DNA from: Ruegeria sp. AD91A
GTDB lineage: Bacteria; Pseudomonadota; Alphaproteobacteria; Rhodobacterales; Rhodobacteraceae
Length of the DNA: 64,000 nucleotides
Direction: 5' to 3'
Assembly (NCBI RefSeq): GCF_003443535.1
Contig: NZ_CP031946.1
Coordinates: 3,598,297-3,662,296 of the forward strand
In this document: positions 1-64,000 of the stretch, in pieces
Layout: every line of letters starts with the position of its first letter
How positions within the stretch are numbered: position 1 is the stretch's first letter
The notes under the pieces: generated by a model
What the model was told of the DNA's origin: nothing
The model's input: only the letters and a program-made list of their open reading frames with translations
The model's database searches: none
Position numbers and translations under genes: made by a program

Positions 1-199
1 CGGCTTCAATCCAAGCAGTGATATCACTGCCCAGATACCTGATTTGTCCGGTTGGAAGGTTCATAAATTTCGGGCCTAGATTGAACTCACGCCAGTGGTC
101 CAACAGATAGAAGTCGTCAGCGCTGAGACCGAGCAGTGCAGCCAGATACCGCTCATCATAGAGACGGTGTGGAACGGGCGCTTCGATGTGATCTGACAT
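1..199 (-). CDS. AlpA/excisionase-like DNA-binding protein, C-terminus beyond window
   Basis: The minus-strand frame from the ATG at 199 reads 66 codons without a stop to the window edge. The region ending in RYLGSDITAWIEA resembles the wing and recognition end of AlpA-type or MerR-like helix-turn-helix proteins (RYxxxDVxAWIEA), which act as excisionases or regulators in integrative elements. It follows the integrase and an unknown gene on the same strand, which fits a recombination-directionality or regulatory role. Two overlapping inverted repeats lie just upstream of its start (200-238). The family assignment rests on a short motif and position, so the exact role is inferred. Confidence 0.6.
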   Translation of the reverse strand, partial: MSDHIEAPVPHRLYDERYLAALLGLSADDFYLLDHWREFNLGPKFMNLPTGQIRYLGSDITAWIEA

Positions 200-238
200 T
201 GCCAGCCTCCTACAAAAAGATACTGGCATTGTTGTAGG
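200..238. repeat. Two interleaved inverted repeats upstream of the AlpA-like gene
   Basis: TGCCAG (200-205) is the exact reverse complement of CTGGCA (223-228), and CCTACAA (209-215) of TTGTAGG (232-238). The pairs overlap, so only one can form at a time as a cruciform or RNA hairpin. The position directly before the AlpA-like start suggests an operator or a recombination-accessory site. Function is inferred. Confidence 0.5.
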
Positions 239-247
239 CCGTGCTTA

Positions 248-277
248 CCCGACGAAACGAGCGTTCCTTTCGTCGGG
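248..277 (+). terminator. 10-bp perfect hairpin between AlpA-like gene and 177-aa gene
   Basis: CCCGACGAAA (248-257) pairs perfectly with TTTCGTCGGG (268-277) across a 10-base loop. The T-rich tail (CTTATTTTTA) lies on the plus-strand side, although both flanking genes are on the minus strand. It may therefore stop plus-strand transcription entering the element, or act as a structural barrier below the 177-aa gene. Confidence 0.55.
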
Positions 278-284
278 CTTATTT

Positions 285-818
285 TTATGGCTTGAACAGG
301 TCTACGACCGCTTCAAGGGGTGTCAGGGAGTTGTGTTTGCGCTCTAGTTCCAGCATGTATTTTTCGATCTGGTAATCCAGCCGAACAACGTAAACGATGT
401 TACCGCCTGCATTGGAATGCTCTGGCGGTTTCGCGTCCCAGTTTTCCTTATGCCAGCGTGCCGCTTTTTCGGCATCGACACCGGCATAACCGGCAACATC
501 TTTGCGGGCATCCTTCTCATCGACCCCAGCTTTGATTAGGTGGTTGATTGCGGCAATGATTTTCGCACGAAACACGACCTCGTCTTGGTCGATAGCTGCA
601 TTGCCCGCTCGCTCCTTATGCACACGCTTCCGCTCGGCATGGTAGGCCCGCTCAATGGCAGGCCACCTAATCCCAGAGGCCTTGGCAAACTCCGTCGCTG
701 CCCAAAGCTCATCGGCCAGCTTTGCATCATCAGGAATACCGGTCTGAGAGTTTGCTCGCTCCCGAAGGGCCTTAACCCAAGTCAGGGCGCGATCTGCGTC
801 AGTCTCTTCCCTGCTCAT
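285..818 (-). CDS. Hypothetical 177-aa protein of the integrative element
   Basis: I do not recognise a family. The protein is charged and mostly helical in appearance, with no signal peptide or membrane segment. Its start codon overlaps the integrase stop codon as ATGA (815-818), so the two are almost certainly translated together. Translational coupling to an integrase and the location just before an AlpA-like gene suggest an element-specific accessory or regulatory function, but no catalytic or DNA-binding motif is visible. The coding frame is supported by the overlap and by its full uninterrupted length. Confidence 0.7.
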   Translation of the reverse strand: MSREETDADRALTWVKALRERANSQTGIPDDAKLADELWAATEFAKASGIRWPAIERAYHAERKRVHKERAGNAAIDQDEVVFRAKIIAAINHLIKAGVDEKDARKDVAGYAGVDAEKAARWHKENWDAKPPEHSNAGGNIVYVVRLDYQIEKYMLELERKHNSLTPLEAVVDLFKP

Positions 819-2095
819 ACCTTTAACCCCGCAATCATCGGCACGACGTTAGCACGGCCTTCCTGCAACTGAACCAGAAACTGCGAATAAGCCTCCATCA
901 TCACCCGGCGCTGGGCGAGGAACGATGTGCGGTCATATGCGCGGCCATGCTGCTCCTTCGATGCATGGGATAACTGTGCCTCTGCCAATTTCTCATCGAA
1001 CCCGAGATGCTCTGTTACTAGTGTGCGCAGCGTCGCCCGCAGGCCGTGGGCATCTGTCTCACCGGCAAATCCGATCCTTCGGATCATGTTCATGGTAGCC
1101 GGTTCGGAAACAGGTCCGTTCTCGCTGGCAAAGACGAATTCGCGGTGGCCGTTGAGCTTGTACATCTCGTTGAGGATTTTGATCACCGGGTTCGTCAAGG
1201 GAATGGCAATCGTAATGCCCGTCTTGGTGACGGGGTTGATCCAGACACGCTCACCCATGTTGATGTCCGTCCAACGCATTTTGCGCACTTCACCGGCCCT
1301 CTGACCTGTATGTGCGATAATCTGCACTAGAGGCTTGCCCAAGGTCTGATGCGGCCACGCGTCCAGCCCCTGCAGAAACAGCGCGAGACGCTCTGGCTCA
1401 ACGATGGCGGGGTGGTGTTTCTTCGGCTGGGGCTTGAACCTGTCGATCACGTTTGCGCCCGGTACAGAGGAGATCAGGCCCTCGGCCTCCGCATAGCCCA
1501 GAACCTGCCGCAGGATGCGAATGACACGGCGCGCAGTCTCGTGCGATCCGCGATCCGCGATTTTGAGCGCGACGGCCTTTATGTCGACCGCCGTGATATC
1601 CGCCACCTCTACCGTCCCCAGCAGAGGGATGGCATCCTTTTCGATCCGGTTGCGGGCGCGGACATAAGTCTTCTCTGCCCAGTGCGGGCGCTCCTCCACC
1701 AACCACGCGCGAGCAACCCCGGCGAAGGTGGTGTCGGTCAGACCGGACCGAGCCTGTACCTCTGCGCGCATCTCCGCCACGTCGGGGGTGATATTGGTGT
1801 CTAGCAGGTTTCTCTGCGCCTCGACGCGCTGTCGCGCGTCCTTGAGGCCGACAGAGGGATAGGAGCCCAAGGTCATCTCACGCTGCTTGCTATCGACCCT
1901 GTAGCGCCAGACCCATGTCTTGCTGCCTTTCGGGTGAACGATCAGCGTCAGGCCACCGCCATCTGCCAGCTTGATCTTCTTGTCGCCCGGCTTCGCGGCC
2001 TTGATTTGTCTGTCTGTCAGTTTGGTCAACTTGCATACTTTCTCACTGGCGAACCCCACACAGACCCCCACAATGGGAATTCTGGCAGAGCCCAA
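815..2095 (-). CDS. Tyrosine-type site-specific integrase (P4 family, DUF4102 N-terminus)
   Basis: This integrase catalyses recombination between an element and a tRNA gene. The N-terminal arm-binding domain (LTDRQIKAAKPGDKK, then LADGGGLTLIVHPKGSKTW) is typical of DUF4102. The catalytic domain has R266 (HTGQRAGE), H350 and R353 (HGLR), H377 (LSH) and the nucleophile Y387 (RAYDR), numbered from a TTG at 2095. All tyrosine-recombinase residues expected are present, so it looks functional. No ATG begins the frame: TTG 2095, GTG 2071 and 2059 and TTG 2029 are alternatives, and 2029 would give the usual short N-terminus. It lies 89 bases from the 3' end of tRNA-Ala. Confidence 0.93.
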   Translation of the reverse strand: MGSARIPIVGVCVGFASEKVCKLTKLTDRQIKAAKPGDKKIKLADGGGLTLIVHPKGSKTWVWRYRVDSKQREMTLGSYPSVGLKDARQRVEAQRNLLDTNITPDVAEMRAEVQARSGLTDTTFAGVARAWLVEERPHWAEKTYVRARNRIEKDAIPLLGTVEVADITAVDIKAVALKIADRGSHETARRVIRILRQVLGYAEAEGLISSVPGANVIDRFKPQPKKHHPAIVEPERLALFLQGLDAWPHQTLGKPLVQIIAHTGQRAGEVRKMRWTDINMGERVWINPVTKTGITIAIPLTNPVIKILNEMYKLNGHREFVFASENGPVSEPATMNMIRRIGFAGETDAHGLRATLRTLVTEHLGFDEKLAEAQLSHASKEQHGRAYDRTSFLAQRRVMMEAYSQFLVQLQEGRANVVPMIAGLKV

Positions 2096-2184
2096 GTTTC
2101 CTTGGGGGTGAGAAAGACTGGCACGTCAAAGGCCTTATTTTCAAAGCCGTGTGACTGCGAGTGAATTCGAACTGAGGAGAAAAA

Positions 2185-2260
<76 letters not shown>

Positions 2261-2372
2261 ATTATGGTACCGTTGGTGCGGTGGACGGACGTTTAGGAGA
2301 CAGTGACGACGAGTGCAAGTCCAAAAATGGAATTGAACTCGAATTTCCGCCCGGGCTGCCCGTCAAATGAAA

Positions 2373-2394
2373 AAGGCGACCCTGAGGTCGCCTT
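2373..2394 (-). terminator. Rho-independent terminator of the FYDLN gene
   Basis: AAGGCGACC (2373-2381) pairs with GGTCGCCTT (2386-2394) across a four-base loop. On the minus strand it is followed by TTTTTCATTT. It sits directly below the stop codon of the 2404-2730 gene. Confidence 0.85.
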
Positions 2395-2403
2395 CTTGCG
2401 TAA

Positions 2404-2730
2404 TCAGCTTTCGTCTTCCGAAGATATGTCGGTAATATCGTCCAGAGAAACGTCATCACTGCTGTCGTCATCGTCGTCCAGCAGATCGTCGTCCAGTTCG
2501 ACATCGACACTTTCGTCATCGTCCAGGACCAGCTCCTCTCCGGACGCGTTTTCACGCGCTTTGACCGAAGCTGCATCTTCAGCATCCGCCGCGATCATGC
2601 GGCTTTTGGATGTTTGAAGCTCCACGATCTCGCCAGTGTAGGGGCTGATGATCGGGTCCTTGTTCAGGTCGTAAAATCGCTTACCGGTGGTCGGGCAAAC
2701 GCGCTTTACGCCCCATTCTTCCTTGGGCAT
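2404..2730 (-). CDS. TIGR02300 family protein (FYDLN acid domain)
   Basis: The N-terminus KEEWGVKRVCPTTGKRFYDLNKDPIISPYTG is the hallmark of TIGR02300/FYDLN_acid proteins, small alphaproteobacterial proteins of unknown function. The Cys and the CPTTGKRFYDL motif may form a small metal-binding knuckle. The C-terminal half (about residues 60-108) is a highly acidic, low-complexity Asp/Ser/Glu tail. Length of 108 residues is usual for the family. It is monocistronic with its own terminator and lies between tRNA-Ala and a divergent YgjP-like peptidase gene. Confidence 0.9.
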   Translation of the reverse strand: MPKEEWGVKRVCPTTGKRFYDLNKDPIISPYTGEIVELQTSKSRMIAADAEDAASVKARENASGEELVLDDDESVDVELDDDLLDDDDDSSDDVSLDDITDISSEDES

Positions 2731-2830
2731 GTCAAATCCCCTTGATATCAGGTGAGTCGTCTAAATGATTCAGCTCACCTGCCACAGGCAGAGGGCACTG
2801 TCAAAGTCTTTGCGCAAGAGAGGTCGCGAT

Positions 2831-3526
2831 ATGGGAGAGCACGCATTGCCAGGGACACCACCGGTGCCACTGAGGCTGCGCAAATCCGCCCGGGCGCGGC
2901 GCATCAGTTTGCGAATTTCTCAGCTGGACGGGCGGGTTACGTTGACCTATCCGATTGGAGTGCCTGAATCCGAGGCGCTGAGTTTCGCACGTACCAAGGA
3001 AGAGTGGATTCGCCAGCATTTGCAGGATAGGCCGGTAACGGCCGTGGTGCAGTTTGGACAGCAAGTACCGATTGAAGGCGTTGCCCGGCGAATCGTGCCG
3101 GCGGACGGTCGACGTGTTCAGTTGCAGGCGGACGAGGTCGCAGTGCCAAAAGGGGCCGAGGCACGCAGATTGGCCCGGTTTCTGAAGGAACTGGCGCGGG
3201 ACCGGTTAACCGGTGCGTGCGATGATTATGCGGCAATGCTGGGACGCCCATATACCACGCTTAGCCTGCGCGACACGCGGTCACGCTGGGGGTCATGCAG
3301 TTCGCATGGCGGATTGATGTTCTCGTGGCGTCTCATTCTGGCGCCGCCAGACGTACTGCACTATGTGGCTGCACATGAAGTGGCGCATCTTGCCGAGATG
3401 AACCACTCGCCCGCATTCTGGGCGCAGGTAGAGAATATCTTCGGCCCCTATCAGCAACCCCGTCGCTGGTTGCGCGACAATGGGGCAGAGTTGCATCGAT
3501 ACAGGTTCGACGCAAAGCCGAGTTGA
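2831..3526 (+). CDS. YgjP-like M48 family zinc metallopeptidase (DUF45)
   Basis: The zinc motif HEVAHLAEMNHSPAFW is visible, with H182, E183, H186 and the third ligand H192 (231-residue form). Before it lies TRSRWGSCSSHGG, the conserved RWGSC strand of YgjP/WSS1-like proteins. The protein is cytoplasmic, with no signal peptide. An in-frame upstream ATG at 2765 would add 22 poorly conserved residues, so I prefer 2831 (MGEHALPG). Substrate is unknown; relatives are predicted metal-dependent peptidases, sometimes next to DNA-processing genes. Confidence 0.88.
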   Translation: MGEHALPGTPPVPLRLRKSARARRISLRISQLDGRVTLTYPIGVPESEALSFARTKEEWIRQHLQDRPVTAVVQFGQQVPIEGVARRIVPADGRRVQLQADEVAVPKGAEARRLARFLKELARDRLTGACDDYAAMLGRPYTTLSLRDTRSRWGSCSSHGGLMFSWRLILAPPDVLHYVAAHEVAHLAEMNHSPAFWAQVENIFGPYQQPRRWLRDNGAELHRYRFDAKPS

Positions 3527-3556
3527 CCTTGAGTTATTTTGTGATCACATAAGCGG

Positions 3557-4204
3557 ATGTTGAACACACGTCCGTCTGAAACCCAAACTGCCACTCATGA
3601 CCGGGTGTACCGCGCCCTGAGGTCTCGAATCATGCACGGCGAAATGGCGCCGGGTCAGGCGCTGACCTTGCGTGGTATCGGCAAGGAGTTTGGCGTCTCG
3701 ATGACCCCGGCGCGAGAGGCCGTGCGCCGTCTGGCCGCCGAGGGGGCTTTGTTCCTGTCCAATTCCGGCCGGGTCTCGACGCCCGAATTGACCAACGACC
3801 GGATCGAAGAATTGGCAGCGTTGCGCGCGTTGCTGGAAGTCGAACTGGCCAGCCGGGCTCTGCCCAGGGCGCATATTGCGCTGATCGACCGGTTGCAGAC
3901 CATCAATATGACCGTTGCAGAAACGGTGACCAAGCGGGACGCGGTTGGTTACATCCGGTCAAATCTGGAGTTTCACCGCACCCTGTACCTGCGTGCTCAA
4001 GCACCCGCGATGCTGGCCATTGCCGAAACGGTCTGGCTGCAACTGGGGCCAACGATGAGAGCGCTTTACGGTCGTCTCAGGCGCACTGAACCACCGCATT
4101 ATCACAAGCTGATCATCGCTGCCCTCAAGGCCGGGGACGAACCGGGCTTGCGCTTGGCGGTCCGCTCGGACGTGACACAGGGGCTGCGCTTGCTGGTGAG
4201 CTGA
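3557..4204 (+). CDS. GntR-family transcriptional regulator (FadR/FCD subgroup)
   Basis: The N-terminal winged helix (about residues 14-75: RVYRALRSRIMHGEMAPGQ, then GKEFGVSMTPAREAVRRLAAEG) is a clear GntR DNA-binding domain. The C-terminal all-helical part (residues 85-210) fits the FCD ligand-binding domain, with helix residues such as E97, H146 and R-rich turns usual for carboxylate or metal binding. It starts 30 bases after the metallopeptidase gene and is followed by a separate transglycosylase gene. The ligand and the regulated genes cannot be told from context. Confidence 0.9.
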   Translation: MLNTRPSETQTATHDRVYRALRSRIMHGEMAPGQALTLRGIGKEFGVSMTPAREAVRRLAAEGALFLSNSGRVSTPELTNDRIEELAALRALLEVELASRALPRAHIALIDRLQTINMTVAETVTKRDAVGYIRSNLEFHRTLYLRAQAPAMLAIAETVWLQLGPTMRALYGRLRRTEPPHYHKLIIAALKAGDEPGLRLAVRSDVTQGLRLLVS

Positions 4205-4316
4205 GCGGCATCCCGCCGACCTTTCGGCGCACAAGATAGAGGGGTTCACTGTCTGGCCTGTTCAGCCCGACTGGGTTACTCTTGAGGCAAATCACAAACA
4301 AGAGCAGACCACAGCC

Positions 4317-5447
4317 ATGATCACTCGCCGGACTTTTTCCATTTGCCTTGGATCAACATTGTTGGCCGCCTGCACGGGTGGTGGTGCGCCATCCAGCGCA
4401 CCTGCTTCCCGAATGCGGGCAGTTCCCAATGCAGGCTGGGATGCCTGGGTCGCCGGGTTCAAGGGCAGGGCGGCATCGCAGGGAATTTCACAATCCACAA
4501 TTGACCGCGCTTTTCAGGGCGCAGGGTACCTTCCTGATGTGATCGAGCGCGACCGCAATCAGGTAGAGTTCAAGCGTACGCTCGAAGATTATCTGGCCAT
4601 TGCCGCCTCGGACGAGCGGATCAGCACAGGACAGAAGATGCTGCGGCAATATAACGGGATGCTGTCGCAGATCGAGGCGCAGTACGGAGTAGACAAGGAA
4701 ATCGTCGTTGCAGTGTGGGGGCTGGAAAGCCGCTATGGCGCGCGTCGCGGCGATGTGCCCGTTGTGTCAGCTCTATCAACACTGGCCTATGATGGGCGAC
4801 GTGGTCAGTTCTTTGAAAGCCAGTTGATCGCGGCGATGAAGATCCTTCAGAACGGCGACACCACGCCTGACAACATGACCGGCAGCTGGGCCGGTGCGAT
4901 GGGGCATACGCAGTTCATTCCAACCTCTTACCTCGCTTATGCGGTGGATTTCACCGGCGACGGGCGGCGGGATATCTGGTCGGATGATCCGACGGATTCG
5001 CTGGCTTCGACCGCAGCTTATCTGTCGCGTGCAGGCTGGGTGCGGGGGCAGCCCTGGGGGGGCGAGGTCGGAACCATTTCCGGTACTCCGGTGGCCGTGC
5101 TGCAACCACAGGTACCCGGGCCGCGCATTGCTGTCTTCCGCAATTTTCAGGTCATCAAACGCTACAACAACTCGGACAGCTACGCGATTGGCGTCGGGCA
5201 TCTGGCGGACAGAATTGCCGGCGGCGCACCGTTTCAGGCCTCGTTCGGGCCAGATGAAAACGGTCTGACATTGGACGACCGCAAGGAATTGCAACGTCGG
5301 CTGACATCCGAAGGGTATGATACGAAGGGCGCGGACGGGGTGATCGGCAAAAACACAACGTCAGCCATCAGCGCGTATCAAAGCGCCAATGGCCTTGCTG
5401 TCACCGGAGAGCCCTCGGTCGCATTGTTGCGCAGGCTGGGTGGCTGA
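4317..5447 (+). CDS. Lytic murein transglycosylase (MltB-like lipoprotein) with peptidoglycan-binding domain
   Basis: This enzyme cleaves the MurNAc-GlcNAc bond of peptidoglycan. The N-terminus has RR at residues 4-5, a short hydrophobic stretch and the lipobox LLAAC, so Cys19 is probably lipidated, possibly after Tat export. The SLT_2 catalytic domain follows (about 40-300), with catalytic Glu137 in WGLESRYGARRG and the AMGHTQFIPTSY segment. A C-terminal PG_binding_1 repeat occupies about 310-375 (DRKELQRRLTSEGYDTKGADGVIG). Length of 376 is normal. It ends 4 bases before the convergent accA stop. Confidence 0.93.
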   Translation: MITRRTFSICLGSTLLAACTGGGAPSSAPASRMRAVPNAGWDAWVAGFKGRAASQGISQSTIDRAFQGAGYLPDVIERDRNQVEFKRTLEDYLAIAASDERISTGQKMLRQYNGMLSQIEAQYGVDKEIVVAVWGLESRYGARRGDVPVVSALSTLAYDGRRGQFFESQLIAAMKILQNGDTTPDNMTGSWAGAMGHTQFIPTSYLAYAVDFTGDGRRDIWSDDPTDSLASTAAYLSRAGWVRGQPWGGEVGTISGTPVAVLQPQVPGPRIAVFRNFQVIKRYNNSDSYAIGVGHLADRIAGGAPFQASFGPDENGLTLDDRKELQRRLTSEGYDTKGADGVIGKNTTSAISAYQSANGLAVTGEPSVALLRRLGG

Positions 5448-5450
5448 CGG

Positions 5451-6413
5451 TTACGCCGCCAACCCTTTTGATCCGATATCGAGGAATTTTTGACGGCGGT
5501 CCTGAATCAGGGCTGCCGCGTCTTTGCCGTCCAGTTCCGCCAACATGGCGGTAAGTGCCTCGCGGACGGATTTGACAGTTGCAGGACGATCGCGATGCGC
5601 ACCGCCCTTGGGTTCAGGGATGATCCGGTCACAAACGCCAAGCTTGTGAAGGTCCTGAGCGGTCAGCCGCAGCGCTTCGGCGGCTTCACGCATCTTTTCT
5701 GCATCTTTCCACAGGATTGACGCGCAGCCTTCCGGCGAGATCACCGAATAGACCGAATGTTCCAGCATCGCCACGCGGTTGGCGGTGGCAAAGGCCACGG
5801 CTCCGCCCGAGCCGCCTTCGCCGATGATGACCGACACTAGGGGCACACCGATCTTCAGGCACATCTCGGTCGACCGGGCAATCGCTTCGGACTGACCGCG
5901 TTCCTCGGCGCCTTTGCCGGGATAGGCGCCGGCAGTATCGATCAGTGTGATCACCGGCAGGCCAAACCGCCCGGCCATCTCCATCAGGCGGACCGCCTTG
6001 CGATAACCTTCGGGCCGGGCCATGCCGAAATTTCGCTCGATCCGCGATTTGGTGTCGCTGCCTTTTTCATGGCCGATTACCATGACCGGTTGATCGTTGA
6101 AACGTGCAAGCCCGCCAATCACGGCCAGATCATCGGCAAAATTGCGATCTCCGGCCAAAGGGGTAAATTCGGTGAACAGGGCATTGACGTAAGCGCTGCA
6201 ATGCGGGCGTTCCGGATGTCGGGCGACCTGGCATTTCCGCCAAGGCGTCAGGTCGGCATAAAGCTCACCCAGAAGCTTGGCGGCTTTGGCGTCCAAAGCG
6301 GCGGCTTCTTCGGTTACGTCCATCTCTTCGTTGGTGCGGGCCAGCGCACGCAGTTCTTCAGCCTTGCCTTCAATCTCGGCCAGTGGTTTTTCGAAATCCA
6401 GATACTGGGTCAT
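5451..6413 (-). CDS. accA: Acetyl-CoA carboxylase carboxyltransferase subunit alpha
   Basis: AccA transfers the carboxyl group from carboxybiotin to acetyl-CoA, forming malonyl-CoA with AccD, the first committed step of fatty acid synthesis. The sequence has the family core: [57 protein letters not shown] and [12 protein letters not shown] (oxyanion glycines). The preferred start is the ATG at 6413 ([11 protein letters not shown]), giving 320 residues, the usual size; an upstream ATG at 6425 would add four residues. It stands alone, convergent with the transglycosylase gene. Confidence 0.97.
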
Positions 6414-6675
6414 GACGCCTCTCAACGCGAAAGTTCCCTGCTATATGGCCTGACGATGCTCCGGATGCAACTCAGCAAGATCTGTGTGTCGAAGATGTTC
6501 GATTTCAGGTGGGCGAATAGAAAAACGGATACTGGTGGACACCGCCAATAAAGACAGCGTGCTGCGTGCGCAGGCCTGCACCCATGATAGCCTTGCCGCG
6601 AAGTCTGACCCTATGATCCACCCGACACAGCGCCCAAGGATGTGCTGGCTGAAACCTGCCTGCCGTTGAAGCAGG

Positions 6676-7272
6676 TCAACTGGGCCAAAGAACGGGATAG
6701 AGTGAGGCCACAAGCAGCACCGCCATTGTCCAGTTGAACACAACCAACCGGCGCGGGTTCGTCAGCACCCGCGACATCTGCTGACCAAGAAAGGTCCATG
6801 TGCTCACCGACGGCAGGTTGACCGCCCCGAAAACCAACGCAACGAGGGCAATTGCATGCAGGGTCTGATTGGGTGTGTAAGCGGTTGTGGCGGTCAGGGC
6901 CATGGCCCAGGCTTTGGGGTTCACCCACTGAAAGGCGGCGGCCTGTAGAAACGTCATGGGAGTCCCCGCTGCCAAAGCGCCCCCGGCTGGTGCGGCATGT
7001 GCGATCTTCCATGCCAGATACAGCAGATAGATCACCGACACGATCTTCAGCACTGAATGGCTGACCGGATATCGGTCAAAGACCTGAACCAGCCCTGCAC
7101 CAACCAGCAGCACCATGAGCGTGAAGCCAAGGCCAATGCCCAGCATATGCGGGATCGAACGCCGAAAGCCGAAATTCGCACCCGATGCCATCAGCATCAG
7201 ATTGTTCGGCCCGGGCGTAATGGATGTCACGAAGGCAAAGGCGATGAGGGCCAGAAGGATGTCGTAAGTCAT
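6676..7272 (-). CDS. LysE family amino-acid exporter (translocator)
   Basis: A 198-residue polytopic inner-membrane protein with about six hydrophobic segments, beginning LLALIAFAFVTSITPGPNNLML. The TPGPNN motif near residue 20 is the LysE/RhtB signature. It should export amino acids or analogues using the proton gradient. It is transcribed divergently from an Lrp/AsnC regulator 76 bases away, the common arrangement in which the regulator senses the amino acid and activates the exporter. The substrate is not predictable. Confidence 0.92.
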   Translation of the reverse strand: MTYDILLALIAFAFVTSITPGPNNLMLMASGANFGFRRSIPHMLGIGLGFTLMVLLVGAGLVQVFDRYPVSHSVLKIVSVIYLLYLAWKIAHAAPAGGALAAGTPMTFLQAAAFQWVNPKAWAMALTATTAYTPNQTLHAIALVALVFGAVNLPSVSTWTFLGQQMSRVLTNPRRLVVFNWTMAVLLVASLYPVLWPS

Positions 7273-7297
7273 ACTGCGAAGTATCGTCCGACCGGCA

Positions 7298-7311
7298 GCA
7301 AATGAAATTGC
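7298..7311. promoter_or_regulatory. Dyad in the lysE-lrp intergenic region
   Basis: GCAA-N6-TTGC (7298-7311) is an A/T-rich dyad between the divergent exporter and Lrp genes. It is a candidate Lrp/AsnC operator by position and form; binding is inferred. Confidence 0.4.
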
Positions 7312-7348
7312 TTTTTCGTGCGCGTTTCTGCTATTTTTGCAACTTGTG

Positions 7349-7798
7349 ATGAAGAATGATCATATAAATCGCCAGATATTGCATGAACTGACCCGTGATG
7401 GGCGTATCAGCAACCTGGAATTGGCCGAACGGGTCGGGCTGTCGCCTTCCGCCTGCCTGCGTCGCGTTCAAGAGCTTGAGAAAGCCGGCGTGATCACCGG
7501 CTATCGTGCGGTTTTGAACCCGGCGTCGATGGGTGTCGGCTTTGTCGCCTACATCGGCGTTGGTCTTGGCGAACACACAAAAGCGGCGCAGGAGGGGTTT
7601 GAACGGGCTCTGCAACAAGCCCCCGAAGTGGTCGAATGCCACAACATCACCGGTACGATCGAATACCTGCTGCGCGTCGAATGCGCCGACTTGTCGTCCT
7701 ACAAGACCTTCCATACCGAGGTGCTGGGAACGCTGCCACATGTTACGTCGATCACTTCCTATGTGGTCATGGGGTCGCCCAAGGATCTGCGTGCGTAA
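7349..7798 (+). CDS. Lrp/AsnC family transcriptional regulator
   Basis: The N-terminal helix-turn-helix (HINRQILHELTRDGRISNLELAERVGLSPSACLRRVQELEKAG) and C-terminal RAM/AsnC ligand domain (residues 65-149) are complete. I chose ATG 7349; a TTG at 7337 and GTG at 7346 are in frame but less likely. Lrp-type proteins bind amino acids through the RAM domain and assemble into octamers around DNA. Divergent placement from the LysE exporter indicates it controls that exporter and itself. Confidence 0.93.
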   Translation: MKNDHINRQILHELTRDGRISNLELAERVGLSPSACLRRVQELEKAGVITGYRAVLNPASMGVGFVAYIGVGLGEHTKAAQEGFERALQQAPEVVECHNITGTIEYLLRVECADLSSYKTFHTEVLGTLPHVTSITSYVVMGSPKDLRA

Positions 7799-7917
7799 CC
7801 TCTGAAATTGTGAAGCCGCACTCTCTTGCAGCGCCAATTTTCAGAGCCTAGTGTCACTGTAATGACGTTGCCAGGGGATACGCCCAGCCAAAACGGCACG
7901 CAAACAGGGAGATTACG

Positions 7918-8496
7918 ATGAAACTCGTTCGAACAGTGGCGACCGCAGTTGCCATGTCGGTAGTTGCCGGGGCCGCTTTGTCTGCACCGCTGAAACTGCA
8001 ACCTGCCAATCCACAGCCTTCTCCGAAGGCAGGGTTGAATGTCAAATACATTGGCACAGGCAATCAACACAAGAAGATCCGGGATCTGAGTCAGGCAAAA
8101 AGCATGCTGTCTCAGGCAAAGCCCGGAAAGCCGTTGCGTGGGTTGGATTATAGGGACACAAGCAAGGGTGAGGACGTCATGACGTTCGACGAAGCCTATA
8201 ATGTTGCCGCTGAGGTGACAGGGTATATGCGGTTTAACTCACCGGGCGTTTACGAGCTGGAAACGTGGTCGAATGACGGGATAGAAGCTTGGGTTGGTGG
8301 TCAGCAGATCGGCCGCGTAACTGGTATTCAAGGTTGTGAAGCCAATCAACGCACGGAAGTGGAAGTGCCCAAAGCGGGTTGGTATCCGTTGAAGATCGTC
8401 TATTTCCAGAAACTGGGAACCTCTTGCCTGATGATGAAGTCAGGAAAGAAGGGTGAGCGCTTCACATGGACGCCCAATGAGGTTTTCGGCCGTTGA
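7918..8496 (+). CDS. Small secreted protein with PA14-like beta-sandwich features
   Basis: Residues 1-23 form a Sec signal peptide ending ALSA. The mature part (about 170 residues) begins LNVKYIGTGNQHKKI, then has TGYMRFNSPGVYELETWSNDGIEAWVGGQQIGR, which resembles the core strands of PA14 domains where a pair of aspartates and DG turn bind Ca and sugar. C117 or so (QGCEANQ) and C in GTSCLMM could form one disulfide. It is probably periplasmic or extracellular and may bind carbohydrate. The family call is from pattern likeness only. A strong bidirectional terminator follows. Confidence 0.65.
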   Translation: MKLVRTVATAVAMSVVAGAALSAPLKLQPANPQPSPKAGLNVKYIGTGNQHKKIRDLSQAKSMLSQAKPGKPLRGLDYRDTSKGEDVMTFDEAYNVAAEVTGYMRFNSPGVYELETWSNDGIEAWVGGQQIGRVTGIQGCEANQRTEVEVPKAGWYPLKIVYFQKLGTSCLMMKSGKKGERFTWTPNEVFGR

Positions 8497-8503
8497 AGAG
8501 TTT

Positions 8504-8536
8504 AAAAAAGGGCGCTCGGTCGGGCGCCCTTTTTTA
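8504..8536. terminator. Bidirectional terminator between PA14-like gene and mcl1
   Basis: AGGGCGC (8509-8515) pairs with GCGCCCT (8524-8530), flanked by an A-run (8504-8509) and T-run (8530-8535), so it works for both convergent genes. Confidence 0.9.
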
Positions 8537-8540
8537 TGGC

Positions 8541-9503
8541 TTAGCTGCTCGCCGCAATCAGTTCGGCCTGTGCCACAATGACTTCGGCCTGCTTGATTGA
8601 GGCGATGTCGACAAGACGTCCTTTGTAGACGGTCGCGCCTTCACCGTTGGCTTTGGCCTGTTCCATTGCGGCCAGGATTTCGCGGGCCTCAGAAACGGCC
8701 TCATCCGACGGGGTAAAGACCTGATTGGCCAGTGCGATCTGCTTGGGATGGATCGCCCATTTGCCGACCATACCAAGTGTGGCCGAGCGTTTCGCCTGAG
8801 CGATGTACCCTTCATCATCGCTGAAATCCCCGAATGGTCCATCCACTGGCAACACCCCATGGGTGCGGCAGGCCGCAACGATGGCGGCTTGGGCCCAGTG
8901 CCAGGGATCGGACCAGTGTTTTTCACCCTCGCGCAGCATGTAATAGTTTTCCTGTGTGCCGCCGATGCCCGTGGTCTGCATTCCCATCGAGGCGGCAAAA
9001 TCTGCGGCCCCAAGGCTCATGGCCTGCAAACGGGGTGAGGAGGCTGCGATCTCTTCCACATGCGCGATACCGGCAGCGGATTCGATAATGACCTCGAAGC
9101 TGATCGGTTTGGTCCGGCCCTTGGCGCGTTCAATGGCGGTGACAAGGGCATCCACGGCATAGACATCTGATGCACAACCGACTTTGGGAATCATGATCTG
9201 GTCCAGACGGTCGCCTGCCTGCTCCAACACGTCGACAACGTCACGATACCAATAGGGGGTATCCAATCCGTTGATGCGAACGGACATGTATTTATTGCCC
9301 CAATCAACAGTATTCAGCGCTTCGATGACGTTGGCGCGGGCTACATCCTTGTCCGAAGGCGCAACCGAATCCTCAAGGTCAAGGTTGATCACATCCGCAG
9401 CAGAAGCTGCCATTTTCGGGAACAGTTTGGTATTCGACCCCGGACCAAACAGTTGACAGCGATTGGGTCGTGCAGGCGCGGCGGGTTGGATGCGAAAGCT
9501 CAT
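8541..9503 (-). CDS. mcl1: L-malyl-CoA/beta-methylmalyl-CoA lyase
   Basis: Mcl1 cleaves beta-methylmalyl-CoA to propionyl-CoA and glyoxylate and interconverts L-malyl-CoA with acetyl-CoA and glyoxylate, in the ethylmalonyl-CoA pathway of Rhodobacterales. The sequence matches the CitE-like TIM barrel: FGPGSNTKLFPKMAASAADVINLDLEDSV (metal/substrate region), VRINGLDTP, the FEVIIESAAGIAH glutamate, and GKWAIHPKQI at the C-terminus. I chose ATG 9503 (MSFRIQPAAPARPNRCQLF), preceded by AGGTCC, giving 320 residues, the size of the characterised enzyme; upstream in-frame ATGs lack conservation. The promoter region contains TTGCGCAA-type sites. Confidence 0.95.
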   Translation of the reverse strand: MSFRIQPAAPARPNRCQLFGPGSNTKLFPKMAASAADVINLDLEDSVAPSDKDVARANVIEALNTVDWGNKYMSVRINGLDTPYWYRDVVDVLEQAGDRLDQIMIPKVGCASDVYAVDALVTAIERAKGRTKPISFEVIIESAAGIAHVEEIAASSPRLQAMSLGAADFAASMGMQTTGIGGTQENYYMLREGEKHWSDPWHWAQAAIVAACRTHGVLPVDGPFGDFSDDEGYIAQAKRSATLGMVGKWAIHPKQIALANQVFTPSDEAVSEAREILAAMEQAKANGEGATVYKGRLVDIASIKQAEVIVAQAELIAASS

Positions 9504-9558
9504 CTGGACCTCGTGTGGGTAATGAAGTTGCGATTTTCTCGCCCAATGAGGTATTAAA

Positions 9559-9576
9559 TTGCGCAACTTGGCGCAA
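9559..9576. promoter_or_regulatory. TTGCGCAA / TTGGCGCAA repeats upstream of mcl1
   Basis: A perfect 8-bp palindrome TTGCGCAA (9559-9566) is followed by TTGGCGCAA (9568-9576), 56 bases upstream of the mcl1 start. TTGC-rich sites are used by RamB/ScfR-type regulators of acyl-CoA metabolism, so this is a candidate operator. The regulator is inferred. Confidence 0.4.
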
Positions 9577-9640
9577 GGGAGATTGTGCATCTGCGGCAAT
9601 GCGGTTGCAGAATGCAAATTTCCAGCAGAAGATGAGTGGT

Positions 9641-9679
9641 GATTAAAGATTAATCAATTTGAAAAATTCGAAGAATTTT
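9641..9679. promoter_or_regulatory. Tandem perfect palindromes upstream of the dgcN-type gene
   Basis: GATTAA-AGA-TTAATC (9641-9655) and AAAATTC-GAA-GAATTTT (9663-9679) are two perfect inverted repeats with 3-base centres, 22 bases apart from centre to centre (about two helical turns). Such spacing fits a dimer-of-dimers regulator such as a LysR- or GntR-type protein acting on the D-amino-acid operon starting at 9799. Confidence 0.55.
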
Positions 9680-9798
9680 GCGTCATCCCGCACAAGAGCG
9701 CAAGAACATCGCGCGTTAGCTGTGTTTGACGGAGCAGAACGCGAAACGCTCGTTTTGCCGCTTCACTAGCTTAGGCCGGAATCAAAGGAGTGACCGCA

Positions 9799-10800
9799 AT
9801 GATCGAGACACCGTACCTGCTGTTTTTGGGCGATGCGCCCGACCAATTGGCGGCCAAAGTGGCTGTGGGCATCAAGGATTGGCGCCCGGAAAACGCCGTC
9901 GGCCAATACCGTATGGACGGCTGCAAGGCCGATCTGGGCCTGACCGATATGACCCTGACAGAGGCGAAAGAGGCCGGTGCCAAAACGCTGGTCATCGGCG
10001 TGGCCAACCGTGGGGGCGTGATCAGCCAGGAATGGAAAAAGGTTCTGGTCATGGCACTGGAGGAAGGGTTTGACCTTGCCTCCGGCTTGCACAACCTGTT
10101 GCGCGATGAACCTGACCTGGTGGCGGTGGCCGAAGCGACCGGTCAAAAGCTGCACGACGTGCGTGTGCCCGAAGTCGATTACCCGATTGCCAACGGGATC
10201 AAGCGCAAGGGCAAGCGTTGTCTGGCCGTGGGCACCGATTGTTCGGTCGGCAAGATGTACACCGCAATGGCGATGGATGCTGAAATGCGCAAGCGTGGTA
10301 TGAAGTCGACCTTCCGCGCGACTGGTCAGACGGGCATCCTGATCACCGGCGATGGTGTGCCGCTGGACGCCGTAGTCGCGGATTTCATGGCGGGCTCAAT
10401 CGAATGGCTGACACCTGACAACGACGACGATCACTGGGACCTGATCGAAGGCCAGGGCTCATTGTTCCATGTATCCTATTCCGGTGTGACCATGGCACTG
10501 ATCCACGGCGGCCAGCCGGACGCCCTGATCCTGAGCCATGAACCGACCCGTGAGCACATGCGCGGTCTGCCGACCTATCAGCAACCGTCTTTGGAAACCC
10601 TGCGCGACACCGCGCTGGCCCTGGCCAAAGTGGCGAATCCCGATTGTCAGGTCGTCGGCGTTTCCGTCAACACGCAGCACCTGTCCGAAGATGACGCGAC
10701 GGCGTATCTGGCCAAGATCGAAGCAGACATGGGGCTGCCTGCGACCGATCCGTTCCGCTTTGGTTCAGGCAAGCTGGTGGACGCGCTGGCTGCGATGTGA
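9799..10800 (+). CDS. dgcN: DUF1611 protein, probable D-glutamate N-acetyltransferase (DgcN type)
   Basis: Length 333. The N-terminal Rossmann-like half (IETPYLLFLGDAPDQLAAKVAVGI) and C-terminal P-loop half define DUF1611. The P-loop GTDCSVGK (residues 145-152) resembles dethiobiotin synthetase. A DUF1611 protein, DgcN, has been described in marine Pseudoalteromonas as acetylating D-glutamate, acting with the racemase DgcA encoded beside it. The same two genes are adjacent here, followed by a D-amino-acid transaminase, which supports the assignment. Start ATG 9799 has AAAGGAG eight bases upstream. In the absence of assay the function is by family and neighbourhood. Confidence 0.8.
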   Translation: MIETPYLLFLGDAPDQLAAKVAVGIKDWRPENAVGQYRMDGCKADLGLTDMTLTEAKEAGAKTLVIGVANRGGVISQEWKKVLVMALEEGFDLASGLHNLLRDEPDLVAVAEATGQKLHDVRVPEVDYPIANGIKRKGKRCLAVGTDCSVGKMYTAMAMDAEMRKRGMKSTFRATGQTGILITGDGVPLDAVVADFMAGSIEWLTPDNDDDHWDLIEGQGSLFHVSYSGVTMALIHGGQPDALILSHEPTREHMRGLPTYQQPSLETLRDTALALAKVANPDCQVVGVSVNTQHLSEDDATAYLAKIEADMGLPATDPFRFGSGKLVDALAAM

Positions 10801-10872
10801 TCTGAGACACGTGCCGGTGGCGGGTTCAACCGCTTCCGGCGTTAGATTTGGAAAAGATGAAGGAGCGGGTGC

Positions 10873-11838
10873 GTGCGGATAGAGGTCTCTCGCGATGTGT
10901 TTCGGCTGGCGCAGGTGTTTACCATCTCGCGCGGGTCACGGACCGAGGCAAAAGTGCTGACGGTTCGGGTGTCGGACGGAACGCATCAGGGCTGGGGTGA
11001 ATGCGTTCCCTATGCGCGTTATGACGAAACGCTCGAGTCGGTTGAGGCCGAGATTGCCGGCTTGCCTGCGGAGTTCACCCGCCAGTCGCTGATGGACCTA
11101 CTGCCTGCTGGTGCCGCCCGGAACGCCGTGGATTGCGCCTTGTGGGATCTGGAAAGCAAGCGCGCGGGAAAGCGTGCCTGGGATTTGGCGGGTCTGCCTG
11201 TTCCGGGACCAGAGATCACCGCATACACTTTGTCGCTGGACACGCCCGCGGCGATGCAGGCCCAGGCGGCCGAGAACGCGCATCGCCCGCTTCTGAAAAT
11301 CAAACTGGGCACCCCAGATGACATGCCGCGGCTTGAGGCGGTGCGGGCCGGTGCTCCGAATGCCAAGATCATCGTGGATGCGAACGAAGGCTGGTCGGCC
11401 GAGGTTTACGCCGACCTCGCCCCTCATCTGGTACGTTTGGGCGTGGCACTGGTCGAGCAACCCTTGCCCGCCGGGGACGACGACGCATTAATCGGAATGG
11501 ACCGCCCGGTGCCCGTCTGCGCTGACGAGTCCTGCCATGATCGCGCCAGCCTGTCCGGGCTGATGGGCAAATACGATATCATCAACATCAAACTCGACAA
11601 GACCGGTGGCCTGACCGAGGCACTGGAACTTCGCAAAGCCGCAATCGCGGAAGGGTATGACATCATGGTCGGCTGTATGGTTGGCAGCTCGCTTGCCATG
11701 GCACCCGCGACACTGTTGGCGCAGGGTGCGATGGTGACGGACCTTGACGGCCCGCTTCTGTTAGCCGAAGACCGCGACACCCCGCTGATTTTTGACGACA
11801 CCGGAGTTCACCCGCCAGAAGCGGCGCTCTGGGGCTGA
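10873..11838 (+). CDS. dgcA: Enolase-superfamily epimerase, probable N-acetyl-D-glutamate racemase (DgcA type)
   Basis: A 321-residue muconate-lactonising-subgroup enzyme of the dipeptide-epimerase type. Visible catalytic elements are the KxK pair K142/K144, metal ligands D169 (VDANEGW), E195 (EQPLP) and D218 (ADES), and the opposing base K240 (NIKLDKTGG). These residues suit 1,1-proton transfer on acyl amino acids. Often annotated L-Ala-D/L-Glu epimerase; adjacency to the DUF1611 gene makes N-acetyl-D-glutamate the more likely substrate. The start is GTG 10873 with GGAG upstream. It ends 10 bases before the transaminase gene, so they form one operon. Confidence 0.82.
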   Translation: MRIEVSRDVFRLAQVFTISRGSRTEAKVLTVRVSDGTHQGWGECVPYARYDETLESVEAEIAGLPAEFTRQSLMDLLPAGAARNAVDCALWDLESKRAGKRAWDLAGLPVPGPEITAYTLSLDTPAAMQAQAAENAHRPLLKIKLGTPDDMPRLEAVRAGAPNAKIIVDANEGWSAEVYADLAPHLVRLGVALVEQPLPAGDDDALIGMDRPVPVCADESCHDRASLSGLMGKYDIINIKLDKTGGLTEALELRKAAIAEGYDIMVGCMVGSSLAMAPATLLAQGAMVTDLDGPLLLAEDRDTPLIFDDTGVHPPEAALWG

Positions 11839-11848
11839 GGAGACAAAC

Positions 11849-12709
11849 ATGACCCGAACCGTATACGTAAATGGCGAATACCTGCCCGAGACCGAGGCCA
11901 AGGTATCCATCTTTGACCGTGGCTTCCTGTTTGCTGATGCGGTTTACGAAGTGACCAGTGTATTGGATGGCAAGCTGATTGATTTCGAAGGTCACGCAGT
12001 GCGCCTGAAGCGGTCTCTGGATGAGCTGGAGATGGCCGAGCCCTGCACCAAGGAAGAGCTGCTGGAGATCCACCGCAAGCTGGTTGATCTGAACGGCATC
12101 GAAGAGGGCCTGATCTACCTGCAGGTCTCGCGCGGCAGTGACGGTGACCGGGATTTTGTCTTCCCTTCGGCAGATACCAAACCCAGCCTCGTTCTGTTCA
12201 CGCAGAACAAGCCCGGGCTGGCTGACAGTCCGGCAGCACAGAAAGGTGCCAGGATCATCTCGATCGAGGACATCCGCTGGGGCCGCCGCGACATCAAAAC
12301 CGTGCAGCTGCTTTACCCTTCGATGGGCAAGATGATGGCCAAGAAAGCGGGCTGTGATGATGCATGGCTGGTCGAAGACGGCTTTGTGACCGAAGGCACC
12401 AGCAACAACGCCTATTTCGTCAAGAACGGCAAGATCGTGACCCGCCCGCTGTCCAACGACATCCTGCACGGGATCACCCGCAAGGCCGTGCTGCGCCTGG
12501 CGGCCGAAGCGCAGATGGAAGTTGAAGAACGTCTGTTTACCATCGACGAAGCCAGGGAGGCTGACGAGGCGTTCACAACTTCGGCCAGCGCATTCGTGAT
12601 GCCCGTCGTGGAAATCGACGGAGTCGCGCTGGGTGATGGTACACCCGGGCCGATTGCCAAACGCCTTCGTGAAATTTACCTGGATGAAAGCCGAAAGGCC
12701 GCGATCTGA
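11849..12709 (+). CDS. dat: D-amino-acid transaminase
   Basis: A class IV PLP transaminase of 286 residues. RTVYVNGEYLPETEAKVSIFDRGFLFADAVYEV is the fold IV entry; catalytic lysine is K150 (RRDIKTVQLL); EGTSNNAYFV binds the PLP phosphate. Family members move amino groups between D-alanine, D-glutamate, D-aspartate and 2-oxo acids. Start ATG 11849 follows GAGGAG. Placed last in the operon with the two D-glutamate genes, it would collect amino groups from D-alanine onto 2-oxoglutarate, giving D-glutamate and pyruvate. Direction in the cell is inferred. Confidence 0.9.
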   Translation: MTRTVYVNGEYLPETEAKVSIFDRGFLFADAVYEVTSVLDGKLIDFEGHAVRLKRSLDELEMAEPCTKEELLEIHRKLVDLNGIEEGLIYLQVSRGSDGDRDFVFPSADTKPSLVLFTQNKPGLADSPAAQKGARIISIEDIRWGRRDIKTVQLLYPSMGKMMAKKAGCDDAWLVEDGFVTEGTSNNAYFVKNGKIVTRPLSNDILHGITRKAVLRLAAEAQMEVEERLFTIDEAREADEAFTTSASAFVMPVVEIDGVALGDGTPGPIAKRLREIYLDESRKAAI

Positions 12710-12938
12710 AGAAACACCACGTCGGACGGCGTTGCGGTAAACTGCTGCGGCGCCGTGCCAACATCAGTCGGGTCCGGGGGCAGGACAGGGAGTTTCGCTG
12801 TAGGTCTCGCCGAGCATGAGCAGATCACATGCGACTTGCGGCCAAAAAAACAGGTCACTTGCGAAGTTGAGCCGGGACACCGGTCTTGACTGTCGGACCA
12901 GTTCCAGCTTTGTCGCAAGAATATGGTTGAAGGCGGGG

Positions 12939-13841
12939 TTACCCGACTTTGAAAGGGCTCAGGCTTTCCTGAAACTGTTCAATGAATTCAAGTGTCACCA
13001 ACGACGGTTGCTTCAATATTGGGCGTACCAACGAGAGAGTATGTGTCAGCAATGGCCTGAATGGCCGATAACTCAATCCCCGTGAGGTGTATTGGACGGC
13101 ATCCAGTTCGCTTACGACCGAGACACCGACACCTTTCAGCGCCAATTCACATGCCGCTGTGAACTGCCTGACCTCAATATGCGAGTTCAATTCGACATTG
13201 GCATTTTGAAACACTTTCGAAAGCCGCCCGAAAAAGTCGCTGTCGCGTCGGGTGTGGATGATTTTGCTGTGTGCAAGATCCGCCGGGGTAACTTCGGAAA
13301 GGCCTTCCAACTCGTGCCCGGTGGGGAACACGCACACCGTGCGAACGTCGATGTTTCTGCTTTCTACCGCCGGATGACCGTGAAAACTGTCTGTGATTCC
13401 GAAATCATACTGCTCGCCAATCATCCATTCGAGAATGCGTTCAGGTCTGTCAGGCTCGATCGTCAGGGTGACACCGGGCCGATCCTTCAAGAAGCTGGCG
13501 ACGACTTTGGGCAAATGGCTGGTGGCAAATCCAGGTAGGCAGGCGACACGGATGTGCCCTGCTTTGCGTTGTGTGATATCCTGGCTGACATCCGAGATTT
13601 GCCTCATGAGTTCGAGAACGCGCTCGACGCTGGGCAAGAGGTAACGAACCTCCTGCGTTGGCACCAATCGGCCCTCCCGGCGATCAAAAAGCTGAAACCC
13701 AAGCGATTTTTCTAGATCAGACAGCAGCCTGCTGACAGCTGGCTGGGTCACTCCAAGATCGGTCGCAGCGGCTGTGACAGACCCGTTTTTGGTCACGGCC
13801 ATTAGGGCCTCCAATTGCCGCACTCTCAGAATTTGACTCAT
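12939..13841 (-). CDS. LysR-type transcriptional regulator
   Basis: Residues 1-62 hold the LysR winged helix (RQLEALMAVTKNGSVTAAATDLGVTQPAVSRLLSDLEKSLG), and the rest is the two-lobed inducer domain. It lies between two modules: convergent with the D-amino-acid transaminase (230 bases) and divergent from ugpB (172 bases). By position it most likely regulates ugpBAECQ, but a role over the upstream D-glutamate genes is possible because the known dgc regulator is also of LysR type. A perfect ATAACA-CTA-TGTTAT dyad lies just upstream of its start. Confidence 0.92.
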   Translation of the reverse strand: MSQILRVRQLEALMAVTKNGSVTAAATDLGVTQPAVSRLLSDLEKSLGFQLFDRREGRLVPTQEVRYLLPSVERVLELMRQISDVSQDITQRKAGHIRVACLPGFATSHLPKVVASFLKDRPGVTLTIEPDRPERILEWMIGEQYDFGITDSFHGHPAVESRNIDVRTVCVFPTGHELEGLSEVTPADLAHSKIIHTRRDSDFFGRLSKVFQNANVELNSHIEVRQFTAACELALKGVGVSVVSELDAVQYTSRGLSYRPFRPLLTHTLSLVRPILKQPSLVTLEFIEQFQESLSPFKVG

Positions 13842-13869
13842 TGTTGATCCCTAGCAACCACGCCAAGTC

Positions 13870-13884
13870 ATAACACTATGTTAT
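13870..13884. promoter_or_regulatory. Perfect dyad in the lysR-ugpB intergenic region
   Basis: ATAACA-CTA-TGTTAT has 6-bp perfect arms and matches the T-N11-A form of LysR operators. It starts 29 bases above the lysR ATG and 130 bases from ugpB, well placed for autoregulation and divergent control. Confidence 0.6.
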
Positions 13885-14013
13885 TTTTTCACCAAGTAGA
13901 TAGGCCTTGAATTATATTTCTGTAACGCTAACGTCGTGAAATCGTCATGTGTGCCGTTTACGCGTTGTGGTCGGTATTCAACGAAGCATCAAACCTGATG
14001 CATGGGAGGAATC

Positions 14014-15324
14014 ATGAAAAAGAATTTGCTTGGCGCTCTTGCCATCACCACGGCCTTGTCCCCCTTGGCGGCAATGGCGCAAACCGAAGTTCAGTTCTGG
14101 CATGCCTTCACCGGTCGCCTTGGTGAGCTTGTCAAAGGACAGGTTGAAGAATTCAACGCCAGTCAGGATGACTTTGTCGTGGTTGAAAGCCACAAGGGCA
14201 ACTACTCGGAAACCCTGAATGCTGGCATTGCTGCATTCCGTGCCGGTGAACAGCCAAATATCCTGATGGTATTCGAAGTCGGCACGGCGACAATGATGTC
14301 AGCCGAAGGTGCGATCAAGCCGGTCTATGAAGTGATGGCGGAAAGCGGCGCGTCATTTGATCCCGATGCATATATAGGCGCAGTCAAAGGGTATTATACG
14401 ACGACTGACGGAGAGATGCTGTCTCTTCCTTTCAACTCCTCGACGCCAGTGCTGTGGGTTAACCGCGATGCCATGGAAGCCGCTGGCGTTGATCCGGACA
14501 CGGATCTGTCCACATGGGAAAAAGTTGGCGAGGTCCTTGAACAGCTGAAGGCGGGTGGCGAGGATTGCCCGCTGGTGACAGCATGGCAAAGCTGGATTCA
14601 CCTTGAGAACCTGTCAGCCTATCACGACGTTCCGTTTGCATCCCAGGACAACGGTTTTGCTGGTCTGGATACCGAGCTTATGCTGAACGGTCCGGTGCAG
14701 GTTGCACATCTGACCGCAATGGGTGACTGGGCCCAGGACGGCAAGTTCATCTACACTGGCCGCAGAAACGAAGGCGGTGCGAACTTCCGGTCAGGCGAGT
14801 GCGCATTGTTCACTGAAAGTTCGGCCGGGTACGCTGGCATCAAGGCAGAGGCCGAGTTCGACTTCGACGTGCGTCCGCTGCCCTATTGGGAATCCGTCAC
14901 CGGTGAGCCGCAAAACACCATCATCGGCGGCGCGTCTCTTTGGGTAATGGCGGGTCATGAGCCCGAAGAATACCGAGGCGTCGGCGAGTTCCTGAGCTTC
15001 CTGTCTTCGTCGGATGTGCAGGCGGCGTGGCATCAGAACACCGGTTATCTTCCGATTACCGTCGAAGCCGGCGAAGCCACCCGTGCGGCAGGTTTTTATG
15101 ACGAAAACCCAGGCACCGACATCGCGGTGATCCAGATGACCGCGAAAGAGCCGACCGCAAACTCGAAAGGCTTGCGTCTGGGTTCGTTCGACCAGATTCG
15201 CGGCATCATCGACGAAGAGCTTGAAGCGATCTGGTCCGGTGAGAAAACAGCTCAGGAAGCGATGGACAGCGCGAAGGAACGCGGCGATGCGTTGCTGCGC
15301 CGTTTCGAATCCGCCAATCAATAA
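14014..15324 (+). CDS. ugpB: sn-glycerol-3-phosphate ABC transporter, substrate-binding protein
   Basis: A periplasmic solute-binding protein of 436 residues. The signal peptide spans about residues 1-22 (KKNLLGALAITTALSPLAAMAQ). The mature start TEVQFWHAFTGRLGELVKGQVEEFN and the later FNSSTPVLWVNRDAM, GRRNEGGANFRSGECALFTESSAGYAG match UgpB. It delivers glycerol-3-phosphate or glycerophosphodiesters to UgpAE. Start ATG 14014 is preceded by GGGAGGA. It heads ugpBAECQ and is followed by a hairpin that may lower expression of the membrane genes relative to the binding protein. Confidence 0.95.
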   Translation: MKKNLLGALAITTALSPLAAMAQTEVQFWHAFTGRLGELVKGQVEEFNASQDDFVVVESHKGNYSETLNAGIAAFRAGEQPNILMVFEVGTATMMSAEGAIKPVYEVMAESGASFDPDAYIGAVKGYYTTTDGEMLSLPFNSSTPVLWVNRDAMEAAGVDPDTDLSTWEKVGEVLEQLKAGGEDCPLVTAWQSWIHLENLSAYHDVPFASQDNGFAGLDTELMLNGPVQVAHLTAMGDWAQDGKFIYTGRRNEGGANFRSGECALFTESSAGYAGIKAEAEFDFDVRPLPYWESVTGEPQNTIIGGASLWVMAGHEPEEYRGVGEFLSFLSSSDVQAAWHQNTGYLPITVEAGEATRAAGFYDENPGTDIAVIQMTAKEPTANSKGLRLGSFDQIRGIIDEELEAIWSGEKTAQEAMDSAKERGDALLRRFESANQ

Positions 15325-15335
15325 GTCGTAACTTC

Positions 15336-15370
15336 ATGCGGGCCTTTTCAGGGCCCGCATTTTCTTTCTT
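15336..15370 (+). terminator. Hairpin and T-tract between ugpB and ugpA
   Basis: ATGCGGGCC (15336-15344) pairs with GGCCCGCAT (15352-15360), followed by TTTCTTTCTT. It is a good intrinsic terminator inside the operon, probably partial, giving excess UgpB over the membrane components. Confidence 0.8.
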
Positions 15371-15385
15371 CGGTGGGTTTTCAGG

Positions 15386-16267
15386 ATGGAAAAACGCGTC
15401 ACCTTTCGCGGCTGGCTGTTGCCATTGGCTCTGATTGCCCCTCAGGTCATCATTTCCGCCGTCTTCTTCTTCTATCCCGCCGGTCAGGCCATATGGCAGT
15501 CACTGTTCATACCTGATCCGTTCGGGTTGTCGTCCCAGTTCGTGGGGCTGGGCAACTTTGAATTCCTACTGAGTGACAAGTTTTATCGCGCCTCTTTCGT
15601 GACAACGGCAGTGTTTTCCACGCTGGTTACGCTGTGCTCGATGATCCCTGCCTTGTTTCTTGCGGTCATCGCGGATCGATTGATCAAAGGGTCCGGGGTC
15701 TATCGGACTTTGCTGATCTGGCCCTACGCTGTCGCTCCTGCCGTTGCGGGTGTTTTGTGGCTGTTCATGTTCAACACGCGCGTCGGCGTCGTGTCATGGT
15801 ATCTCAGCCAGCTTGGTTATGACTGGAACCACGTTCTGAACGGCACCGAAGCTATGGGGCTGGTGGTCGTTGCCTCCGCCTGGGGGCGCATAAGCTATAA
15901 CTTCCTGTTCTTTTTCGCTGCCCTGCAATCCGTTCCTAGATCCGTGATCGAGGCGGCGGCGATTGACGGCGCGCATTTCTGGCGCCGGTTCTTTACGATC
16001 GTGCTGCCGTTGCTGTCGCCGACGGCGTTCTTCTTGCTGGTGGTGAACGTCGTTTATGCCTTTTTCGAAACCTTTGGCGTGATCCACACAATCACCGGTG
16101 GCGGGCCGCAACAATCGACGACAATTCTTGTCTACAAGGTTTTCTCAGATGGGTTTGTGGGACAGGACCTCGGCTCGTCTTCGGCGCAATCGGTCATCCT
16201 GTTGATCGTCGTTGGTCTGTTGACGGTCATCCAGTTCAAATACGTGGAAAAGCGGGTGCATTACTGA
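15386..16267 (+). CDS. ugpA: sn-glycerol-3-phosphate ABC transporter permease
   Basis: A 293-residue inner-membrane protein with six predicted hydrophobic helices. The EAA loop for the ATPase reads [31 protein letters not shown]. The N-terminus [41 protein letters not shown] matches UgpA. It pairs with UgpE to form the translocation channel. Its stop codon overlaps the ugpE start at 16267. Confidence 0.95.
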
Positions 16268-17124
16268 TGGCGTCCCAACAACACGGAATGGTCGAAAAAC
16301 GCGGCGCGGGCATCTGGTTGTCCCATGCTTTGATGATCCTCGGTGTCCTGATCATATTTTTCCCCATATGGCTTGCCTTTGTGGCCTCGACCGTGACCCA
16401 GGCCGAGATCGTCTCACCGCCGATGCCAGTTGTGCCCGGCGATCAGTTCTGGGTGAACTACAAAGCGGCGCTGTTCTCGGGGGTAAACGTGCCCGTGGCA
16501 ACGATGCTGTTCAACAGTCTGGTGATGGCGATTGGTATTGCAGTGGGAAAAATCGCCATCTCGTTGCTGTCGGCTTTTGCAATCGTTTATTTTCGGTTTC
16601 CAGGGCGAACGACGTTCTTTTGGTTGATCTTCCTGACGCTCATGCTGCCGGTCGAAGTCCGCATTGTTCCGACGTTCGAAGTTGTCGCCGGATTCGGTAT
16701 GCTCAACAGCTATTACGGGCTGATCTTTCCTCTGATCGCCTCAGCCACGGCAACCTTCCTGTTCCGTCAGTTCTTTTTGACGATCCCGGATGAGCTGGCC
16801 GAAGCCGCCCGGGTGGACGGGGCCCGCCCGATGCGATTCTTTATTGATATTGTGGTGCCGATGAGCCGGACCAACATCGCGGCGCTGTTCGTGATCCTGT
16901 TTATCTATGGCTGGAACCAGTACCTTTGGCCGCTGCTGATCACGACTGATCCCGAGATGAATACAATCGTGATGGGTATCAAACAGATGTTTCCGTCCGG
17001 CGACGACTTTGCGCATTGGCCGACGATCATGGCGACGTCCATTCTGGCGATGATCCCGCCGGTCATTGTGGTGGTTTCGATGCAAAAGCTCTTTGTCCGA
17101 GGCCTTGTCGATAGTGAGAAGTAA
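16267..17124 (+). CDS. ugpE: sn-glycerol-3-phosphate ABC transporter permease
   Basis: A 285-residue permease with six membrane segments and the EAA loop IPDELAEAARVDGARPMRFFIDIVVPMS. The family pattern FPIWLAFVASTVTQAEI and the GWNQYLWPLLITTDPEMNTI segment fit UgpE. It overlaps ugpA by one base (TGATG) and is 3 bases from ugpC, so the genes are translationally coupled. Confidence 0.95.
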   Translation: MASQQHGMVEKRGAGIWLSHALMILGVLIIFFPIWLAFVASTVTQAEIVSPPMPVVPGDQFWVNYKAALFSGVNVPVATMLFNSLVMAIGIAVGKIAISLLSAFAIVYFRFPGRTTFFWLIFLTLMLPVEVRIVPTFEVVAGFGMLNSYYGLIFPLIASATATFLFRQFFLTIPDELAEAARVDGARPMRFFIDIVVPMSRTNIAALFVILFIYGWNQYLWPLLITTDPEMNTIVMGIKQMFPSGDDFAHWPTIMATSILAMIPPVIVVVSMQKLFVRGLVDSEK

Positions 17125-17127
17125 GAA

Positions 17128-18183
17128 ATGGCAACAGTTACCTTAGAGAATGTCAAAAAGAGCTTTGGCCCGACGGATGTGATCCACGGTGTTGATGTCG
17201 ATATCGCCGATGGAGAGTTCATCGTGATCGTCGGCCCGTCAGGCTGTGGTAAATCTACGTTGTTGCGGATGGTGGCGGGGCTGGAAACGGTCACGTCCGG
17301 GGAAATCTGGATCGGCGGTGAGCGCGCCAATGACAAAGAGCCGATGGATCGCGACATTGCGATGGTGTTCCAGAACTACGCGCTCTATCCGCACATGTCC
17401 GTGCGTCAGAACATGGGATATGGCCTGAAGATCGCTGGATTACCCAAGGCTCAGATCGATCAAAAGGTGACCCAGGCGGCAAAACTGTTGCAGCTCGAAC
17501 CTTTGCTGGATCGCAAACCCAGGCAGTTATCAGGCGGTCAGCGTCAGAGGGTGGCGATGGGGCGGGCCATTGTCCGCGAGCCTGCGGTTTTCCTGTTTGA
17601 CGAACCGCTCTCGAACCTCGACGCCAAGCTTCGTGTTCAGATGCGTCTGGAAATACGCGAGCTTCAGGAAAAGCTGGGTATCACGTCACTTTACGTTACG
17701 CACGACCAGGTCGAAGCAATGACAATGGCCGACAGAATGATCGTGATGAATGGCGGTATTGCCGAGCAGATCGGCACGCCGCTGGAAGTCTATGAAACCC
17801 CGCATACGCTGTTCGCCGCGCAATTCATCGGCAGCCCGGCGATGAACATTTTTGAAGCGCGGCGCGAAAACGGGACCATCAAGATCGGAGAAATCGAAGT
17901 CGGACCCTCTCAGGGTGCAGACAGCGCCGTGAAGCTTGGCATAAGACCAGAGCATCTGGTGTTGAATGACAATGGCCCACTTGAAGCGGCGATTCAGATG
18001 GCTGAACCGCTTGGGGCCAACACGTTGCTGCACGGTCACCTTTCTGGCACCGCAAGCGCGATCACGGCGAGCCTTCCCGGCGTCCACCCGATCGAGGGAC
18101 GCCACCCGGTTATGCAGTTCTCGGTCGCACCAGAGAACATGCATTTGTTTGACCACGTGACGGGCAAAAGGCTGGAAGGCTGA
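17128..18183 (+). CDS. ugpC: sn-glycerol-3-phosphate ABC transporter ATP-binding protein
   Basis: A 351-residue MalK-type ATPase that powers uptake. It shows Walker [10 protein letters not shown] (residues 36-44), Q-loop [14 protein letters not shown], signature [19 protein letters not shown], Walker [17 protein letters not shown] and switch His in [15 protein letters not shown]. The C-terminal OB-like regulatory domain (from about 240) is complete. The last base of its TGA is the first of the ugpQ ATG. Confidence 0.95.
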
Positions 18184-19130
18184 TGGTGTTTCAGCATGTT
18201 GAAGCCTTTCGTGGTGGTGAAAACCTGATCCGGGTTGTTGGCCATCGGGGGGCACGAGGTGTGTTACCTGAAAACAGCATGGTGGGCTTCGACTTTGCGC
18301 TCTCCATTGGTGTCCCGCTTCTTGAGTTTGACGTTGTTCTGACTGCCGATAATGTGCCGGTCATAACGCACAATCATCGCCTGCACGCAGCGAGCTTTCG
18401 CGATTCCAATGGCCTGTTTCTGATCGGAGAAGAGCCGAAAGTTTCCGCACTGACTTACGAGCAACTCCGGCAATTTGATATCGGGCGTTTGGACGGGCAA
18501 TCCGCCTATGGCCAACGCTTCCCGGACCAGGCCCAAATAGATGGCGTCCGTGTTCCAAAGTTGTTGGATCTGCTCGATTTGGTCGATGACCCAAAAAACA
18601 GTGATGCCTATCTGATGCTCGAACTGAAGTCGGATCCCGACCTGGCCCATGATGCGCTATACAGGGAGAAATTTGTCGGGAGAGTTCTTCAGGACGTTCG
18701 CGGCAAAGGTTTATCTTCGCGCGCGGTCCTGCACAGTTTCGATTGGAATCTCTTGGAGGAATGTCAGCGGCAAGCTCCGGATATGCCGTCATCCTATCTG
18801 ACGCAACTTCCGGAAAACGCCGACGATGTTGGTGAAGATTCCTCAAAATCCGTTTGCCCGGACTTTCGTGGTCGCCGCGACGAGATTCCAGACTTGGTAA
18901 AGCAAGCTGGCGGTTCGCTTTGGTGCCCATATTTTGCGGATGTGACGACTGAAAACGTGACGCGAGCAAAAGAGTTGGGCTTGTGCGTCGCCGTGTGGAC
19001 GGTCAATGAACACGAAGAGATAGGCAGGATGATAGATCTGCGCGTGGACGCAATCGTATCCGACTACCCCGGGCGGGTTCAAAGACAACTGTCGGACTCT
19101 GGCTTCGGTTGGCGCGCAGGGCATCGGTGA
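18183..19130 (+). CDS. ugpQ: Glycerophosphodiester phosphodiesterase
   Basis: UgpQ hydrolyses glycerophosphodiesters to glycerol-3-phosphate and an alcohol. The GDPD TIM-barrel starts VVGHRGARGVLPENSMVGFDFAL (HRG and the PEN glutamate are metal/catalytic), then LEFDVVLTADNVPVITHNH (E, D and second His) and ends VAVWTVNE. It has no signal peptide, so it acts in the cytoplasm on imported diesters. At 315 residues it is longer than the compact enterobacterial enzyme (about 250), with an insertion in the middle. It closes the ugp operon. Confidence 0.92.
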   Translation: MVFQHVEAFRGGENLIRVVGHRGARGVLPENSMVGFDFALSIGVPLLEFDVVLTADNVPVITHNHRLHAASFRDSNGLFLIGEEPKVSALTYEQLRQFDIGRLDGQSAYGQRFPDQAQIDGVRVPKLLDLLDLVDDPKNSDAYLMLELKSDPDLAHDALYREKFVGRVLQDVRGKGLSSRAVLHSFDWNLLEECQRQAPDMPSSYLTQLPENADDVGEDSSKSVCPDFRGRRDEIPDLVKQAGGSLWCPYFADVTTENVTRAKELGLCVAVWTVNEHEEIGRMIDLRVDAIVSDYPGRVQRQLSDSGFGWRAGHR

Positions 19131-19635
19131 TCCCGGCGCCCTGAGGGTGACGTGAATGAATTTCTTTCGCCATTTGAAAATTGCCTCAAACAAAGGCTCT
19201 TCAGCCCGTTGACGCACAGGACCAGCATGTTTTTACGGCATGACCCTATGAGAGCCTATTCTCAGGAAACCGTTCTTGGGCGCGGTTGACGGAAGTCCGG
19301 AATTCCGGAACGAATGCCCAAACGCTGACCTCACTGCTCTGAGCATTGCGCTTGCGGTTGTCGGGACCGTGTTCTGCGCCTTCGGTCGATGAAGAGTAAT
19401 TGATACCTGCGTACCAATATTCTCAATGCCGTTAGGTATTTCTGGCACCGAGGCTCGGCAATCGCGCTGGCCACAACCGTCATCGACTGGCCGTAAAGCC
19501 TGACGGATGGCGCCAAATGCTGAGTCACATTAACAACAATCTTGTGATTGCTGCAGTTCCGTCTCTTTTCCGCCGGAATTTGTGCTGATAAGGGTAAAGT
19601 TAAGTGTTGGGGTGGTAGTAAGTGCGAGTGGGCAG
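19131..19635. other. 505-base gap with no recognisable gene
   Basis: All six frames are broken by stops or contain only short unconserved frames. I see no RNA gene, terminator with a clear T-tract or repeat. The stretch ends at a truncated Hint-type gene, so it may be a decayed locus, but I cannot name an ancestor. Confidence 0.4.
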
Positions 19636-20085
19636 ATGAGAGCCGGAACAAACGGTCAAATAGCTATTTCCTGGTGTCAGACGGAAATTGACGGGCTTGA
19701 AGATGCGCCCCTTTCCTCTTTGATGATCGGAGCATCATGGTCATGGCGTGGACAAGCAATCGTCCTGAGCGAGGCTGTGGAGCAAAGCATTGGAAAAATG
19801 GGGAATGCCGGGGGCGTTGCGACCCACGTGAACAGCCACTTTCCAATTGTCCGTGAGGTTTCAGGCCTTGTGTCAGGCATTCTTACCTTTACCAACGGTG
19901 CGCAGAAGTTCTCTGCCAGGCTTGTTGTCGATGGCAAGGATACGTCGCGGACTCTCGTGTTTGACGGCGCTTGCCCGCCACGGGATGAAGAGTTCTGGAT
20001 TGTCGAAGTGACAGAGCTTGCGGCGATCCCGAACCCGCCATTGAAAAGTGACGCGACAGTAGTCTCTTTCCCGATCTCAAATTAG
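19636..20085 (+). CDS. Truncated Hint-associated N-terminal domain protein
   Basis: The opening MRAGTNGQIAISWCQTEIDGLEDAPLSSLMIGASWSWRGQAIVL closely resembles the N-terminal region of Rhodobacterales Hint-domain proteins (pattern TGxxGTFVISWSQTEVDGLxxAP...GxxWxWxGxAVR). Those proteins are usually over 300 residues and carry a C-terminal Hint (intein-like) domain. Here the frame stops after 149 residues, so the Hint part is absent. It may be a remnant or a free-standing domain. An upstream in-frame ATG at 19582 is possible but less likely. Family recall is from memory of the motif. Confidence 0.55.
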   Translation: MRAGTNGQIAISWCQTEIDGLEDAPLSSLMIGASWSWRGQAIVLSEAVEQSIGKMGNAGGVATHVNSHFPIVREVSGLVSGILTFTNGAQKFSARLVVDGKDTSRTLVFDGACPPRDEEFWIVEVTELAAIPNPPLKSDATVVSFPISN

Positions 20086-20177
20086 AGTTTCAAGGCAGCG
20101 CTACGCGGATTCGACGCTGCGTCGGTCCCGATGTCTGTCTGCCCTGATCGATTTTCTGAACTTTGCTGAATGCTGTG

Positions 20178-20205
20178 TTGACACCGACGGCATTGCGGCT
20201 ATAAG
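20178..20205 (+). promoter_or_regulatory. Promoter of rpsD
   Basis: TTGACA (20178-20183) and TATAAG (20200-20205) are separated by 16 bases, a near-consensus housekeeping promoter. Transcription would begin near 20212, leaving a leader of about 110 bases before rpsD. Confidence 0.75.
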
Positions 20206-20211
20206 CGCGGC

Positions 20212-20325
20212 TTCATTGGTGTTGGTGGCCCCCGCAAGGGGATGCCTGTCATGGGGGAAACCTCAAGAGGACAACGCCCTTCATAGTGGCCCGTTAGGGC
20301 TTCGACAAAACGAAGGAGATCAGCC
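20212..20325 (+). promoter_or_regulatory. Structured 5' leader of rpsD
   Basis: The leader has CCCC-GCAA-GGGG (20230-20241, a GNRA tetraloop), GCCC-GTTA-GGGC (20289-20300) and CTTCG...CGAAG (20300-20315) whose 3' arm covers part of the AAGGAG ribosome site (20313-20318). S4 is a known autogenous repressor in other bacteria, so this is a candidate S4-binding leader. It is not a class I recognise. Confidence 0.5.
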
Positions 20326-20946
20326 GTGACCAAACGCACGTCTGCCAAGTACAAAATCGACCGCCGGATGGGCGAAAACATCTGGGGTCGTCCGAAATCC
20401 CCTGTCAACCGTCGTGAATACGGCCCCGGCCAGCACGGCCAGCGCCGCAAGGGCAAACTGTCGGACTTTGGTCTGCAGTTGCGCGCCAAGCAGAAGCTGA
20501 AAGGCTATTATGGCGACCTGACCGAGAAGCAGTTCCGCCGCATCTACGCCGAAGCCGAGCGTGTGAAGGGCGACACCGGTGAAAACCTGATCGGCCTGCT
20601 GGAGCGCCGTCTGGACGCCGTTGTTTACCGCGCCAAGTTCGTTGCAACCGTCTTTGCCGCGCGCCAGTTCGTGAACCACGGCCACGTCAAAGTGAACGGC
20701 AAGCGGGTCAACATCCCGTCCTACCGCGTCAAAGAAGGCGACGTGATCGAGGTGCGCGACAAGTCCAAGCAACTGGCTGTTGTCCTCGAAGCTGCCGCGC
20801 TGGCCGAGCGCGACGTTCCTGACTACATTGACGCCGACCACTCGAAAATGACCGCGACTTTCGTGCGCGCTCCGTCGCTGGGCGACGTGCCGTACCCGGT
20901 CATGATGGAACCGAACCTGGTCGTCGAATTCTACGCCAAGAACTAA
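20326..20946 (+). CDS. rpsD: 30S ribosomal protein S4
   Basis: S4 nucleates 30S assembly on 16S rRNA. The 206-residue sequence is complete, with [32 protein letters not shown] and the S4 RNA-binding domain (residues 95-160: [46 protein letters not shown]). The start is GTG at 20326, preceded by AAGGAG. Monocistronic with its own promoter and terminator, as in other alphaproteobacteria where rpsD is outside the alpha operon. Confidence 0.98.
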
Positions 20947-20970
20947 TCTTCGCAGCACCCGAATTCCGAA

Positions 20971-20998
20971 AGGCCGCGCTTTTTGCGCGGTCTTTTTT
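20971..20998 (+). terminator. Terminator of rpsD
   Basis: AGGCCGCGC (20971-20979) pairs with GCGCGGTCT (20985-20993) with one G-T pair, followed by TTTTTT. Confidence 0.88.
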
Positions 20999-21072
20999 GT
21001 TTGATGGGGACTCTGCCGCCATCGCAACGGCCCGCGCCTTCCCTGAGGGTTATTGGCCAGATAAGGTGCGGG

Positions 21073-21534
21073 TCAGATCGGCAGGGGTCTGCCTTCGGCA
21101 ATCGCTTCCATTGCGAAATACGATGTCACGCTGTCCAGCTCGACCTTTTCGATCAATCGCTGATAGACCTTGTCATAAGATGTCATATCCTGTGTTACGA
21201 CTTTCAACTGATAGTCGTAATCTCCTCCGATCCGATGAAAATCCACGACTTCCGGGATCGTGAGAACGTGGCTCCGAAACGCTTGCAGCCACTGAGCGGA
21301 ATGATGTCGTGTGCGGAGCATGACAAAGACCACAAGGCTCAAACCCAGTTTTTCACGCGCGATGCGGGCCGTGGACCCTATCAGAACGCCGTTTTCGTTC
21401 AGGGCCTTCAAGCGCCGCCAGCAAGCGTTTTGAGAAAGTCCCACACGATCCGCCAATTCGCGCTGCGACAGGGTGGCGTCCTTTTGCAGTTCTTTCAGAA
21501 TGCGCGTGTCAATTTGATCTAATTTTGATGTCAT
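21073..21534 (-). CDS. Lrp/AsnC family transcriptional regulator
   Basis: A complete 153-residue Lrp protein: helix-turn-helix LDQIDTRILKELQKDATLSQRELADRVGLSQNACWRRLKALNENG, then the RAM domain with GGDYDYQLKVV. It is divergent from the cysteine-desulfurase-like gene 102 bases away, with an AT-rich intergenic region containing TGATCATATGAC. It probably controls that enzyme in response to an amino acid, possibly cysteine or another sulfur or selenium amino acid; the ligand is not evident. Confidence 0.93.
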   Translation of the reverse strand: MTSKLDQIDTRILKELQKDATLSQRELADRVGLSQNACWRRLKALNENGVLIGSTARIAREKLGLSLVVFVMLRTRHHSAQWLQAFRSHVLTIPEVVDFHRIGGDYDYQLKVVTQDMTSYDKVYQRLIEKVELDSVTSYFAMEAIAEGRPLPI

Positions 21535-21636
21535 AACTGATCATATGACACAAAATTTTTAAAATCGACGCAAAGATAGGTGAAGTTTTTGCGGCTCGAA
21601 AATATCACATTGGTAGGGCAGTAAGGAGCCAATGTA

Positions 21637-23052
21637 ATGACCCTGTCCAAATTTCGTGCGGAACTCTGTTCCACCACTCACAATTCAAATCTGCGCGATG
21701 GGCTGATCGGCGAGAACGTTCTGATCCCGGGTCTGCATGGAGACGTGCCGCTTGTCTATGCGGATTACGTCGCTTCGGGCCGCGCATTGCGGCAGGTCGA
21801 GGATTTTGTGGCGCAGGATGTATTGCCGTTTTACGCAAACAGTCACACCGAGGCCTCCTACTGCGGATCCTACATGACACGTCTGCGCCGCGAAGCGCGG
21901 GCAGAAATAGCCCGCATTGTTGGTGCTCGGGAAGAGGACGCGGTGATCTTTACCGGGTCTGGCGCCACTGCGGGGCTCAATCGGTTGGTCAGCCTGCTAG
22001 GGGTGGCAGAGGCTGACCAGCCGATTGTCTTAATCGGTCCGTATGAGCATCATTCGAATATTCTGCCGTGGCGCGAAAGCAAAGCACGTGTCATCGAGAT
22101 TCCCGAGGCCGAGGGTGGTGGTGTGGACCTACATGCGCTGAAAGCCGCGCTGGAGGCCCATGCGGATGCCGATTTGGTGGTCGGATCATTTTCCGCCGCG
22201 TCCAACGTGACTGGTATTATCACCGATCCTGATCCGGTCACGCGAATGCTCAAGGCGCATGGTGCTTTGGCCGTTTGGGACTATGCCGGTGGCGGGCCTT
22301 ACCTGCCGATGGACATGGGGCCCGAAGGTGCCCGCAAGGATGCGATCGTGGTTTCGCCGCACAAGTTTCCCGGTGGCCCGGGCGCGTCAGGCGTTTTGGT
22401 TGTGAACCAATCTGCCGTGAAACGGACCTGTCCTAGCTGGCCGGGCGGTGGAACCGTCAGCTTCGTATCACCGTGGCGGCATGACTACAGTGCCGATCTG
22501 GCCACAAGGGAAGAGGCCGGGACACCCAACGTGATCGGAGACATTCGTGCGGCGCTGGCCTTCATCGTCAAGGATGTCGTCGGAACGGACGAAATCGCCC
22601 GGCGTGAGGTGCAGTACAATCAAATGGCGCTGGAAGGGTGGAAGAACAACCCGAACCTCACCCTGCTTGGGGTCGAGAGCGCGCATCGTCTGCCGATCTT
22701 CTCTTTCCTGGTGCGCGGCAATGCGGGTCAGCCTGTGCATCAGCAATTGTTCACGCGGATGCTCAGCGATATCTACGGCATTCAGGTGCGGGGCGGCTGT
22801 GCCTGTGCAGGACCCTATGCTCACCGCTTGCTGGGGATTGATCAGGCAACGTCAGAGGCGCTGCACGCTGCCTTGTCCGCAGGGGAAGAAATGAAAAAGC
22901 CCGGTTGGGTGCGACTGAATTTCTCGTATCTGATGAGCGAGGAAACGGTTCGGTTCATCATCGACAGCGTCAATGACCTGTCACACCGGACCGAGGAGTT
23001 CGCGCCATACTACAACGCCGACCCGACAACCGCGCGCTTCAAAGCCGCATGA
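21637..23052 (+). CDS. Class V aminotransferase-fold enzyme, cysteine desulfurase/selenocysteine lyase-like
   Basis: A 471-residue PLP enzyme. Features are FTGSGATAGLNRLV (PLP phosphate), EHHSNILPWRE (H stacking on PLP), SPHKFPGGPGASGVL with the Schiff-base lysine, and RGGCACAGPYAHRLLG in which a Cys sits where the persulfide Cys of NifS/SufS enzymes lies. It is longer than IscS (about 400) because of a C-terminal extension of some 50 residues. It is not near any suf or isc gene, so a catabolic or selenocysteine role is as likely as Fe-S assembly. The divergent Lrp gene suggests amino-acid induction. Confidence 0.85.
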   Translation: MTLSKFRAELCSTTHNSNLRDGLIGENVLIPGLHGDVPLVYADYVASGRALRQVEDFVAQDVLPFYANSHTEASYCGSYMTRLRREARAEIARIVGAREEDAVIFTGSGATAGLNRLVSLLGVAEADQPIVLIGPYEHHSNILPWRESKARVIEIPEAEGGGVDLHALKAALEAHADADLVVGSFSAASNVTGIITDPDPVTRMLKAHGALAVWDYAGGGPYLPMDMGPEGARKDAIVVSPHKFPGGPGASGVLVVNQSAVKRTCPSWPGGGTVSFVSPWRHDYSADLATREEAGTPNVIGDIRAALAFIVKDVVGTDEIARREVQYNQMALEGWKNNPNLTLLGVESAHRLPIFSFLVRGNAGQPVHQQLFTRMLSDIYGIQVRGGCACAGPYAHRLLGIDQATSEALHAALSAGEEMKKPGWVRLNFSYLMSEETVRFIIDSVNDLSHRTEEFAPYYNADPTTARFKAA

Positions 23053-23067
23053 GGGAATTGTCGCTTT

Positions 23068-23118
23068 TCTCAATCCGTTGAGACAGGTATGAGAGGCCCA
23101 TTCAACGGAGCCTCTCAT
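23068..23118 (+). promoter_or_regulatory. Tandem hairpins covering the hisC ribosome site and start codon
   Basis: Hairpin 1 is TCTCAA-TCCG-TTGAGA (23068-23083). Hairpin 2 pairs ATGAGAGGC (23089-23097) with GCCTCTCAT (23110-23118), 9 bp perfect, loop of 12. The second arm contains the first two bases of the hisC ATG (23117), and the ACGGAG ribosome site lies in the loop and stem. Both would limit ribosome entry until melted or bound. Confidence 0.7.
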
Positions 23119-24202
23119 GACCAAGATCACCCCACAACCCGGCATTATGGACATCGCGCTGTATCAGGGCGGCCAGTCGCATGTGGCCGGTGTGGAGCAT
23201 GTGATCAAGCTGAGCTCGAACGAGAACCCGTTCGGACCAAGCCCCAAAGCGATTGAGGCAGTGCGCGACACCGCTGCCACCCTGCACCGTTATCCCGGCA
23301 CCGACCATGCAAGCCTGCGCGAGGCGATCGGCGTACGCCACGGACTGGACCCTGCGCGGATCATCTGCGGTGTCGGCAGCGACGAGGTTTTGCAATTCGT
23401 CGCTCAGGCCTATGCGGGGCCGGGGGACGAGGTGATCTATACCGAGCACGGGTTTTCCATGTACCCGATCATCGCCCGTATGGCCGGTGCGACGCCGGTC
23501 ATGGTGGCCGAGCGTGACCGCAAAGTGGATGTGGCGGCTATTCTTGCCGCTGTGACGGGGCAGACGCGGATCGTGTTTGTCACCAATCCCGGCAATCCAA
23601 CCTCGACCATGATCTCGAACGACGAACTGGAACGTTTGGCGCTGGGTCTGCCCAACACTTGCCTGATGGTTCTGGATGGCGCTTATGCCGAATTTGTCGA
23701 CGGGTTCGATGGCGGGGCGTCGCTGGTTGACGCCCATGAGAATGTGATCATGACGCGCACCTTCTCAAAAGTGTACGGGCTGGGCGGTATGCGTGTCGGC
23801 TGGGGCTATGCACATCAACCGATCATCGACGTGCTGAACCGGGTGCGCCAGCCGTTCAACCTGTCGCTGACAGCCTTGGCAGCAGCTGAAGCCGCGGTGA
23901 ACGATGTCGAGTTTCTCTCTTTCTGCCAATCCGAGAATGCGCGCTTGCGTGTATGGCTGGCGGATGAGTTGGCAAAAGTCGGTGTTCCGTCGGATCCGTC
24001 CTGTACCAACTTCATTCTTACACGTTTTGCCGATCAGGCCGAAGCCGAGGCCTGCGATGACTACCTGAAAACGCAGGGTTTGATTGTCCGCCGGGTTGCA
24101 GGCTACAACCTGCCGAACGCCTTGCGGATCACCGTGGGCGACGAAGAAGCGTGCCGCCGTGTGGTTGCGGCGATCACTGCATTCAAAGAGGGCGCAGCAT
24201 GA
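23117..24202 (+). CDS. hisC: Histidinol-phosphate aminotransferase
   Basis: A 361-residue class I/II PLP aminotransferase. Motifs: [63 protein letters not shown] and the Schiff-base lysine in [18 protein letters not shown]. HisC transaminates imidazole acetol phosphate, and homologs also serve tyrosine and phenylalanine synthesis. Here it overlaps the prephenate dehydrogenase gene by ATGA, so an aromatic amino-acid role is likely in addition to histidine. Its start is within a strong RNA hairpin. Confidence 0.93.
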
Positions 24203-25119
24203 GCCAGATTTACGACCGCGTTGCGCTGATCGGGCTGGGGCTGATTGCTTCGTCCATGTTCTGGGCGATAAAACGTGCGGGTCTGGCCGGGGAAGTGACG
24301 GGTTATGCCCGGTCCGAGGAGACCCGAGAAACAGCACGCAGGATCGGACTGTGTGACCATGTTTGCGACTCGGCACGCGATGCGGTCGAAGGTGCCGATC
24401 TTGTTGTCCTGTGTGTGCCTGTGGGGGCTATGGGCGCAGTTGCAAAAGAGATTGCACCTGTGCTGAAGCCCGGTGCGACCGTTTCGGATGTGGGCTCGGT
24501 CAAGCGGGACGTCATTCGGGCGGTGCAGCCGCATATCCCCGACGGCGTGCACTTCATACCCGCGCACCCCTTGGCTGGGACCGAGCATTCCGGCCCTGAG
24601 TCTGGATTTGCCGAGCTGTTTGACAATCGCTGGTGTCTGTTGGTCCCGGTCGAGGGTTCGGACCCGGATGCCATTGCCCGCCTGCGCGCGCTTTGGGAGG
24701 GCATGGGGTCATATGTTGATGAAATGGATGCGGATCACCATGATCTGGTCCTTGCCGTAACCTCTCATGCGCCACACCTGATTGCATACACGATGGTTGG
24801 CGTGGCCGACGATCTGCGACGGGTGACCGATAGCGAAGTCATCAAGTATTCGGCCGCCGGCTTCCGGGACTTCACCCGGATTGCCGCGTCCGACCCGACC
24901 ATGTGGCGGGATGTGTTCCTGTCCAACAAGGATGCCACGCTGGAAATCCTGGGCCGGTTCACAGAAGAGCTTTTTGCCCTGCAACGCGCCATCCGTACCG
25001 GGGACGGTGATCATTTGTTTGACTACTTCACCCGCACCCGTGCTATTCGTCGCGGCATTATCGACGCGGGGCAGGACACGGATGCACCGGACTTTGGGCG
25101 GGGGAAGGCAAGTTCATGA
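24199..25119 (+). CDS. tyrC: Prephenate/arogenate dehydrogenase
   Basis: A 306-residue NAD(P)-dependent dehydrogenase for tyrosine synthesis. The N-terminal Rossmann domain has [33 protein letters not shown] and [19 protein letters not shown]. The C-terminal helical dimer domain contains [21 protein letters not shown]. Start ATG 24199 overlaps the hisC stop codon. Neighbour hisC can supply the linked transamination step. It lacks a chorismate mutase or ACT domain, so allosteric control by tyrosine is not obvious. Confidence 0.92.
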
Positions 25120-25949
25120 GAGTGCGCTGGGGGCATATTCTGATCGGGGTCGCATCTTTGGGTGCTGCGACGGTTCAGGCAGCGCCCCTTGACCAGTCTT
25201 TGGTGCCTCTCATGCGTCCCTCGCTTGTTCAACAGGCTGCCAGCACGCCTATCGCCTTTGAAGTCGCCAAACGGCGCCCGGTTTCGCGCCCGGTTTCGCC
25301 GCAAGTCACGGCTGCAGCGGCGCGCCCGTCGGAACTGCCACTTCTGGGACCGGACACGTCCTTGATGCCTTATTTGCGACCCGAGTCGGTCGAGCAGCAG
25401 GTATTGTTCAAAAGGAGCAAGCTGCGCAAAGGGTCTGTTTGCGGGGATATTGCCATTCAAGGCAAGCCTGTTGGCCGTGTGGGCAGCAAGAATTCAGCCT
25501 GCGGTGTCAAGGATGCGGTGCAGATCACCTCGGTTTCGGGTGTGGTGCTCAGCCGTCCCTCGACTATGGATTGTGGCACCGCCAGTGCGTTGAACAAGTG
25601 GGTCGACAAGACCGTCAAACCCACCTTCAAACGCCGGGGCCCTGTGGTCGAATTGCAAGTCGCAGCCCATTATGCCTGCCGAACCCGCAACAACCGCAAA
25701 GGCGCGAAGATATCCGAACATGGCAAGGGGCGTGCGATCGATATCTCAGGTTTCAAAATGGCCGACGGTGAGGTGGTGACCGTCCTGAACGGGTGGCGCA
25801 AGAACCCGTCTCAGAAACAGCTCAAGAAGATCTGGCGCGGGGCGTGCGGCCCGTTCGGCACCGTGCTGGGGCCAAATTCAGATCGTTATCACAAGGACCA
25901 CTTTCACCTTGATACGGCCCGCTACCGCAGCGGACCCTACTGCCGTTAA
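25116..25949 (+). CDS. Extensin family protein (extensin-like C-terminal domain)
   Basis: A signal peptide (residues 1-23 ending VQAAP) precedes a Pro- and Arg-rich linker and then the extensin_like domain from about residue 105: GDIAIQGKPVGRV, ACGVKDAVQI, MDCGTASALNKWVD, ACRTRNNRKGAKISEHGKGRAIDISGF and HKDHFHLDTARYRSGPYCR. The HxxxxAID and KDHFHLD elements resemble D,D-peptidase VanY/LAS metal sites, suggesting a periplasmic zinc hydrolase acting on cell wall. It overlaps tyrC by ATGA but its role is probably unrelated. Confidence 0.88.
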   Translation: MRVRWGHILIGVASLGAATVQAAPLDQSLVPLMRPSLVQQAASTPIAFEVAKRRPVSRPVSPQVTAAAARPSELPLLGPDTSLMPYLRPESVEQQVLFKRSKLRKGSVCGDIAIQGKPVGRVGSKNSACGVKDAVQITSVSGVVLSRPSTMDCGTASALNKWVDKTVKPTFKRRGPVVELQVAAHYACRTRNNRKGAKISEHGKGRAIDISGFKMADGEVVTVLNGWRKNPSQKQLKKIWRGACGPFGTVLGPNSDRYHKDHFHLDTARYRSGPYCR

Positions 25950-26944
25950 CGCAGGATCAGGCGCGGGGCGGGGCCCAGAGGCAATGGCCCCAGTGCCACG
26001 AAACCATCCCGAAAGTTCAGTTGCAGGTCCAAGGCGTTGGGGTTGCCGCCCAGCCCCGCCAAAAAGTTCAGTGCCCGGGTAACGGGATTCACCGCCTGAT
26101 CGGGCAGGGCGCCCGCCGCATTTGCCATGGCGATCATGTCGCGCCAGTTTTCGGCTTTGACGGCGATCTCTCCGGTCGGGATGCCTTGTGCGTCCACATC
26201 CAGATCGCCGGTCGCAAACAGGCGCAACTCACCCCATTTGATCTCGACCAGACGCAGATCAATGGCGACGGGCTGCGGTCGGCTGTCTTCCAGGGCGGAC
26301 CGGTCCCAAACCTTGTCGAAAGTGGTGACCATATCCAGTTCCAGCGTTTCAAAGCTTTGTGGTAACGAATTGGCGGAATGCATCAGGGCCCGCAGTTTTT
26401 CCCCCGGTGTGAACCCATCCGCGCGGGCTGTGATGGCATAGGCTTCTGAAACTGGCGTTTGTTCCATCATCAGGCTCAGCGTGTCTCCGGAGGCCAGCTT
26501 GGTGGTGTTTTCCGTTACCGACCATGCCCCCGCCGTCAAAGCCATTTTTTCCGGCACGAGCGAGACGCCCGGCTGCAATTGCAGCTCGGCAAGCAATTCG
26601 TCAGCCACAATTGTTGATGTCTGGTCGAAGTATGACAGGCGTTGCGGCGTGTCTGCGAAGCGCAATACCTGACGACCGGGCCAGATGGCGGGGCTTTTGA
26701 ATTCGATCCAGTCCGCGCTCCATGCAGTGCCATTTACCGGGTCGGCCAACGCCGGATTGTTCAGACGGGTCATGTGGTGGGTTGGATACCCGGCGGTTGC
26801 GACATCCGAGAAATCCGCCTGCCAGCCGCGTGCCTCCTGCTGGTCGAACCAGCCAGTGATCGCAGAGCGCAGGCCATACCCGGCCACGAACCAATATGCG
26901 CTCCACGCAATGGTAACAAAAATCAACACTCGTATCAGACGCAT
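25946..26944 (-). CDS. DUF2125 domain-containing membrane-anchored protein
   Basis: A 332-residue protein with one N-terminal hydrophobic segment (VLIFVTIAWSAYWFVAGYGL, about 6-25) and a long soluble part with the ARGWQADFSDVATAGYPTHHMTRL motif typical of DUF2125, an alphaproteobacterial periplasmic family of unknown function with some similarity to AsmA-like beta-rich proteins. The conserved W and YP residues and length agree with the family. Its stop codon overlaps the convergent extensin-family stop by four bases. Confidence 0.88.
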   Translation of the reverse strand: MRLIRVLIFVTIAWSAYWFVAGYGLRSAITGWFDQQEARGWQADFSDVATAGYPTHHMTRLNNPALADPVNGTAWSADWIEFKSPAIWPGRQVLRFADTPQRLSYFDQTSTIVADELLAELQLQPGVSLVPEKMALTAGAWSVTENTTKLASGDTLSLMMEQTPVSEAYAITARADGFTPGEKLRALMHSANSLPQSFETLELDMVTTFDKVWDRSALEDSRPQPVAIDLRLVEIKWGELRLFATGDLDVDAQGIPTGEIAVKAENWRDMIAMANAAGALPDQAVNPVTRALNFLAGLGGNPNALDLQLNFRDGFVALGPLPLGPAPRLILR

Positions 26945-27011
26945 CCGAAATGGTCCTTTTTCCTGCCTTGGAATTGATGTTTATAGGTCGAAACAGGCAA
27001 GGACCAGTGCA

Positions 27012-27542
27012 ATGACGATGTGGGTTTTCGGATATGGATCGCTGCTGTGGAATCCGGGCTTTCCGGTGGCGCGCAGTGAACGCGCGACGCTGCACGGGTT
27101 TGCCCGGTCCTTCTGCATGAGTTCGATCCACCACCGCGGGACAGAGGAAAAACCCGGTCTGGTGCTGGCACTGGACGAACAGGAGAACGCGAGTTGCACG
27201 GGTTTGGCCCTTGCGGTCAAGGCGGGTCACGAAGACCGAACGCTGCAAGAGCTGCGCGAGCGCGAGTTGATTTCATCGGCTTATGTCGAACGTATGTTGG
27301 ATGTGCATCTGGAAAGCGGAGACATCGAAAATGCCGTGACCTATGTGATCGATGCCGACCACGTCCAGTATTGCGGTGGGATGGCGTTGGAGGAACAGGC
27401 CCGGATCATCGCACATGCGGTCGGCGGGCGTGGTCCGAATAACGAATACCTCTACAACACTGCCGAACATCTGGCCGAGATCGGCCTGCGTGATCACGAT
27501 CTTGAGTGGTTGGCGCAACGGGTCCGCAGTATCACCGCATAA
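27012..27542 (+). CDS. ChaC-like gamma-glutamylcyclotransferase
   Basis: The opening WVFGYGSLLWNPGFP is the GGCT/ChaC substrate loop (YGSL). The 176-residue length and later LSSAYVERML, GRGPNNEYLYNTAEHL fit ChaC, a cytosolic enzyme that splits glutathione into 5-oxoproline and Cys-Gly. The acidic catalytic residue is expected in the AEEQ-type region near GMALEEQARIIAHA. I set the start at ATG 27012. Cation transport regulation, the old annotation, is not supported. Confidence 0.92.
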   Translation: MTMWVFGYGSLLWNPGFPVARSERATLHGFARSFCMSSIHHRGTEEKPGLVLALDEQENASCTGLALAVKAGHEDRTLQELRERELISSAYVERMLDVHLESGDIENAVTYVIDADHVQYCGGMALEEQARIIAHAVGGRGPNNEYLYNTAEHLAEIGLRDHDLEWLAQRVRSITA

Positions 27543-27611
27543 ACTCTTGGCGTCGCGAGCGGAATGTCGCTAGATTCGACGCAAAGCAGGCAAAAATCGG
27601 GAACCACGCGC

Positions 27612-28790
27612 ATGGCGCAGGCACATCAGGGCGCGAGACCTCATTTCTCGCATCCAATTCGACAAATTCTGTTGATGTTGATGGCGATCGGCCTGTCCGG
27701 GCTGGGGGTGTTTCTGGCGCTTCCATACGTATTGCCGGTTTTTTATGCCAATCCGTATCTGAATGGCTTCATCCTGATTGTGTTCTTTATCGGCGTCTTC
27801 GCCTGTTTTTATCAGGTTACGCAGCTGATCGGGTCCGTACGTTGGATCGAAGCCTTTGTTGGCGGTGTTGTTCGCGAAGATGCTCGAACACCACAGTTGC
27901 TGGCGCCTTTGGCTTCGCTGCTGCGCGAGCGAGGCGCGCGCTCGCAGATCAGCTCCACCTCTACCCGGTCCATTCTGGATTCCGTGGCAGAGCGGGTCGA
28001 AGAAGAACGGGAAATCACACGTTATATCACCAACGTGCTGATTTATCTGGGTCTACTGGGTACATTCTTTGGTCTGGCGACAACCGTTCCGGCCATTGTT
28101 GACACCATCCGCAGCCTGAACCCGCAGGAAGGCGAGGAGGGTCTGGCTGTTTTCAATCGCCTGATGACGGGGCTCGAGGCACAGCTGCAAGGAATGGGCG
28201 TCGCGTTCGGATCGTCTTTGCTGGGTCTGGCGGGGTCTCTTGTCGTTGGTCTGCTCGAGGTCTTTGCCGGGCACGGTCAGAACCGGTTCTATCGCGAACT
28301 CGAGGAGTGGCTGTCGTCGATCACCCGCGTTGGATTTGCAGGTGGCGAAGAGGGCGGGGCAGAGATCGCCGTACTGACCCCTGTGCTGGATGCCATGTCA
28401 GAGCAGATGGATGCGTTACAGCATCTGTTTGCGGCTCAGGAAAGTGAAAGGGCGGAGGTTTCGGCCAAATTAGGGCAACTGGTCGATGTCATCGGTGAGA
28501 TGAACAATCGCCAGGCCAATACCGAAAGTGTAACTTCTGCTTTGGAACGCGTGGCGCTTGGGCAGGACGCCCTGCTGGATCACATGCGCGATCATGGCGC
28601 AGGCGATGGCATCGATGCCGAAAGTCGGATGCGCCTGCGCTCGATGGATGTGCAACTGCTGCGTATTCTTGAAGAGATTTCGGCGGGTCGGCAGGAAAGT
28701 ATGAACGAATTCCGCAAGGATATCGAACTGCTGGTCAAGGCCCTGACCCTGCCGCGGGGTGCCGTGCGCACCACGCCGGAAGGAGAATAA
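27612..28790 (+). CDS. MotA/TolQ/ExbB-like proton-channel protein
   Basis: A 392-residue inner-membrane protein. Two hydrophobic segments lie near residues 22-42 and 55-75, and the MotA/TolQ/ExbB domain holds two more, GLLGTFFGLATTVPAIVDTI and GMGVAFGSSLLGLAGSLVVGLLEVFAG. A long soluble C-terminal part (about 120 residues) has coiled-coil potential. ATG 27564 is an alternative start. The gene is 3 bases from an OmpA-domain gene, so together they would form a proton-driven motor that contacts peptidoglycan, analogous to MotAB or ExbB/TolR. I see no flagellar or Ton partner nearby. Confidence 0.85.
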   Translation: MAQAHQGARPHFSHPIRQILLMLMAIGLSGLGVFLALPYVLPVFYANPYLNGFILIVFFIGVFACFYQVTQLIGSVRWIEAFVGGVVREDARTPQLLAPLASLLRERGARSQISSTSTRSILDSVAERVEEEREITRYITNVLIYLGLLGTFFGLATTVPAIVDTIRSLNPQEGEEGLAVFNRLMTGLEAQLQGMGVAFGSSLLGLAGSLVVGLLEVFAGHGQNRFYRELEEWLSSITRVGFAGGEEGGAEIAVLTPVLDAMSEQMDALQHLFAAQESERAEVSAKLGQLVDVIGEMNNRQANTESVTSALERVALGQDALLDHMRDHGAGDGIDAESRMRLRSMDVQLLRILEEISAGRQESMNEFRKDIELLVKALTLPRGAVRTTPEGE

Positions 28791-28793
28791 CCC

Positions 28794-30536
28794 ATGGCGC
28801 TGTCCCGCCGCACCGGACAACGATTCCAGGGCTCGGTCTGGCCCGGTTTCGTGGACGCGATGACGGGGCTTTTGATGGTGCTGACCTTCGTTTTGACCAT
28901 CTTCATGGTGATTCAGTTCGTGTTGCGCGAAACCATCTCGGGGCAGGAAGACGAACTGACGACATTGGCAGACGAAGTTGCAGCGCTTGCGGGCGCGCTG
29001 GGTTTGGAAGAACGTGAAAACAGTCGCTTGCAGGCAAGGCTGGGTGCGTTGAACACGACACTGTCGCAAGCCGAAGACGATCTGGCGCAAGCGCAGTCAC
29101 TGATCGTTTCGCTGAGTACCGAACGCGACCGTCAGGCCGCCGCGCTGGATCAGGCGCAGACCCGTATCACGAACTTCGAAGCACAGGTTGCCGCTCTGCT
29201 TGCCGAACAGGAACAGGCTTTGGGCGACATTGCCGCGCTTGAGACACAGCGCGAGCAATTGCTGACAGAGCAAGAGGCGCTGAACCTCGCCCTTGCACAA
29301 AGTCGGGACGAAATTGATGCGCAGACCGAAGCTGCCCGTTTGGCTGCCGCCCGCCGCGAGGCGCTGGAAGCACTGGTGGCCGATCTGGAGCAAAGCGGCG
29401 AAGAGCGTGCCGCGGAAATCACGGCCCTTGAACAGCAACTGAGCGATAAGGAAGCCGCCCGTCTGGCCGAAGCTGCTGCTGCTGAGGCATTGCGAAACCG
29501 CCTTCAGGATGCAGATGCCGAGCTGACGGCCATGACCCTGGCGCTGGAGTCGCAACGCAAAGAGGCCGAAGATACATTGACTCTTCTGGCTGCCGCGCAA
29601 GCCGCACGGGCCGAACTTGAGCGACAGTTCGGAGACGTAAACCCTGATGAATTGCGAGCCCAGCTTGAAGCCGCCTTTGAGGCGCAAACGCAAGCGCAGG
29701 CGGATGCTGATGAGCAACGCACTCTGGCCGAACAGAGGCAAGCTTTGCTGGCTCTGGCCGAGTCGACCTTGTCGGAGGAGAAAGAAATCTCTGCCGAGGC
29801 AAAACGTGAGGCGGCCCTGCTGAACCAGCAGATTGCAGCCCTGCGCGGGCAGTTGGGGTCGTTGCAGGCTTTGCTGGACGATTTCGAAGACCGAAACGCT
29901 GCTGCCGAGGTGCAGATACAAACGCTGGGACAGGACCTGAACGCTGCATTGGCGCGGGCCGCATCTGAAGAACGCAGGCGGCGCTTGCTGGAAGAAGCGG
30001 AACGCCTGCGCATTGAGGCCGAGGCCGAGGCCCTGGCTGGCCAGAACGAAGAACTTGCCGCCAAGGCGGAAGACCTGCAACGCTATCGCTCGGAATTCTT
30101 CGGACGTCTGCGGGATGTCCTTGGCGAACAGGAAGGCGTGCGGATCGAAGGTGATCGCTTTGTGTTCTCGTCCGAAGTTTTGTTTCCGACGGGATCAGCG
30201 GTGCTGTCCGCAGAAGGGCGGCAGGAGGTTGCCAAGGTCGCCAATATCCTACGCAGTGTCGCCGCCGAAATCCCGCCTGGTCTGAATTGGGTGATCCGGG
30301 TCGACGGTCATACCGACAACGTTCCGCTGACTGGTTCGGGCCGATACCGGGACAATTGGGAACTCAGCCAAGGTCGCGCGTTGTCTGTTGTGCGCTATAT
30401 GGTCGACGCGTTGGGCATTCCACCCAACCGCTTGGCGGCAAACGGGTTTGGTGAATTCCAGCCGGTCAACCCGGCTGACACACCCGAGGCACGGGCACAG
30501 AACCGCCGGATCGAGTTGAAACTCACGGAAAGATAG
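28794..30536 (+). CDS. Coiled-coil protein with N-terminal membrane anchor and C-terminal OmpA/MotB domain
   Basis: A 580-residue protein. Residues 17-42 form one membrane helix (SVWPGFVDAMTGLLMVLTFVLTIFM, with the MotB-like Asp). Residues 45-410 are an unbroken Ala/Glu/Gln/Leu-rich coiled coil. Residues about 450-578 are an OmpA_C peptidoglycan-binding domain (FPTGSAVLSAEGR, VDGHTDNVPLTGSGRYRDNWELSQGRA, NRRIEL). It is the stator-like partner of the preceding ExbB-like gene. The coiled coil is long enough (roughly 50 nm if extended) to cross the periplasm. The physiological role is unknown; the pair is conserved in Rhodobacterales. Confidence 0.9.
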   Translation: MALSRRTGQRFQGSVWPGFVDAMTGLLMVLTFVLTIFMVIQFVLRETISGQEDELTTLADEVAALAGALGLEERENSRLQARLGALNTTLSQAEDDLAQAQSLIVSLSTERDRQAAALDQAQTRITNFEAQVAALLAEQEQALGDIAALETQREQLLTEQEALNLALAQSRDEIDAQTEAARLAAARREALEALVADLEQSGEERAAEITALEQQLSDKEAARLAEAAAAEALRNRLQDADAELTAMTLALESQRKEAEDTLTLLAAAQAARAELERQFGDVNPDELRAQLEAAFEAQTQAQADADEQRTLAEQRQALLALAESTLSEEKEISAEAKREAALLNQQIAALRGQLGSLQALLDDFEDRNAAAEVQIQTLGQDLNAALARAASEERRRRLLEEAERLRIEAEAEALAGQNEELAAKAEDLQRYRSEFFGRLRDVLGEQEGVRIEGDRFVFSSEVLFPTGSAVLSAEGRQEVAKVANILRSVAAEIPPGLNWVIRVDGHTDNVPLTGSGRYRDNWELSQGRALSVVRYMVDALGIPPNRLAANGFGEFQPVNPADTPEARAQNRRIELKLTER

Positions 30537-30584
30537 CAAAATCCTTGCTCTTGCCCGGTTAATCCGCGTGAATGGGGCAACCGA

Positions 30585-31472
30585 TTATCGTCTGCCGAAG
30601 CGAAAGCTTTGATCTGGTGTGCCCACGAAGCATCGGGGCACCACCGGGTAATCCTCGGTCAGAAAATACGCATAGGTTCCTGACGGGTATTCTGCTGAAA
30701 CGGTAAAGGCGCCGTTACATTGGTCCAAGTTGCCGTGACCCTGAACATAAGCGTAATCCTCGTTGAAGGTGCCGTCATGTCGCCCGTCCGGTGCATTGCC
30801 ACCCGGACGGTTACCTGATTTCAGACGATAGGACGACGTCATTTCGGTCACTTTGCCCCCAACAACACCGGTCACAGCATAGATAGGGAAGCCATCTGCG
30901 GCGTAGCCGATCAACGGTGAGTGCTCGGACGGTGACCATCCCAGAAGTTCGACCTGCCCTGTCGGTACACCGTGATAGTGATACTTTCCGTTTGGCTGTA
31001 CGTGGGCATGGTTGGCGTCCAGCCCCAAAGAAATGGCACCTCCCAACGCGTTGTAGGACCACCCGGAGCGGGGGTCGCCATGCCAGAACTCGGCCGCCAG
31101 CGGGTCAAACACAACCCCGTTGAGTGACACGCCAAAGTTCCACCCCATTTGCAACGGCGTGATTGCGCCTTTGGCTATGGGTTTCGCGGGCAATTTCAAC
31201 CTAACCTTCTGCTGTTCGATCTGGTGCGGATTGCCTTGGTTTGGAAACGGACCAACCAGATGATCAGGAATGCCATTGCCCGTCACTTTGATTTTTCCGC
31301 TTCGTTCTTTCACCGAGGCGCTGCTTGTTCCGGGGTTTTCGGTCGCGGGCACCAACCTCAGCGGTTCTGCGGTCGTTTCGTCGTGATAGCGAAACCTGTG
31401 CTGTGCAGTTGCCACCGCAGCCACGGCGGAAAGGGCAAAGGCGGTGCCCCAAAAGATAGAAATTTTGCTCAC
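30585..31472 (-). CDS. Secreted YHYH-domain protein
   Basis: A signal peptide (residues 1-23: SIFWGTAFALSAVAAVATA) is followed by a linker and the YHYH domain (about 95-285) with LDANHAHVQPNGKYHYHGVPTG, SPLIGYAADGFPIYAV, DGTFNEDYAYVQGHGNLDQCNG and TYAYFLTEDYPVVPRCF. The His-rich motif looks metal-binding. Members occur in marine bacteria and some eukaryotes; function is not established. The GTG at 31472 is the start. It is convergent with the OmpA-like gene. Confidence 0.9.
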   Translation of the reverse strand: MSKISIFWGTAFALSAVAAVATAQHRFRYHDETTAEPLRLVPATENPGTSSASVKERSGKIKVTGNGIPDHLVGPFPNQGNPHQIEQQKVRLKLPAKPIAKGAITPLQMGWNFGVSLNGVVFDPLAAEFWHGDPRSGWSYNALGGAISLGLDANHAHVQPNGKYHYHGVPTGQVELLGWSPSEHSPLIGYAADGFPIYAVTGVVGGKVTEMTSSYRLKSGNRPGGNAPDGRHDGTFNEDYAYVQGHGNLDQCNGAFTVSAEYPSGTYAYFLTEDYPVVPRCFVGTPDQSFRFGRR

Positions 31473-31557
31473 GTGCCGACCCCTGTCTTGTGCTGATCAT
31501 TAAAGATGACACGCAGCAGAAGCCTGGTTCCGTCGCTTTTTTGCTGCCAGAGCTGAA

Positions 31558-31588
31558 AAAGCCCGGCGATGGGGATCGCCGGGCTCTG
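31558..31588 (-). terminator. Terminator of clpA
   Basis: AGCCCGGCGAT (31560-31570) pairs with ATCGCCGGGCT (31574-31584), followed on the minus strand by TTTTTCAGC. Confidence 0.85.
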
Positions 31589-31609
31589 AAAGAATGATCT
31601 GTTTTCGGG

Positions 31610-33934
31610 TCAGTCTGCCGTCAACAGAGGTGGTTTGTCTCCTGAAATGCGCCGTTGGTCCGGCCCAAGAATTTCAAGATCCAGTTCGCCCTTCTTGACC
31701 GAGACACGGACCACACCGCCCTTGGCCAGTTTGCCGAAAAGCAACTCCTCGGCCAGAGGCTTCTTGATGTGTTCCTGAATGACACGTCCCAGCGGGCGTG
31801 CACCCATCTTGTCGTCATATCCCTTGTCGGCCAGCCATTCGGCGGCTTTGGGCGTCAGATCGATGCTCACGCCGCGATCCAGCAGTTGCGCCTCAAGCTG
31901 TAGGACGAATTTCTCGACCACCTGCAAAATGACCTCTTTCGGCAGCGGTGCGAATGAGATCACGGCGTCCAGACGGTTCCGGAACTCCGGTGTGAACATG
32001 CGCTCGATCGCGGCCGTGTCTTCGCCTTCGCGCCGATCACGACCGAAGCCGATGGCGGCCTTGGCCTGCTCCTGCGCGCCCGCGTTCGAGGTCATGATCA
32101 GCACCACGTTGCGGAAGTTCACAGTGCGACCGTTGTGATCGGTCAGCTCGCCATGGTCCATCACCTGCAACAGGATGTTGAACACGTCCGGGTGGGCCTT
32201 TTCGATCTCGTCCAGCAGCAATACGCAGTGCGGATGCTGGTCGACACCGTCGGTCAGCAAACCACCCTGATCGAATCCGACATAGCCCGGAGGGGCACCG
32301 ATCAGGCGACTGACCGCGTGCTTCTCCATGTATTCCGACATGTCGAACCGAAGAAGCTCCACACCCAGCGTATCCGCCAGCTGTTTCGCCACCTCGGTTT
32401 TACCGACCCCGGTAGGACCAGCGAACAGGTAGTTGCCGATCGGTTTCTCAGGTTCGCGCAGACCGGCACGGGCCAGTTTGATCGCGCTGGACAGCGCCTC
32501 GATGGCCAGGTTCTGGCCAAACACCACCCGTTTCAACGATGCTTCGAGGTCTTTCAGCACCAACGCATCATCCTTAGTAACGTTTTTGGGTGGAATACGC
32601 GCGATCTTGGCGACAACCGCCTCGATCTCTTTGACACCGATGGTCTTGCGCCGCTTACTTTCCGCGACCAGATGCTGCGCCGCGCCGGCCTCATCGATCA
32701 CGTCGATGGCCTTGTCGGGCAGTTTGCGGTCGTTGATGTAACGCGCCGACAGCTCGACCGCCGTCTTGATGGCATCGGCGGTGTATTTAATGTCGTGATG
32801 TTCTTCGAAATAGGGCTTCAGCCCGCGCAATATCTTTACGCTGTCTTCCACCGAAGGCTCGTTCACGTCGATCTTCTGGAACCGGCGGCTAAGCGCGCGG
32901 TCCTTTTCGAAGTGTTGACGGAACTCCTTGTAGGTGGTCGAACCCATGGTGCGCAGCTTGCCGCCCTGAAGCGCAGGCTTCAGCAGGTTCGAGGCATCCA
33001 TCGCACCGCCCGAGGTTGCTCCGGCACCGATCACGGTATGGATCTCGTCGATGAACAGTACCGCGTCAGGGTGATCCTCCAACTCGGTTACAACTGCTTT
33101 CAGGCGTTCTTCGAAATCACCGCGATAGCGGGTTCCGGCCAGCAGCGCACCCATGTCCAGCGAATAGATCGTGGTGTTTGCCAGCACGTCAGGGGCTTCG
33201 CCACAGACGATCTTGTGCGCAAGGCCTTCTGCGATGGCGGTCTTGCCTACACCCGGATCACCCACCAGCAATGGGTTGTTCTTGCGGCGGCGGCACAGCA
33301 CCTGGATGCAGCGTTCCACCTCATCCGAGCGTCCGATCAGCGGATCGACATCGCCAGCTCGAGCCTTTGCGTTCAGATCCACGCAGTATTTTCCAAGCGC
33401 GCTTTCTTTCTGTTCGGTCTCACCGGATGTGGTCTGGGCGTCTTCTTCCACCTGATCCGCACCGGATACCGATCGGCTTTCGCCGTAGGCCGGATCTTTG
33501 GCAACGCCATGCGCGATGAAATTGACCGCGTCGTAACGGGTCATGTCCTGTTCCTGAAGGAAATAGGCGGCATTGCTTTCGCGTTCGGCGAAAATGGCGA
33601 CCAGTACGTTGGCGCCGGTCACTTCGGTCCGGCCCGAGCTTTGTACGTGGATCGCAGCGCGCTGAATGACGCGCTGGAACGCTGCGGTGGGTACGGCTTC
33701 GGACCCGTCGATATCTGTGACCAGATTCGAAAGGTCTTCGTCGATGAACTCCACCAAAGTGCTGCGCAATTCGTCCAGATCGACACTGCACGCCTTCATG
33801 ACGCGTACTGCATCGGGTTCTTCCAAGAGCGCCAGCAGCAAATGCTCCAGCGTTGCGAATTCATGGCGCCGTTCATTCGCAGCCGCCAGGGCCGCGTGGA
33901 TGGCTTGTTCCAATGTGCTCGAGAATGAAGGCAC
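31610..33934 (-). CDS. clpA: ATP-dependent Clp protease ATP-binding subunit ClpA
   Basis: A 774-residue AAA+ unfoldase for ClpP. Two N-repeats (residues 1-145: LEQAIHAALAAANERRHEFATLEHLLLALLEEP) precede D1 with Walker A GDPGVGKT and Walker B VLFIDEIH, and D2 with GPTGVGKT and VLLLDEIEKAHPDVFNILLQVMD. An IGL-type ClpP-docking loop is expected near DRREGEDTAAIERMF (AIGFGRD). The start is GTG 33934 with AGGAG upstream. No clpS gene is beside it, unlike many proteobacteria. Confidence 0.97.
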   Translation of the reverse strand: MPSFSSTLEQAIHAALAAANERRHEFATLEHLLLALLEEPDAVRVMKACSVDLDELRSTLVEFIDEDLSNLVTDIDGSEAVPTAAFQRVIQRAAIHVQSSGRTEVTGANVLVAIFAERESNAAYFLQEQDMTRYDAVNFIAHGVAKDPAYGESRSVSGADQVEEDAQTTSGETEQKESALGKYCVDLNAKARAGDVDPLIGRSDEVERCIQVLCRRRKNNPLLVGDPGVGKTAIAEGLAHKIVCGEAPDVLANTTIYSLDMGALLAGTRYRGDFEERLKAVVTELEDHPDAVLFIDEIHTVIGAGATSGGAMDASNLLKPALQGGKLRTMGSTTYKEFRQHFEKDRALSRRFQKIDVNEPSVEDSVKILRGLKPYFEEHHDIKYTADAIKTAVELSARYINDRKLPDKAIDVIDEAGAAQHLVAESKRRKTIGVKEIEAVVAKIARIPPKNVTKDDALVLKDLEASLKRVVFGQNLAIEALSSAIKLARAGLREPEKPIGNYLFAGPTGVGKTEVAKQLADTLGVELLRFDMSEYMEKHAVSRLIGAPPGYVGFDQGGLLTDGVDQHPHCVLLLDEIEKAHPDVFNILLQVMDHGELTDHNGRTVNFRNVVLIMTSNAGAQEQAKAAIGFGRDRREGEDTAAIERMFTPEFRNRLDAVISFAPLPKEVILQVVEKFVLQLEAQLLDRGVSIDLTPKAAEWLADKGYDDKMGARPLGRVIQEHIKKPLAEELLFGKLAKGGVVRVSVKKGELDLEILGPDQRRISGDKPPLLTAD

Positions 33935-34108
33935 GCGGGTGCTCCTCTGTCTTGGGTCAGGAGGGGGCGGTTTCTTGGCCGGAACCCCATCCCAACCATG
34001 TCCTCATACTATTAGAGTTTGGTTGATCGTGGCCCGGCTTCAAGGGTTTTCTTTCACTTGACAGTCACATTTGTTGTGACCGTGGCTCTGAAGAAGGGGA
34101 AATAGGCA

Positions 34109-34876
34109 TCAGAACCGGTCTTTTCTACCCCGAATTTCTGCAAAAACGGCCTCAGGGTCGGCTCCAACCATGCCCAATTTCGTCTGAATCGCCGGATCGG
34201 CGGTCCTCAGGAACGGATTTGTGGCCTTTTCCAGGGCCAGAATGGTAGGAACAGTGGCTTTTCCGGCAGCACGCGCGCGGTCGATGTCGGCAATGCGATC
34301 TTTCAAGGCTTGGTTGTCGGGATCGACGGTAATCGCGAATTTGGCGTTGGATTGTGTATATTCATGCCCTGAACAGACCAAAGTGTCGTCCGGTAGGGCG
34401 GCCAGCTTGTTCAGAGAGGCCCACATTTGTGCGGGCGTGCCCTCGAACAGGCGCCCACAACCCAGCGCCATCAGGCTGTCGGCGGTGAACACGGCAGAAC
34501 TCTGCGGCATGTAGAAAGCGATATGACCGTCCGTGTGCCCGGAAACGTCGAGAACCTGAACGTGTTCGCCGCCAATCTCGAAACTGTCTCCCTCGGTGAC
34601 CTGCTGATCCAGCGGCGGCAGGCGATTTGCGTCAGCAGCGGCCCCGATGACCTTTGCCGGCTGTTTGGCCAATATTTCCGCCAGCCCGTCTACATGATCC
34701 CAGTGGTGATGGGTCAACAGCACATGTGACAGTGCCCATCCCCGGTCATCCAGCGCCTTCAGGATCGGTCCGGCCTCGGGCGCGTCGATCAGGGCGGTCT
34801 GGCCATTGACGGCGTCATGCGCCAGAAAGGCGTAATTGTCGCTCAGGCACGGGATTGTAACGATTTCAAGAGGCAT
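34109..34876 (-). CDS. gloB: Hydroxyacylglutathione hydrolase (glyoxalase II)
   Basis: A 255-residue metallo-beta-lactamase-fold enzyme hydrolysing S-D-lactoylglutathione to D-lactate and glutathione. The metal motif is [12 protein letters not shown]; later [36 protein letters not shown] and [14 protein letters not shown] complete the site and substrate loop. I prefer ATG 34876 ([21 protein letters not shown]). It is divergent from the methyltransferase gene, with 52 bases between the starts. Confidence 0.95.
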
Positions 34877-34928
34877 GGCCTTTTGCCCTTTCATTGCTAG
34901 ACTGCGCCCAGCTAAGCCGATTGACCGG

Positions 34929-35672
34929 ATGTCCGCAATGCATCTTGATGTACAGGATCTGAGGAACTTCTATTACCGCAGCACACTGGGTCGTGCGGCG
35001 CAGGCGGCTATTCGCGGGCGTCTGATCGAGCTATGGCCCGAAGCAAAGGGCCAGACAGTGGCAGGATTCGGTTTCGCCGTGCCTTTGCTGCGCCCCTATC
35101 TGTCGGATGCGCGCCGGGTCATCGGGCTGATGCCGGGACCACAGGGCGTCATGCCATGGCCGGCGGGGATGCCCAATGTCTCGGTCCTGACCGAAGAAAC
35201 CCTCTGGCCAATCGAGACCGGCCACGTGGACAAGCTTGTGGTGATGCATGGGCTGGAAACGTCGGAACGGCCAAATCAGTTGCTTGATGAATGCTGGCGC
35301 GTGCTGGGCCCTGGTGGCCGGGCCGTCTTCATCGTTCCCAACCGGGCGGGTCTGTGGTCACGGTCGGACAAGACCCCGTTCGGGTTTGGGCGCCCATACT
35401 CTGCAACTCAGCTGGAAAACCAGCTAAAGGAACATCACTTCCTGCCCGAGGCGCATTGTTCGGCTTTGTACATGCCTCCGTCATTTCGGCGATTCTGGTT
35501 GAAATCCGGCAGCCTGATCGAAAAGACCGGCCAGCGGATTCCGACGGTGATGGCAGGGGGGGTGCTGATGGTCGAAGTCAGCAAACATATTCGGCCGCCC
35601 AGCGGCAGCGTGACCAAGGATGCGGTCAAAAAACCGATCAAGGCGCTTGACGGTTTGCTAAAGCCCGCGTGA
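34929..35672 (+). CDS. SAM-dependent methyltransferase-like protein
   Basis: The 247-residue protein begins [68 protein letters not shown], in which GFGFAVPLL occupies the SAM-binding glycine loop, and [21 protein letters not shown] is methyltransferase motif post I. The opening YYRSTLG is typical of alphaproteobacterial members beside gloB. The glycine motif is weaker than consensus, so SAM binding is likely but not certain. ATG 34938 is an alternative start. Substrate is unknown. Confidence 0.82.
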
Positions 35673-35688
35673 CAATCGCGGGCTTTTC
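35661..35688 (+). terminator. Terminator overlapping the methyltransferase stop codon
   Basis: AAGCCCGCG (35661-35669) pairs with CGCGGGCTT (35677-35685), followed by TT. The stop codon TGA (35670-35672) lies in the loop, so termination starts within the gene end. Confidence 0.8.
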
Positions 35689-35974
35689 GGTGCGAAAAGT
35701 AGAGGAAAAAAAGTCACAGGAATCGCAAAAACTTGCATATTCGTAACATTTTTCAACTGGACCAATGTGTTCAAACCGTCGCACTTGGTGTAAGTTCATG
35801 AAAAATAACAATTTGTGGATAAATCTGTTACCGCTATAGCGTATTGCTTGGTTGGTTCGGCTCTGCTACATCCCCGGTGATTTTGATCCCCGCCCTTCAA
35901 GGACGGGGTTTCTTCACGCCCCCGGGGTAGCTGCCGCACGCGAATTCGGGGCCCAAAGTATCGGAAGGGTGGAC
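35689..35974 (+). promoter_or_regulatory. Leader of the ATP synthase operon with a GC-rich hairpin
   Basis: This gap has an AT-rich first half likely to hold the atp promoter, then CCCCGCCCTTCAAGGACGGGG (35888-35908), a hairpin with one mismatch followed by TTTCTT. It resembles an intrinsic terminator placed about 65 bases upstream of atpH, thus a possible attenuator. A second short stem CCCC/GGGG follows at 35920-35928. Confidence 0.5.
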
Positions 35975-36535
35975 GTGTCCGAACCAGCTTCGATTTCCAC
36001 TGGCATCGCCGAGCGCTATGCCACTGCGATCTTCGAGATCGCAAACGAGAACAAAGACCTTGCAGGTCTGGAATCCGGCATCAATGATCTGGCAGCAGCG
36101 CTGGGCGAAAGCGCCGAACTGCGCGACCTGATCGCCTCGCCGCTGGTTTCCCGCGCTGAACAGGAAAGCGCGATCACTGCAATCGCAGACAAGATGGGTC
36201 TGAACGCCATCCTGCGCAACACGCTGGGTCTGATGGCGCAGAAGCGCCGCCTGTTCGTCGTGCCGCAACTGCTGCAGGTTCTGCGCGACATGCTGGCCGA
36301 AGAGCGCGGCGAAGTGACCGCAGATGTTGCGTCGGCCAAGGCGTTGACCAAGACCCAACTGGAAAAACTGTCCAAGACGCTGTCCGAGCGCGTGGGCAAG
36401 ACCGTGACTATCAATTCGACCGTGGATGAAAGCCTCATCGGCGGTCTTGTCGTTAAAGTGGGCTCGAAGATGATCGACAGTTCGATCCGTTCGAAGCTGA
36501 ACTCCCTACAGAATGCAATGAAAGAGGTCGGATAA
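35975..36535 (+). CDS. atpH: ATP synthase F1 subunit delta
   Basis: Delta links the F1 head to the peripheral stalk. The 186-residue sequence has the family features [22 protein letters not shown] near the N-terminus and [65 protein letters not shown] in the C-terminal domain. The start is GTG 35975 with GGAAGGG upstream. It heads atpHAGDC; ATG of atpA directly follows its TAA. Confidence 0.96.
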
Positions 36536-38074
36536 ATGGGAATCCAAGCTGCAGAGATTTCTGCAATCCTGAAGGACCAGATCAAGAATTTTGGTCAGGA
36601 AGCCGAAGTGGCCGAGATCGGTCGCGTGCTGAGCGTCGGTGACGGGATTGCCCGTGTATACGGTCTGGACAATGTGCAAGCCGGTGAGATGGTCGAATTC
36701 CCCGGCGGCATCATGGGCATGGCGCTGAACCTGGAAAGCGACAACGTCGGTGTCGTTATCTTCGGGTCTGACCGCGACATCAAAGAAGGTGACACCGTCA
36801 AGCGCACCAACTCGATCGTGGACGTTCCGATCGGTGACGAGCTGCTGGGTCGCGTTGTAGACGGACTGGGCAACCCGCTGGACGGCAAGGGCCCGATCAA
36901 CACAACCAAGCGCGGCGTTGCTGACGTTAAAGCACCGGGCATCATCCCGCGTAAATCGGTTCACGAGCCGATGGCAACCGGCCTGAAGTCGGTTGACGCG
37001 ATGATCCCGATTGGCCGTGGCCAGCGTGAGCTGATCATTGGTGACCGCCAGACCGGTAAAACTGCCGTTGCTCTGGACGCGATCCTGAACCAGAAAACCT
37101 ACAACGAAGCTGCTGGCGACGACGAGTCGAAGAAGCTGTATTGTGTTTATGTCGCGATCGGCCAAAAGCGTTCGACCGTTGCGCAGCTGGTGAAGAAGCT
37201 GGAAGAATCCGGCGCGATTGAATACTCGATCGTCGTGGCCGCAACCGCGTCCGACCCGGCACCGATGCAGTTCCTTGCACCCTATGCCGCAACTGCGATG
37301 GCTGAATACTTCCGTGACAACGGCCGCCACGCGCTGATCATCTATGATGACCTGTCGAAACAGGCTGTGTCCTATCGTCAGATGTCGCTGCTGCTGCGCC
37401 GTCCGCCCGGACGTGAAGCCTATCCTGGTGACGTTTTCTATCTTCACTCCCGCCTGCTGGAGCGTTCGGCGAAGCTGAACGAGGACTTCGGTGCAGGTTC
37501 GCTGACTGCTCTGCCGGTCATCGAAACCCAGGGCGGTGACGTTTCTGCGTTTATTCCGACCAACGTGATCTCGATCACCGACGGTCAGATCTTTCTGGAA
37601 ACCGAATTGTTCTATCAGGGTATCCGTCCTGCCGTGAACACCGGTCTATCGGTTTCGCGTGTGGGCTCTTCGGCTCAGACCAACTCGATGAAGTCGGTTG
37701 CCGGCCCGGTGAAACTGGAACTTGCTCAGTACCGCGAAATGGCTGCCTTTGCGCAGTTCGGTTCCGACCTTGACGCCGCGACCCAGCAGCTGCTGAACCG
37801 TGGCGCGCGTCTGACCGAGCTGATGAAACAGCCGCAGTACTCGCCGCTGACCAACGCGGAAATTGTTTGCGTCATCTTCGCTGGTACCAACGGTTATCTC
37901 GACAAGATCGAAGTATCGGACGTTGGCCGTTATGAGGCTGGCCTGCTGGCGCATCTGCGCGGCAAACACGCCGACCTGCTTGAATGGATCACCAACGACG
38001 ATCCCAAGATCAAGGGCGATGCTTCCGATAGGATCAAGGCTGCGATTGACGAATACGCCGCAACCTTCGCTTAA
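36536..38074 (+). CDS. atpA: ATP synthase F1 subunit alpha
   Basis: A 512-residue non-catalytic nucleotide-binding subunit of F1. Its P-loop is [13 protein letters not shown] and it contains the subunit alpha signature [17 protein letters not shown], with [15 protein letters not shown] and [27 protein letters not shown]. The gene starts immediately at the base after the atpH stop, and sits in the usual operon order. Confidence 0.98.
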
Positions 38075-38089
38075 GGGAGAGGCGGGCAT

Positions 38090-40413
<2,324 letters not shown>

Positions 40414-40425
40414 GGAGTATCCCTG

Positions 40426-40836
40426 ATGGCAAACACGATGCAATTCGACCTCGTCAGCCCCGAGCGGAGCCTTGCTTCGCTCGCGGCCACCGCGGTCCAG
40501 ATTCCCGGCGCGGACGGGGACATGACGGCAATGCCGGATCATGCCCCCACCATCACCACGCTGCGTCCCGGCCTGCTGAAGGTTGAGGCACCCGAAGGGT
40601 CCAGCGAATACCTGGTCACCGGTGGGTTTGCCCAGATCAACGGCGACAGTCTGTCGGTTCTGGCCGAAAAGGCCATCCCGGTGGATGAAGTGACCCGGGC
40701 GCATCTGGACGAGATGATCGAAGACGCCCGCGCCTCGCATGAGGCAGCAAAGGGTGGCGATGATCAGACCATCGTCGACGACGCAGCCAAGCTGCTGGCC
40801 GACATGGAAGCGCTTGGAACACATATGAGCCTGTAA
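40426..40836 (+). CDS. atpC: ATP synthase F1 subunit epsilon
   Basis: A 136-residue inhibitor and coupling subunit. The N-terminal beta-sandwich ([46 protein letters not shown]) is complete; the C-terminal helical part carries [17 protein letters not shown]. The last ATP synthase gene of the operon, 12 bases after atpD, followed by a terminator. Confidence 0.96.
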
Positions 40837-40861
40837 CGGGCCCACCTGTGAAAAATTTGAG

Positions 40862-40891
40862 CGGCCTCGCAATTGCGGGGCCGTTTTTTTG
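40862..40891 (+). terminator. Terminator of the ATP synthase operon
   Basis: CGGCCTCGC (40862-40870) pairs with GCGGGGCCG (40875-40883) with one G-T pair, followed by TTTTTTT. Confidence 0.9.
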
Positions 40892-40951
40892 TCGTGCTTT
40901 TGCCGAAATGCCGGAGTAAGTTGCGGGAATTCAAGAATAATGATGATAAAA

Positions 40952-41302
40952 ATGAAAAAATTCCTAACCCATCCCATTGGAATTGAGCAGGGTGAAGATG
41001 TCCTGTTTTCGGAATTTGCCGAAGGCGGCGAAATGTGGACCGGGCAGGGACCTCGTGAACGCCGCACACCCATTCGGTTCAAAGAAGCATTTCGAACCCC
41101 GCCCATGGTGCAGATCGGGATCTCGCTGTGGGATGTCGACACGTCTTCGGCGCTACGTGCCGAAGTTCAGGCCGAACATATCACAACCGAGGGCTTTGAT
41201 GCAGTATTTCGGACCTGGTCCGACACGCGGATAGCTCGCATCCGCGCAAGCTGGACAGCGATAGGAGAGGTGGCGCACCCGGACGATTGGAATATTTCCT
41301 GA
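40952..41302 (+). CDS. H-type lectin domain protein
   Basis: A 116-residue protein whose core RTPIRFKEAFRTPPMVQIGISLWDVDTSSALRAEVQAEHITTEGFDAVFRTWSDTRIARIRASWTAIG fits the H-type lectin fold (beta-sandwich, as in Helix agglutinins). The residue pattern for GalNAc binding cannot be confirmed. It has no clear signal peptide, so localisation is unclear. It follows the ATP synthase terminator on the same strand. ATGs at 40940-40946 are possible starts, but 40952 gives the clean domain. Confidence 0.82.
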   Translation: MKKFLTHPIGIEQGEDVLFSEFAEGGEMWTGQGPRERRTPIRFKEAFRTPPMVQIGISLWDVDTSSALRAEVQAEHITTEGFDAVFRTWSDTRIARIRASWTAIGEVAHPDDWNIS

Positions 41303-41346
41303 TCCGGGTTCGCCGTGTTTCCAGGCGTTTGAGCGACAGCTTGGAC

Positions 41347-41796
41347 TCAGTCTTCCTGCGCTTCGATCATGTCCACGCGCGTGGCGTGGCGGCCACCTTC
41401 GAATTCGGCACCCAGAAACGCGTCAACGATGTCCAGCGCCTGACCTTCACCGACAACCCGCGCGCCAATCGACAGCATGTTGGCATTGTTGTGCTGGCGG
41501 ATCATGCGGGCCGAGAATGCGTCTGAACAAACGCCACAGCGAATGCCGGGCACTTTGTTTGCAGCCATCATGATACCCTGCCCAGTGCCGCAGAGGACAA
41601 TACCCAAACTGCAATCGCCCGAGGCAACGGCCTGCGCCGCGGCCTTGCCGTGCTTGGGGTAATGGGTGCTTTCCGGGGTTGTCGGGCCGATATCAACCAC
41701 GTCCCAACCTTGCTGCGCGATGTGGTTGGCCACGGACTGGCGCAGCTCGATTGCCGCGTGATCGCTGGAAAGAACAATGCGTTTGTTGGCAGTCAT
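41347..41796 (-). CDS. rpiB: Ribose-5-phosphate isomerase B
   Basis: A 149-residue LacA/RpiB-family isomerase that interconverts ribose-5-phosphate and ribulose-5-phosphate. SSDHAAIELRQSVANHI, VDIGPTTPESTHYP and GIVLCGTGQGIMMAANKVPGIRCGVCSDAFSARMIRQHNNANMLSIGARVVG are diagnostic, with the catalytic Cys in LCGTG. It is upstream, in reading order, of nothing else on this strand; prs lies 105 bases above its start. Confidence 0.95.
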   Translation of the reverse strand: MTANKRIVLSSDHAAIELRQSVANHIAQQGWDVVDIGPTTPESTHYPKHGKAAAQAVASGDCSLGIVLCGTGQGIMMAANKVPGIRCGVCSDAFSARMIRQHNNANMLSIGARVVGEGQALDIVDAFLGAEFEGGRHATRVDMIEAQED

Positions 41797-41900
41797 GGAG
41801 ATTATTCCACTTGTGTCACCGATTGCGCCCCAAGGTCAGATATGCGCGCAATCGGCATTTCAGAAATCAAGGGGTGACACCTTCGGCCGCCCCCTATTGC

Positions 41901-42920
41901 TCAATCCATCTGATACATGGATTCGTAGATCGGTGTCAGCGTCTTGTCTTCGAACAGCGAAGACACACTGGTTCCGTTCCAGATGTTCAGGATCGCCTGG
42001 GTGAAGATTGGCGCAGTCGGAACGATGCGGATATTCTTTGCCTTCAATATTTCTTTGGTCGGCTGGATCGTATCGGTCAGCACCAGTGACTTCATGACCG
42101 AGTTCGTCACCCTTTCGACCGCAGGGCCGCTCATGACGCCGTGCGTGATGTAGGAGTGAACTTCCTTGGCGCCATTGTCCAACAGGACCTGCGCGGCCTT
42201 GCAAAGCGTTCCGGCGGTGTCACACATATCGTCGACGATCAGGCAGATCTTGTCCTTCACATCCCCGATAACGGTCATTTCAGCGACTTCGCCTGCTTTC
42301 TCGCGCCGCTTGTCAACGATCGACAAGGGGGCATTGATGCGCTTGGCCAGTTCACGTGCGCGGGCCACACCGCCCACGTCGGGTGAAACCACCATGATCT
42401 CATCCAGATTGTCCTTGAACTGGTTTTTGACATCCAGGGCAAAGATCGGCGAGGCGTACAGGTTGTCGACGGGCATATCGAAAAAGCCCTGAATCTGCGC
42501 GGCATGAAGATCCATCGTCAGAATCCGCTCGATCCCTGCGCCGGTCAGCATATTGGCCACCAGCTTGGCGCTGATGGGTGTGCGGGCCTTGGTGCGGCGA
42601 TCCTGGCGGGCATAGCCGAAATACGGGATCACGGCGGTGATCCGCTGTGCCGACGAACGGCGCAGCGCGTCGGCGATGATCAGCAGCTCCATCAGGTTGT
42701 CATTGGCCGGGTTCGAGGTCGGCTGGATAATGAACATATCCTCGCCGCGTACGTTCTCGAACACTTCGACGAAGATCTCTCCGTCATTGAAACGTTCGAC
42801 GCGCGCATCGACCAAACCCTGGTCAACACCTCGATAAAGGCTCATGCGGCGTGCGATGGTTTTGGCAAGAGGAAGGTTGGCGTTCCCAGCGATAAGCTTG
42901 GGTTCGTGAAGTGTCGGCAT
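41901..42920 (-). CDS. prs: Ribose-phosphate pyrophosphokinase (PRPP synthetase)
   Basis: Makes PRPP from ribose-5-phosphate and ATP. Seen: [43 protein letters not shown] (ATP and flexible loop), [12 protein letters not shown], and the PRPP loop [14 protein letters not shown]. Start ATG 42920 ([19 protein letters not shown]) gives 339 residues, longer than E. coli (315) but normal in alphaproteobacteria. Next to rpiB, a ribose-5-phosphate supplier. Confidence 0.97.
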
Positions 42921-43027
42921 CGGCTGAGGTCCCCGGGCAGCAATGGCAATGTGACAGATTCGTGATGTTGACACCGCTTAGCATGGCCTTACGGTCCCGC
43001 AAAGGTAACGCAGCGGAGAAAGTGAAC

Positions 43028-43630
43028 ATGACCCAGATTGACTACTTTTTTGCGACAATTTCGCCCTATAGCTACCTGGCTGGAAACCGGCTGGAAGAGA
43101 TTGCGGCGAAACATGACGCATCGATCAGCTACAAACCGCTGGACATCATGGCCCTGTTCGCACGCACCGGGGGTACGCCGCCAAAAGACCGTCATATCTC
43201 GCGCATCGAATACCGCGCTCAGGAATTGCTGCGCCAATCGAAGAATCTGGGGATGGAGTTCAACCTGCAACCGGCGCACTGGCCGACCAACATGGCGCCG
43301 TCTTCTTATGCGATCATCGCGGCGATCAGCGATGGTTCGGGCGACGTTGGCAAGTTGTGCCAGTTGATCCTGCGCGCCTGCTGGGCCGAAGAAAAGGACG
43401 TCGCTCAGGATGATGTGATCCGGGACTGCCTGGCAACTGCCGGGTTTGATCCTGAACTGGCCAACAGTGGACTGCTGGTCGGGGCCGAAACCTATGCCGC
43501 CAATTTGGAAGAAGCCGTGGATCGCGGCGTGTTCGGCGCGCCGTTCTACATCACGCCGGACGGTCAACGCTTCTGGGGGCAGGATCGCCTGGACGATCTG
43601 GATCGGCATCTGTCGGAGATGAAAGGGTGA
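43028..43630 (+). CDS. 2-hydroxychromene-2-carboxylate isomerase-like protein (DsbA-fold, kappa GST)
   Basis: The opening MTQIDYFFATISPYSYLAGNRLEEIAAKHD is typical: SPYSYL replaces the CxxC of DsbA and holds the glutathione-activating Ser. The 200-residue length and later GVFGAPFYITPDGQRFWGQDRLDDLDRHL agree. Family members isomerise naphthalene degradation intermediates or act as glutathione transferases; the natural substrate here is unknown. It overlaps the following hydrolase gene by four bases (GTGA), so they may act together. Confidence 0.88.
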   Translation: MTQIDYFFATISPYSYLAGNRLEEIAAKHDASISYKPLDIMALFARTGGTPPKDRHISRIEYRAQELLRQSKNLGMEFNLQPAHWPTNMAPSSYAIIAAISDGSGDVGKLCQLILRACWAEEKDVAQDDVIRDCLATAGFDPELANSGLLVGAETYAANLEEAVDRGVFGAPFYITPDGQRFWGQDRLDDLDRHLSEMKG

Positions 43631-44460
43631 CAGCCCCGACGGCGATGCAATCCGTCTTCGTCAGACAATTGGGCGAAGGAGGGCGCAACTTGCTTGCCCT
43701 TCATTGCACCATTGCGCATTCCGGCGCGTGGTCTGGCCTGTCCAAGGCATTGGATGGCAGCGCGTCCCTTGTTGCACCGGATATGCTGTCTCATGGGCGC
43801 AGTCCGGATTGGGACGGTCAGAGCGACTTCTTTGATGCGGTGACAGGGCTGGCAGCGGTCGAGTTGACCAAGCCCATGGATATAGTTGGTCATTCCTTTG
43901 GGGCGATCGTTGCGCTCAGACTGGCCATGGAGCATCCGGACCTTGTTCGAAGCTTGACCCTGATCGAGCCCGTGTTCTTTGCTGTGGCAAAACAGGACGC
44001 GCCTGATTTGTACGATCAGCACCTGCGAGAGTCACAACCGATTGAAGCAGCGTTCCAAGCAGGCGACGAATCGCTGGCCGCGCGGTTGTTCAACCGGATG
44101 TGGAGCACCGGTATCGGCCCAAAATGGCCTGACCTGCCAGAACGGACGCGCGCCGGCATGGTGCGCGGGATTCATGTTGTTCCTGCGTCTTATCCCGTTC
44201 TGTACGATGACCAGGCCGGGTTGCTTGACCCCGATAAATGCAAGCGAATATCGATGCCAACCCTGTTGCTGAGCGGATCAAAGACCCACCCGACGATCCC
44301 CGCAATCTGTGATGGATTGCAGCGCCGTCTGCCGAACGCACGCCATGAGGTCATTCAAGGTGCGGGGCACATGCTGCCCATTTCGCACCCCCTTGAAACC
44401 AGCGTACTGCTTCAGGAGCTCTGGAAAGCTGGCCACTGGACGGGTGTTACAACAGGCTGA
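43627..44460 (+). CDS. Alpha/beta hydrolase
   Basis: A 277-residue cytosolic hydrolase. The nucleophile elbow is GHSFGAIVALRLA (Ser in GHSFG), the acid is probably in LLLSGSKTHPTIP region, and the final His in GAGHMLPISHP. The oxyanion region is ALHCTIAHSGAW. The GTG at 43627 overlaps the isomerase stop. It also overlaps the convergent aldolase gene by 14 bases at the 3' end. Substrate is unknown. Confidence 0.88.
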   Translation: MTAPTAMQSVFVRQLGEGGRNLLALHCTIAHSGAWSGLSKALDGSASLVAPDMLSHGRSPDWDGQSDFFDAVTGLAAVELTKPMDIVGHSFGAIVALRLAMEHPDLVRSLTLIEPVFFAVAKQDAPDLYDQHLRESQPIEAAFQAGDESLAARLFNRMWSTGIGPKWPDLPERTRAGMVRGIHVVPASYPVLYDDQAGLLDPDKCKRISMPTLLLSGSKTHPTIPAICDGLQRRLPNARHEVIQGAGHMLPISHPLETSVLLQELWKAGHWTGVTTG

Positions 44461-45481
44461 GAAACTGATCGATCTCGGCTTTCCCGATCGACCAGTCGCA
44501 GACCAGTCTGCATGCAAGGCTTTCGTCGTCATCGCCACCTTCCAGCTCGTCCCCCCAGAGGTGATAGATTGCCCCGGCTTCATGCAGCTGTTTGTGCTTC
44601 GCGCGTGAAAAAGCGGCAAAGATCATATTGGCCTGCGGCTCGTGCAAGAACTCGGCACCTTTTGCAAGCAGGCCGTCGGCCAGCCGGGCACAATTTGCAT
44701 TCGCCTGACGCGCCAACTTCAGCCACAGATCATCCTTAAGATAGGCCGCCATCTGAGCGGACAGGTAGCGATGCTTGGAAAACAGATGCGCCCCGCGTTT
44801 GCGCCGCAGCTCGAATTCCCAGGCTGTGCTCTCATCAAAGAACACCACCGCTTCAACGCCCATCAGCCCGTTTTTCGTGCCGCCAAAGCTGACCGCGTCC
44901 ACCCCGGCTTTCCATGTCATGTCAGCCGGAGAGCAGTTCAGAGCAACCAGAGCATTGGTGAACCGGGCACCATCCAGATGGACGGGCAAGCCATATTCCT
45001 TTGCGACCCCACACAGCGACTGCAATTCCTCCAGAGAATAGACCGATCCGCGCTCGGTGACCTGAGTGATCGACACTGGCCCGCGCTGCGGCCCGTGTAC
45101 CCCGCGGGTTTCTTCGCCCAGGATGGACCCGCGCAACGCGTCCGGTGACATCTTGTCGCCGCCGGGAACAAGGGTCAGCTTGGCCCCGGTGTAAAACTCG
45201 GGCGCGTTGCACTCGTCTTCGTGGATATGGGCAACCGGAGAACAGAAGATCGTTTCCCAAGGGTTAGACAATGTGGCAAGGGCCAGCGAATTTGCCGCTG
45301 TCCCCGTTGCCACGAGATAGACAGCAGCCCCCGGCGCTTCAAAGATGCTGCGAATGCGGTCCCGCACCTCGTTCATCATCGTGTCGGCGCCATAGGCCAT
45401 CTGGTAGCCCTGATTGGCCTCGGCCAGTTTCGCCATGACCTGTGGGTGAACCGGCCCGGAATTGTCGGATGCGAAATACAT
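44447..45481 (-). CDS. Low-specificity L-threonine aldolase-like enzyme
   Basis: A 344-residue fold-type I PLP enzyme that cleaves beta-hydroxy amino acids to glycine and aldehydes. Motifs: MYFASDNSGPVHPQVMAKLAEAN, YGADTMMNEVRDRIRSIF, LVATGTAANSLALA and the PLP lysine in VSFGGTKNGLMG. ATG 45481 is the start, overlapping the ycgN stop as ATGA; a longer frame upstream is not conserved. Confidence 0.92.
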   Translation of the reverse strand: MYFASDNSGPVHPQVMAKLAEANQGYQMAYGADTMMNEVRDRIRSIFEAPGAAVYLVATGTAANSLALATLSNPWETIFCSPVAHIHEDECNAPEFYTGAKLTLVPGGDKMSPDALRGSILGEETRGVHGPQRGPVSITQVTERGSVYSLEELQSLCGVAKEYGLPVHLDGARFTNALVALNCSPADMTWKAGVDAVSFGGTKNGLMGVEAVVFFDESTAWEFELRRKRGAHLFSKHRYLSAQMAAYLKDDLWLKLARQANANCARLADGLLAKGAEFLHEPQANMIFAAFSRAKHKQLHEAGAIYHLWGDELEGGDDDESLACRLVCDWSIGKAEIDQFLSLL

Positions 45482-45954
45482 CAGCTTGGCTCCTCGATAA
45501 TATAGTCTTCCCACTCTTCCAAAGGGGTTTCGAACTCGGACACCGTGCGCCCTTGAACTGAAACGCCTGCGGCGTGCACGCTGTCCGGCGTACCAGATAT
45601 CAAAGGGTGCCAGTCGTAAAGCGTTTTGCCTTCCCACAGCAGCCGATACGCGCAGGTTTGCGGCAACCAGTAGGCGTGTTCGTCAATGTTGTCGGGTGTC
45701 ATGACGATGCATTCAGGAACGAATTGATGCCGGATGTCGTATTGCGTGCAGCGGCAGCTTTCATCATCCAGAAGGCGGCAGGCGACACAGGTCAGGGCAA
45801 CTTCGCCCGAATCTTCATCTTCCAGCTTGTTGAGGCAACACTTGCCGCAGCCGTCACACAGGGCCTCCCACTCGCGTTGGTTCATCTTGCGCAGGGGTTT
45901 ACGCTCCCAGAACCGGGCGGGCAGGCCGGTGCGTTCAATCGGATCAGCGTTCAT
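45481..45954 (-). CDS. YcgN family cysteine-cluster protein (UPF0260)
   Basis: A 157-residue protein with the cluster CDGCGKCCLNKLE (residues about 33-45), and later CVACRLLDDESCRCTQYDIR, typical of UPF0260. The many Cys suggest Zn or Fe-S binding. Function unknown. It overlaps ribF upstream (ATGA) and the aldolase downstream, so the three are one operon. Start at 45954 (MNADPIERTGLP). Confidence 0.92.
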   Translation of the reverse strand: MNADPIERTGLPARFWERKPLRKMNQREWEALCDGCGKCCLNKLEDEDSGEVALTCVACRLLDDESCRCTQYDIRHQFVPECIVMTPDNIDEHAYWLPQTCAYRLLWEGKTLYDWHPLISGTPDSVHAAGVSVQGRTVSEFETPLEEWEDYIIEEPS

Positions 45955-46883
45955 AGGGCGGCCAGAATGCCCTGGGCCTGTTCGCAATCGGCATTCATCT
46001 GCGCGATCAGACCATCCAGCCCGTCAAATGTCATTTCAGGGCGCAGGAATTCAATCAGCCCCACCGACAAGGTTGCCCCGTACAGATCGCCGGAAAAGTC
46101 GAACAGGAAGGTTTCAATGTTTGGCACTTCACCATGGAACATCGGGCGCACCCCAACCGAGGCCGCGCCGTGATAACTGCCCTGATGCGGGCCATCCAGC
46201 ACGTCGACCAATACGGCGTAGACGCCAAATTTTGGCGGATGGAGCCCTTCGATGGACATGTTCGCGGTAGGAAAACCCAGTTCCCGCCCGCGCTGCTCAC
46301 CGCCGATCACTTCGCCTTCGATTCTGTGCCAATGGCCCAGCATCGCAGCTGCATCCCTTGGGCGACCCTCACTCAGTGCGGTTCGGATGGCGGTCGACGA
46401 GACCACGTTCTCGGACCGCTGCATCAAAGGTGCAATCGTCACGCCAAATCCCATCTCTTGCCCAAACCGCACCAGATCGTCAGCGGTGCCGCTGCGGCCC
46501 TTGCCAAAACAGAAATCGGCACCAACCACGACATGGGACAGACCCAACCCGTCACAAATCACGTTGCGGGCGAATTCATTGGGGGAAAGCCCGGCCAGCG
46601 CCGCGTTGAACGGCAGCTCATACAGTTTCTTCACACCCAGCTTCTCAAGCCGGTGCGCCCGCGCATTGCCGCGCATCAGGCGGAACGGAGGAGAATCCGG
46701 CGCGAAATACTCACGTGGATGCGGCTCGAAGGTCATGACACCCAGTGGCGCATCCGGGGCCGCGTCGCGGGCCAGTTCGATGACTGACTGGTGCCCCACG
46801 TGGACGCCATCAAAATTCCCGATCGCAACGCTGGCGCCGCGATCTTCTGGCTCGACAAACTGGAAATCCCGGATGATCTGCAT
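45951..46883 (-). CDS. ribF: Bifunctional riboflavin kinase/FAD synthetase
   Basis: A 310-residue enzyme that makes FMN and FAD. The N-terminal FAD-synthetase half has SVAIGNFDGVHVGHQSVIE (nucleotidyltransferase HxGH) and the VVGADFCFGKGRSGTADDLVRF, ISSTAIR-type motif VSSTAIRTAL. The C-terminal kinase half begins GQRGRELGFPTANM and contains GVRPMFHGEVPNIETFLFDFSGDLYG. Start ATG 46883 is preferred over 46964. Confidence 0.96.
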   Translation of the reverse strand: MQIIRDFQFVEPEDRGASVAIGNFDGVHVGHQSVIELARDAAPDAPLGVMTFEPHPREYFAPDSPPFRLMRGNARAHRLEKLGVKKLYELPFNAALAGLSPNEFARNVICDGLGLSHVVVGADFCFGKGRSGTADDLVRFGQEMGFGVTIAPLMQRSENVVSSTAIRTALSEGRPRDAAAMLGHWHRIEGEVIGGEQRGRELGFPTANMSIEGLHPPKFGVYAVLVDVLDGPHQGSYHGAASVGVRPMFHGEVPNIETFLFDFSGDLYGATLSVGLIEFLRPEMTFDGLDGLIAQMNADCEQAQGILAAL

Positions 46884-47143
46884 AGACGATTGCGTAGCGT
46901 TGCGTTGCCATTTGTTCAAGCGGCAGTTTGAATTCAAAGCATGCGTCCTTGCGAAACAAACCAAAACCCTTCGTCAGATCTGATGACACGCAGGGTATCC
47001 CCGGAAGGCTGTGCGACATTCGGTCAACTGCTTGATCGAAAAAAGGCTCTGAGTGTAGACTGCACTTCCGGCCCTCGAAACACGCTGCGTGCCGGACGAT
47101 GGCCCGGCCAGGTTCAAATGAACCCAGCACAGGAGGCAGACCC

Positions 47144-47725
47144 ATGTATCGATTGCGATTGTTCGCGATTCGCAATGCCCGTGCATTCGAATGGATTTAC
47201 AAATGTGTCGAACGGGGCATGGTCGCGATGGACCCGGTCTTTGCAAAGATCGGCCACAATCGCGTTGAACGCCCTATTGCGTTGGTCGAAAAAGGTGTCA
47301 AAAGCCTTTTGTTTGATTGCAAGATGTGCGGGCAATGCGTTTTGTCTTCGACGGGTATGTCCTGCCCGATGAACTGCCCCAAGCAACTGCGCAACGGCCC
47401 GTGTGGCGGTGTGCGTCCCGGTGAGTTCTGTGAGGTCAAACCCGACATGAAATGTGTCTGGGCCTTGGCTTGGGATGGGGCCAGCCGTATGCGACACGGG
47501 GGCGACAAGATAAAAGAGGTCCTTCCGCCCGTGGAACACACGTTGAAGGGGTCGTCATCCTGGTTGCGGGTCAGCCGCGAGATTGCAGCACAGGAACGCG
47601 AGGCCCGGGACGCTGCACGCGAAACGCTTGCGCAGGCATTCCCGGAGGCGCGCGAGAATGAACCCTCCGCGGCACCTCTGGCCGCTGAACCCCCCAATGC
47701 GGTGAACCGGGAGCTGAAGAAATGA
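47144..47725 (+). CDS. MTHFR_C/MetV-type protein, partner of methylenetetrahydrofolate reductase
   Basis: A 193-residue protein with the cysteine-rich segment LFDCKMCGQCVLSSTGMSCPMNCPKQLRNGPCGGVRPGEFCEV (residues 57-100), the Pfam MTHFR_C signature, with CxxCxxC and several further Cys able to bind Zn or Fe-S. In acetogens the homologous MetV forms a complex with MetF and is needed for methylene-THF reductase activity. Here it precedes the MetF-like gene with an ATGA overlap, suggesting a split MetVF enzyme. Start ATG 47144 has AGGAGG upstream. Tail after residue 140 is Ala/Glu-rich. Confidence 0.85.
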   Translation: MYRLRLFAIRNARAFEWIYKCVERGMVAMDPVFAKIGHNRVERPIALVEKGVKSLLFDCKMCGQCVLSSTGMSCPMNCPKQLRNGPCGGVRPGEFCEVKPDMKCVWALAWDGASRMRHGGDKIKEVLPPVEHTLKGSSSWLRVSREIAAQEREARDAARETLAQAFPEARENEPSAAPLAAEPPNAVNRELKK

Positions 47726-48711
47726 ATGGTGCCCATCGCAGCGAGGTCGAGCCGATCGGCTATGTGCCTGTTCCCGAAGGCTATGTATCGCACAGCCGAC
47801 TGGAAAGAGTTTTGCGCTCGGGTCGTTTTGCCGTGACCGCGGAACTGAACCCACCAGACAGTGCTGACCCCGAGGATGTTTTTCAGGCGGCACAGCCGCT
47901 GGGTGAAGTGGCGGACGCGATCAATGCAACCGATGCGTCTGGTGCCAACTGCCACATGTCTTCGATAGGGATCTGTGCCTTATTGACCCGCGCGGGGTAT
48001 TCTCCGGTCTATCAGATTTCCTGCCGAGACCGGAACCGGATCGCCATTCAGGGTGATGTTCTGGGGGCCGCGGCGCTGGGCGTCAGCAACGTGTTGTGCC
48101 TGACGGGCGACGGTGTCGGGGTTGGGGATCAACCGGGGGCAAAACCGGTGTTCGACTTCGATTCCCTGACCTTGCTGCGTACGATCCGAACGATGCGCGA
48201 TCAAGGAAAGTTCCTGTCTGGGCGCAAGATCACGCGTCCCCCTCAACTGTTTTTGGGAGCAGCGGAAAACCCCTGTATACCGCCCTATGACTGGCGTCCG
48301 GAACGTCTTGCAAAGAAGGTTGAGGCCGGGGCCGAGTTTATTCAGACCAACTATATCTACGACATTCCGCTTTTTGAAAGGTTCATGGGTCGGGTGCGGG
48401 ATGCCGGTCTGGACGAAAAAGTATTCATCATCGCTGGCGTGGGTCCCATTGCTTCGGCGCGCGCGGCTCGATGGATGCGCAGCAATGTGCCCGGAATTCA
48501 CATTCCGGATCATGTCATCGAGCGGATGGAGAAAGCCGAAAAGCCCGCTGAAGAGGGAAAGAAGATCTGTATCGAACTGATCCAGCAGATCCGGGACATC
48601 GCCGGTGTTTCCGGGGTTCACGTGATGGCCTACAGGCGTGAACACGTGGTGTCGGAAATCATTCTGGAATCAGGTGCGCTGAAGGGACGAAAACGAACCC
48701 GTTCCTCTTGA
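47722..48711 (+). CDS. Methylenetetrahydrofolate reductase (MetF-like)
   Basis: A 329-residue TIM-barrel flavoenzyme interconverting 5,10-methylene-THF and 5-methyl-THF. FAVTAELNPPDSADP near residue 36 carries the catalytic Glu, then NATDASGANCHMSSIG, YQISCRDRNRIAIQGDVLGAAALGVSNVLCLTGDG and VEAGAEFIQTNYIYD. It overlaps the MetV-type gene. The usual methionine-linked metF neighbours (metH, luxR-type) are absent, so this pair may work in oxidation of methyl-THF from DMSP or other methyl donors, an inference from Roseobacter metabolism. Confidence 0.9.
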   Translation: MNGAHRSEVEPIGYVPVPEGYVSHSRLERVLRSGRFAVTAELNPPDSADPEDVFQAAQPLGEVADAINATDASGANCHMSSIGICALLTRAGYSPVYQISCRDRNRIAIQGDVLGAAALGVSNVLCLTGDGVGVGDQPGAKPVFDFDSLTLLRTIRTMRDQGKFLSGRKITRPPQLFLGAAENPCIPPYDWRPERLAKKVEAGAEFIQTNYIYDIPLFERFMGRVRDAGLDEKVFIIAGVGPIASARAARWMRSNVPGIHIPDHVIERMEKAEKPAEEGKKICIELIQQIRDIAGVSGVHVMAYRREHVVSEIILESGALKGRKRTRSS

Positions 48712-48743
48712 CGACCTTACGTTCAGTTGAGTGCCCAAACAAA

Positions 48744-48768
48744 AAAGGCGCCGGTCGGGCGCCTTTTG
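48744..48768. terminator. Bidirectional terminator between metF-like and maoC genes
   Basis: AAAGGCGCC (48744-48752) pairs with GGCGCCTTT (48758-48766), with A- and T-runs outside. It serves both convergent genes. Confidence 0.88.
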
Positions 48769-48786
48769 CAAGACCGTGTTCGCCAA

Positions 48787-49230
48787 TCAGTCGAACTTGC
48801 GTGACGGGGCAAGCACCATGGCTTCGCCGATCAGGACCTTCTTTCCCTCGACCGAACAATGGCAGTCCAGCTTGACGCGGCGCTTGGCAAAGTCGATGTC
48901 GATCACCTTCACCTCGGCATAGACCATGTCACCCGGGCGCACAGGGGCAAGGAATTTCAGCGATTGACCCATGTAGACGGTGCCGTGTCCCGGCAGTTGT
49001 TCACCGATTACGGCCGAGATCAGACCCGCCGTCAGCATTCCGTGGGCAATACGGCCTTCGAAGATCGTATCGCGGGCATAGTCGTCGTCCAGATGCACCG
49101 GATTCCGGTCGGTTGAGACCTGTGCGAACATTTCGATATCTTCATCCGTCACCACTTTGCGCAGGTGGCGGGACATACCCATTTCGATGTCTTCGATACA
49201 GATCGTTCCGCGCGGAAGATTGTCCAACAT
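48787..49230 (-). CDS. MaoC family dehydratase ((R)-enoyl-CoA hydratase-like)
   Basis: A 147-residue hot-dog-fold protein. The catalytic Asp and His are in VSTDRNPVHLDDDYA, and FEGRIAHGMLTAGLISAVIG binds CoA. Such enzymes hydrate (R)-specific enoyl-CoA for PHA or acyl-CoA pathways. It is monocistronic; no pha gene is near. The start ATG 49230 (MLDNLPRGT) is used. Confidence 0.92.
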   Translation of the reverse strand: MLDNLPRGTICIEDIEMGMSRHLRKVVTDEDIEMFAQVSTDRNPVHLDDDYARDTIFEGRIAHGMLTAGLISAVIGEQLPGHGTVYMGQSLKFLAPVRPGDMVYAEVKVIDIDFAKRRVKLDCHCSVEGKKVLIGEAMVLAPSRKFD

Positions 49231-49331
49231 GTTGCCCTCACTCGAAATCGGCCGTGAAAGAAAAAACCATCATTTGGCCAAGGTTGGCAACTTTATTACT
49301 TCGCAGTTGCAGAAAATCAAGTCTTTTCTTG

Positions 49332-50207
49332 CTACCTCAAGCGCCCGATCGTGTAGGTTGGATTGATCTTTTCCCCTTCAATATAGGCGGTTAGGGATTC
49401 GTGATGCGGATGATGCGACGTTTTTGTCTCGGCCGCAGCCAGCCCGCCCGAGATGAACAGAGAATCAATGCCCTCTCCCATGCCGCCCAGAATGTCCGTA
49501 TGGGGGCCGTCGCCGATCACCAGAATGTCGTTGTCGGGGATATCGTGTCCCAGTTCCTGCAACCTGCGACGGGCCAGGTCATAGATAGGTGGGTGCGGTT
49601 TGCCGAAATACAGGCTTTCACCGCCCATTTCGGTGTACAGTTTGGCCAAAGCGCCGGCACACCATTCACGCACCTCTCCGCGGTCGACAACAATGTCAGG
49701 GTTCGCACAGAGAAGCTTCATGCCCATCTGCTTGGCGTACAGGAATTCCGGCCGGTTCACATCCGGGTCGGCCATTGGGTCGAACGGGCCGCAGCATACA
49801 ATACCTTCGGCTTCCTTCAGCGGCACGCGCTCGATATGGATGGGATGATCCAGCAATTTCAGCGGTTCGAAAAAGCCCGCATCGCGCTGCCACTCGCCCA
49901 TGAAGTAAACCTTGTGTCCCACAGCGCCCCGGAACATCGCAGATCGCGCGGAGTCCCCACTTGTGGCGATGGTGTCATACGCATCGGCGGGAACATTGAA
50001 TTGCACGAGTTGTTCTGCCACGCCGGCGCGAGGTTTGGGAGAGTTCGTGACCAGGACAACAAGTCCACCTTTTGCGCGATAGGCCTTCAGCGCTTCGACG
50101 GCTTCGGGATAGGCCGTGATGCCATTGTGAACACAACCCCAAAGGTCGACGAACAATGCCTTGTAACGGTCGGAGATCTCGGAAAGCGAGGAAACGATCT
50201 GGGTCAT
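49332..50207 (-). CDS. TIGR01459 family HAD hydrolase
   Basis: A 291-residue HAD-IIA phosphatase. Motif I KALFVDLWGCVHNG lacks the second Asp of the classic DxD (it has DLWG), which is usual for this subfamily. Also VVLVTNSPKPR (motif II), and DILVIGDGPHTDILGGMGEGIDSLFISGG (motif IV). Substrate is unknown; relatives act on small phosphorylated metabolites. Confidence 0.9.
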   Translation of the reverse strand: MTQIVSSLSEISDRYKALFVDLWGCVHNGITAYPEAVEALKAYRAKGGLVVLVTNSPKPRAGVAEQLVQFNVPADAYDTIATSGDSARSAMFRGAVGHKVYFMGEWQRDAGFFEPLKLLDHPIHIERVPLKEAEGIVCCGPFDPMADPDVNRPEFLYAKQMGMKLLCANPDIVVDRGEVREWCAGALAKLYTEMGGESLYFGKPHPPIYDLARRRLQELGHDIPDNDILVIGDGPHTDILGGMGEGIDSLFISGGLAAAETKTSHHPHHESLTAYIEGEKINPTYTIGRLR

Positions 50208-50309
50208 GGGGGCCTCTGGGTCTGATATCGCGCTGGCGACAGCTATGGCAAAGCTTGGGCCCGAACACCATCCCGCATTCCCGTTTGCGCGAAGGAACAG
50301 GTGAATCTG

Positions 50310-51386
50310 CTACTCGTCTTCGGTAATTTCTGTGACATCCGGGGCCTGCTGAACGTTTTCCGTTCCCAGGATGATCTGGGCCCCGATACGCGGCTGATAC
50401 CGGATAATGGCCAGGTATCCGGGTCCCAGTTCCTCCTCCAACACCCCGACAAGAGGGGTTTCACGCAGCTTGGGTGGCAGCAAACCGGCAATGGAAGAAA
50501 CTTTGAACTGCGCTTCGGCCGGCAGGTCGACGATCAGCCAAACCTCGGCCCGTTTGCGCTGAGCGTTGACGTCGATGCGGATGATTTCCACGGAAACCGG
50601 ATCGGCCCATTCGCGAATGGCATCGGCCAGTTGTGCCTCGGTCCGCGTCTCCAGATAACGGTTATAGGTGGATTTCCCAAGTTGCAGGACGACGACGACC
50701 AGAAACGCGATCGCGACGAAGACGCTGGCTGTAAAGTTCAGCTTGCGCTTCCCCTTGCTGAAAACCACGGACCGCGCGGCATAGACAAGATATACCGCGC
50801 AGGCTGACAAAATGATCGCGCCAAGGTTCGTTGCGAAAAGCAGCCCAGCCTCATAGGCCTCGGCGGGTTCGTCAAAATACAGCAGGATGCCCGAAGCCGA
50901 GAGGGGCGGAACCAGTGAAACGCCGATGGCCGCGCCGGGCAAAAGGCTCAGTTCGGATTTGTTGATCTGAACATAGGCCCCGGCAACGCCGGCAGCGAGA
51001 GCGACGATCAGATCTTCGGTGCCCGGATCGGTGCGCGCAAGGACCTGATCGGGGATCAAAATGCCACGAGGCACGTCAGCGATATAGACCAGAAGCCATG
51101 CCATCATAACGCAGGCAATGGCGGCCAGACAAACCGTGAGCGCCAGCGTCACTGCGCGTTTCAGCCACCCCATGACCATCGCCGCGGCCACCCCAAGGAT
51201 CGGGGTCATAAGCGGCGCCACAAGCATGGCCGCGATGACAACAGCCCCGGAATTGCGCAGCAAACCCATGGTCGCGATTACGACCGACAGCATCAGCAGC
51301 ATTGCAAAGCGTCGCCAATACGCAGCCTTGTCGGCACCTTCAAAAAGAAGGATGCTGCGGGTGGTGCTTAGTTTTCGTACGACCAT
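50310..51386 (-). CDS. DUF389 (TIGR00341) membrane protein
   Basis: A 358-residue inner-membrane protein with several helices (LLMLSVVIATMGLLRNSGAVVIAAMLVAPLMTPILGVAAAM, LALTVCLAAIACVMMAWLLVYIAD, GVAGAYV, and more), and a soluble C-terminal tail of about 130 residues. ATG 51386 is the chosen start; a longer frame is less conserved. Function is not known. Convergent to none; separated from the pyrophosphatase gene on the same strand. Confidence 0.9.
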   Translation of the reverse strand: MVVRKLSTTRSILLFEGADKAAYWRRFAMLLMLSVVIATMGLLRNSGAVVIAAMLVAPLMTPILGVAAAMVMGWLKRAVTLALTVCLAAIACVMMAWLLVYIADVPRGILIPDQVLARTDPGTEDLIVALAAGVAGAYVQINKSELSLLPGAAIGVSLVPPLSASGILLYFDEPAEAYEAGLLFATNLGAIILSACAVYLVYAARSVVFSKGKRKLNFTASVFVAIAFLVVVVLQLGKSTYNRYLETRTEAQLADAIREWADPVSVEIIRIDVNAQRKRAEVWLIVDLPAEAQFKVSSIAGLLPPKLRETPLVGVLEEELGPGYLAIIRYQPRIGAQIILGTENVQQAPDVTEITEDE

Positions 51387-51474
51387 TGTACTTACCTGAC
51401 CATGGGATAGGCTTCGCGCCCACGGCCAGACTAACAACCGATACCGTTTCCGCAAATGGCCGATAAGAAAGAAA

Positions 51475-51499
51475 AAAGGCGCCCGAATTGGACGCCTTT
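51475..51499 (-). terminator. Terminator of the pyrophosphatase gene
   Basis: AAAGGCG (51475-51481) pairs with CGCCTTT (51493-51499); on the minus strand a T-run TTTTTT follows. Confidence 0.8.
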
Positions 51500-51519
51500 C
51501 GATCTTGGTTGGCAGACGA

Positions 51520-52440
51520 TCAGACCTTCAGATTTGGAATGATCTGCTTTTTGCGGCTCATGATACCCGGCAAAACGACAGCGTCGCCGTCAACGGTAAC
51601 ACCAAAGCTCTTCTCGGCGACGGTTTTTACCAGATCGTTCGGCACCAACAGCGTGGCCTCTTCGTTCAGGATATCAACCACGAACAGCAGCACCTGATCG
51701 ACGCCGTCTTCCCTGGCAACATCCACCATCGAGTCTGCCAGGTTTGCCTTGCGGTCCAGAACAACGCCGGGGGCGGTGGTTTCCAGAACCGAGACGCGGA
51801 ACTTGGTGCCGTCGACCTCGTATTCCTTGCTGTCCATGCGGATCAACTCGGCGTCCGAGAAGGAAGAGACATCCGATTTCGCCGCAAACATGTCAGCTGC
51901 ATATACTGAAATGTCCAGCTCAAGCTCAGCCGCCAGGCGCTCTGCAACCTCGCGGTCATGCGCCGTGGTGGTGGGAGAGCGGAACTCCAGTGTGTCAGAC
52001 AGAATGCAGGTCAGCGCAGCGCCTTTGATGGCGTCGGGCATTTTGGCGGCATCTTCGCCCATCAGATCAAACAGGATGGTTGCGGTGCAGGCCAAGGGGC
52101 GCACGGTGATATCGATCGGGCCTTTGGTTTCCAGACCGCCAACCAGCTTGTGATGGTCGATAATGGCGCGGATATCCGCGTCGTTGACGTTTGCCGGCAG
52201 TTCGGCCGGGTTATTGGTGTCGACGATAACCACCGGGGTACCTGCGGCAAGGTCTTCAATGATCCGCGGCTTGGGCAGGTCCCAGTTCTCCAGCATGAAT
52301 GCTGCTTCGGTGTTGGGCTCACCCAGCAGTACGGGCTCGGTCTGCTCGCCTTTGACTTCGTTCAGGTACCAGGACCACACGATCGGTGAGCCTGTAGAAT
52401 CGGTGTCGGGGGATTTGTGGCCAAATACTAGAGTGGTCAT
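51520..52440 (-). CDS. ppaC: Manganese-dependent inorganic pyrophosphatase
   Basis: A 306-residue DHH family II pyrophosphatase. FGHKSPDTDSTGSPIVWSW is the N-terminal metal motif, VIVDTNNPAELP and AIIDHHKLVGGLET the DHH motif, and SDTLEFRSPTTTAHDREVAERL another ligand set; C-terminal DHHA2 domain includes GVVLDRKANL. It removes pyrophosphate from biosynthetic reactions. It is a family II enzyme, unlike the usual family I ppa of proteobacteria. Confidence 0.95.
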   Translation of the reverse strand: MTTLVFGHKSPDTDSTGSPIVWSWYLNEVKGEQTEPVLLGEPNTEAAFMLENWDLPKPRIIEDLAAGTPVVIVDTNNPAELPANVNDADIRAIIDHHKLVGGLETKGPIDITVRPLACTATILFDLMGEDAAKMPDAIKGAALTCILSDTLEFRSPTTTAHDREVAERLAAELELDISVYAADMFAAKSDVSSFSDAELIRMDSKEYEVDGTKFRVSVLETTAPGVVLDRKANLADSMVDVAREDGVDQVLLFVVDILNEEATLLVPNDLVKTVAEKSFGVTVDGDAVVLPGIMSRKKQIIPNLKV

Positions 52441-52550
52441 GTCAGTGTCCTGCGGAATGGAAATTTGCGCGCCTTATAGGGCGGGTAAATGCAGTTGTCA
52501 CGCTGCAGCCCACCGTCTGCGACGCTTGGTCTGCAAACCGCAGGGTCAAT

Positions 52551-53531
52551 TTAGAATGCGGCGCGTGTCAGAACGTATCCGGCTTTTTCCAGCTGGTTCA
52601 ACAGGCCGTAATCATCACTCAGGTGCCCTGCGCCGACCGCAATCACAACTGTCTGATCCCTGATGTCCAGAATCTGCGCCATCCAGTTGGCGTTTCGTTG
52701 CACCAGCATCTGCTGCTCGAAATTGCGCCATTCCGCGTCAAAGGCCTCGGGGCTCAGGCCCGACTGTTCAAGCCCCTGAAGGTGGGCAAACTGTATGATC
52801 TCGGCGTGCTTTTCTTCCATATATGCATTGGCCATGGTGACCAATTGGTCGGCATTGCCCTGCATGGCTCCGGACAGGCGCACAAGCGACTCGACCTGTT
52901 TTTCCAGCGGGTGACTGTCGAACATGGCCATCAGGTCTTCGATCCGTTCCAGCGAGTGCTGTGGGATACCTTTTTCGACGGCCAGATCGTTCAGGCGAGC
53001 GTCCATTCCATAAGTTGCATTCGGGTCTTGGATCATGCAGGGCGGGATGCTCAGCATCATGGTCAGGAACCACGGGCGCATCTTCGCAGCCATCCAGCCG
53101 GGGATGCCGCGCTGGGCCAGAGCTGTGGAAAGCGCATCCCAATCGTCTTCCGTCATCAGGTCGATCAACGTAGGGCCCGAGGTAATCATCACCGCAGTCA
53201 GGTCATTGGCCATGTTCTGTTCGAAGGCGTTCATGTCTTCCTGAGTGACTTCGAAATAAAAGGCGTCAGCCTTGTTCAGTTCGGGCGACAGGCGATCAAT
53301 GACCTCCTCCATGCGCGGATCGAAGGTGTGCAGCGTTCCTATGATGTGCAAAACCGTATCGCCCTTGCGTGCAATCCAGTGATTGCCTTCGGGATAAGCG
53401 ATCTCGGCCACTGCACTTTGCAATCTGGCCCGGGTTTCCTCAGGCAGTTGCGGCCGCAGGTCCACCCCCTCGCACGCGGCCTGAGCCGAGATCGGAAACA
53501 GAAGGAACGCAAGAAAAGTGAGCAAACGCAT
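52551..53531 (-). CDS. TraB/GumN family secreted protein
   Basis: A signal peptide (residues 1-18, ending AQAA) is followed by the TraB/GumN/PrgY domain: HWIARKGDTVLHIIGTLHTFDPRM (His of GTxH motif), and C-terminal QTVVIAVGAGHLSDDYGLLNQLEKAGY with the GAGHL motif. These two His motifs suggest a metalloprotease-like hydrolase (Tiki-like). It is periplasmic or secreted. No plasmid or gum genes are near. Length of 326 is usual. Confidence 0.92.
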   Translation of the reverse strand: MRLLTFLAFLLFPISAQAACEGVDLRPQLPEETRARLQSAVAEIAYPEGNHWIARKGDTVLHIIGTLHTFDPRMEEVIDRLSPELNKADAFYFEVTQEDMNAFEQNMANDLTAVMITSGPTLIDLMTEDDWDALSTALAQRGIPGWMAAKMRPWFLTMMLSIPPCMIQDPNATYGMDARLNDLAVEKGIPQHSLERIEDLMAMFDSHPLEKQVESLVRLSGAMQGNADQLVTMANAYMEEKHAEIIQFAHLQGLEQSGLSPEAFDAEWRNFEQQMLVQRNANWMAQILDIRDQTVVIAVGAGHLSDDYGLLNQLEKAGYVLTRAAF

Positions 53532-53641
53532 GGAGCCAGCCTGAATGGTGTCAAGAAGTTGAACCCAGACTTAGCCACGCCACCAGCCGATGTTCAAGCA
53601 GCCCGTCTGGTATTCCCTGACAATCTGCGTAGCATGGGCGC

Positions 53642-54316
53642 ATGAACCGCGAGCAGGATCTCTACCCCCCGGTCAAGGCGCTGCTGGAGCGGCAGGGATA
53701 CGCCGTCAAGGGAGAAGTCGGCGCAGCCGACATCGTTGCGGTGCGCGATGGGGATGCTCCGGTGATTGTCGAACTGAAACTTCGGTTCACGCTGACCCTG
53801 TTTCATCAGGCGATCAATCGGCTGAAACTCACCGATCTGGTCTACATCGCGGTCAGCAAACCCACGGGCCGAACGGCCCGGCGGGCGCTGAAAGATAATC
53901 TGGCATTGTGTCGAAGGCTTGGCCTGGGCCTGATCACTGTGCGGGCTGATGGCACGGTTGAGGTGCAATGCGATCCCGGCCCCTATGCGCCCCGTAAGAA
54001 CAAAGCCGGAGCCGCACGGATGCTGCGGGAATTCGACCGGCTGGAAGGTGACCCAAACGCCGGGGGCGCGACGCGCCATGGTATCGTGACGGCTTATCGG
54101 CAGGATGCACTGAAATGTGCGGCTTTTTTGGCCGAGAATGGCCCGACCAAGGGATCAGACGTCGCCAAGTCGGTCGGCGTCCCGGTTGCCACCCGGCTTA
54201 TGCGGGAAAACCACTATGGGTGGTTTGAGAAGGTTGAAAAAGGCATATACGGGCTTACGTCCGCAGGAGCGGAAGGCTTGAAGCACTGGGCCTACAGTTG
54301 GGAACAGGTTGACTGA
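53642..54316 (+). CDS. DUF2161 putative PD-(D/E)XK phosphodiesterase
   Basis: The 224-residue protein has the nuclease-like core: D30 in AADIVAVRDGD and E44-x-K46 in VIVELKLRFTLTLFHQAINRL, as in PD-(D/E)XK enzymes, then VYIAVSKPTGR. A C-terminal part (150-220: HGIVTAYRQDALKCAAFLAENGPTKGSDVAKSVGVPVATRLMRENHYGWFEKVEKGIYGLT) looks like a winged helix. Such proteins may be DNA-acting or regulatory. It lies just upstream of groES on the same strand but is separated by a strong promoter. Confidence 0.85.
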   Translation: MNREQDLYPPVKALLERQGYAVKGEVGAADIVAVRDGDAPVIVELKLRFTLTLFHQAINRLKLTDLVYIAVSKPTGRTARRALKDNLALCRRLGLGLITVRADGTVEVQCDPGPYAPRKNKAGAARMLREFDRLEGDPNAGGATRHGIVTAYRQDALKCAAFLAENGPTKGSDVAKSVGVPVATRLMRENHYGWFEKVEKGIYGLTSAGAEGLKHWAYSWEQVD

Positions 54317-54347
54317 TCCATTCTGCAAAAAAATCTCTCACAACTTG

Positions 54348-54376
54348 TTGACTCGGAGTTTTAGACTCCCTAGCTA
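54348..54376 (+). promoter_or_regulatory. Promoter of groESL
   Basis: TTGACT (54348-54353) and TAGCTA (54371-54376) with 17-base spacing, immediately upstream of the CIRCE element. It is a near-consensus housekeeping promoter. Confidence 0.75.
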
Positions 54377-54383
54377 TGCGTCG

Positions 54384-54410
54384 TTATCACTCACACACCT
54401 CGAGTGCTAA
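54384..54410 (+). promoter_or_regulatory. CIRCE element (HrcA operator)
   Basis: TTATCACTC-N9-GAGTGCTAA matches the consensus TTAGCACTC-N9-GAGTGCTAA with one substitution in the left arm (T for G at position 4). It lies 59 bases above the groES start and just downstream of the promoter, so HrcA should repress groESL. Confidence 0.93.
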
Positions 54411-54468
54411 CGCCTCGTCGGAAGGCGAGGGGAGGATAAACAAACTTTGAGCCCAAGGAGCTACAAAG

Positions 54469-54756
54469 ATGGCATTGAAACCGCTTCATGACCGTGTGCT
54501 GGTTCGCCGTACCGAAAGCGAAGAGAAAACCGCAGGCGGCCTGATCATTCCTGACAGCGCAAAAGAAAAGCCCAGCGAAGGCGAAGTCGTCTCAACCGGC
54601 GAAGGCGCGCGCAAGGACAGCGGCGAGTTGATCGCGATGGCTGTAAAAGCTGGCGACAAGATCCTGTTCGGCAAATGGTCGGGCACCGAGGTTCAGGTCG
54701 ACGGCGAAGAGCTGCTGATGATGAAAGAAAGCGACATCATGGGGATCATTGAGTAA
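54469..54756 (+). CDS. groES: Co-chaperonin GroES
   Basis: A 95-residue co-chaperonin that caps Gro[35 protein letters not shown] (mobile loop) and [31 protein letters not shown] are complete. Ribosome site AAGGAG. Followed by groEL 55 bases downstream. Confidence 0.98.
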
Positions 54757-54775
54757 GCGATCCCGCTTCCTCTGA

Positions 54776-56455
<1,680 letters not shown>

Positions 56456-56550
56456 GCACGTCGAATTCGCCTCGGCGAATTCTGACGGTCCCGACAGGCG
56501 CTTGGCTGTAAGGCCAAGCTGCCGAGGGGGAAGCCTTGGAACTTAAGTTT

Positions 56551-56576
56551 GGGGTCGCCTTCGGGCGGCCCCGTTT
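56551..56576 (+). terminator. Terminator of groESL
   Basis: GGGGTCGCC (56551-56559) pairs with GGCGGCCCC (56564-56572) around the tetraloop TTCG, followed by GTTTT. Confidence 0.85.
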
Positions 56577-56699
56577 TGTATTGACCGTTCTGCTTTGTCA
56601 GCGGGTTGCGACGCAGCTTCAACAAGCGCAGCTGGTCTGATCTTACGCCCTTCGGGAAAGTGAGTGTGCAAACCCGGCCCAAACGGCTATGCGGTTCGT

Positions 56700-57542
56700 A
56701 TGAAATTGTTTTTGCTCACCGCCCTGACCATGTGCGCCTTCGCTGCGAATTCCATTCTGAATCGGTTGGCTATCGATAGCGGAGCCAGCGATCCGACTGG
56801 ATTTGCCATCGTACGGGTTTTGGCCGGGGCCGTGGTGCTGGCCACTCTTGTGCTTGCACGCGGGGGGCATCTTCCACTGCGCAGTCGAAGACGGATCGTT
56901 GGTGCGGGGTCGTTGACGCTCTACATGATCGGGTTTTCGATCGCCTACCTGACGCTGGATGCCGGATTGGGTGCTTTGATCCTGTTTGGCACGGTGCAAA
57001 TTTCGATGTTTTCGATCGGCGCCTTGACTGGTGCGACTCCGACCGCGCGGCAAGTGGCGGGGGCAGGGGTTGCGCTTGCAGGTCTGGCCTATGTGCTCTG
57101 GCCCTCTGACTCCGTTCAGGTCGACCTGAACGGCGCGGCTTTGATGGTCGCCGCTGGTATTGGTTGGGCCCTTTATTCGATTGCGGGCCGATCTGAAACA
57201 AACCCTCTGGAGGGAACGGCCGCCAATTTCATTGTAGCTTTGCCATTGACTGCCCTGGCGATGCTTGCCACCGGCGGCGTCTGGCAGATGAACGGGGCGG
57301 GGTATCTGCTGGCTGTTCTGTCCGGTGGAGTTACCTCAGGGCTCGGTTATGCTTTGTGGTATCGTGTTTTGCCTCAACTGGCCCCGTCTGTGGCGGCTGT
57401 CGTTCAGCTCAGCGTGCCGGTGATTGCAATTCTCGGCGGTGTCGCCTTTCTGGGCGAGGTTGCCGAAACACGGCTGATCATCGGCACCGTGCTTGTATTA
57501 GGCGGTATCGCGCTGGCCGTGTTGCGACGTCAAAAGGGCTAG
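56700..57542 (+). CDS. DMT-superfamily (EamA) transporter
   Basis: A 280-residue inner-membrane protein with ten hydrophobic helices in two EamA repeats (residues 1-135 and 140-275). The end [26 protein letters not shown] is typical of EamA. Substrate is unknown; members export metabolites or amino acids. ATG 56700 is preferred over 56664. Confidence 0.9.
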
Positions 57543-57580
57543 GGCTTTTATCGAAGGCTCATAGGCTTTATCTGGCGGTT

Positions 57581-58354
57581 ATGAAACTTTTGATTGCCCT
57601 GTTCTTCTGCCTCGCTCCCGCCGCAGCCAGCGCGAAATGCGTGATCCTCCTGCATGGTCTGGCGCGCACAGAGGCGTCGTTTACCGTGATGGAGCAGCTG
57701 TTCAAGGCGCATGACTATATTGTTGTGCGCCACGGGTATCCATCGACCGAAATCGGCATTCCCGAACTGGCAGAGCAAACCATACCGGACGCGCTTGCAG
57801 CTTGTGGTGACGACAAGGCCAATGTCGTCGCGCATTCCATGGGGGGTATCCTGTTGCGCTATTGGTTCAAGGACCATCGGCCTGAAAACCTGGGTCGTGT
57901 CGTCATGCTCGGCCCGCCCAATCAGGGCAGCCAGTTGGTCGATGAGCTGAGCGCATGGGAAGTGTTCGGGTATCTGAACGGCCCTGCGGGATTGCAATTG
58001 GGCACCGGTCCCGAAGGCATTCCGCGCCGCCTGCCGCCGGTGGATTTTGAACTGGGGGTGATTGCGGGCGAGAACTCGCTCAACCCGCTGTTTTCGTCGC
58101 TGATCGACGGGCGGGATGACGGCAAGGTTTCGATTGAAACCACCAAGGTCGAAGGGATGGCCGATCACATTGTTCTGCCTGTGACCCACACCTTCATGAT
58201 GAACAACCCGCGCGTTATGGCGCAGGCACTGCATTTTATCGAATTTGGTCAATTCGATCCAAAGATCACCTGGCTCGACGGCGTGATGGAGATAATCGAC
58301 GAGATCTGCATCGGGCAGGACTGTTCGGAACCTGACTCGGAGCCCACACGATGA
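57581..58354 (+). CDS. Secreted lipase-like alpha/beta hydrolase
   Basis: A 257-residue protein with a signal peptide (residues 1-18, ending ASAK), then [14 protein letters not shown] (oxyanion), the nucleophile elbow [13 protein letters not shown] (Ser in HSMGG), and later VTHTFMMNN with the catalytic His. It is probably periplasmic. It overlaps phnM by four bases (58351-58354), and an operon is likely though the functional link is unclear. Confidence 0.88.
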
Positions 58355-59502
58355 CCGCACTGGACCTGACAATGACCGGCGCAGAGGTCCTGTTGCCGGG
58401 GGATGGTCTGTCGCGCTACGATCTTTCGATAGCGGACGGCGTTGTTAAGCATGATCCGACCGGGCGCAGGATTGATCTGACCGGTTATCTTGTCCTGCCC
58501 GGTATCGTCGATCTGCACGGGGACGGGTTCGAACGCCACATCGCCCCTCGGCGCGGCGCGATGAAGCAGATGAACGAAGGTATTCTGGCAGTCGAGGCCG
58601 AACTGGCCGCCAATGGCATCACCACCGCTGTGCTGGCCCAGTTCTACAGTTGGGAAGGTGGCGTGCGCGGCCCGGAGTTTGCCGCGCAGGTGTTTCGGGC
58701 AATCGCTGCGGTCAAGGACAGCGCAGTCACGGATCTGATCCCGCAATTGCGGTTCGAGACCAACATGCTTGAGGATTATGCCGGTCTGGCGCGGCGTATC
58801 GCCGAATGGCAGGTGCCCTATGTGGTGTTCAATGATCACCTGCCGCATGATCGTTTGGCGCAGGGCAAAAAGCCTCCGCGCCTGACCGGGCAAGCGTTGA
58901 AGGCCGGGCGCAATCCGGATGCGCATTTTGAGATGCTGCTTGGCATGCATGCCCGTAGGAACGAAGTGCCTGCCGCCGTCGAAGCACTCAGCGCCACACT
59001 TGTCGAAATGGGTGTGCGTCTGGGCAGCCATGATGACGCAACCGCCGAGACGCGGGCATGGTGGCGCGACCGGGGCGTGCGCATTGCCGAATTCCCCGAA
59101 ACGCTTGAGGCTGCCGAGGCCGCGCGTTCCGCCGAGGATCACGTTATCCTCGGATCTCCCAACGTTGTGCGGGGTGGGTCGCACAAGGGGAATGCCAGCG
59201 CGGTTGAACTGATTGCCATGGGGCTTTGTGATGCGTTGGCCTCGGATTACCACTATCCCAGCCCGCGCCGCGCGGCGTTGATGCTGGCCAAAACCGGTCT
59301 GCTGGATTTGGCCGGTGCCTGGGCGCTGATCTCGTCCGGCCCCGCGCGGGTACTGGACATGCAGGACCGGGGCACGCTCGCGCCGGGAAGACGCGCGGAC
59401 CTGGTCATCCTGGATGCGGATACCCATCGCGTCGCGGCCACCTTGGCCGGTGGGCGCATCAGCTATATGTCGGGTGATGTCGCCGCGCGCTTCGTGAACT
59501 GA
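58351..59502 (+). CDS. phnM: Alpha-D-ribose 1-methylphosphonate 5-triphosphate diphosphatase
   Basis: A 383-residue amidohydrolase-superfamily enzyme of the C-P lyase pathway, hydrolysing the triphosphate to the 5-phosphate. The metal motif is [19 protein letters not shown], followed by [34 protein letters not shown] and [15 protein letters not shown]. In the classic version the first motif is HTDNLERH; here [10 protein letters not shown]. No other phn gene is nearby, so it either completes a pathway coded elsewhere or acts on another substrate. It overlaps the lipase gene by ATGA. Confidence 0.9.
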
Positions 59503-59526
59503 AGCGCGCCGCATATTCACGTTTCG

Positions 59527-60594
59527 TCAACGTTTGATGCGGTTGAAATGCCCCATCTTGCGACCCGCCTTGACTTCGGCCTTGCCGTAGAGATGCAGCG
59601 CCACATCCCGCTCGCGGGCCAGCTCAGGTACACGGTCCATGTCGTCGCCGATCAGGTTTTCCATCACCACATCGGAATGGCGCTGTCCGTCCCCCAATGG
59701 CCAGCCTGCCACGGCGCGGATATGCTGTTCGAACTGATCGACAGCGCAGCCGTTCTGCGTCCAGTGGCCCGAATTGTGGACCCGCGGCGCGATTTCGTTC
59801 ACGATCAGACCGCCGGGCGTCACGAACAGCTCAACGCCCATCACGCCGACGTATTCGAGTGCGTTCAGGATGTTTGCTGCGAGCAGGATTGCGTCTGTGC
59901 GCTGGGCGGGAGACAGGCGGGCAGGGATGGTGGTGGTGCGCAAGATGCCATCGCGGTGCACATTCTCACCCGGATCGAAACAGGCGACCTGACCGTCCAG
60001 ACCGCGGGCCGCGATGATCGACACCTCGTGCGAGAAATCCACGAACCCTTCCAGAATAGCTGGTGCACCGGCCATATCGGCCAGAGCGGCCTCGGCATCC
60101 TCAGGGCTGCGCAGCCGGGCCTGCCCCTTGCCGTCATAGCCGAAGCGACGGGTTTTCAGGATGGCGGGCGTTCCGATCTGCTCGATCGCCGCATTCAGGC
60201 TGGTCAGGTCGGCAATATCCGCAAACGGGGCCGTCTTCAGTCCCAGCTCTTGCAGAAATGCCTTCTCGGTCAACCTGTCCTGGCTGACCCGCAATGCCTC
60301 GCGCCCGGGGCGGATCGGGCGGTGCGCTTCCAGAATGTCCAGCGCTTCGGTCGGGATGTTCTCGAACTCATAGGTGATGACATCGACCGCAACGGCAAAG
60401 GCTTTCAGCGCGTTTGCATCGTCGTAAGCCGCGGTGGTGACGCGATCCGCAACCTGCCCGGCCGGCGCGTTTGCACCCGGTTCGTAGATATGGCTGACAA
60501 AACCCAGTCTGGCGGCTGCCACAGACAGCATCCGGCCTAGCTGACCGCCCCCCAGAATCCCGATCACTGCACCTTGGGCGAGCATTTCCGCCAT
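59527..60594 (-). CDS. purK: N5-carboxyaminoimidazole ribonucleotide synthase
   Basis: A 355-residue ATP-grasp enzyme of purine synthesis. VIGILGGGQLGRMLSVAAARLG starts it, then KTRRFGYDGKGQARLRS, ILEGFVDFSHEVSIIAARG and GVMGVELFVTPGGLIVNEIAPRVHNSGHWTQNGCAVDQFEQHIRAV. It makes N5-CAIR from AIR, ATP and bicarbonate for PurE. Start ATG 60594 follows GGAGAG; the stop of the upstream gene is at 60597. Confidence 0.96.
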   Translation of the reverse strand: MAEMLAQGAVIGILGGGQLGRMLSVAAARLGFVSHIYEPGANAPAGQVADRVTTAAYDDANALKAFAVAVDVITYEFENIPTEALDILEAHRPIRPGREALRVSQDRLTEKAFLQELGLKTAPFADIADLTSLNAAIEQIGTPAILKTRRFGYDGKGQARLRSPEDAEAALADMAGAPAILEGFVDFSHEVSIIAARGLDGQVACFDPGENVHRDGILRTTTIPARLSPAQRTDAILLAANILNALEYVGVMGVELFVTPGGLIVNEIAPRVHNSGHWTQNGCAVDQFEQHIRAVAGWPLGDGQRHSDVVMENLIGDDMDRVPELARERDVALHLYGKAEVKAGRKMGHFNRIKR

Positions 60595-60596
60595 CT

Positions 60597-61352
60597 TCAA
60601 CTCTCCAAACGTTTGCCAATAGCGCTAAGCGCGGAACGCAGCGCCTCGTGCGCGCCCTGATCATTCAGGGCGTCCGTCATTTGCAGGCTCAGCGTGTCCT
60701 CTGTCGCCAGGGCGTCACGCTCTTGCGCCAACCGCCCGGCGGTGCCTTTTTCCATCGAGGCCAGAAAGCCCGCCATTAACTGCGTTGTATAGAACTCGGC
60801 CCCGTCCGTATCCCCGGTTGCGTCACCCAGCCATTTGGCACCGGTGACCATCAGGTCCAGAATGCCGGGAACCATGGCACAAATGGCGAAATGCGCGTTC
60901 AGCGCGGCTTCATCCGCAACCTTGACCACAGGGTTCTCGGGCTCAAACAGATCGGCCAGCAGGCGATCATTGCCAAAAGCTGCCATCGGGCAGCCGCCGG
61001 TTTCCAGAAAGCCCAGCGGGATGGTCTGCACGAAATCCGACGCAGGGGCGCAAAGCGCGGCCAGTTGCTCGGTGGGCACCGACGCCATGACGGAAACGAT
61101 CTGCTGATCGGCACGAAAGATCAGCGGGTCCAGAACGTCGGCCGCAATATGCGGGCGCAGGCACAGGAACACGATGTCCGAGGTGTCAATCACGGTCTGA
61201 GGTGCAGCGACGGTTGCGCCCAGTTCCGCCTTCAAGGCAGATGAAACTGTGGCGTTGCGCTCGGTCACGCTGATCTGGTGCTCTTTGGCGGCCATCAGTC
61301 GCGCGATCGGCGCGGCGATATGGCCGGTGCCGATAAATCCGATCCGGCTCAT
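60597..61352 (-). CDS. NAD(P)-binding oxidoreductase, P5CR/F420-like, between purE and purK
   Basis: A 251-residue protein. The Rossmann loop [17 protein letters not shown] and [27 protein letters not shown] resemble the pyrroline-5-carboxylate reductase/F420-dependent superfamily. The C-terminal helical domain has [39 protein letters not shown]. It overlaps purE upstream by ATGA and is 2 bases from purK, so it is embedded in the operon. It might be proC-like, but the typical proC C-terminal motif is missing. Function unknown. Confidence 0.75.
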
Positions 61353-61834
61353 CCCTGCGGTTCCTGGGGGATCGACGCTGACAGCGCGTCACGCCAGTTG
61401 TCCAGCCGTTCGGCCAAAGCATCATCCTGCAATGCCAGGATGCCCGCTGCCATCAGACCGGCATTGGCCCCGCCGGCGGACCCGATCGCCATGGTCGCCA
61501 CCGGGAACCCCTTGGGCATCTGCACGATGGAATACAGAGAATCCACGCCCGACAAGGCGCGGGTCTGCACCGGGACGCCAATGACTGGTACCCGCGTTTT
61601 CGACGCCATCATACCCGGAAGATGCGCCGCCCCGCCAGCACCTGCAATGATCACCTGCAATCCACGCGAGACTGCGGTCTTGCCATAGTCCCACAACCGG
61701 TCCGGCGTGCGGTGGGCCGATACGATACGCGCTTCGTAGGCGACGCCCAGTTCGTCCAGAATATCTGCGGCTTCCTTCATCGTGGGCCAGTCCGACTGGC
61801 TGCCCATAATGATCCCCACTTTCACATCGCTCAT
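61349..61834 (-). CDS. purE: N5-carboxyaminoimidazole ribonucleotide mutase
   Basis: A 161-residue class I Pur[50 protein letters not shown] and [58 protein letters not shown] are canonical. It rearranges N5-CAIR to CAIR. The start is ATG 61834 (MSDVKVG). It heads purE-X-purK. Confidence 0.96.
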
Positions 61835-61911
61835 CCGCATACGTCCCCGCGCTCAGAAAGAGCGCGCACTATAGCCAAATCCGGTTGACTGGCAATGCGG
61901 TACAGGGCCGT

Positions 61912-62136
61912 TCAGGCGATGATATCGGGGGTCAGGCGGTCTTCGATCAGCCGGATGATGTCTTTCAGGCGCAATTTCTCTTTTTTCAGGCGCCGTAAGG
62001 TCAGTTGATCGGCCGTTCCCTTTTCATGCAACGCTTCGATCGCCTCGTCCAGATCGCGGTGCTGTCGGCGGAAAACCTCAAGCTCAACACGCAATACTTC
62101 ATCTGTTTTCATCGAAAGATCGGTAGGCGCATTCAT
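61912..62136 (-). CDS. YdcH family protein (DUF465)
   Basis: A 74-residue mostly helical protein ending LTLRRLKKEKLRLKDIIRLIEDRLTPDIIA, which is the DUF465 signature. Function unknown. It lies next to a heat-shock gene, with 163 bases between the divergent starts. Confidence 0.9.
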   Translation of the reverse strand: MNAPTDLSMKTDEVLRVELEVFRRQHRDLDEAIEALHEKGTADQLTLRRLKKEKLRLKDIIRLIEDRLTPDIIA

Positions 62137-62299
62137 TGGCGACTCGAGTTAGTTGTGGTGCTTGGCCAACAAGATAGTGTGTCAGACGTTATCGCGCCAG
62201 ACCTTGTGGACATCCTGGTTTCTTCCCATATTCTATTGCAGGCGGTTGCCAGAACGGGGCCGCACACCACGTCGCTTTGACAATGAAGGACGAAAATAC

Positions 62300-62713
62300 G
62301 TGTCGAAACTCACTCTTGGCTCATACCCGCATCTATTGGGGTTCGAGCAGTTGGAACGCCTTCTGGAACGGTCTGCAAAGGCCGGAAATGAAGGGTACCC
62401 GCCTTATAACATCGAACAGACCTCGGATTTCTCCTATCGCATCACTCTTGCGGTGGCCGGGTTTGCCGAAGAGGATCTGTCAATCACGATCGAGGATCGC
62501 CAGTTGGTGATCAGGGGCCGTCAGCGCGACGACAGCGAGGGGCGCATATTCCTGCACCGTGGCATCGCGGCGCGTCAGTTCCAGCGCATGTTCGTGCTGG
62601 CTGACGGTGTCGAAGTGGGCGAGGCGATCATGGAAAACGGTCTGCTGCACGTGGATCTGACCCGCGCCGTGCCGGAAACCGTGGTTCAGACGATCAACAT
62701 ACGGAAGGGGTAA
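62300..62713 (+). CDS. Small heat-shock protein (Hsp20/IbpA family)
   Basis: A 137-residue alpha-crystallin domain protein: YNIEQTSDFSYRITLAVAGFAEEDLSITIEDRQLVIRGRQ, then FLHRGIAARQFQRMFVLADGVEVGEAIMENGLLHVDLTR. It holds unfolding proteins. Start is GTG 62300 with GAAGGA before it. It is coupled to a DUF1150 gene 5 bases downstream. Confidence 0.93.
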   Translation: MSKLTLGSYPHLLGFEQLERLLERSAKAGNEGYPPYNIEQTSDFSYRITLAVAGFAEEDLSITIEDRQLVIRGRQRDDSEGRIFLHRGIAARQFQRMFVLADGVEVGEAIMENGLLHVDLTRAVPETVVQTINIRKG

Positions 62714-62718
62714 GAGCA

Positions 62719-62943
62719 ATGAATACACCGATTGAAATCAACACCGAAGGCAACCGTATTGTCTATGTCAAAACGGTTGAAGTATCTGAATTGCCTCGGG
62801 AAGTTCGTGAACAGGCAGGCGATCTGGATCAGCTTTACGCCGTCCACGATTCCGACGGGCAGCAACTGGCGCTGGTCGCAGACCGCAAGCTGGCCTTTGT
62901 GCTGGCGCGAGAACATGATCTGTCTCCGGTGGCCGTTCACTAG
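62719..62943 (+). CDS. DUF1150 family protein
   Basis: A 74-residue protein; YVKTVEVSELPREVREQAGDLDQLYAVHDSDGQQLALVADRKLAFVLAREHDLSPVAVH matches DUF1150, a small alphaproteobacterial family often beside Hsp20. Function unknown, but the pairing suggests a stress role. It starts 5 bases after the Hsp20 stop. Confidence 0.92.
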   Translation: MNTPIEINTEGNRIVYVKTVEVSELPREVREQAGDLDQLYAVHDSDGQQLALVADRKLAFVLAREHDLSPVAVH

Positions 62944-63027
62944 GCGACCGAAAACTCTGCTGAAACGAAGTGGCATTTTCTTTTAATGCGGTGATCTTGC
63001 CGCACATGCAAAGGCAGGAGCGGCATC

Positions 63028-63918
63028 ATGGGCTGGTTTGACTTTGACTGGGTGGACGCCTTCAGTGATCGCGCATTTGGTGGCAACGGATGTGCTGTAG
63101 TCCACGAAGGTGCGCGCCTTACGGAAGAAGTCTGCATGGCCTATGTGCGCGAAACCTCTCTGGTCGAATGCACCTTTACCGGCCCGTCCGAGGTGGCCGA
63201 CATCCGCGTCCGTTATTTTCTGGCCAGCCGCGAAATCCCCTTCGCGGGGCATCCGACTATCGCCACTGTCGCGGCGATGCGATCCCGCGGCATGATCTCG
63301 GGCGACAGTCTGACGCTGGAAACCGGTGCGGGTCTGGTCTCGATCCGGTTGCAGGGTGAACAGATCGAAATGACTCAGGTCGCACCGCAATTCGGTGCAC
63401 TCGTCCCCGCGGAACTGGTGGCGGGAGCGGTCAGCCTGCCACAGGAAGCCATCATTTCGCCGCCTCAGATGGTATCAACCGGCTTGCCGTTCTGCATCAC
63501 CGTTCTGCGGGATCATACGGCATTGCGGGCCGCTCAACTGGTTGAAGGCCCATTGCGCAAAGTGGCTGAAGCTGCGGGTTATTCCGGCTCGGATATGGCC
63601 GAACCGTTTCTTGTCACGCTGCAAGGGGCAACCGATGAGGGGGATACGTTTTCGCGCCTTCTTCTGGCTCCGCCCAGCCCGCCTGAAGATCCGTTTACCG
63701 GGTCTGCCACCGGTGCGATGGCCGCCTATTTGTGGAAACACGGATTGATGAAAAAGGAAAGCTTCATCGCCGAGCAGGGTCACGATATGGGCCGCCCCGG
63801 GAAGGCCATCGTCACGCGTGTCGGCCCGCCTGATGCGATGACGGGCATCAAGGTGTCCGGTCAGGGGTATGTTCTGATGCGCGGGCAGGTTGACCTGCCG
63901 GAAACGCCGATAAAATGA
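63028..63918 (+). CDS. PhzF family isomerase/epimerase-like protein
   Basis: A 296-residue protein of the DapF/PhzF fold. DWVDAFSDRAFGGNGCAVV opens it; the likely catalytic Glu is E47 in SLVECTF; FAGHPTIATVAA and PFTGSATGAMAAYL are signature loops. PhzF isomerises a dihydro-hydroxyanthranilate in phenazine synthesis, but most relatives have other unknown substrates, and no phenazine genes are near. ATG 63028 follows AGGAGCGG. Confidence 0.9.
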   Translation: MGWFDFDWVDAFSDRAFGGNGCAVVHEGARLTEEVCMAYVRETSLVECTFTGPSEVADIRVRYFLASREIPFAGHPTIATVAAMRSRGMISGDSLTLETGAGLVSIRLQGEQIEMTQVAPQFGALVPAELVAGAVSLPQEAIISPPQMVSTGLPFCITVLRDHTALRAAQLVEGPLRKVAEAAGYSGSDMAEPFLVTLQGATDEGDTFSRLLLAPPSPPEDPFTGSATGAMAAYLWKHGLMKKESFIAEQGHDMGRPGKAIVTRVGPPDAMTGIKVSGQGYVLMRGQVDLPETPIK

Positions 63919-64000
63919 GCAAACGCTAACCGAGGGCTGCCCCCGGTATTCTGGCCGAAGGCGGCGGGTTGCATCCAGCCCAGCCGTCATCTGGGTCCAC

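What the first reader, a model, noticed from the sequence alone, without database searches (positions are those of the whole stretch)
9799..12709. D-amino-acid funnel operon: DUF1611 (DgcN type), DgcA-type epimerase and D-amino-acid transaminase
The three genes are tightly spaced. In a marine Pseudoalteromonas the first two convert D-glutamate to N-acetyl-L-glutamate. Adding a D-amino-acid transaminase would let D-alanine and other D-amino acids feed D-glutamate into the route. This would be a complete peptidoglycan-derived D-amino-acid pathway in one operon, and it could connect to arginine synthesis through N-acetyl-L-glutamate.
Basis: partly seen in the sequence, partly recalled or inferred. 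Interest (0 to 1): 0.72.

Follow-up and report, generated by a model that had tools for sequence, protein, structure and literature searches.

The report
D-glutamate salvage operon with added transaminase
This is a conserved three-gene cluster of roseobacter-type bacteria: a known two-enzyme route that turns the cell-wall amino acid D-glutamate into a usable form, with a third enzyme attached that could feed other D-amino acids into it; the pair is already known and the attachment looks like an addition in this lineage.

Summary
dgcN (9799-10800), dgcA (10873-11838) and a class-IV D-amino-acid transaminase, DAT (11849-12709), are co-directional with gaps of 72 and 10 bp; each passes an NCBIfam cut-off. 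The host is Ruegeria-like. The pathway is not new: a close DgcN homologue has a solved structure titled N-acetyltransferase DgcN-25328, and databases already name Ruegeria DgcA. What I add is comparative. (1) The trio is in 75 of 80 named relatives; the other five loci end early. (2) In 28 loci from other families dgcN-dgcA are together in 26, but DAT joins in one. Elsewhere DAT sits between ntrX and hflX genes (17 of 20), and the operon DATs form a separate group with R-x-F where those mostly have R-x-H. (3) Retention is nested: 8 of 20 dgcN-less genomes keep dgcA, and all 45 genomes examined keep DAT. So DgcA probably has a second, DgcN-independent use, most simply L-Ala-D/L-Glu epimerisation, and DAT is not merely a feeder. 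The funnel is plausible but DAT's substrates are unproven. The missing deacetylase has an ArgE-type candidate elsewhere in the genome.

The parts
9799..10800 (+). dgcN: DUF1611-type D-glutamate N-acetyltransferase, 333 aa
   Evidence: NF041892 562.4 bits > cut-off 480; PF07755 and PF17396; ungapped match over residues 1-332 to PDB 7xrj, 622.8 bits, entry title 'crystal structure of N-acetyltransferase DgcN-25328'
10801..10872 (+). dgcN-dgcA intergenic stretch with a GC-rich hairpin (-23.9 kcal/mol, z -1.6 against mononucleotide shuffles)
   Evidence: function not shown
10873..11838 (+). dgcA: enolase-superfamily N-acetyl-D-Glu racemase, L-Ala-D/L-Glu epimerase-like, 321 aa
   Evidence: NF042940 499.5 bits > 400; PRK15129 L-Ala-D/L-Glu epimerase 300.9 < 343; lysine motifs and DLDGP shared with E. 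coli YcjG
11849..12709 (+). dat: class-IV D-amino-acid transaminase, 286 aa (ATG 11849, GGAG at 11839-11842)
   Evidence: NF005209 385 bits > 320; PF01063; R101 and F103 identical in 104 loci of at least 55% identity, the window's own copy among them
8541..9503 (-). divergent upstream gene of the HpcH/HpaI aldolase / citrate-lyase family; not part of the pathway, marks the conserved site
   Evidence: PF03328 136.8 bits; no NCBIfam cut-off reached; found upstream of dgcN in 75 of 80 loci

Best explanation
The operon disposes of D-glutamate. DgcN acetylates D-Glu with acetyl-CoA; DgcA inverts the alpha-carbon of N-acetyl-D-Glu to N-acetyl-L-Glu; an unlinked deacylase (ArgE-type candidate) frees L-Glu, or arginine-synthesis enzymes use the product. 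DAT moves amino groups between D-Ala or other D-amino acids and 2-oxoglutarate, so it can turn them into D-Glu and into the same drain. In this lineage DAT was added behind an older dgcN-dgcA pair, and DgcA also has a use without DgcN, most likely epimerising L-Ala-D-Glu from cell-wall recycling. Shown here: gene content, order, conservation, lineage restriction and nested retention. Inferred: every reaction, the direction of DAT, and co-transcription.
Against: No substrate was tested. DAT is kept in 45 of 45 genomes whether or not dgcN or dgcA is there, so its main job may lie outside D-Glu catabolism. The TIGR01121 model is not met (241.9 < 277.45), and the position of Bacillus H100 (numbering recalled) is Phe in 104 of 104. 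In 24 of 75 loci DAT starts 0.56-1.07 kb after dgcA with other genes in between in most of those examined, so co-transcription is not general. The DLD motif occurs in DgcA and YcjG alike and cannot tell the activities apart. NlpC/P60 proteins are in 45 of 45 genomes and do not track dgcA.
Confidence: 0.66

Rival explanations
1. The third gene works the other way: DAT makes D-Glu from D-Ala and 2-oxoglutarate for peptidoglycan, and dgcN-dgcA drain the surplus. The operon keeps D-Glu level rather than being a catabolic funnel.
For: DAT is kept in 45 of 45 genomes, also where dgcN and dgcA are gone. One single-contig genome, G141, has DAT beside dgcN-dgcA but no glutamate racemase match at E 0.001.
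Against: 44 of 45 genomes have a glutamate-racemase match, though only 9 reach the cut-off (window's genome 142.1 against 146.65), so DAT is not obviously needed for D-Glu. A source and a drain expressed together would be futile without regulation.
Confidence: 0.17
2. DgcA in this lineage is chiefly an L-Ala-D/L-Glu epimerase for murein-peptide recycling; the partnership with DgcN is secondary.
For: dgcA without dgcN in 8 of 20 genomes, seven beside the same aldolase gene; closeness to dipeptide epimerases in sequence and fold; PRK15129 epimerase model 300.9 bits.
Against: The DgcA model is above cut-off and the epimerase model is not. All 20 DgcN-positive genomes tested have DgcA, and the pair is together in 26 of 28 other families. 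No murein-peptide gene lies in the window's operon.
Confidence: 0.22
3. The orphan dgcA genes are leftovers on the way to loss, with no function of their own.
For: Losses look stepwise: in G057 a 33-residue fossil of the DgcA end stands before DAT.
Against: Eight intact orphan ORFs in eight genus groups with motifs kept; dN/dS 0.19-0.26 in the four unsaturated pairs with an orphan against 0.07-0.37 in five unsaturated control pairs (few pairs, high dS).
Confidence: 0.2

Closest known systems
DgcN-DgcA D-glutamate pathway (Pseudoalteromonas; original ISME J paper recalled, not held; mentioned in PMC10845958 and PMC12363236, passages seen)
   Same: Both enzymes, adjacent; DgcN and DgcA equivalog cut-offs passed; solved DgcN homologue
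   Different: A D-amino-acid transaminase is the third gene here; no regulator is evidently linked (a regulator DgcR of the model strain is recalled)
L-Ala-D/L-Glu epimerase (E. coli YcjG, PDB 1jpd), neighbour of murein amidase MpaA
   Same: Fold, lysine motifs and DLDGP of DgcA
   Different: Epimerase cut-off not reached; no MpaA-like gene in the operon
Bacillus-type D-amino-acid aminotransferase (PDB 1daa, 3lqs)
   Same: Family, catalytic Lys and Glu positions and the first carboxylate-binding Arg align
   Different: Phe at the His position two after that Arg; TIGR01121 cut-off not reached
DAT at the ntrX-hfq-hflX site of other Alphaproteobacteria (S. meliloti SMc01047, PMC2848018, passage seen)
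   Same: Both fall under NF005209/PRK06680
   Different: Separate side of the tree (100/99), mostly R-x-H instead of R-x-F, other site

Membership tests
DgcN (NF041892) | Score above the curated equivalog cut-off over full length | tested here: met
   562.4 bits > 480, residues 5-330
DgcN (NF041892) | Acetyl transfer from acetyl-CoA to D-Glu | not testable with these tools
   needs an enzyme assay
DgcA (NF042940) | Score above the curated equivalog cut-off | tested here: met
   499.5 bits > 400
DgcA (NF042940) | Linked to dgcN | tested here: met
   72 bp downstream of dgcN; together in 26 of 28 other-family loci
DgcA (NF042940) | Racemisation of N-acetyl-D-Glu | not testable with these tools
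   needs an enzyme assay
L-Ala-D/L-Glu epimerase (PRK15129) | Score above the curated equivalog cut-off | tested here: not met
   300.9 bits < 343
L-Ala-D/L-Glu epimerase (PRK15129) | Catalytic lysine motifs and DxD motif (meaning recalled) | tested here: met
   aligned with YcjG; shared by the DgcA family, so not diagnostic
D-amino-acid transaminase (NF005209/PRK06680) | Score above the curated subfamily cut-off | tested here: met
   385 bits > 320
D-amino-acid transaminase (TIGR01121) | Score above the curated equivalog cut-off | tested here: not met
   241.9 bits < 277.45
D-amino-acid transaminase (TIGR01121) | Tyr-Arg-His carboxylate-binding set of Bacillus DAAT (recalled) | tested here: not met
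   Tyr and Arg kept; the His position is Phe in 104 of 104 loci
D-amino-acid transaminase (either model) | Transamination of D-amino acids | not testable with these tools
   needs an enzyme assay

The most novel reading that the evidence does not exclude
In Rhodobacteraceae the operon is a nested D-amino-acid module: a distinct R-x-F transaminase subfamily that is kept throughout, a dual-function DgcA (N-acetyl-D-Glu racemase and L-Ala-D/L-Glu epimerase) that is often kept, and DgcN as the dispensable outer step. Free D-Glu, D-Ala and murein dipeptides would then converge on L-Glu through one operon, and gene loss from the front would show which entry route each lineage still uses.
Probability: 0.3. 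Interest if true: 0.55.

Novelty: new variant of a known kind. Interest (0 to 1): 0.42.

Why it matters
Peptidoglycan, with its D-Ala and D-Glu, is described as an important part of refractory organic matter in the sea (PMC10845958, passage), and 161 of 196 genomes of this order carry dgcN. If DAT feeds the route, one operon in these bacteria handles several D-amino acids, and D-Ala use could be predicted from gene order. The dgcN-less genomes give a ready natural test of whether DgcA is only an N-acetyl-D-Glu racemase, a name that databases now give to many such proteins (listing).

Tried and rejected
Considered and rejected. LysR (12939-13841) as the operon's regulator: it diverges from UgpB-type ABC genes, and no LysR hit of 50% identity or more appeared in the 80 relatives. 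A deacetylase hidden between dgcA and DAT: of the 24 loci with a gap over 500 bp I looked at 16; of ten inserted ORFs scanned with Pfam, one was a metallophosphoesterase, one an isochorismatase-type, one an M23 peptidase, one a YdcZ exporter on the other strand, and six had no family above its cut-off. Some kinds recur by eye (L066, L082, L091, L095; L085, L087, L097; L052, L056), none as a deacetylase. Move of the hfq-linked DAT into the operon: the operon DATs stand apart from it, so a distinct subfamily is likelier; the window's own ntrX-trkA-hfq-hflX site has no DAT hit. NlpC/P60 as a marker of the epimerase role: 45 of 45, uninformative. A hairpin between dgcN and dgcA: weak against shuffles in the window (z -1.6).

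Limits. The 45-genome comparison used 20 of the 161 genomes over the DgcN cut-off, the 20 listed of 29 without a match, and 5 of 6 with a match below cut-off. The 28 other-family loci are 27 over the DgcN cut-off plus G285 just below; G258, a weak partial match, was not fetched. DAT contexts were fetched for 20 of the 24 genomes over the DAT cut-off. The 80 named loci were chosen by closeness to the window's DgcN (84-98%), so they say little about distant kin. The DgcN model is of modest quality (pLDDT 72.2); its structural match rests on the sequence match. The original DgcN paper is not held; what I say of it is recalled.

Full report
What is there. Three co-directional genes at 9799-10800, 10873-11838 and 11849-12709 with gaps of 72 and 10 bp. 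They pass the NCBIfam cut-offs of DgcN (562.4 bits, cut-off 480), DgcA (499.5, cut-off 400) and PRK06680 D-amino-acid transaminase (385, cut-off 320); DAT is below the TIGR01121 cut-off (241.9 against 277.45) and DgcA below the L-Ala-D/L-Glu epimerase cut-off (300.9 against 343). The window lies at C1:3598297-3662296 of a 4.4-Mb, two-contig genome; the ten best named matches to DgcN are all Ruegeria, 93-98% identical. Upstream and divergent is an HpcH/HpaI-type aldolase gene; downstream are a LysR gene on the other strand and UgpB-type ABC genes.

DgcN. The protein aligns without gaps over residues 1-332 to PDB 7xrj at 622.8 bits, whose entry title is 'crystal structure of N-acetyltransferase DgcN-25328'. 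That makes the D-Glu N-acetyltransferase reading strong, though no reaction was tested.

How common. In the order, 161 of 196 genomes have DgcN over cut-off. In a class-wide draw of 115 genomes, nearly all of different families, 29 do, two of them from the window's family. In 80 loci of named genomes 75 have dgcN-dgcA-DAT; the other five loci end too early to tell. In 24 of the 75, DAT starts 0.56-1.07 kb after dgcA; the ORFs found in 16 of these gaps are of several kinds, none a deacetylase.

DAT is an addition. In 28 loci from other families, dgcA is beside dgcN (within about 450 bp) in 26; of the two misses one is at a contig end (L178) and one has no dgcA hit (L201). DAT is there in one, G259. 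Of these 28 genomes 24 have a DAT over cut-off. I fetched 20 of those DAT loci: in 17, the same 17, DAT lies between an NtrX-type and an HflX-type gene, with a TrkA-type gene in 14 and an Hfq-type gene in 8 (ORFs under 90 aa were not listed, which hides many Hfq) (one representative of each named by NCBIfam). This site is known from Sinorhizobium meliloti (PMC2848018, passage read). The window's genome has NtrY-like, NtrX, TrkA, Hfq and HflX genes in a row without a DAT hit. On a 38-row tree the 17 hfq-linked DATs are split from the operon DATs plus three others (100/99). Where Bacillus DAAT has Arg98-x-His100 (numbering recalled), 16 of 17 hfq-linked DATs have R-x-H; the operon-side DATs shown have R-x-F, and that Phe is identical in 104 loci.

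Nested retention. I compared 45 genomes: 20 with DgcN, the 20 listed without any match, and 5 with matches below cut-off. DAT is over cut-off in 45 of 45. DgcA is over cut-off in 20 of 20 with DgcN, 8 of 20 without, and 1 of 5 weak (G127). In seven of the eight (all but G018) the aldolase gene stands directly upstream of dgcA, 152-243 bp away, 781 bp in G047; in G156 the aldolase match is in two pieces. DAT follows dgcA closely in seven; in G132 it is 1.3 kb further on. No convincing remnant of dgcN was found (hits of 13-21 residues at E 0.1-0.4 only). In G006 the aldolase gene flanks DAT alone; in G057 a 33-residue fossil of DgcA stands before DAT; in G058 and G173 neither dgcA nor the aldolase gene is near DAT. 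On a 65-row DAT tree the dgcA-without-dgcN state needs 6 changes, 4 at least if only starred branches count; leaving G127 out gives the same count. Orphan DgcAs keep the lysine motifs (K-I/V-K-L, N-I/L-K-L-D-K) and DLD, one with DLDAP for DLDGP. dN/dS is 0.19-0.26 in four pairs with an orphan (a fifth saturated) against 0.07-0.37 in five control pairs (a sixth saturated); dS is high throughout.

Where the product goes. The genome holds an ArgE-type protein (TIGR01892 387.4 > 297.7) at C1:394945-395889, next to three M20 amidohydrolases, and ArgJ at C1:3004756-3005925. Neither is linked to the operon.

What is in print, as far as I searched (listings): PMC11747546 (passages) names a D-amino-acid transaminase, a D-glutamate N-acetyltransferase and an N-acetyl-D-glutamate racemase in one Rhodobacteraceae strain with growth on D-Glu and D-Ala; the passages do not describe one operon. 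PMC12363236 and PMC10845958 (passages) treat dgcN as a known D-Glu gene. I found no description of the DAT addition or of dgcA without dgcN in these listings and passages; most subscription papers, the original DgcN paper among them, are not held.

Verdict. Observation confirmed; interpretation partly supported; a lineage-specific variant of a known pathway with a testable puzzle about DgcA and DAT.

Noticed in passing
L167 (G141:C1:2945000-2958000): A single-contig genome of the same family with dgcN-dgcA-DAT but no glutamate racemase match at E 0.001; DAT may be its D-Glu source for peptidoglycan.
   Followed up: no
L175:3043-4833 and six other loci of L174-L201: An ORF cluster spanning 7 of 28 other-family loci near dgcN-dgcA; the member scanned is a gamma-glutamyltranspeptidase, a possible source of D-Glu.
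   Followed up: partly
G000:C1:394945-399453 (L151, L146, L148, L145): Four M20-family hydrolases in a row in the window's genome, one ArgE-type.
   Followed up: partly
window 10801-10872: GC-rich hairpin between dgcN and dgcA; many relatives printed also fold a hairpin there, with varied sequence.
   Followed up: partly
L195:2251-3135, also L191 and L193: N-formylglutamate amidohydrolase family gene (member of L195 scanned) within 5 kb of dgcN-dgcA in 3 of 28 other-family loci; could be an N-acyl-Glu deacylase.
   Followed up: no
L098:10078-11043: An M23-type peptidase gene lies between dgcA and DAT in this Roseovarius MAG.
   Followed up: no
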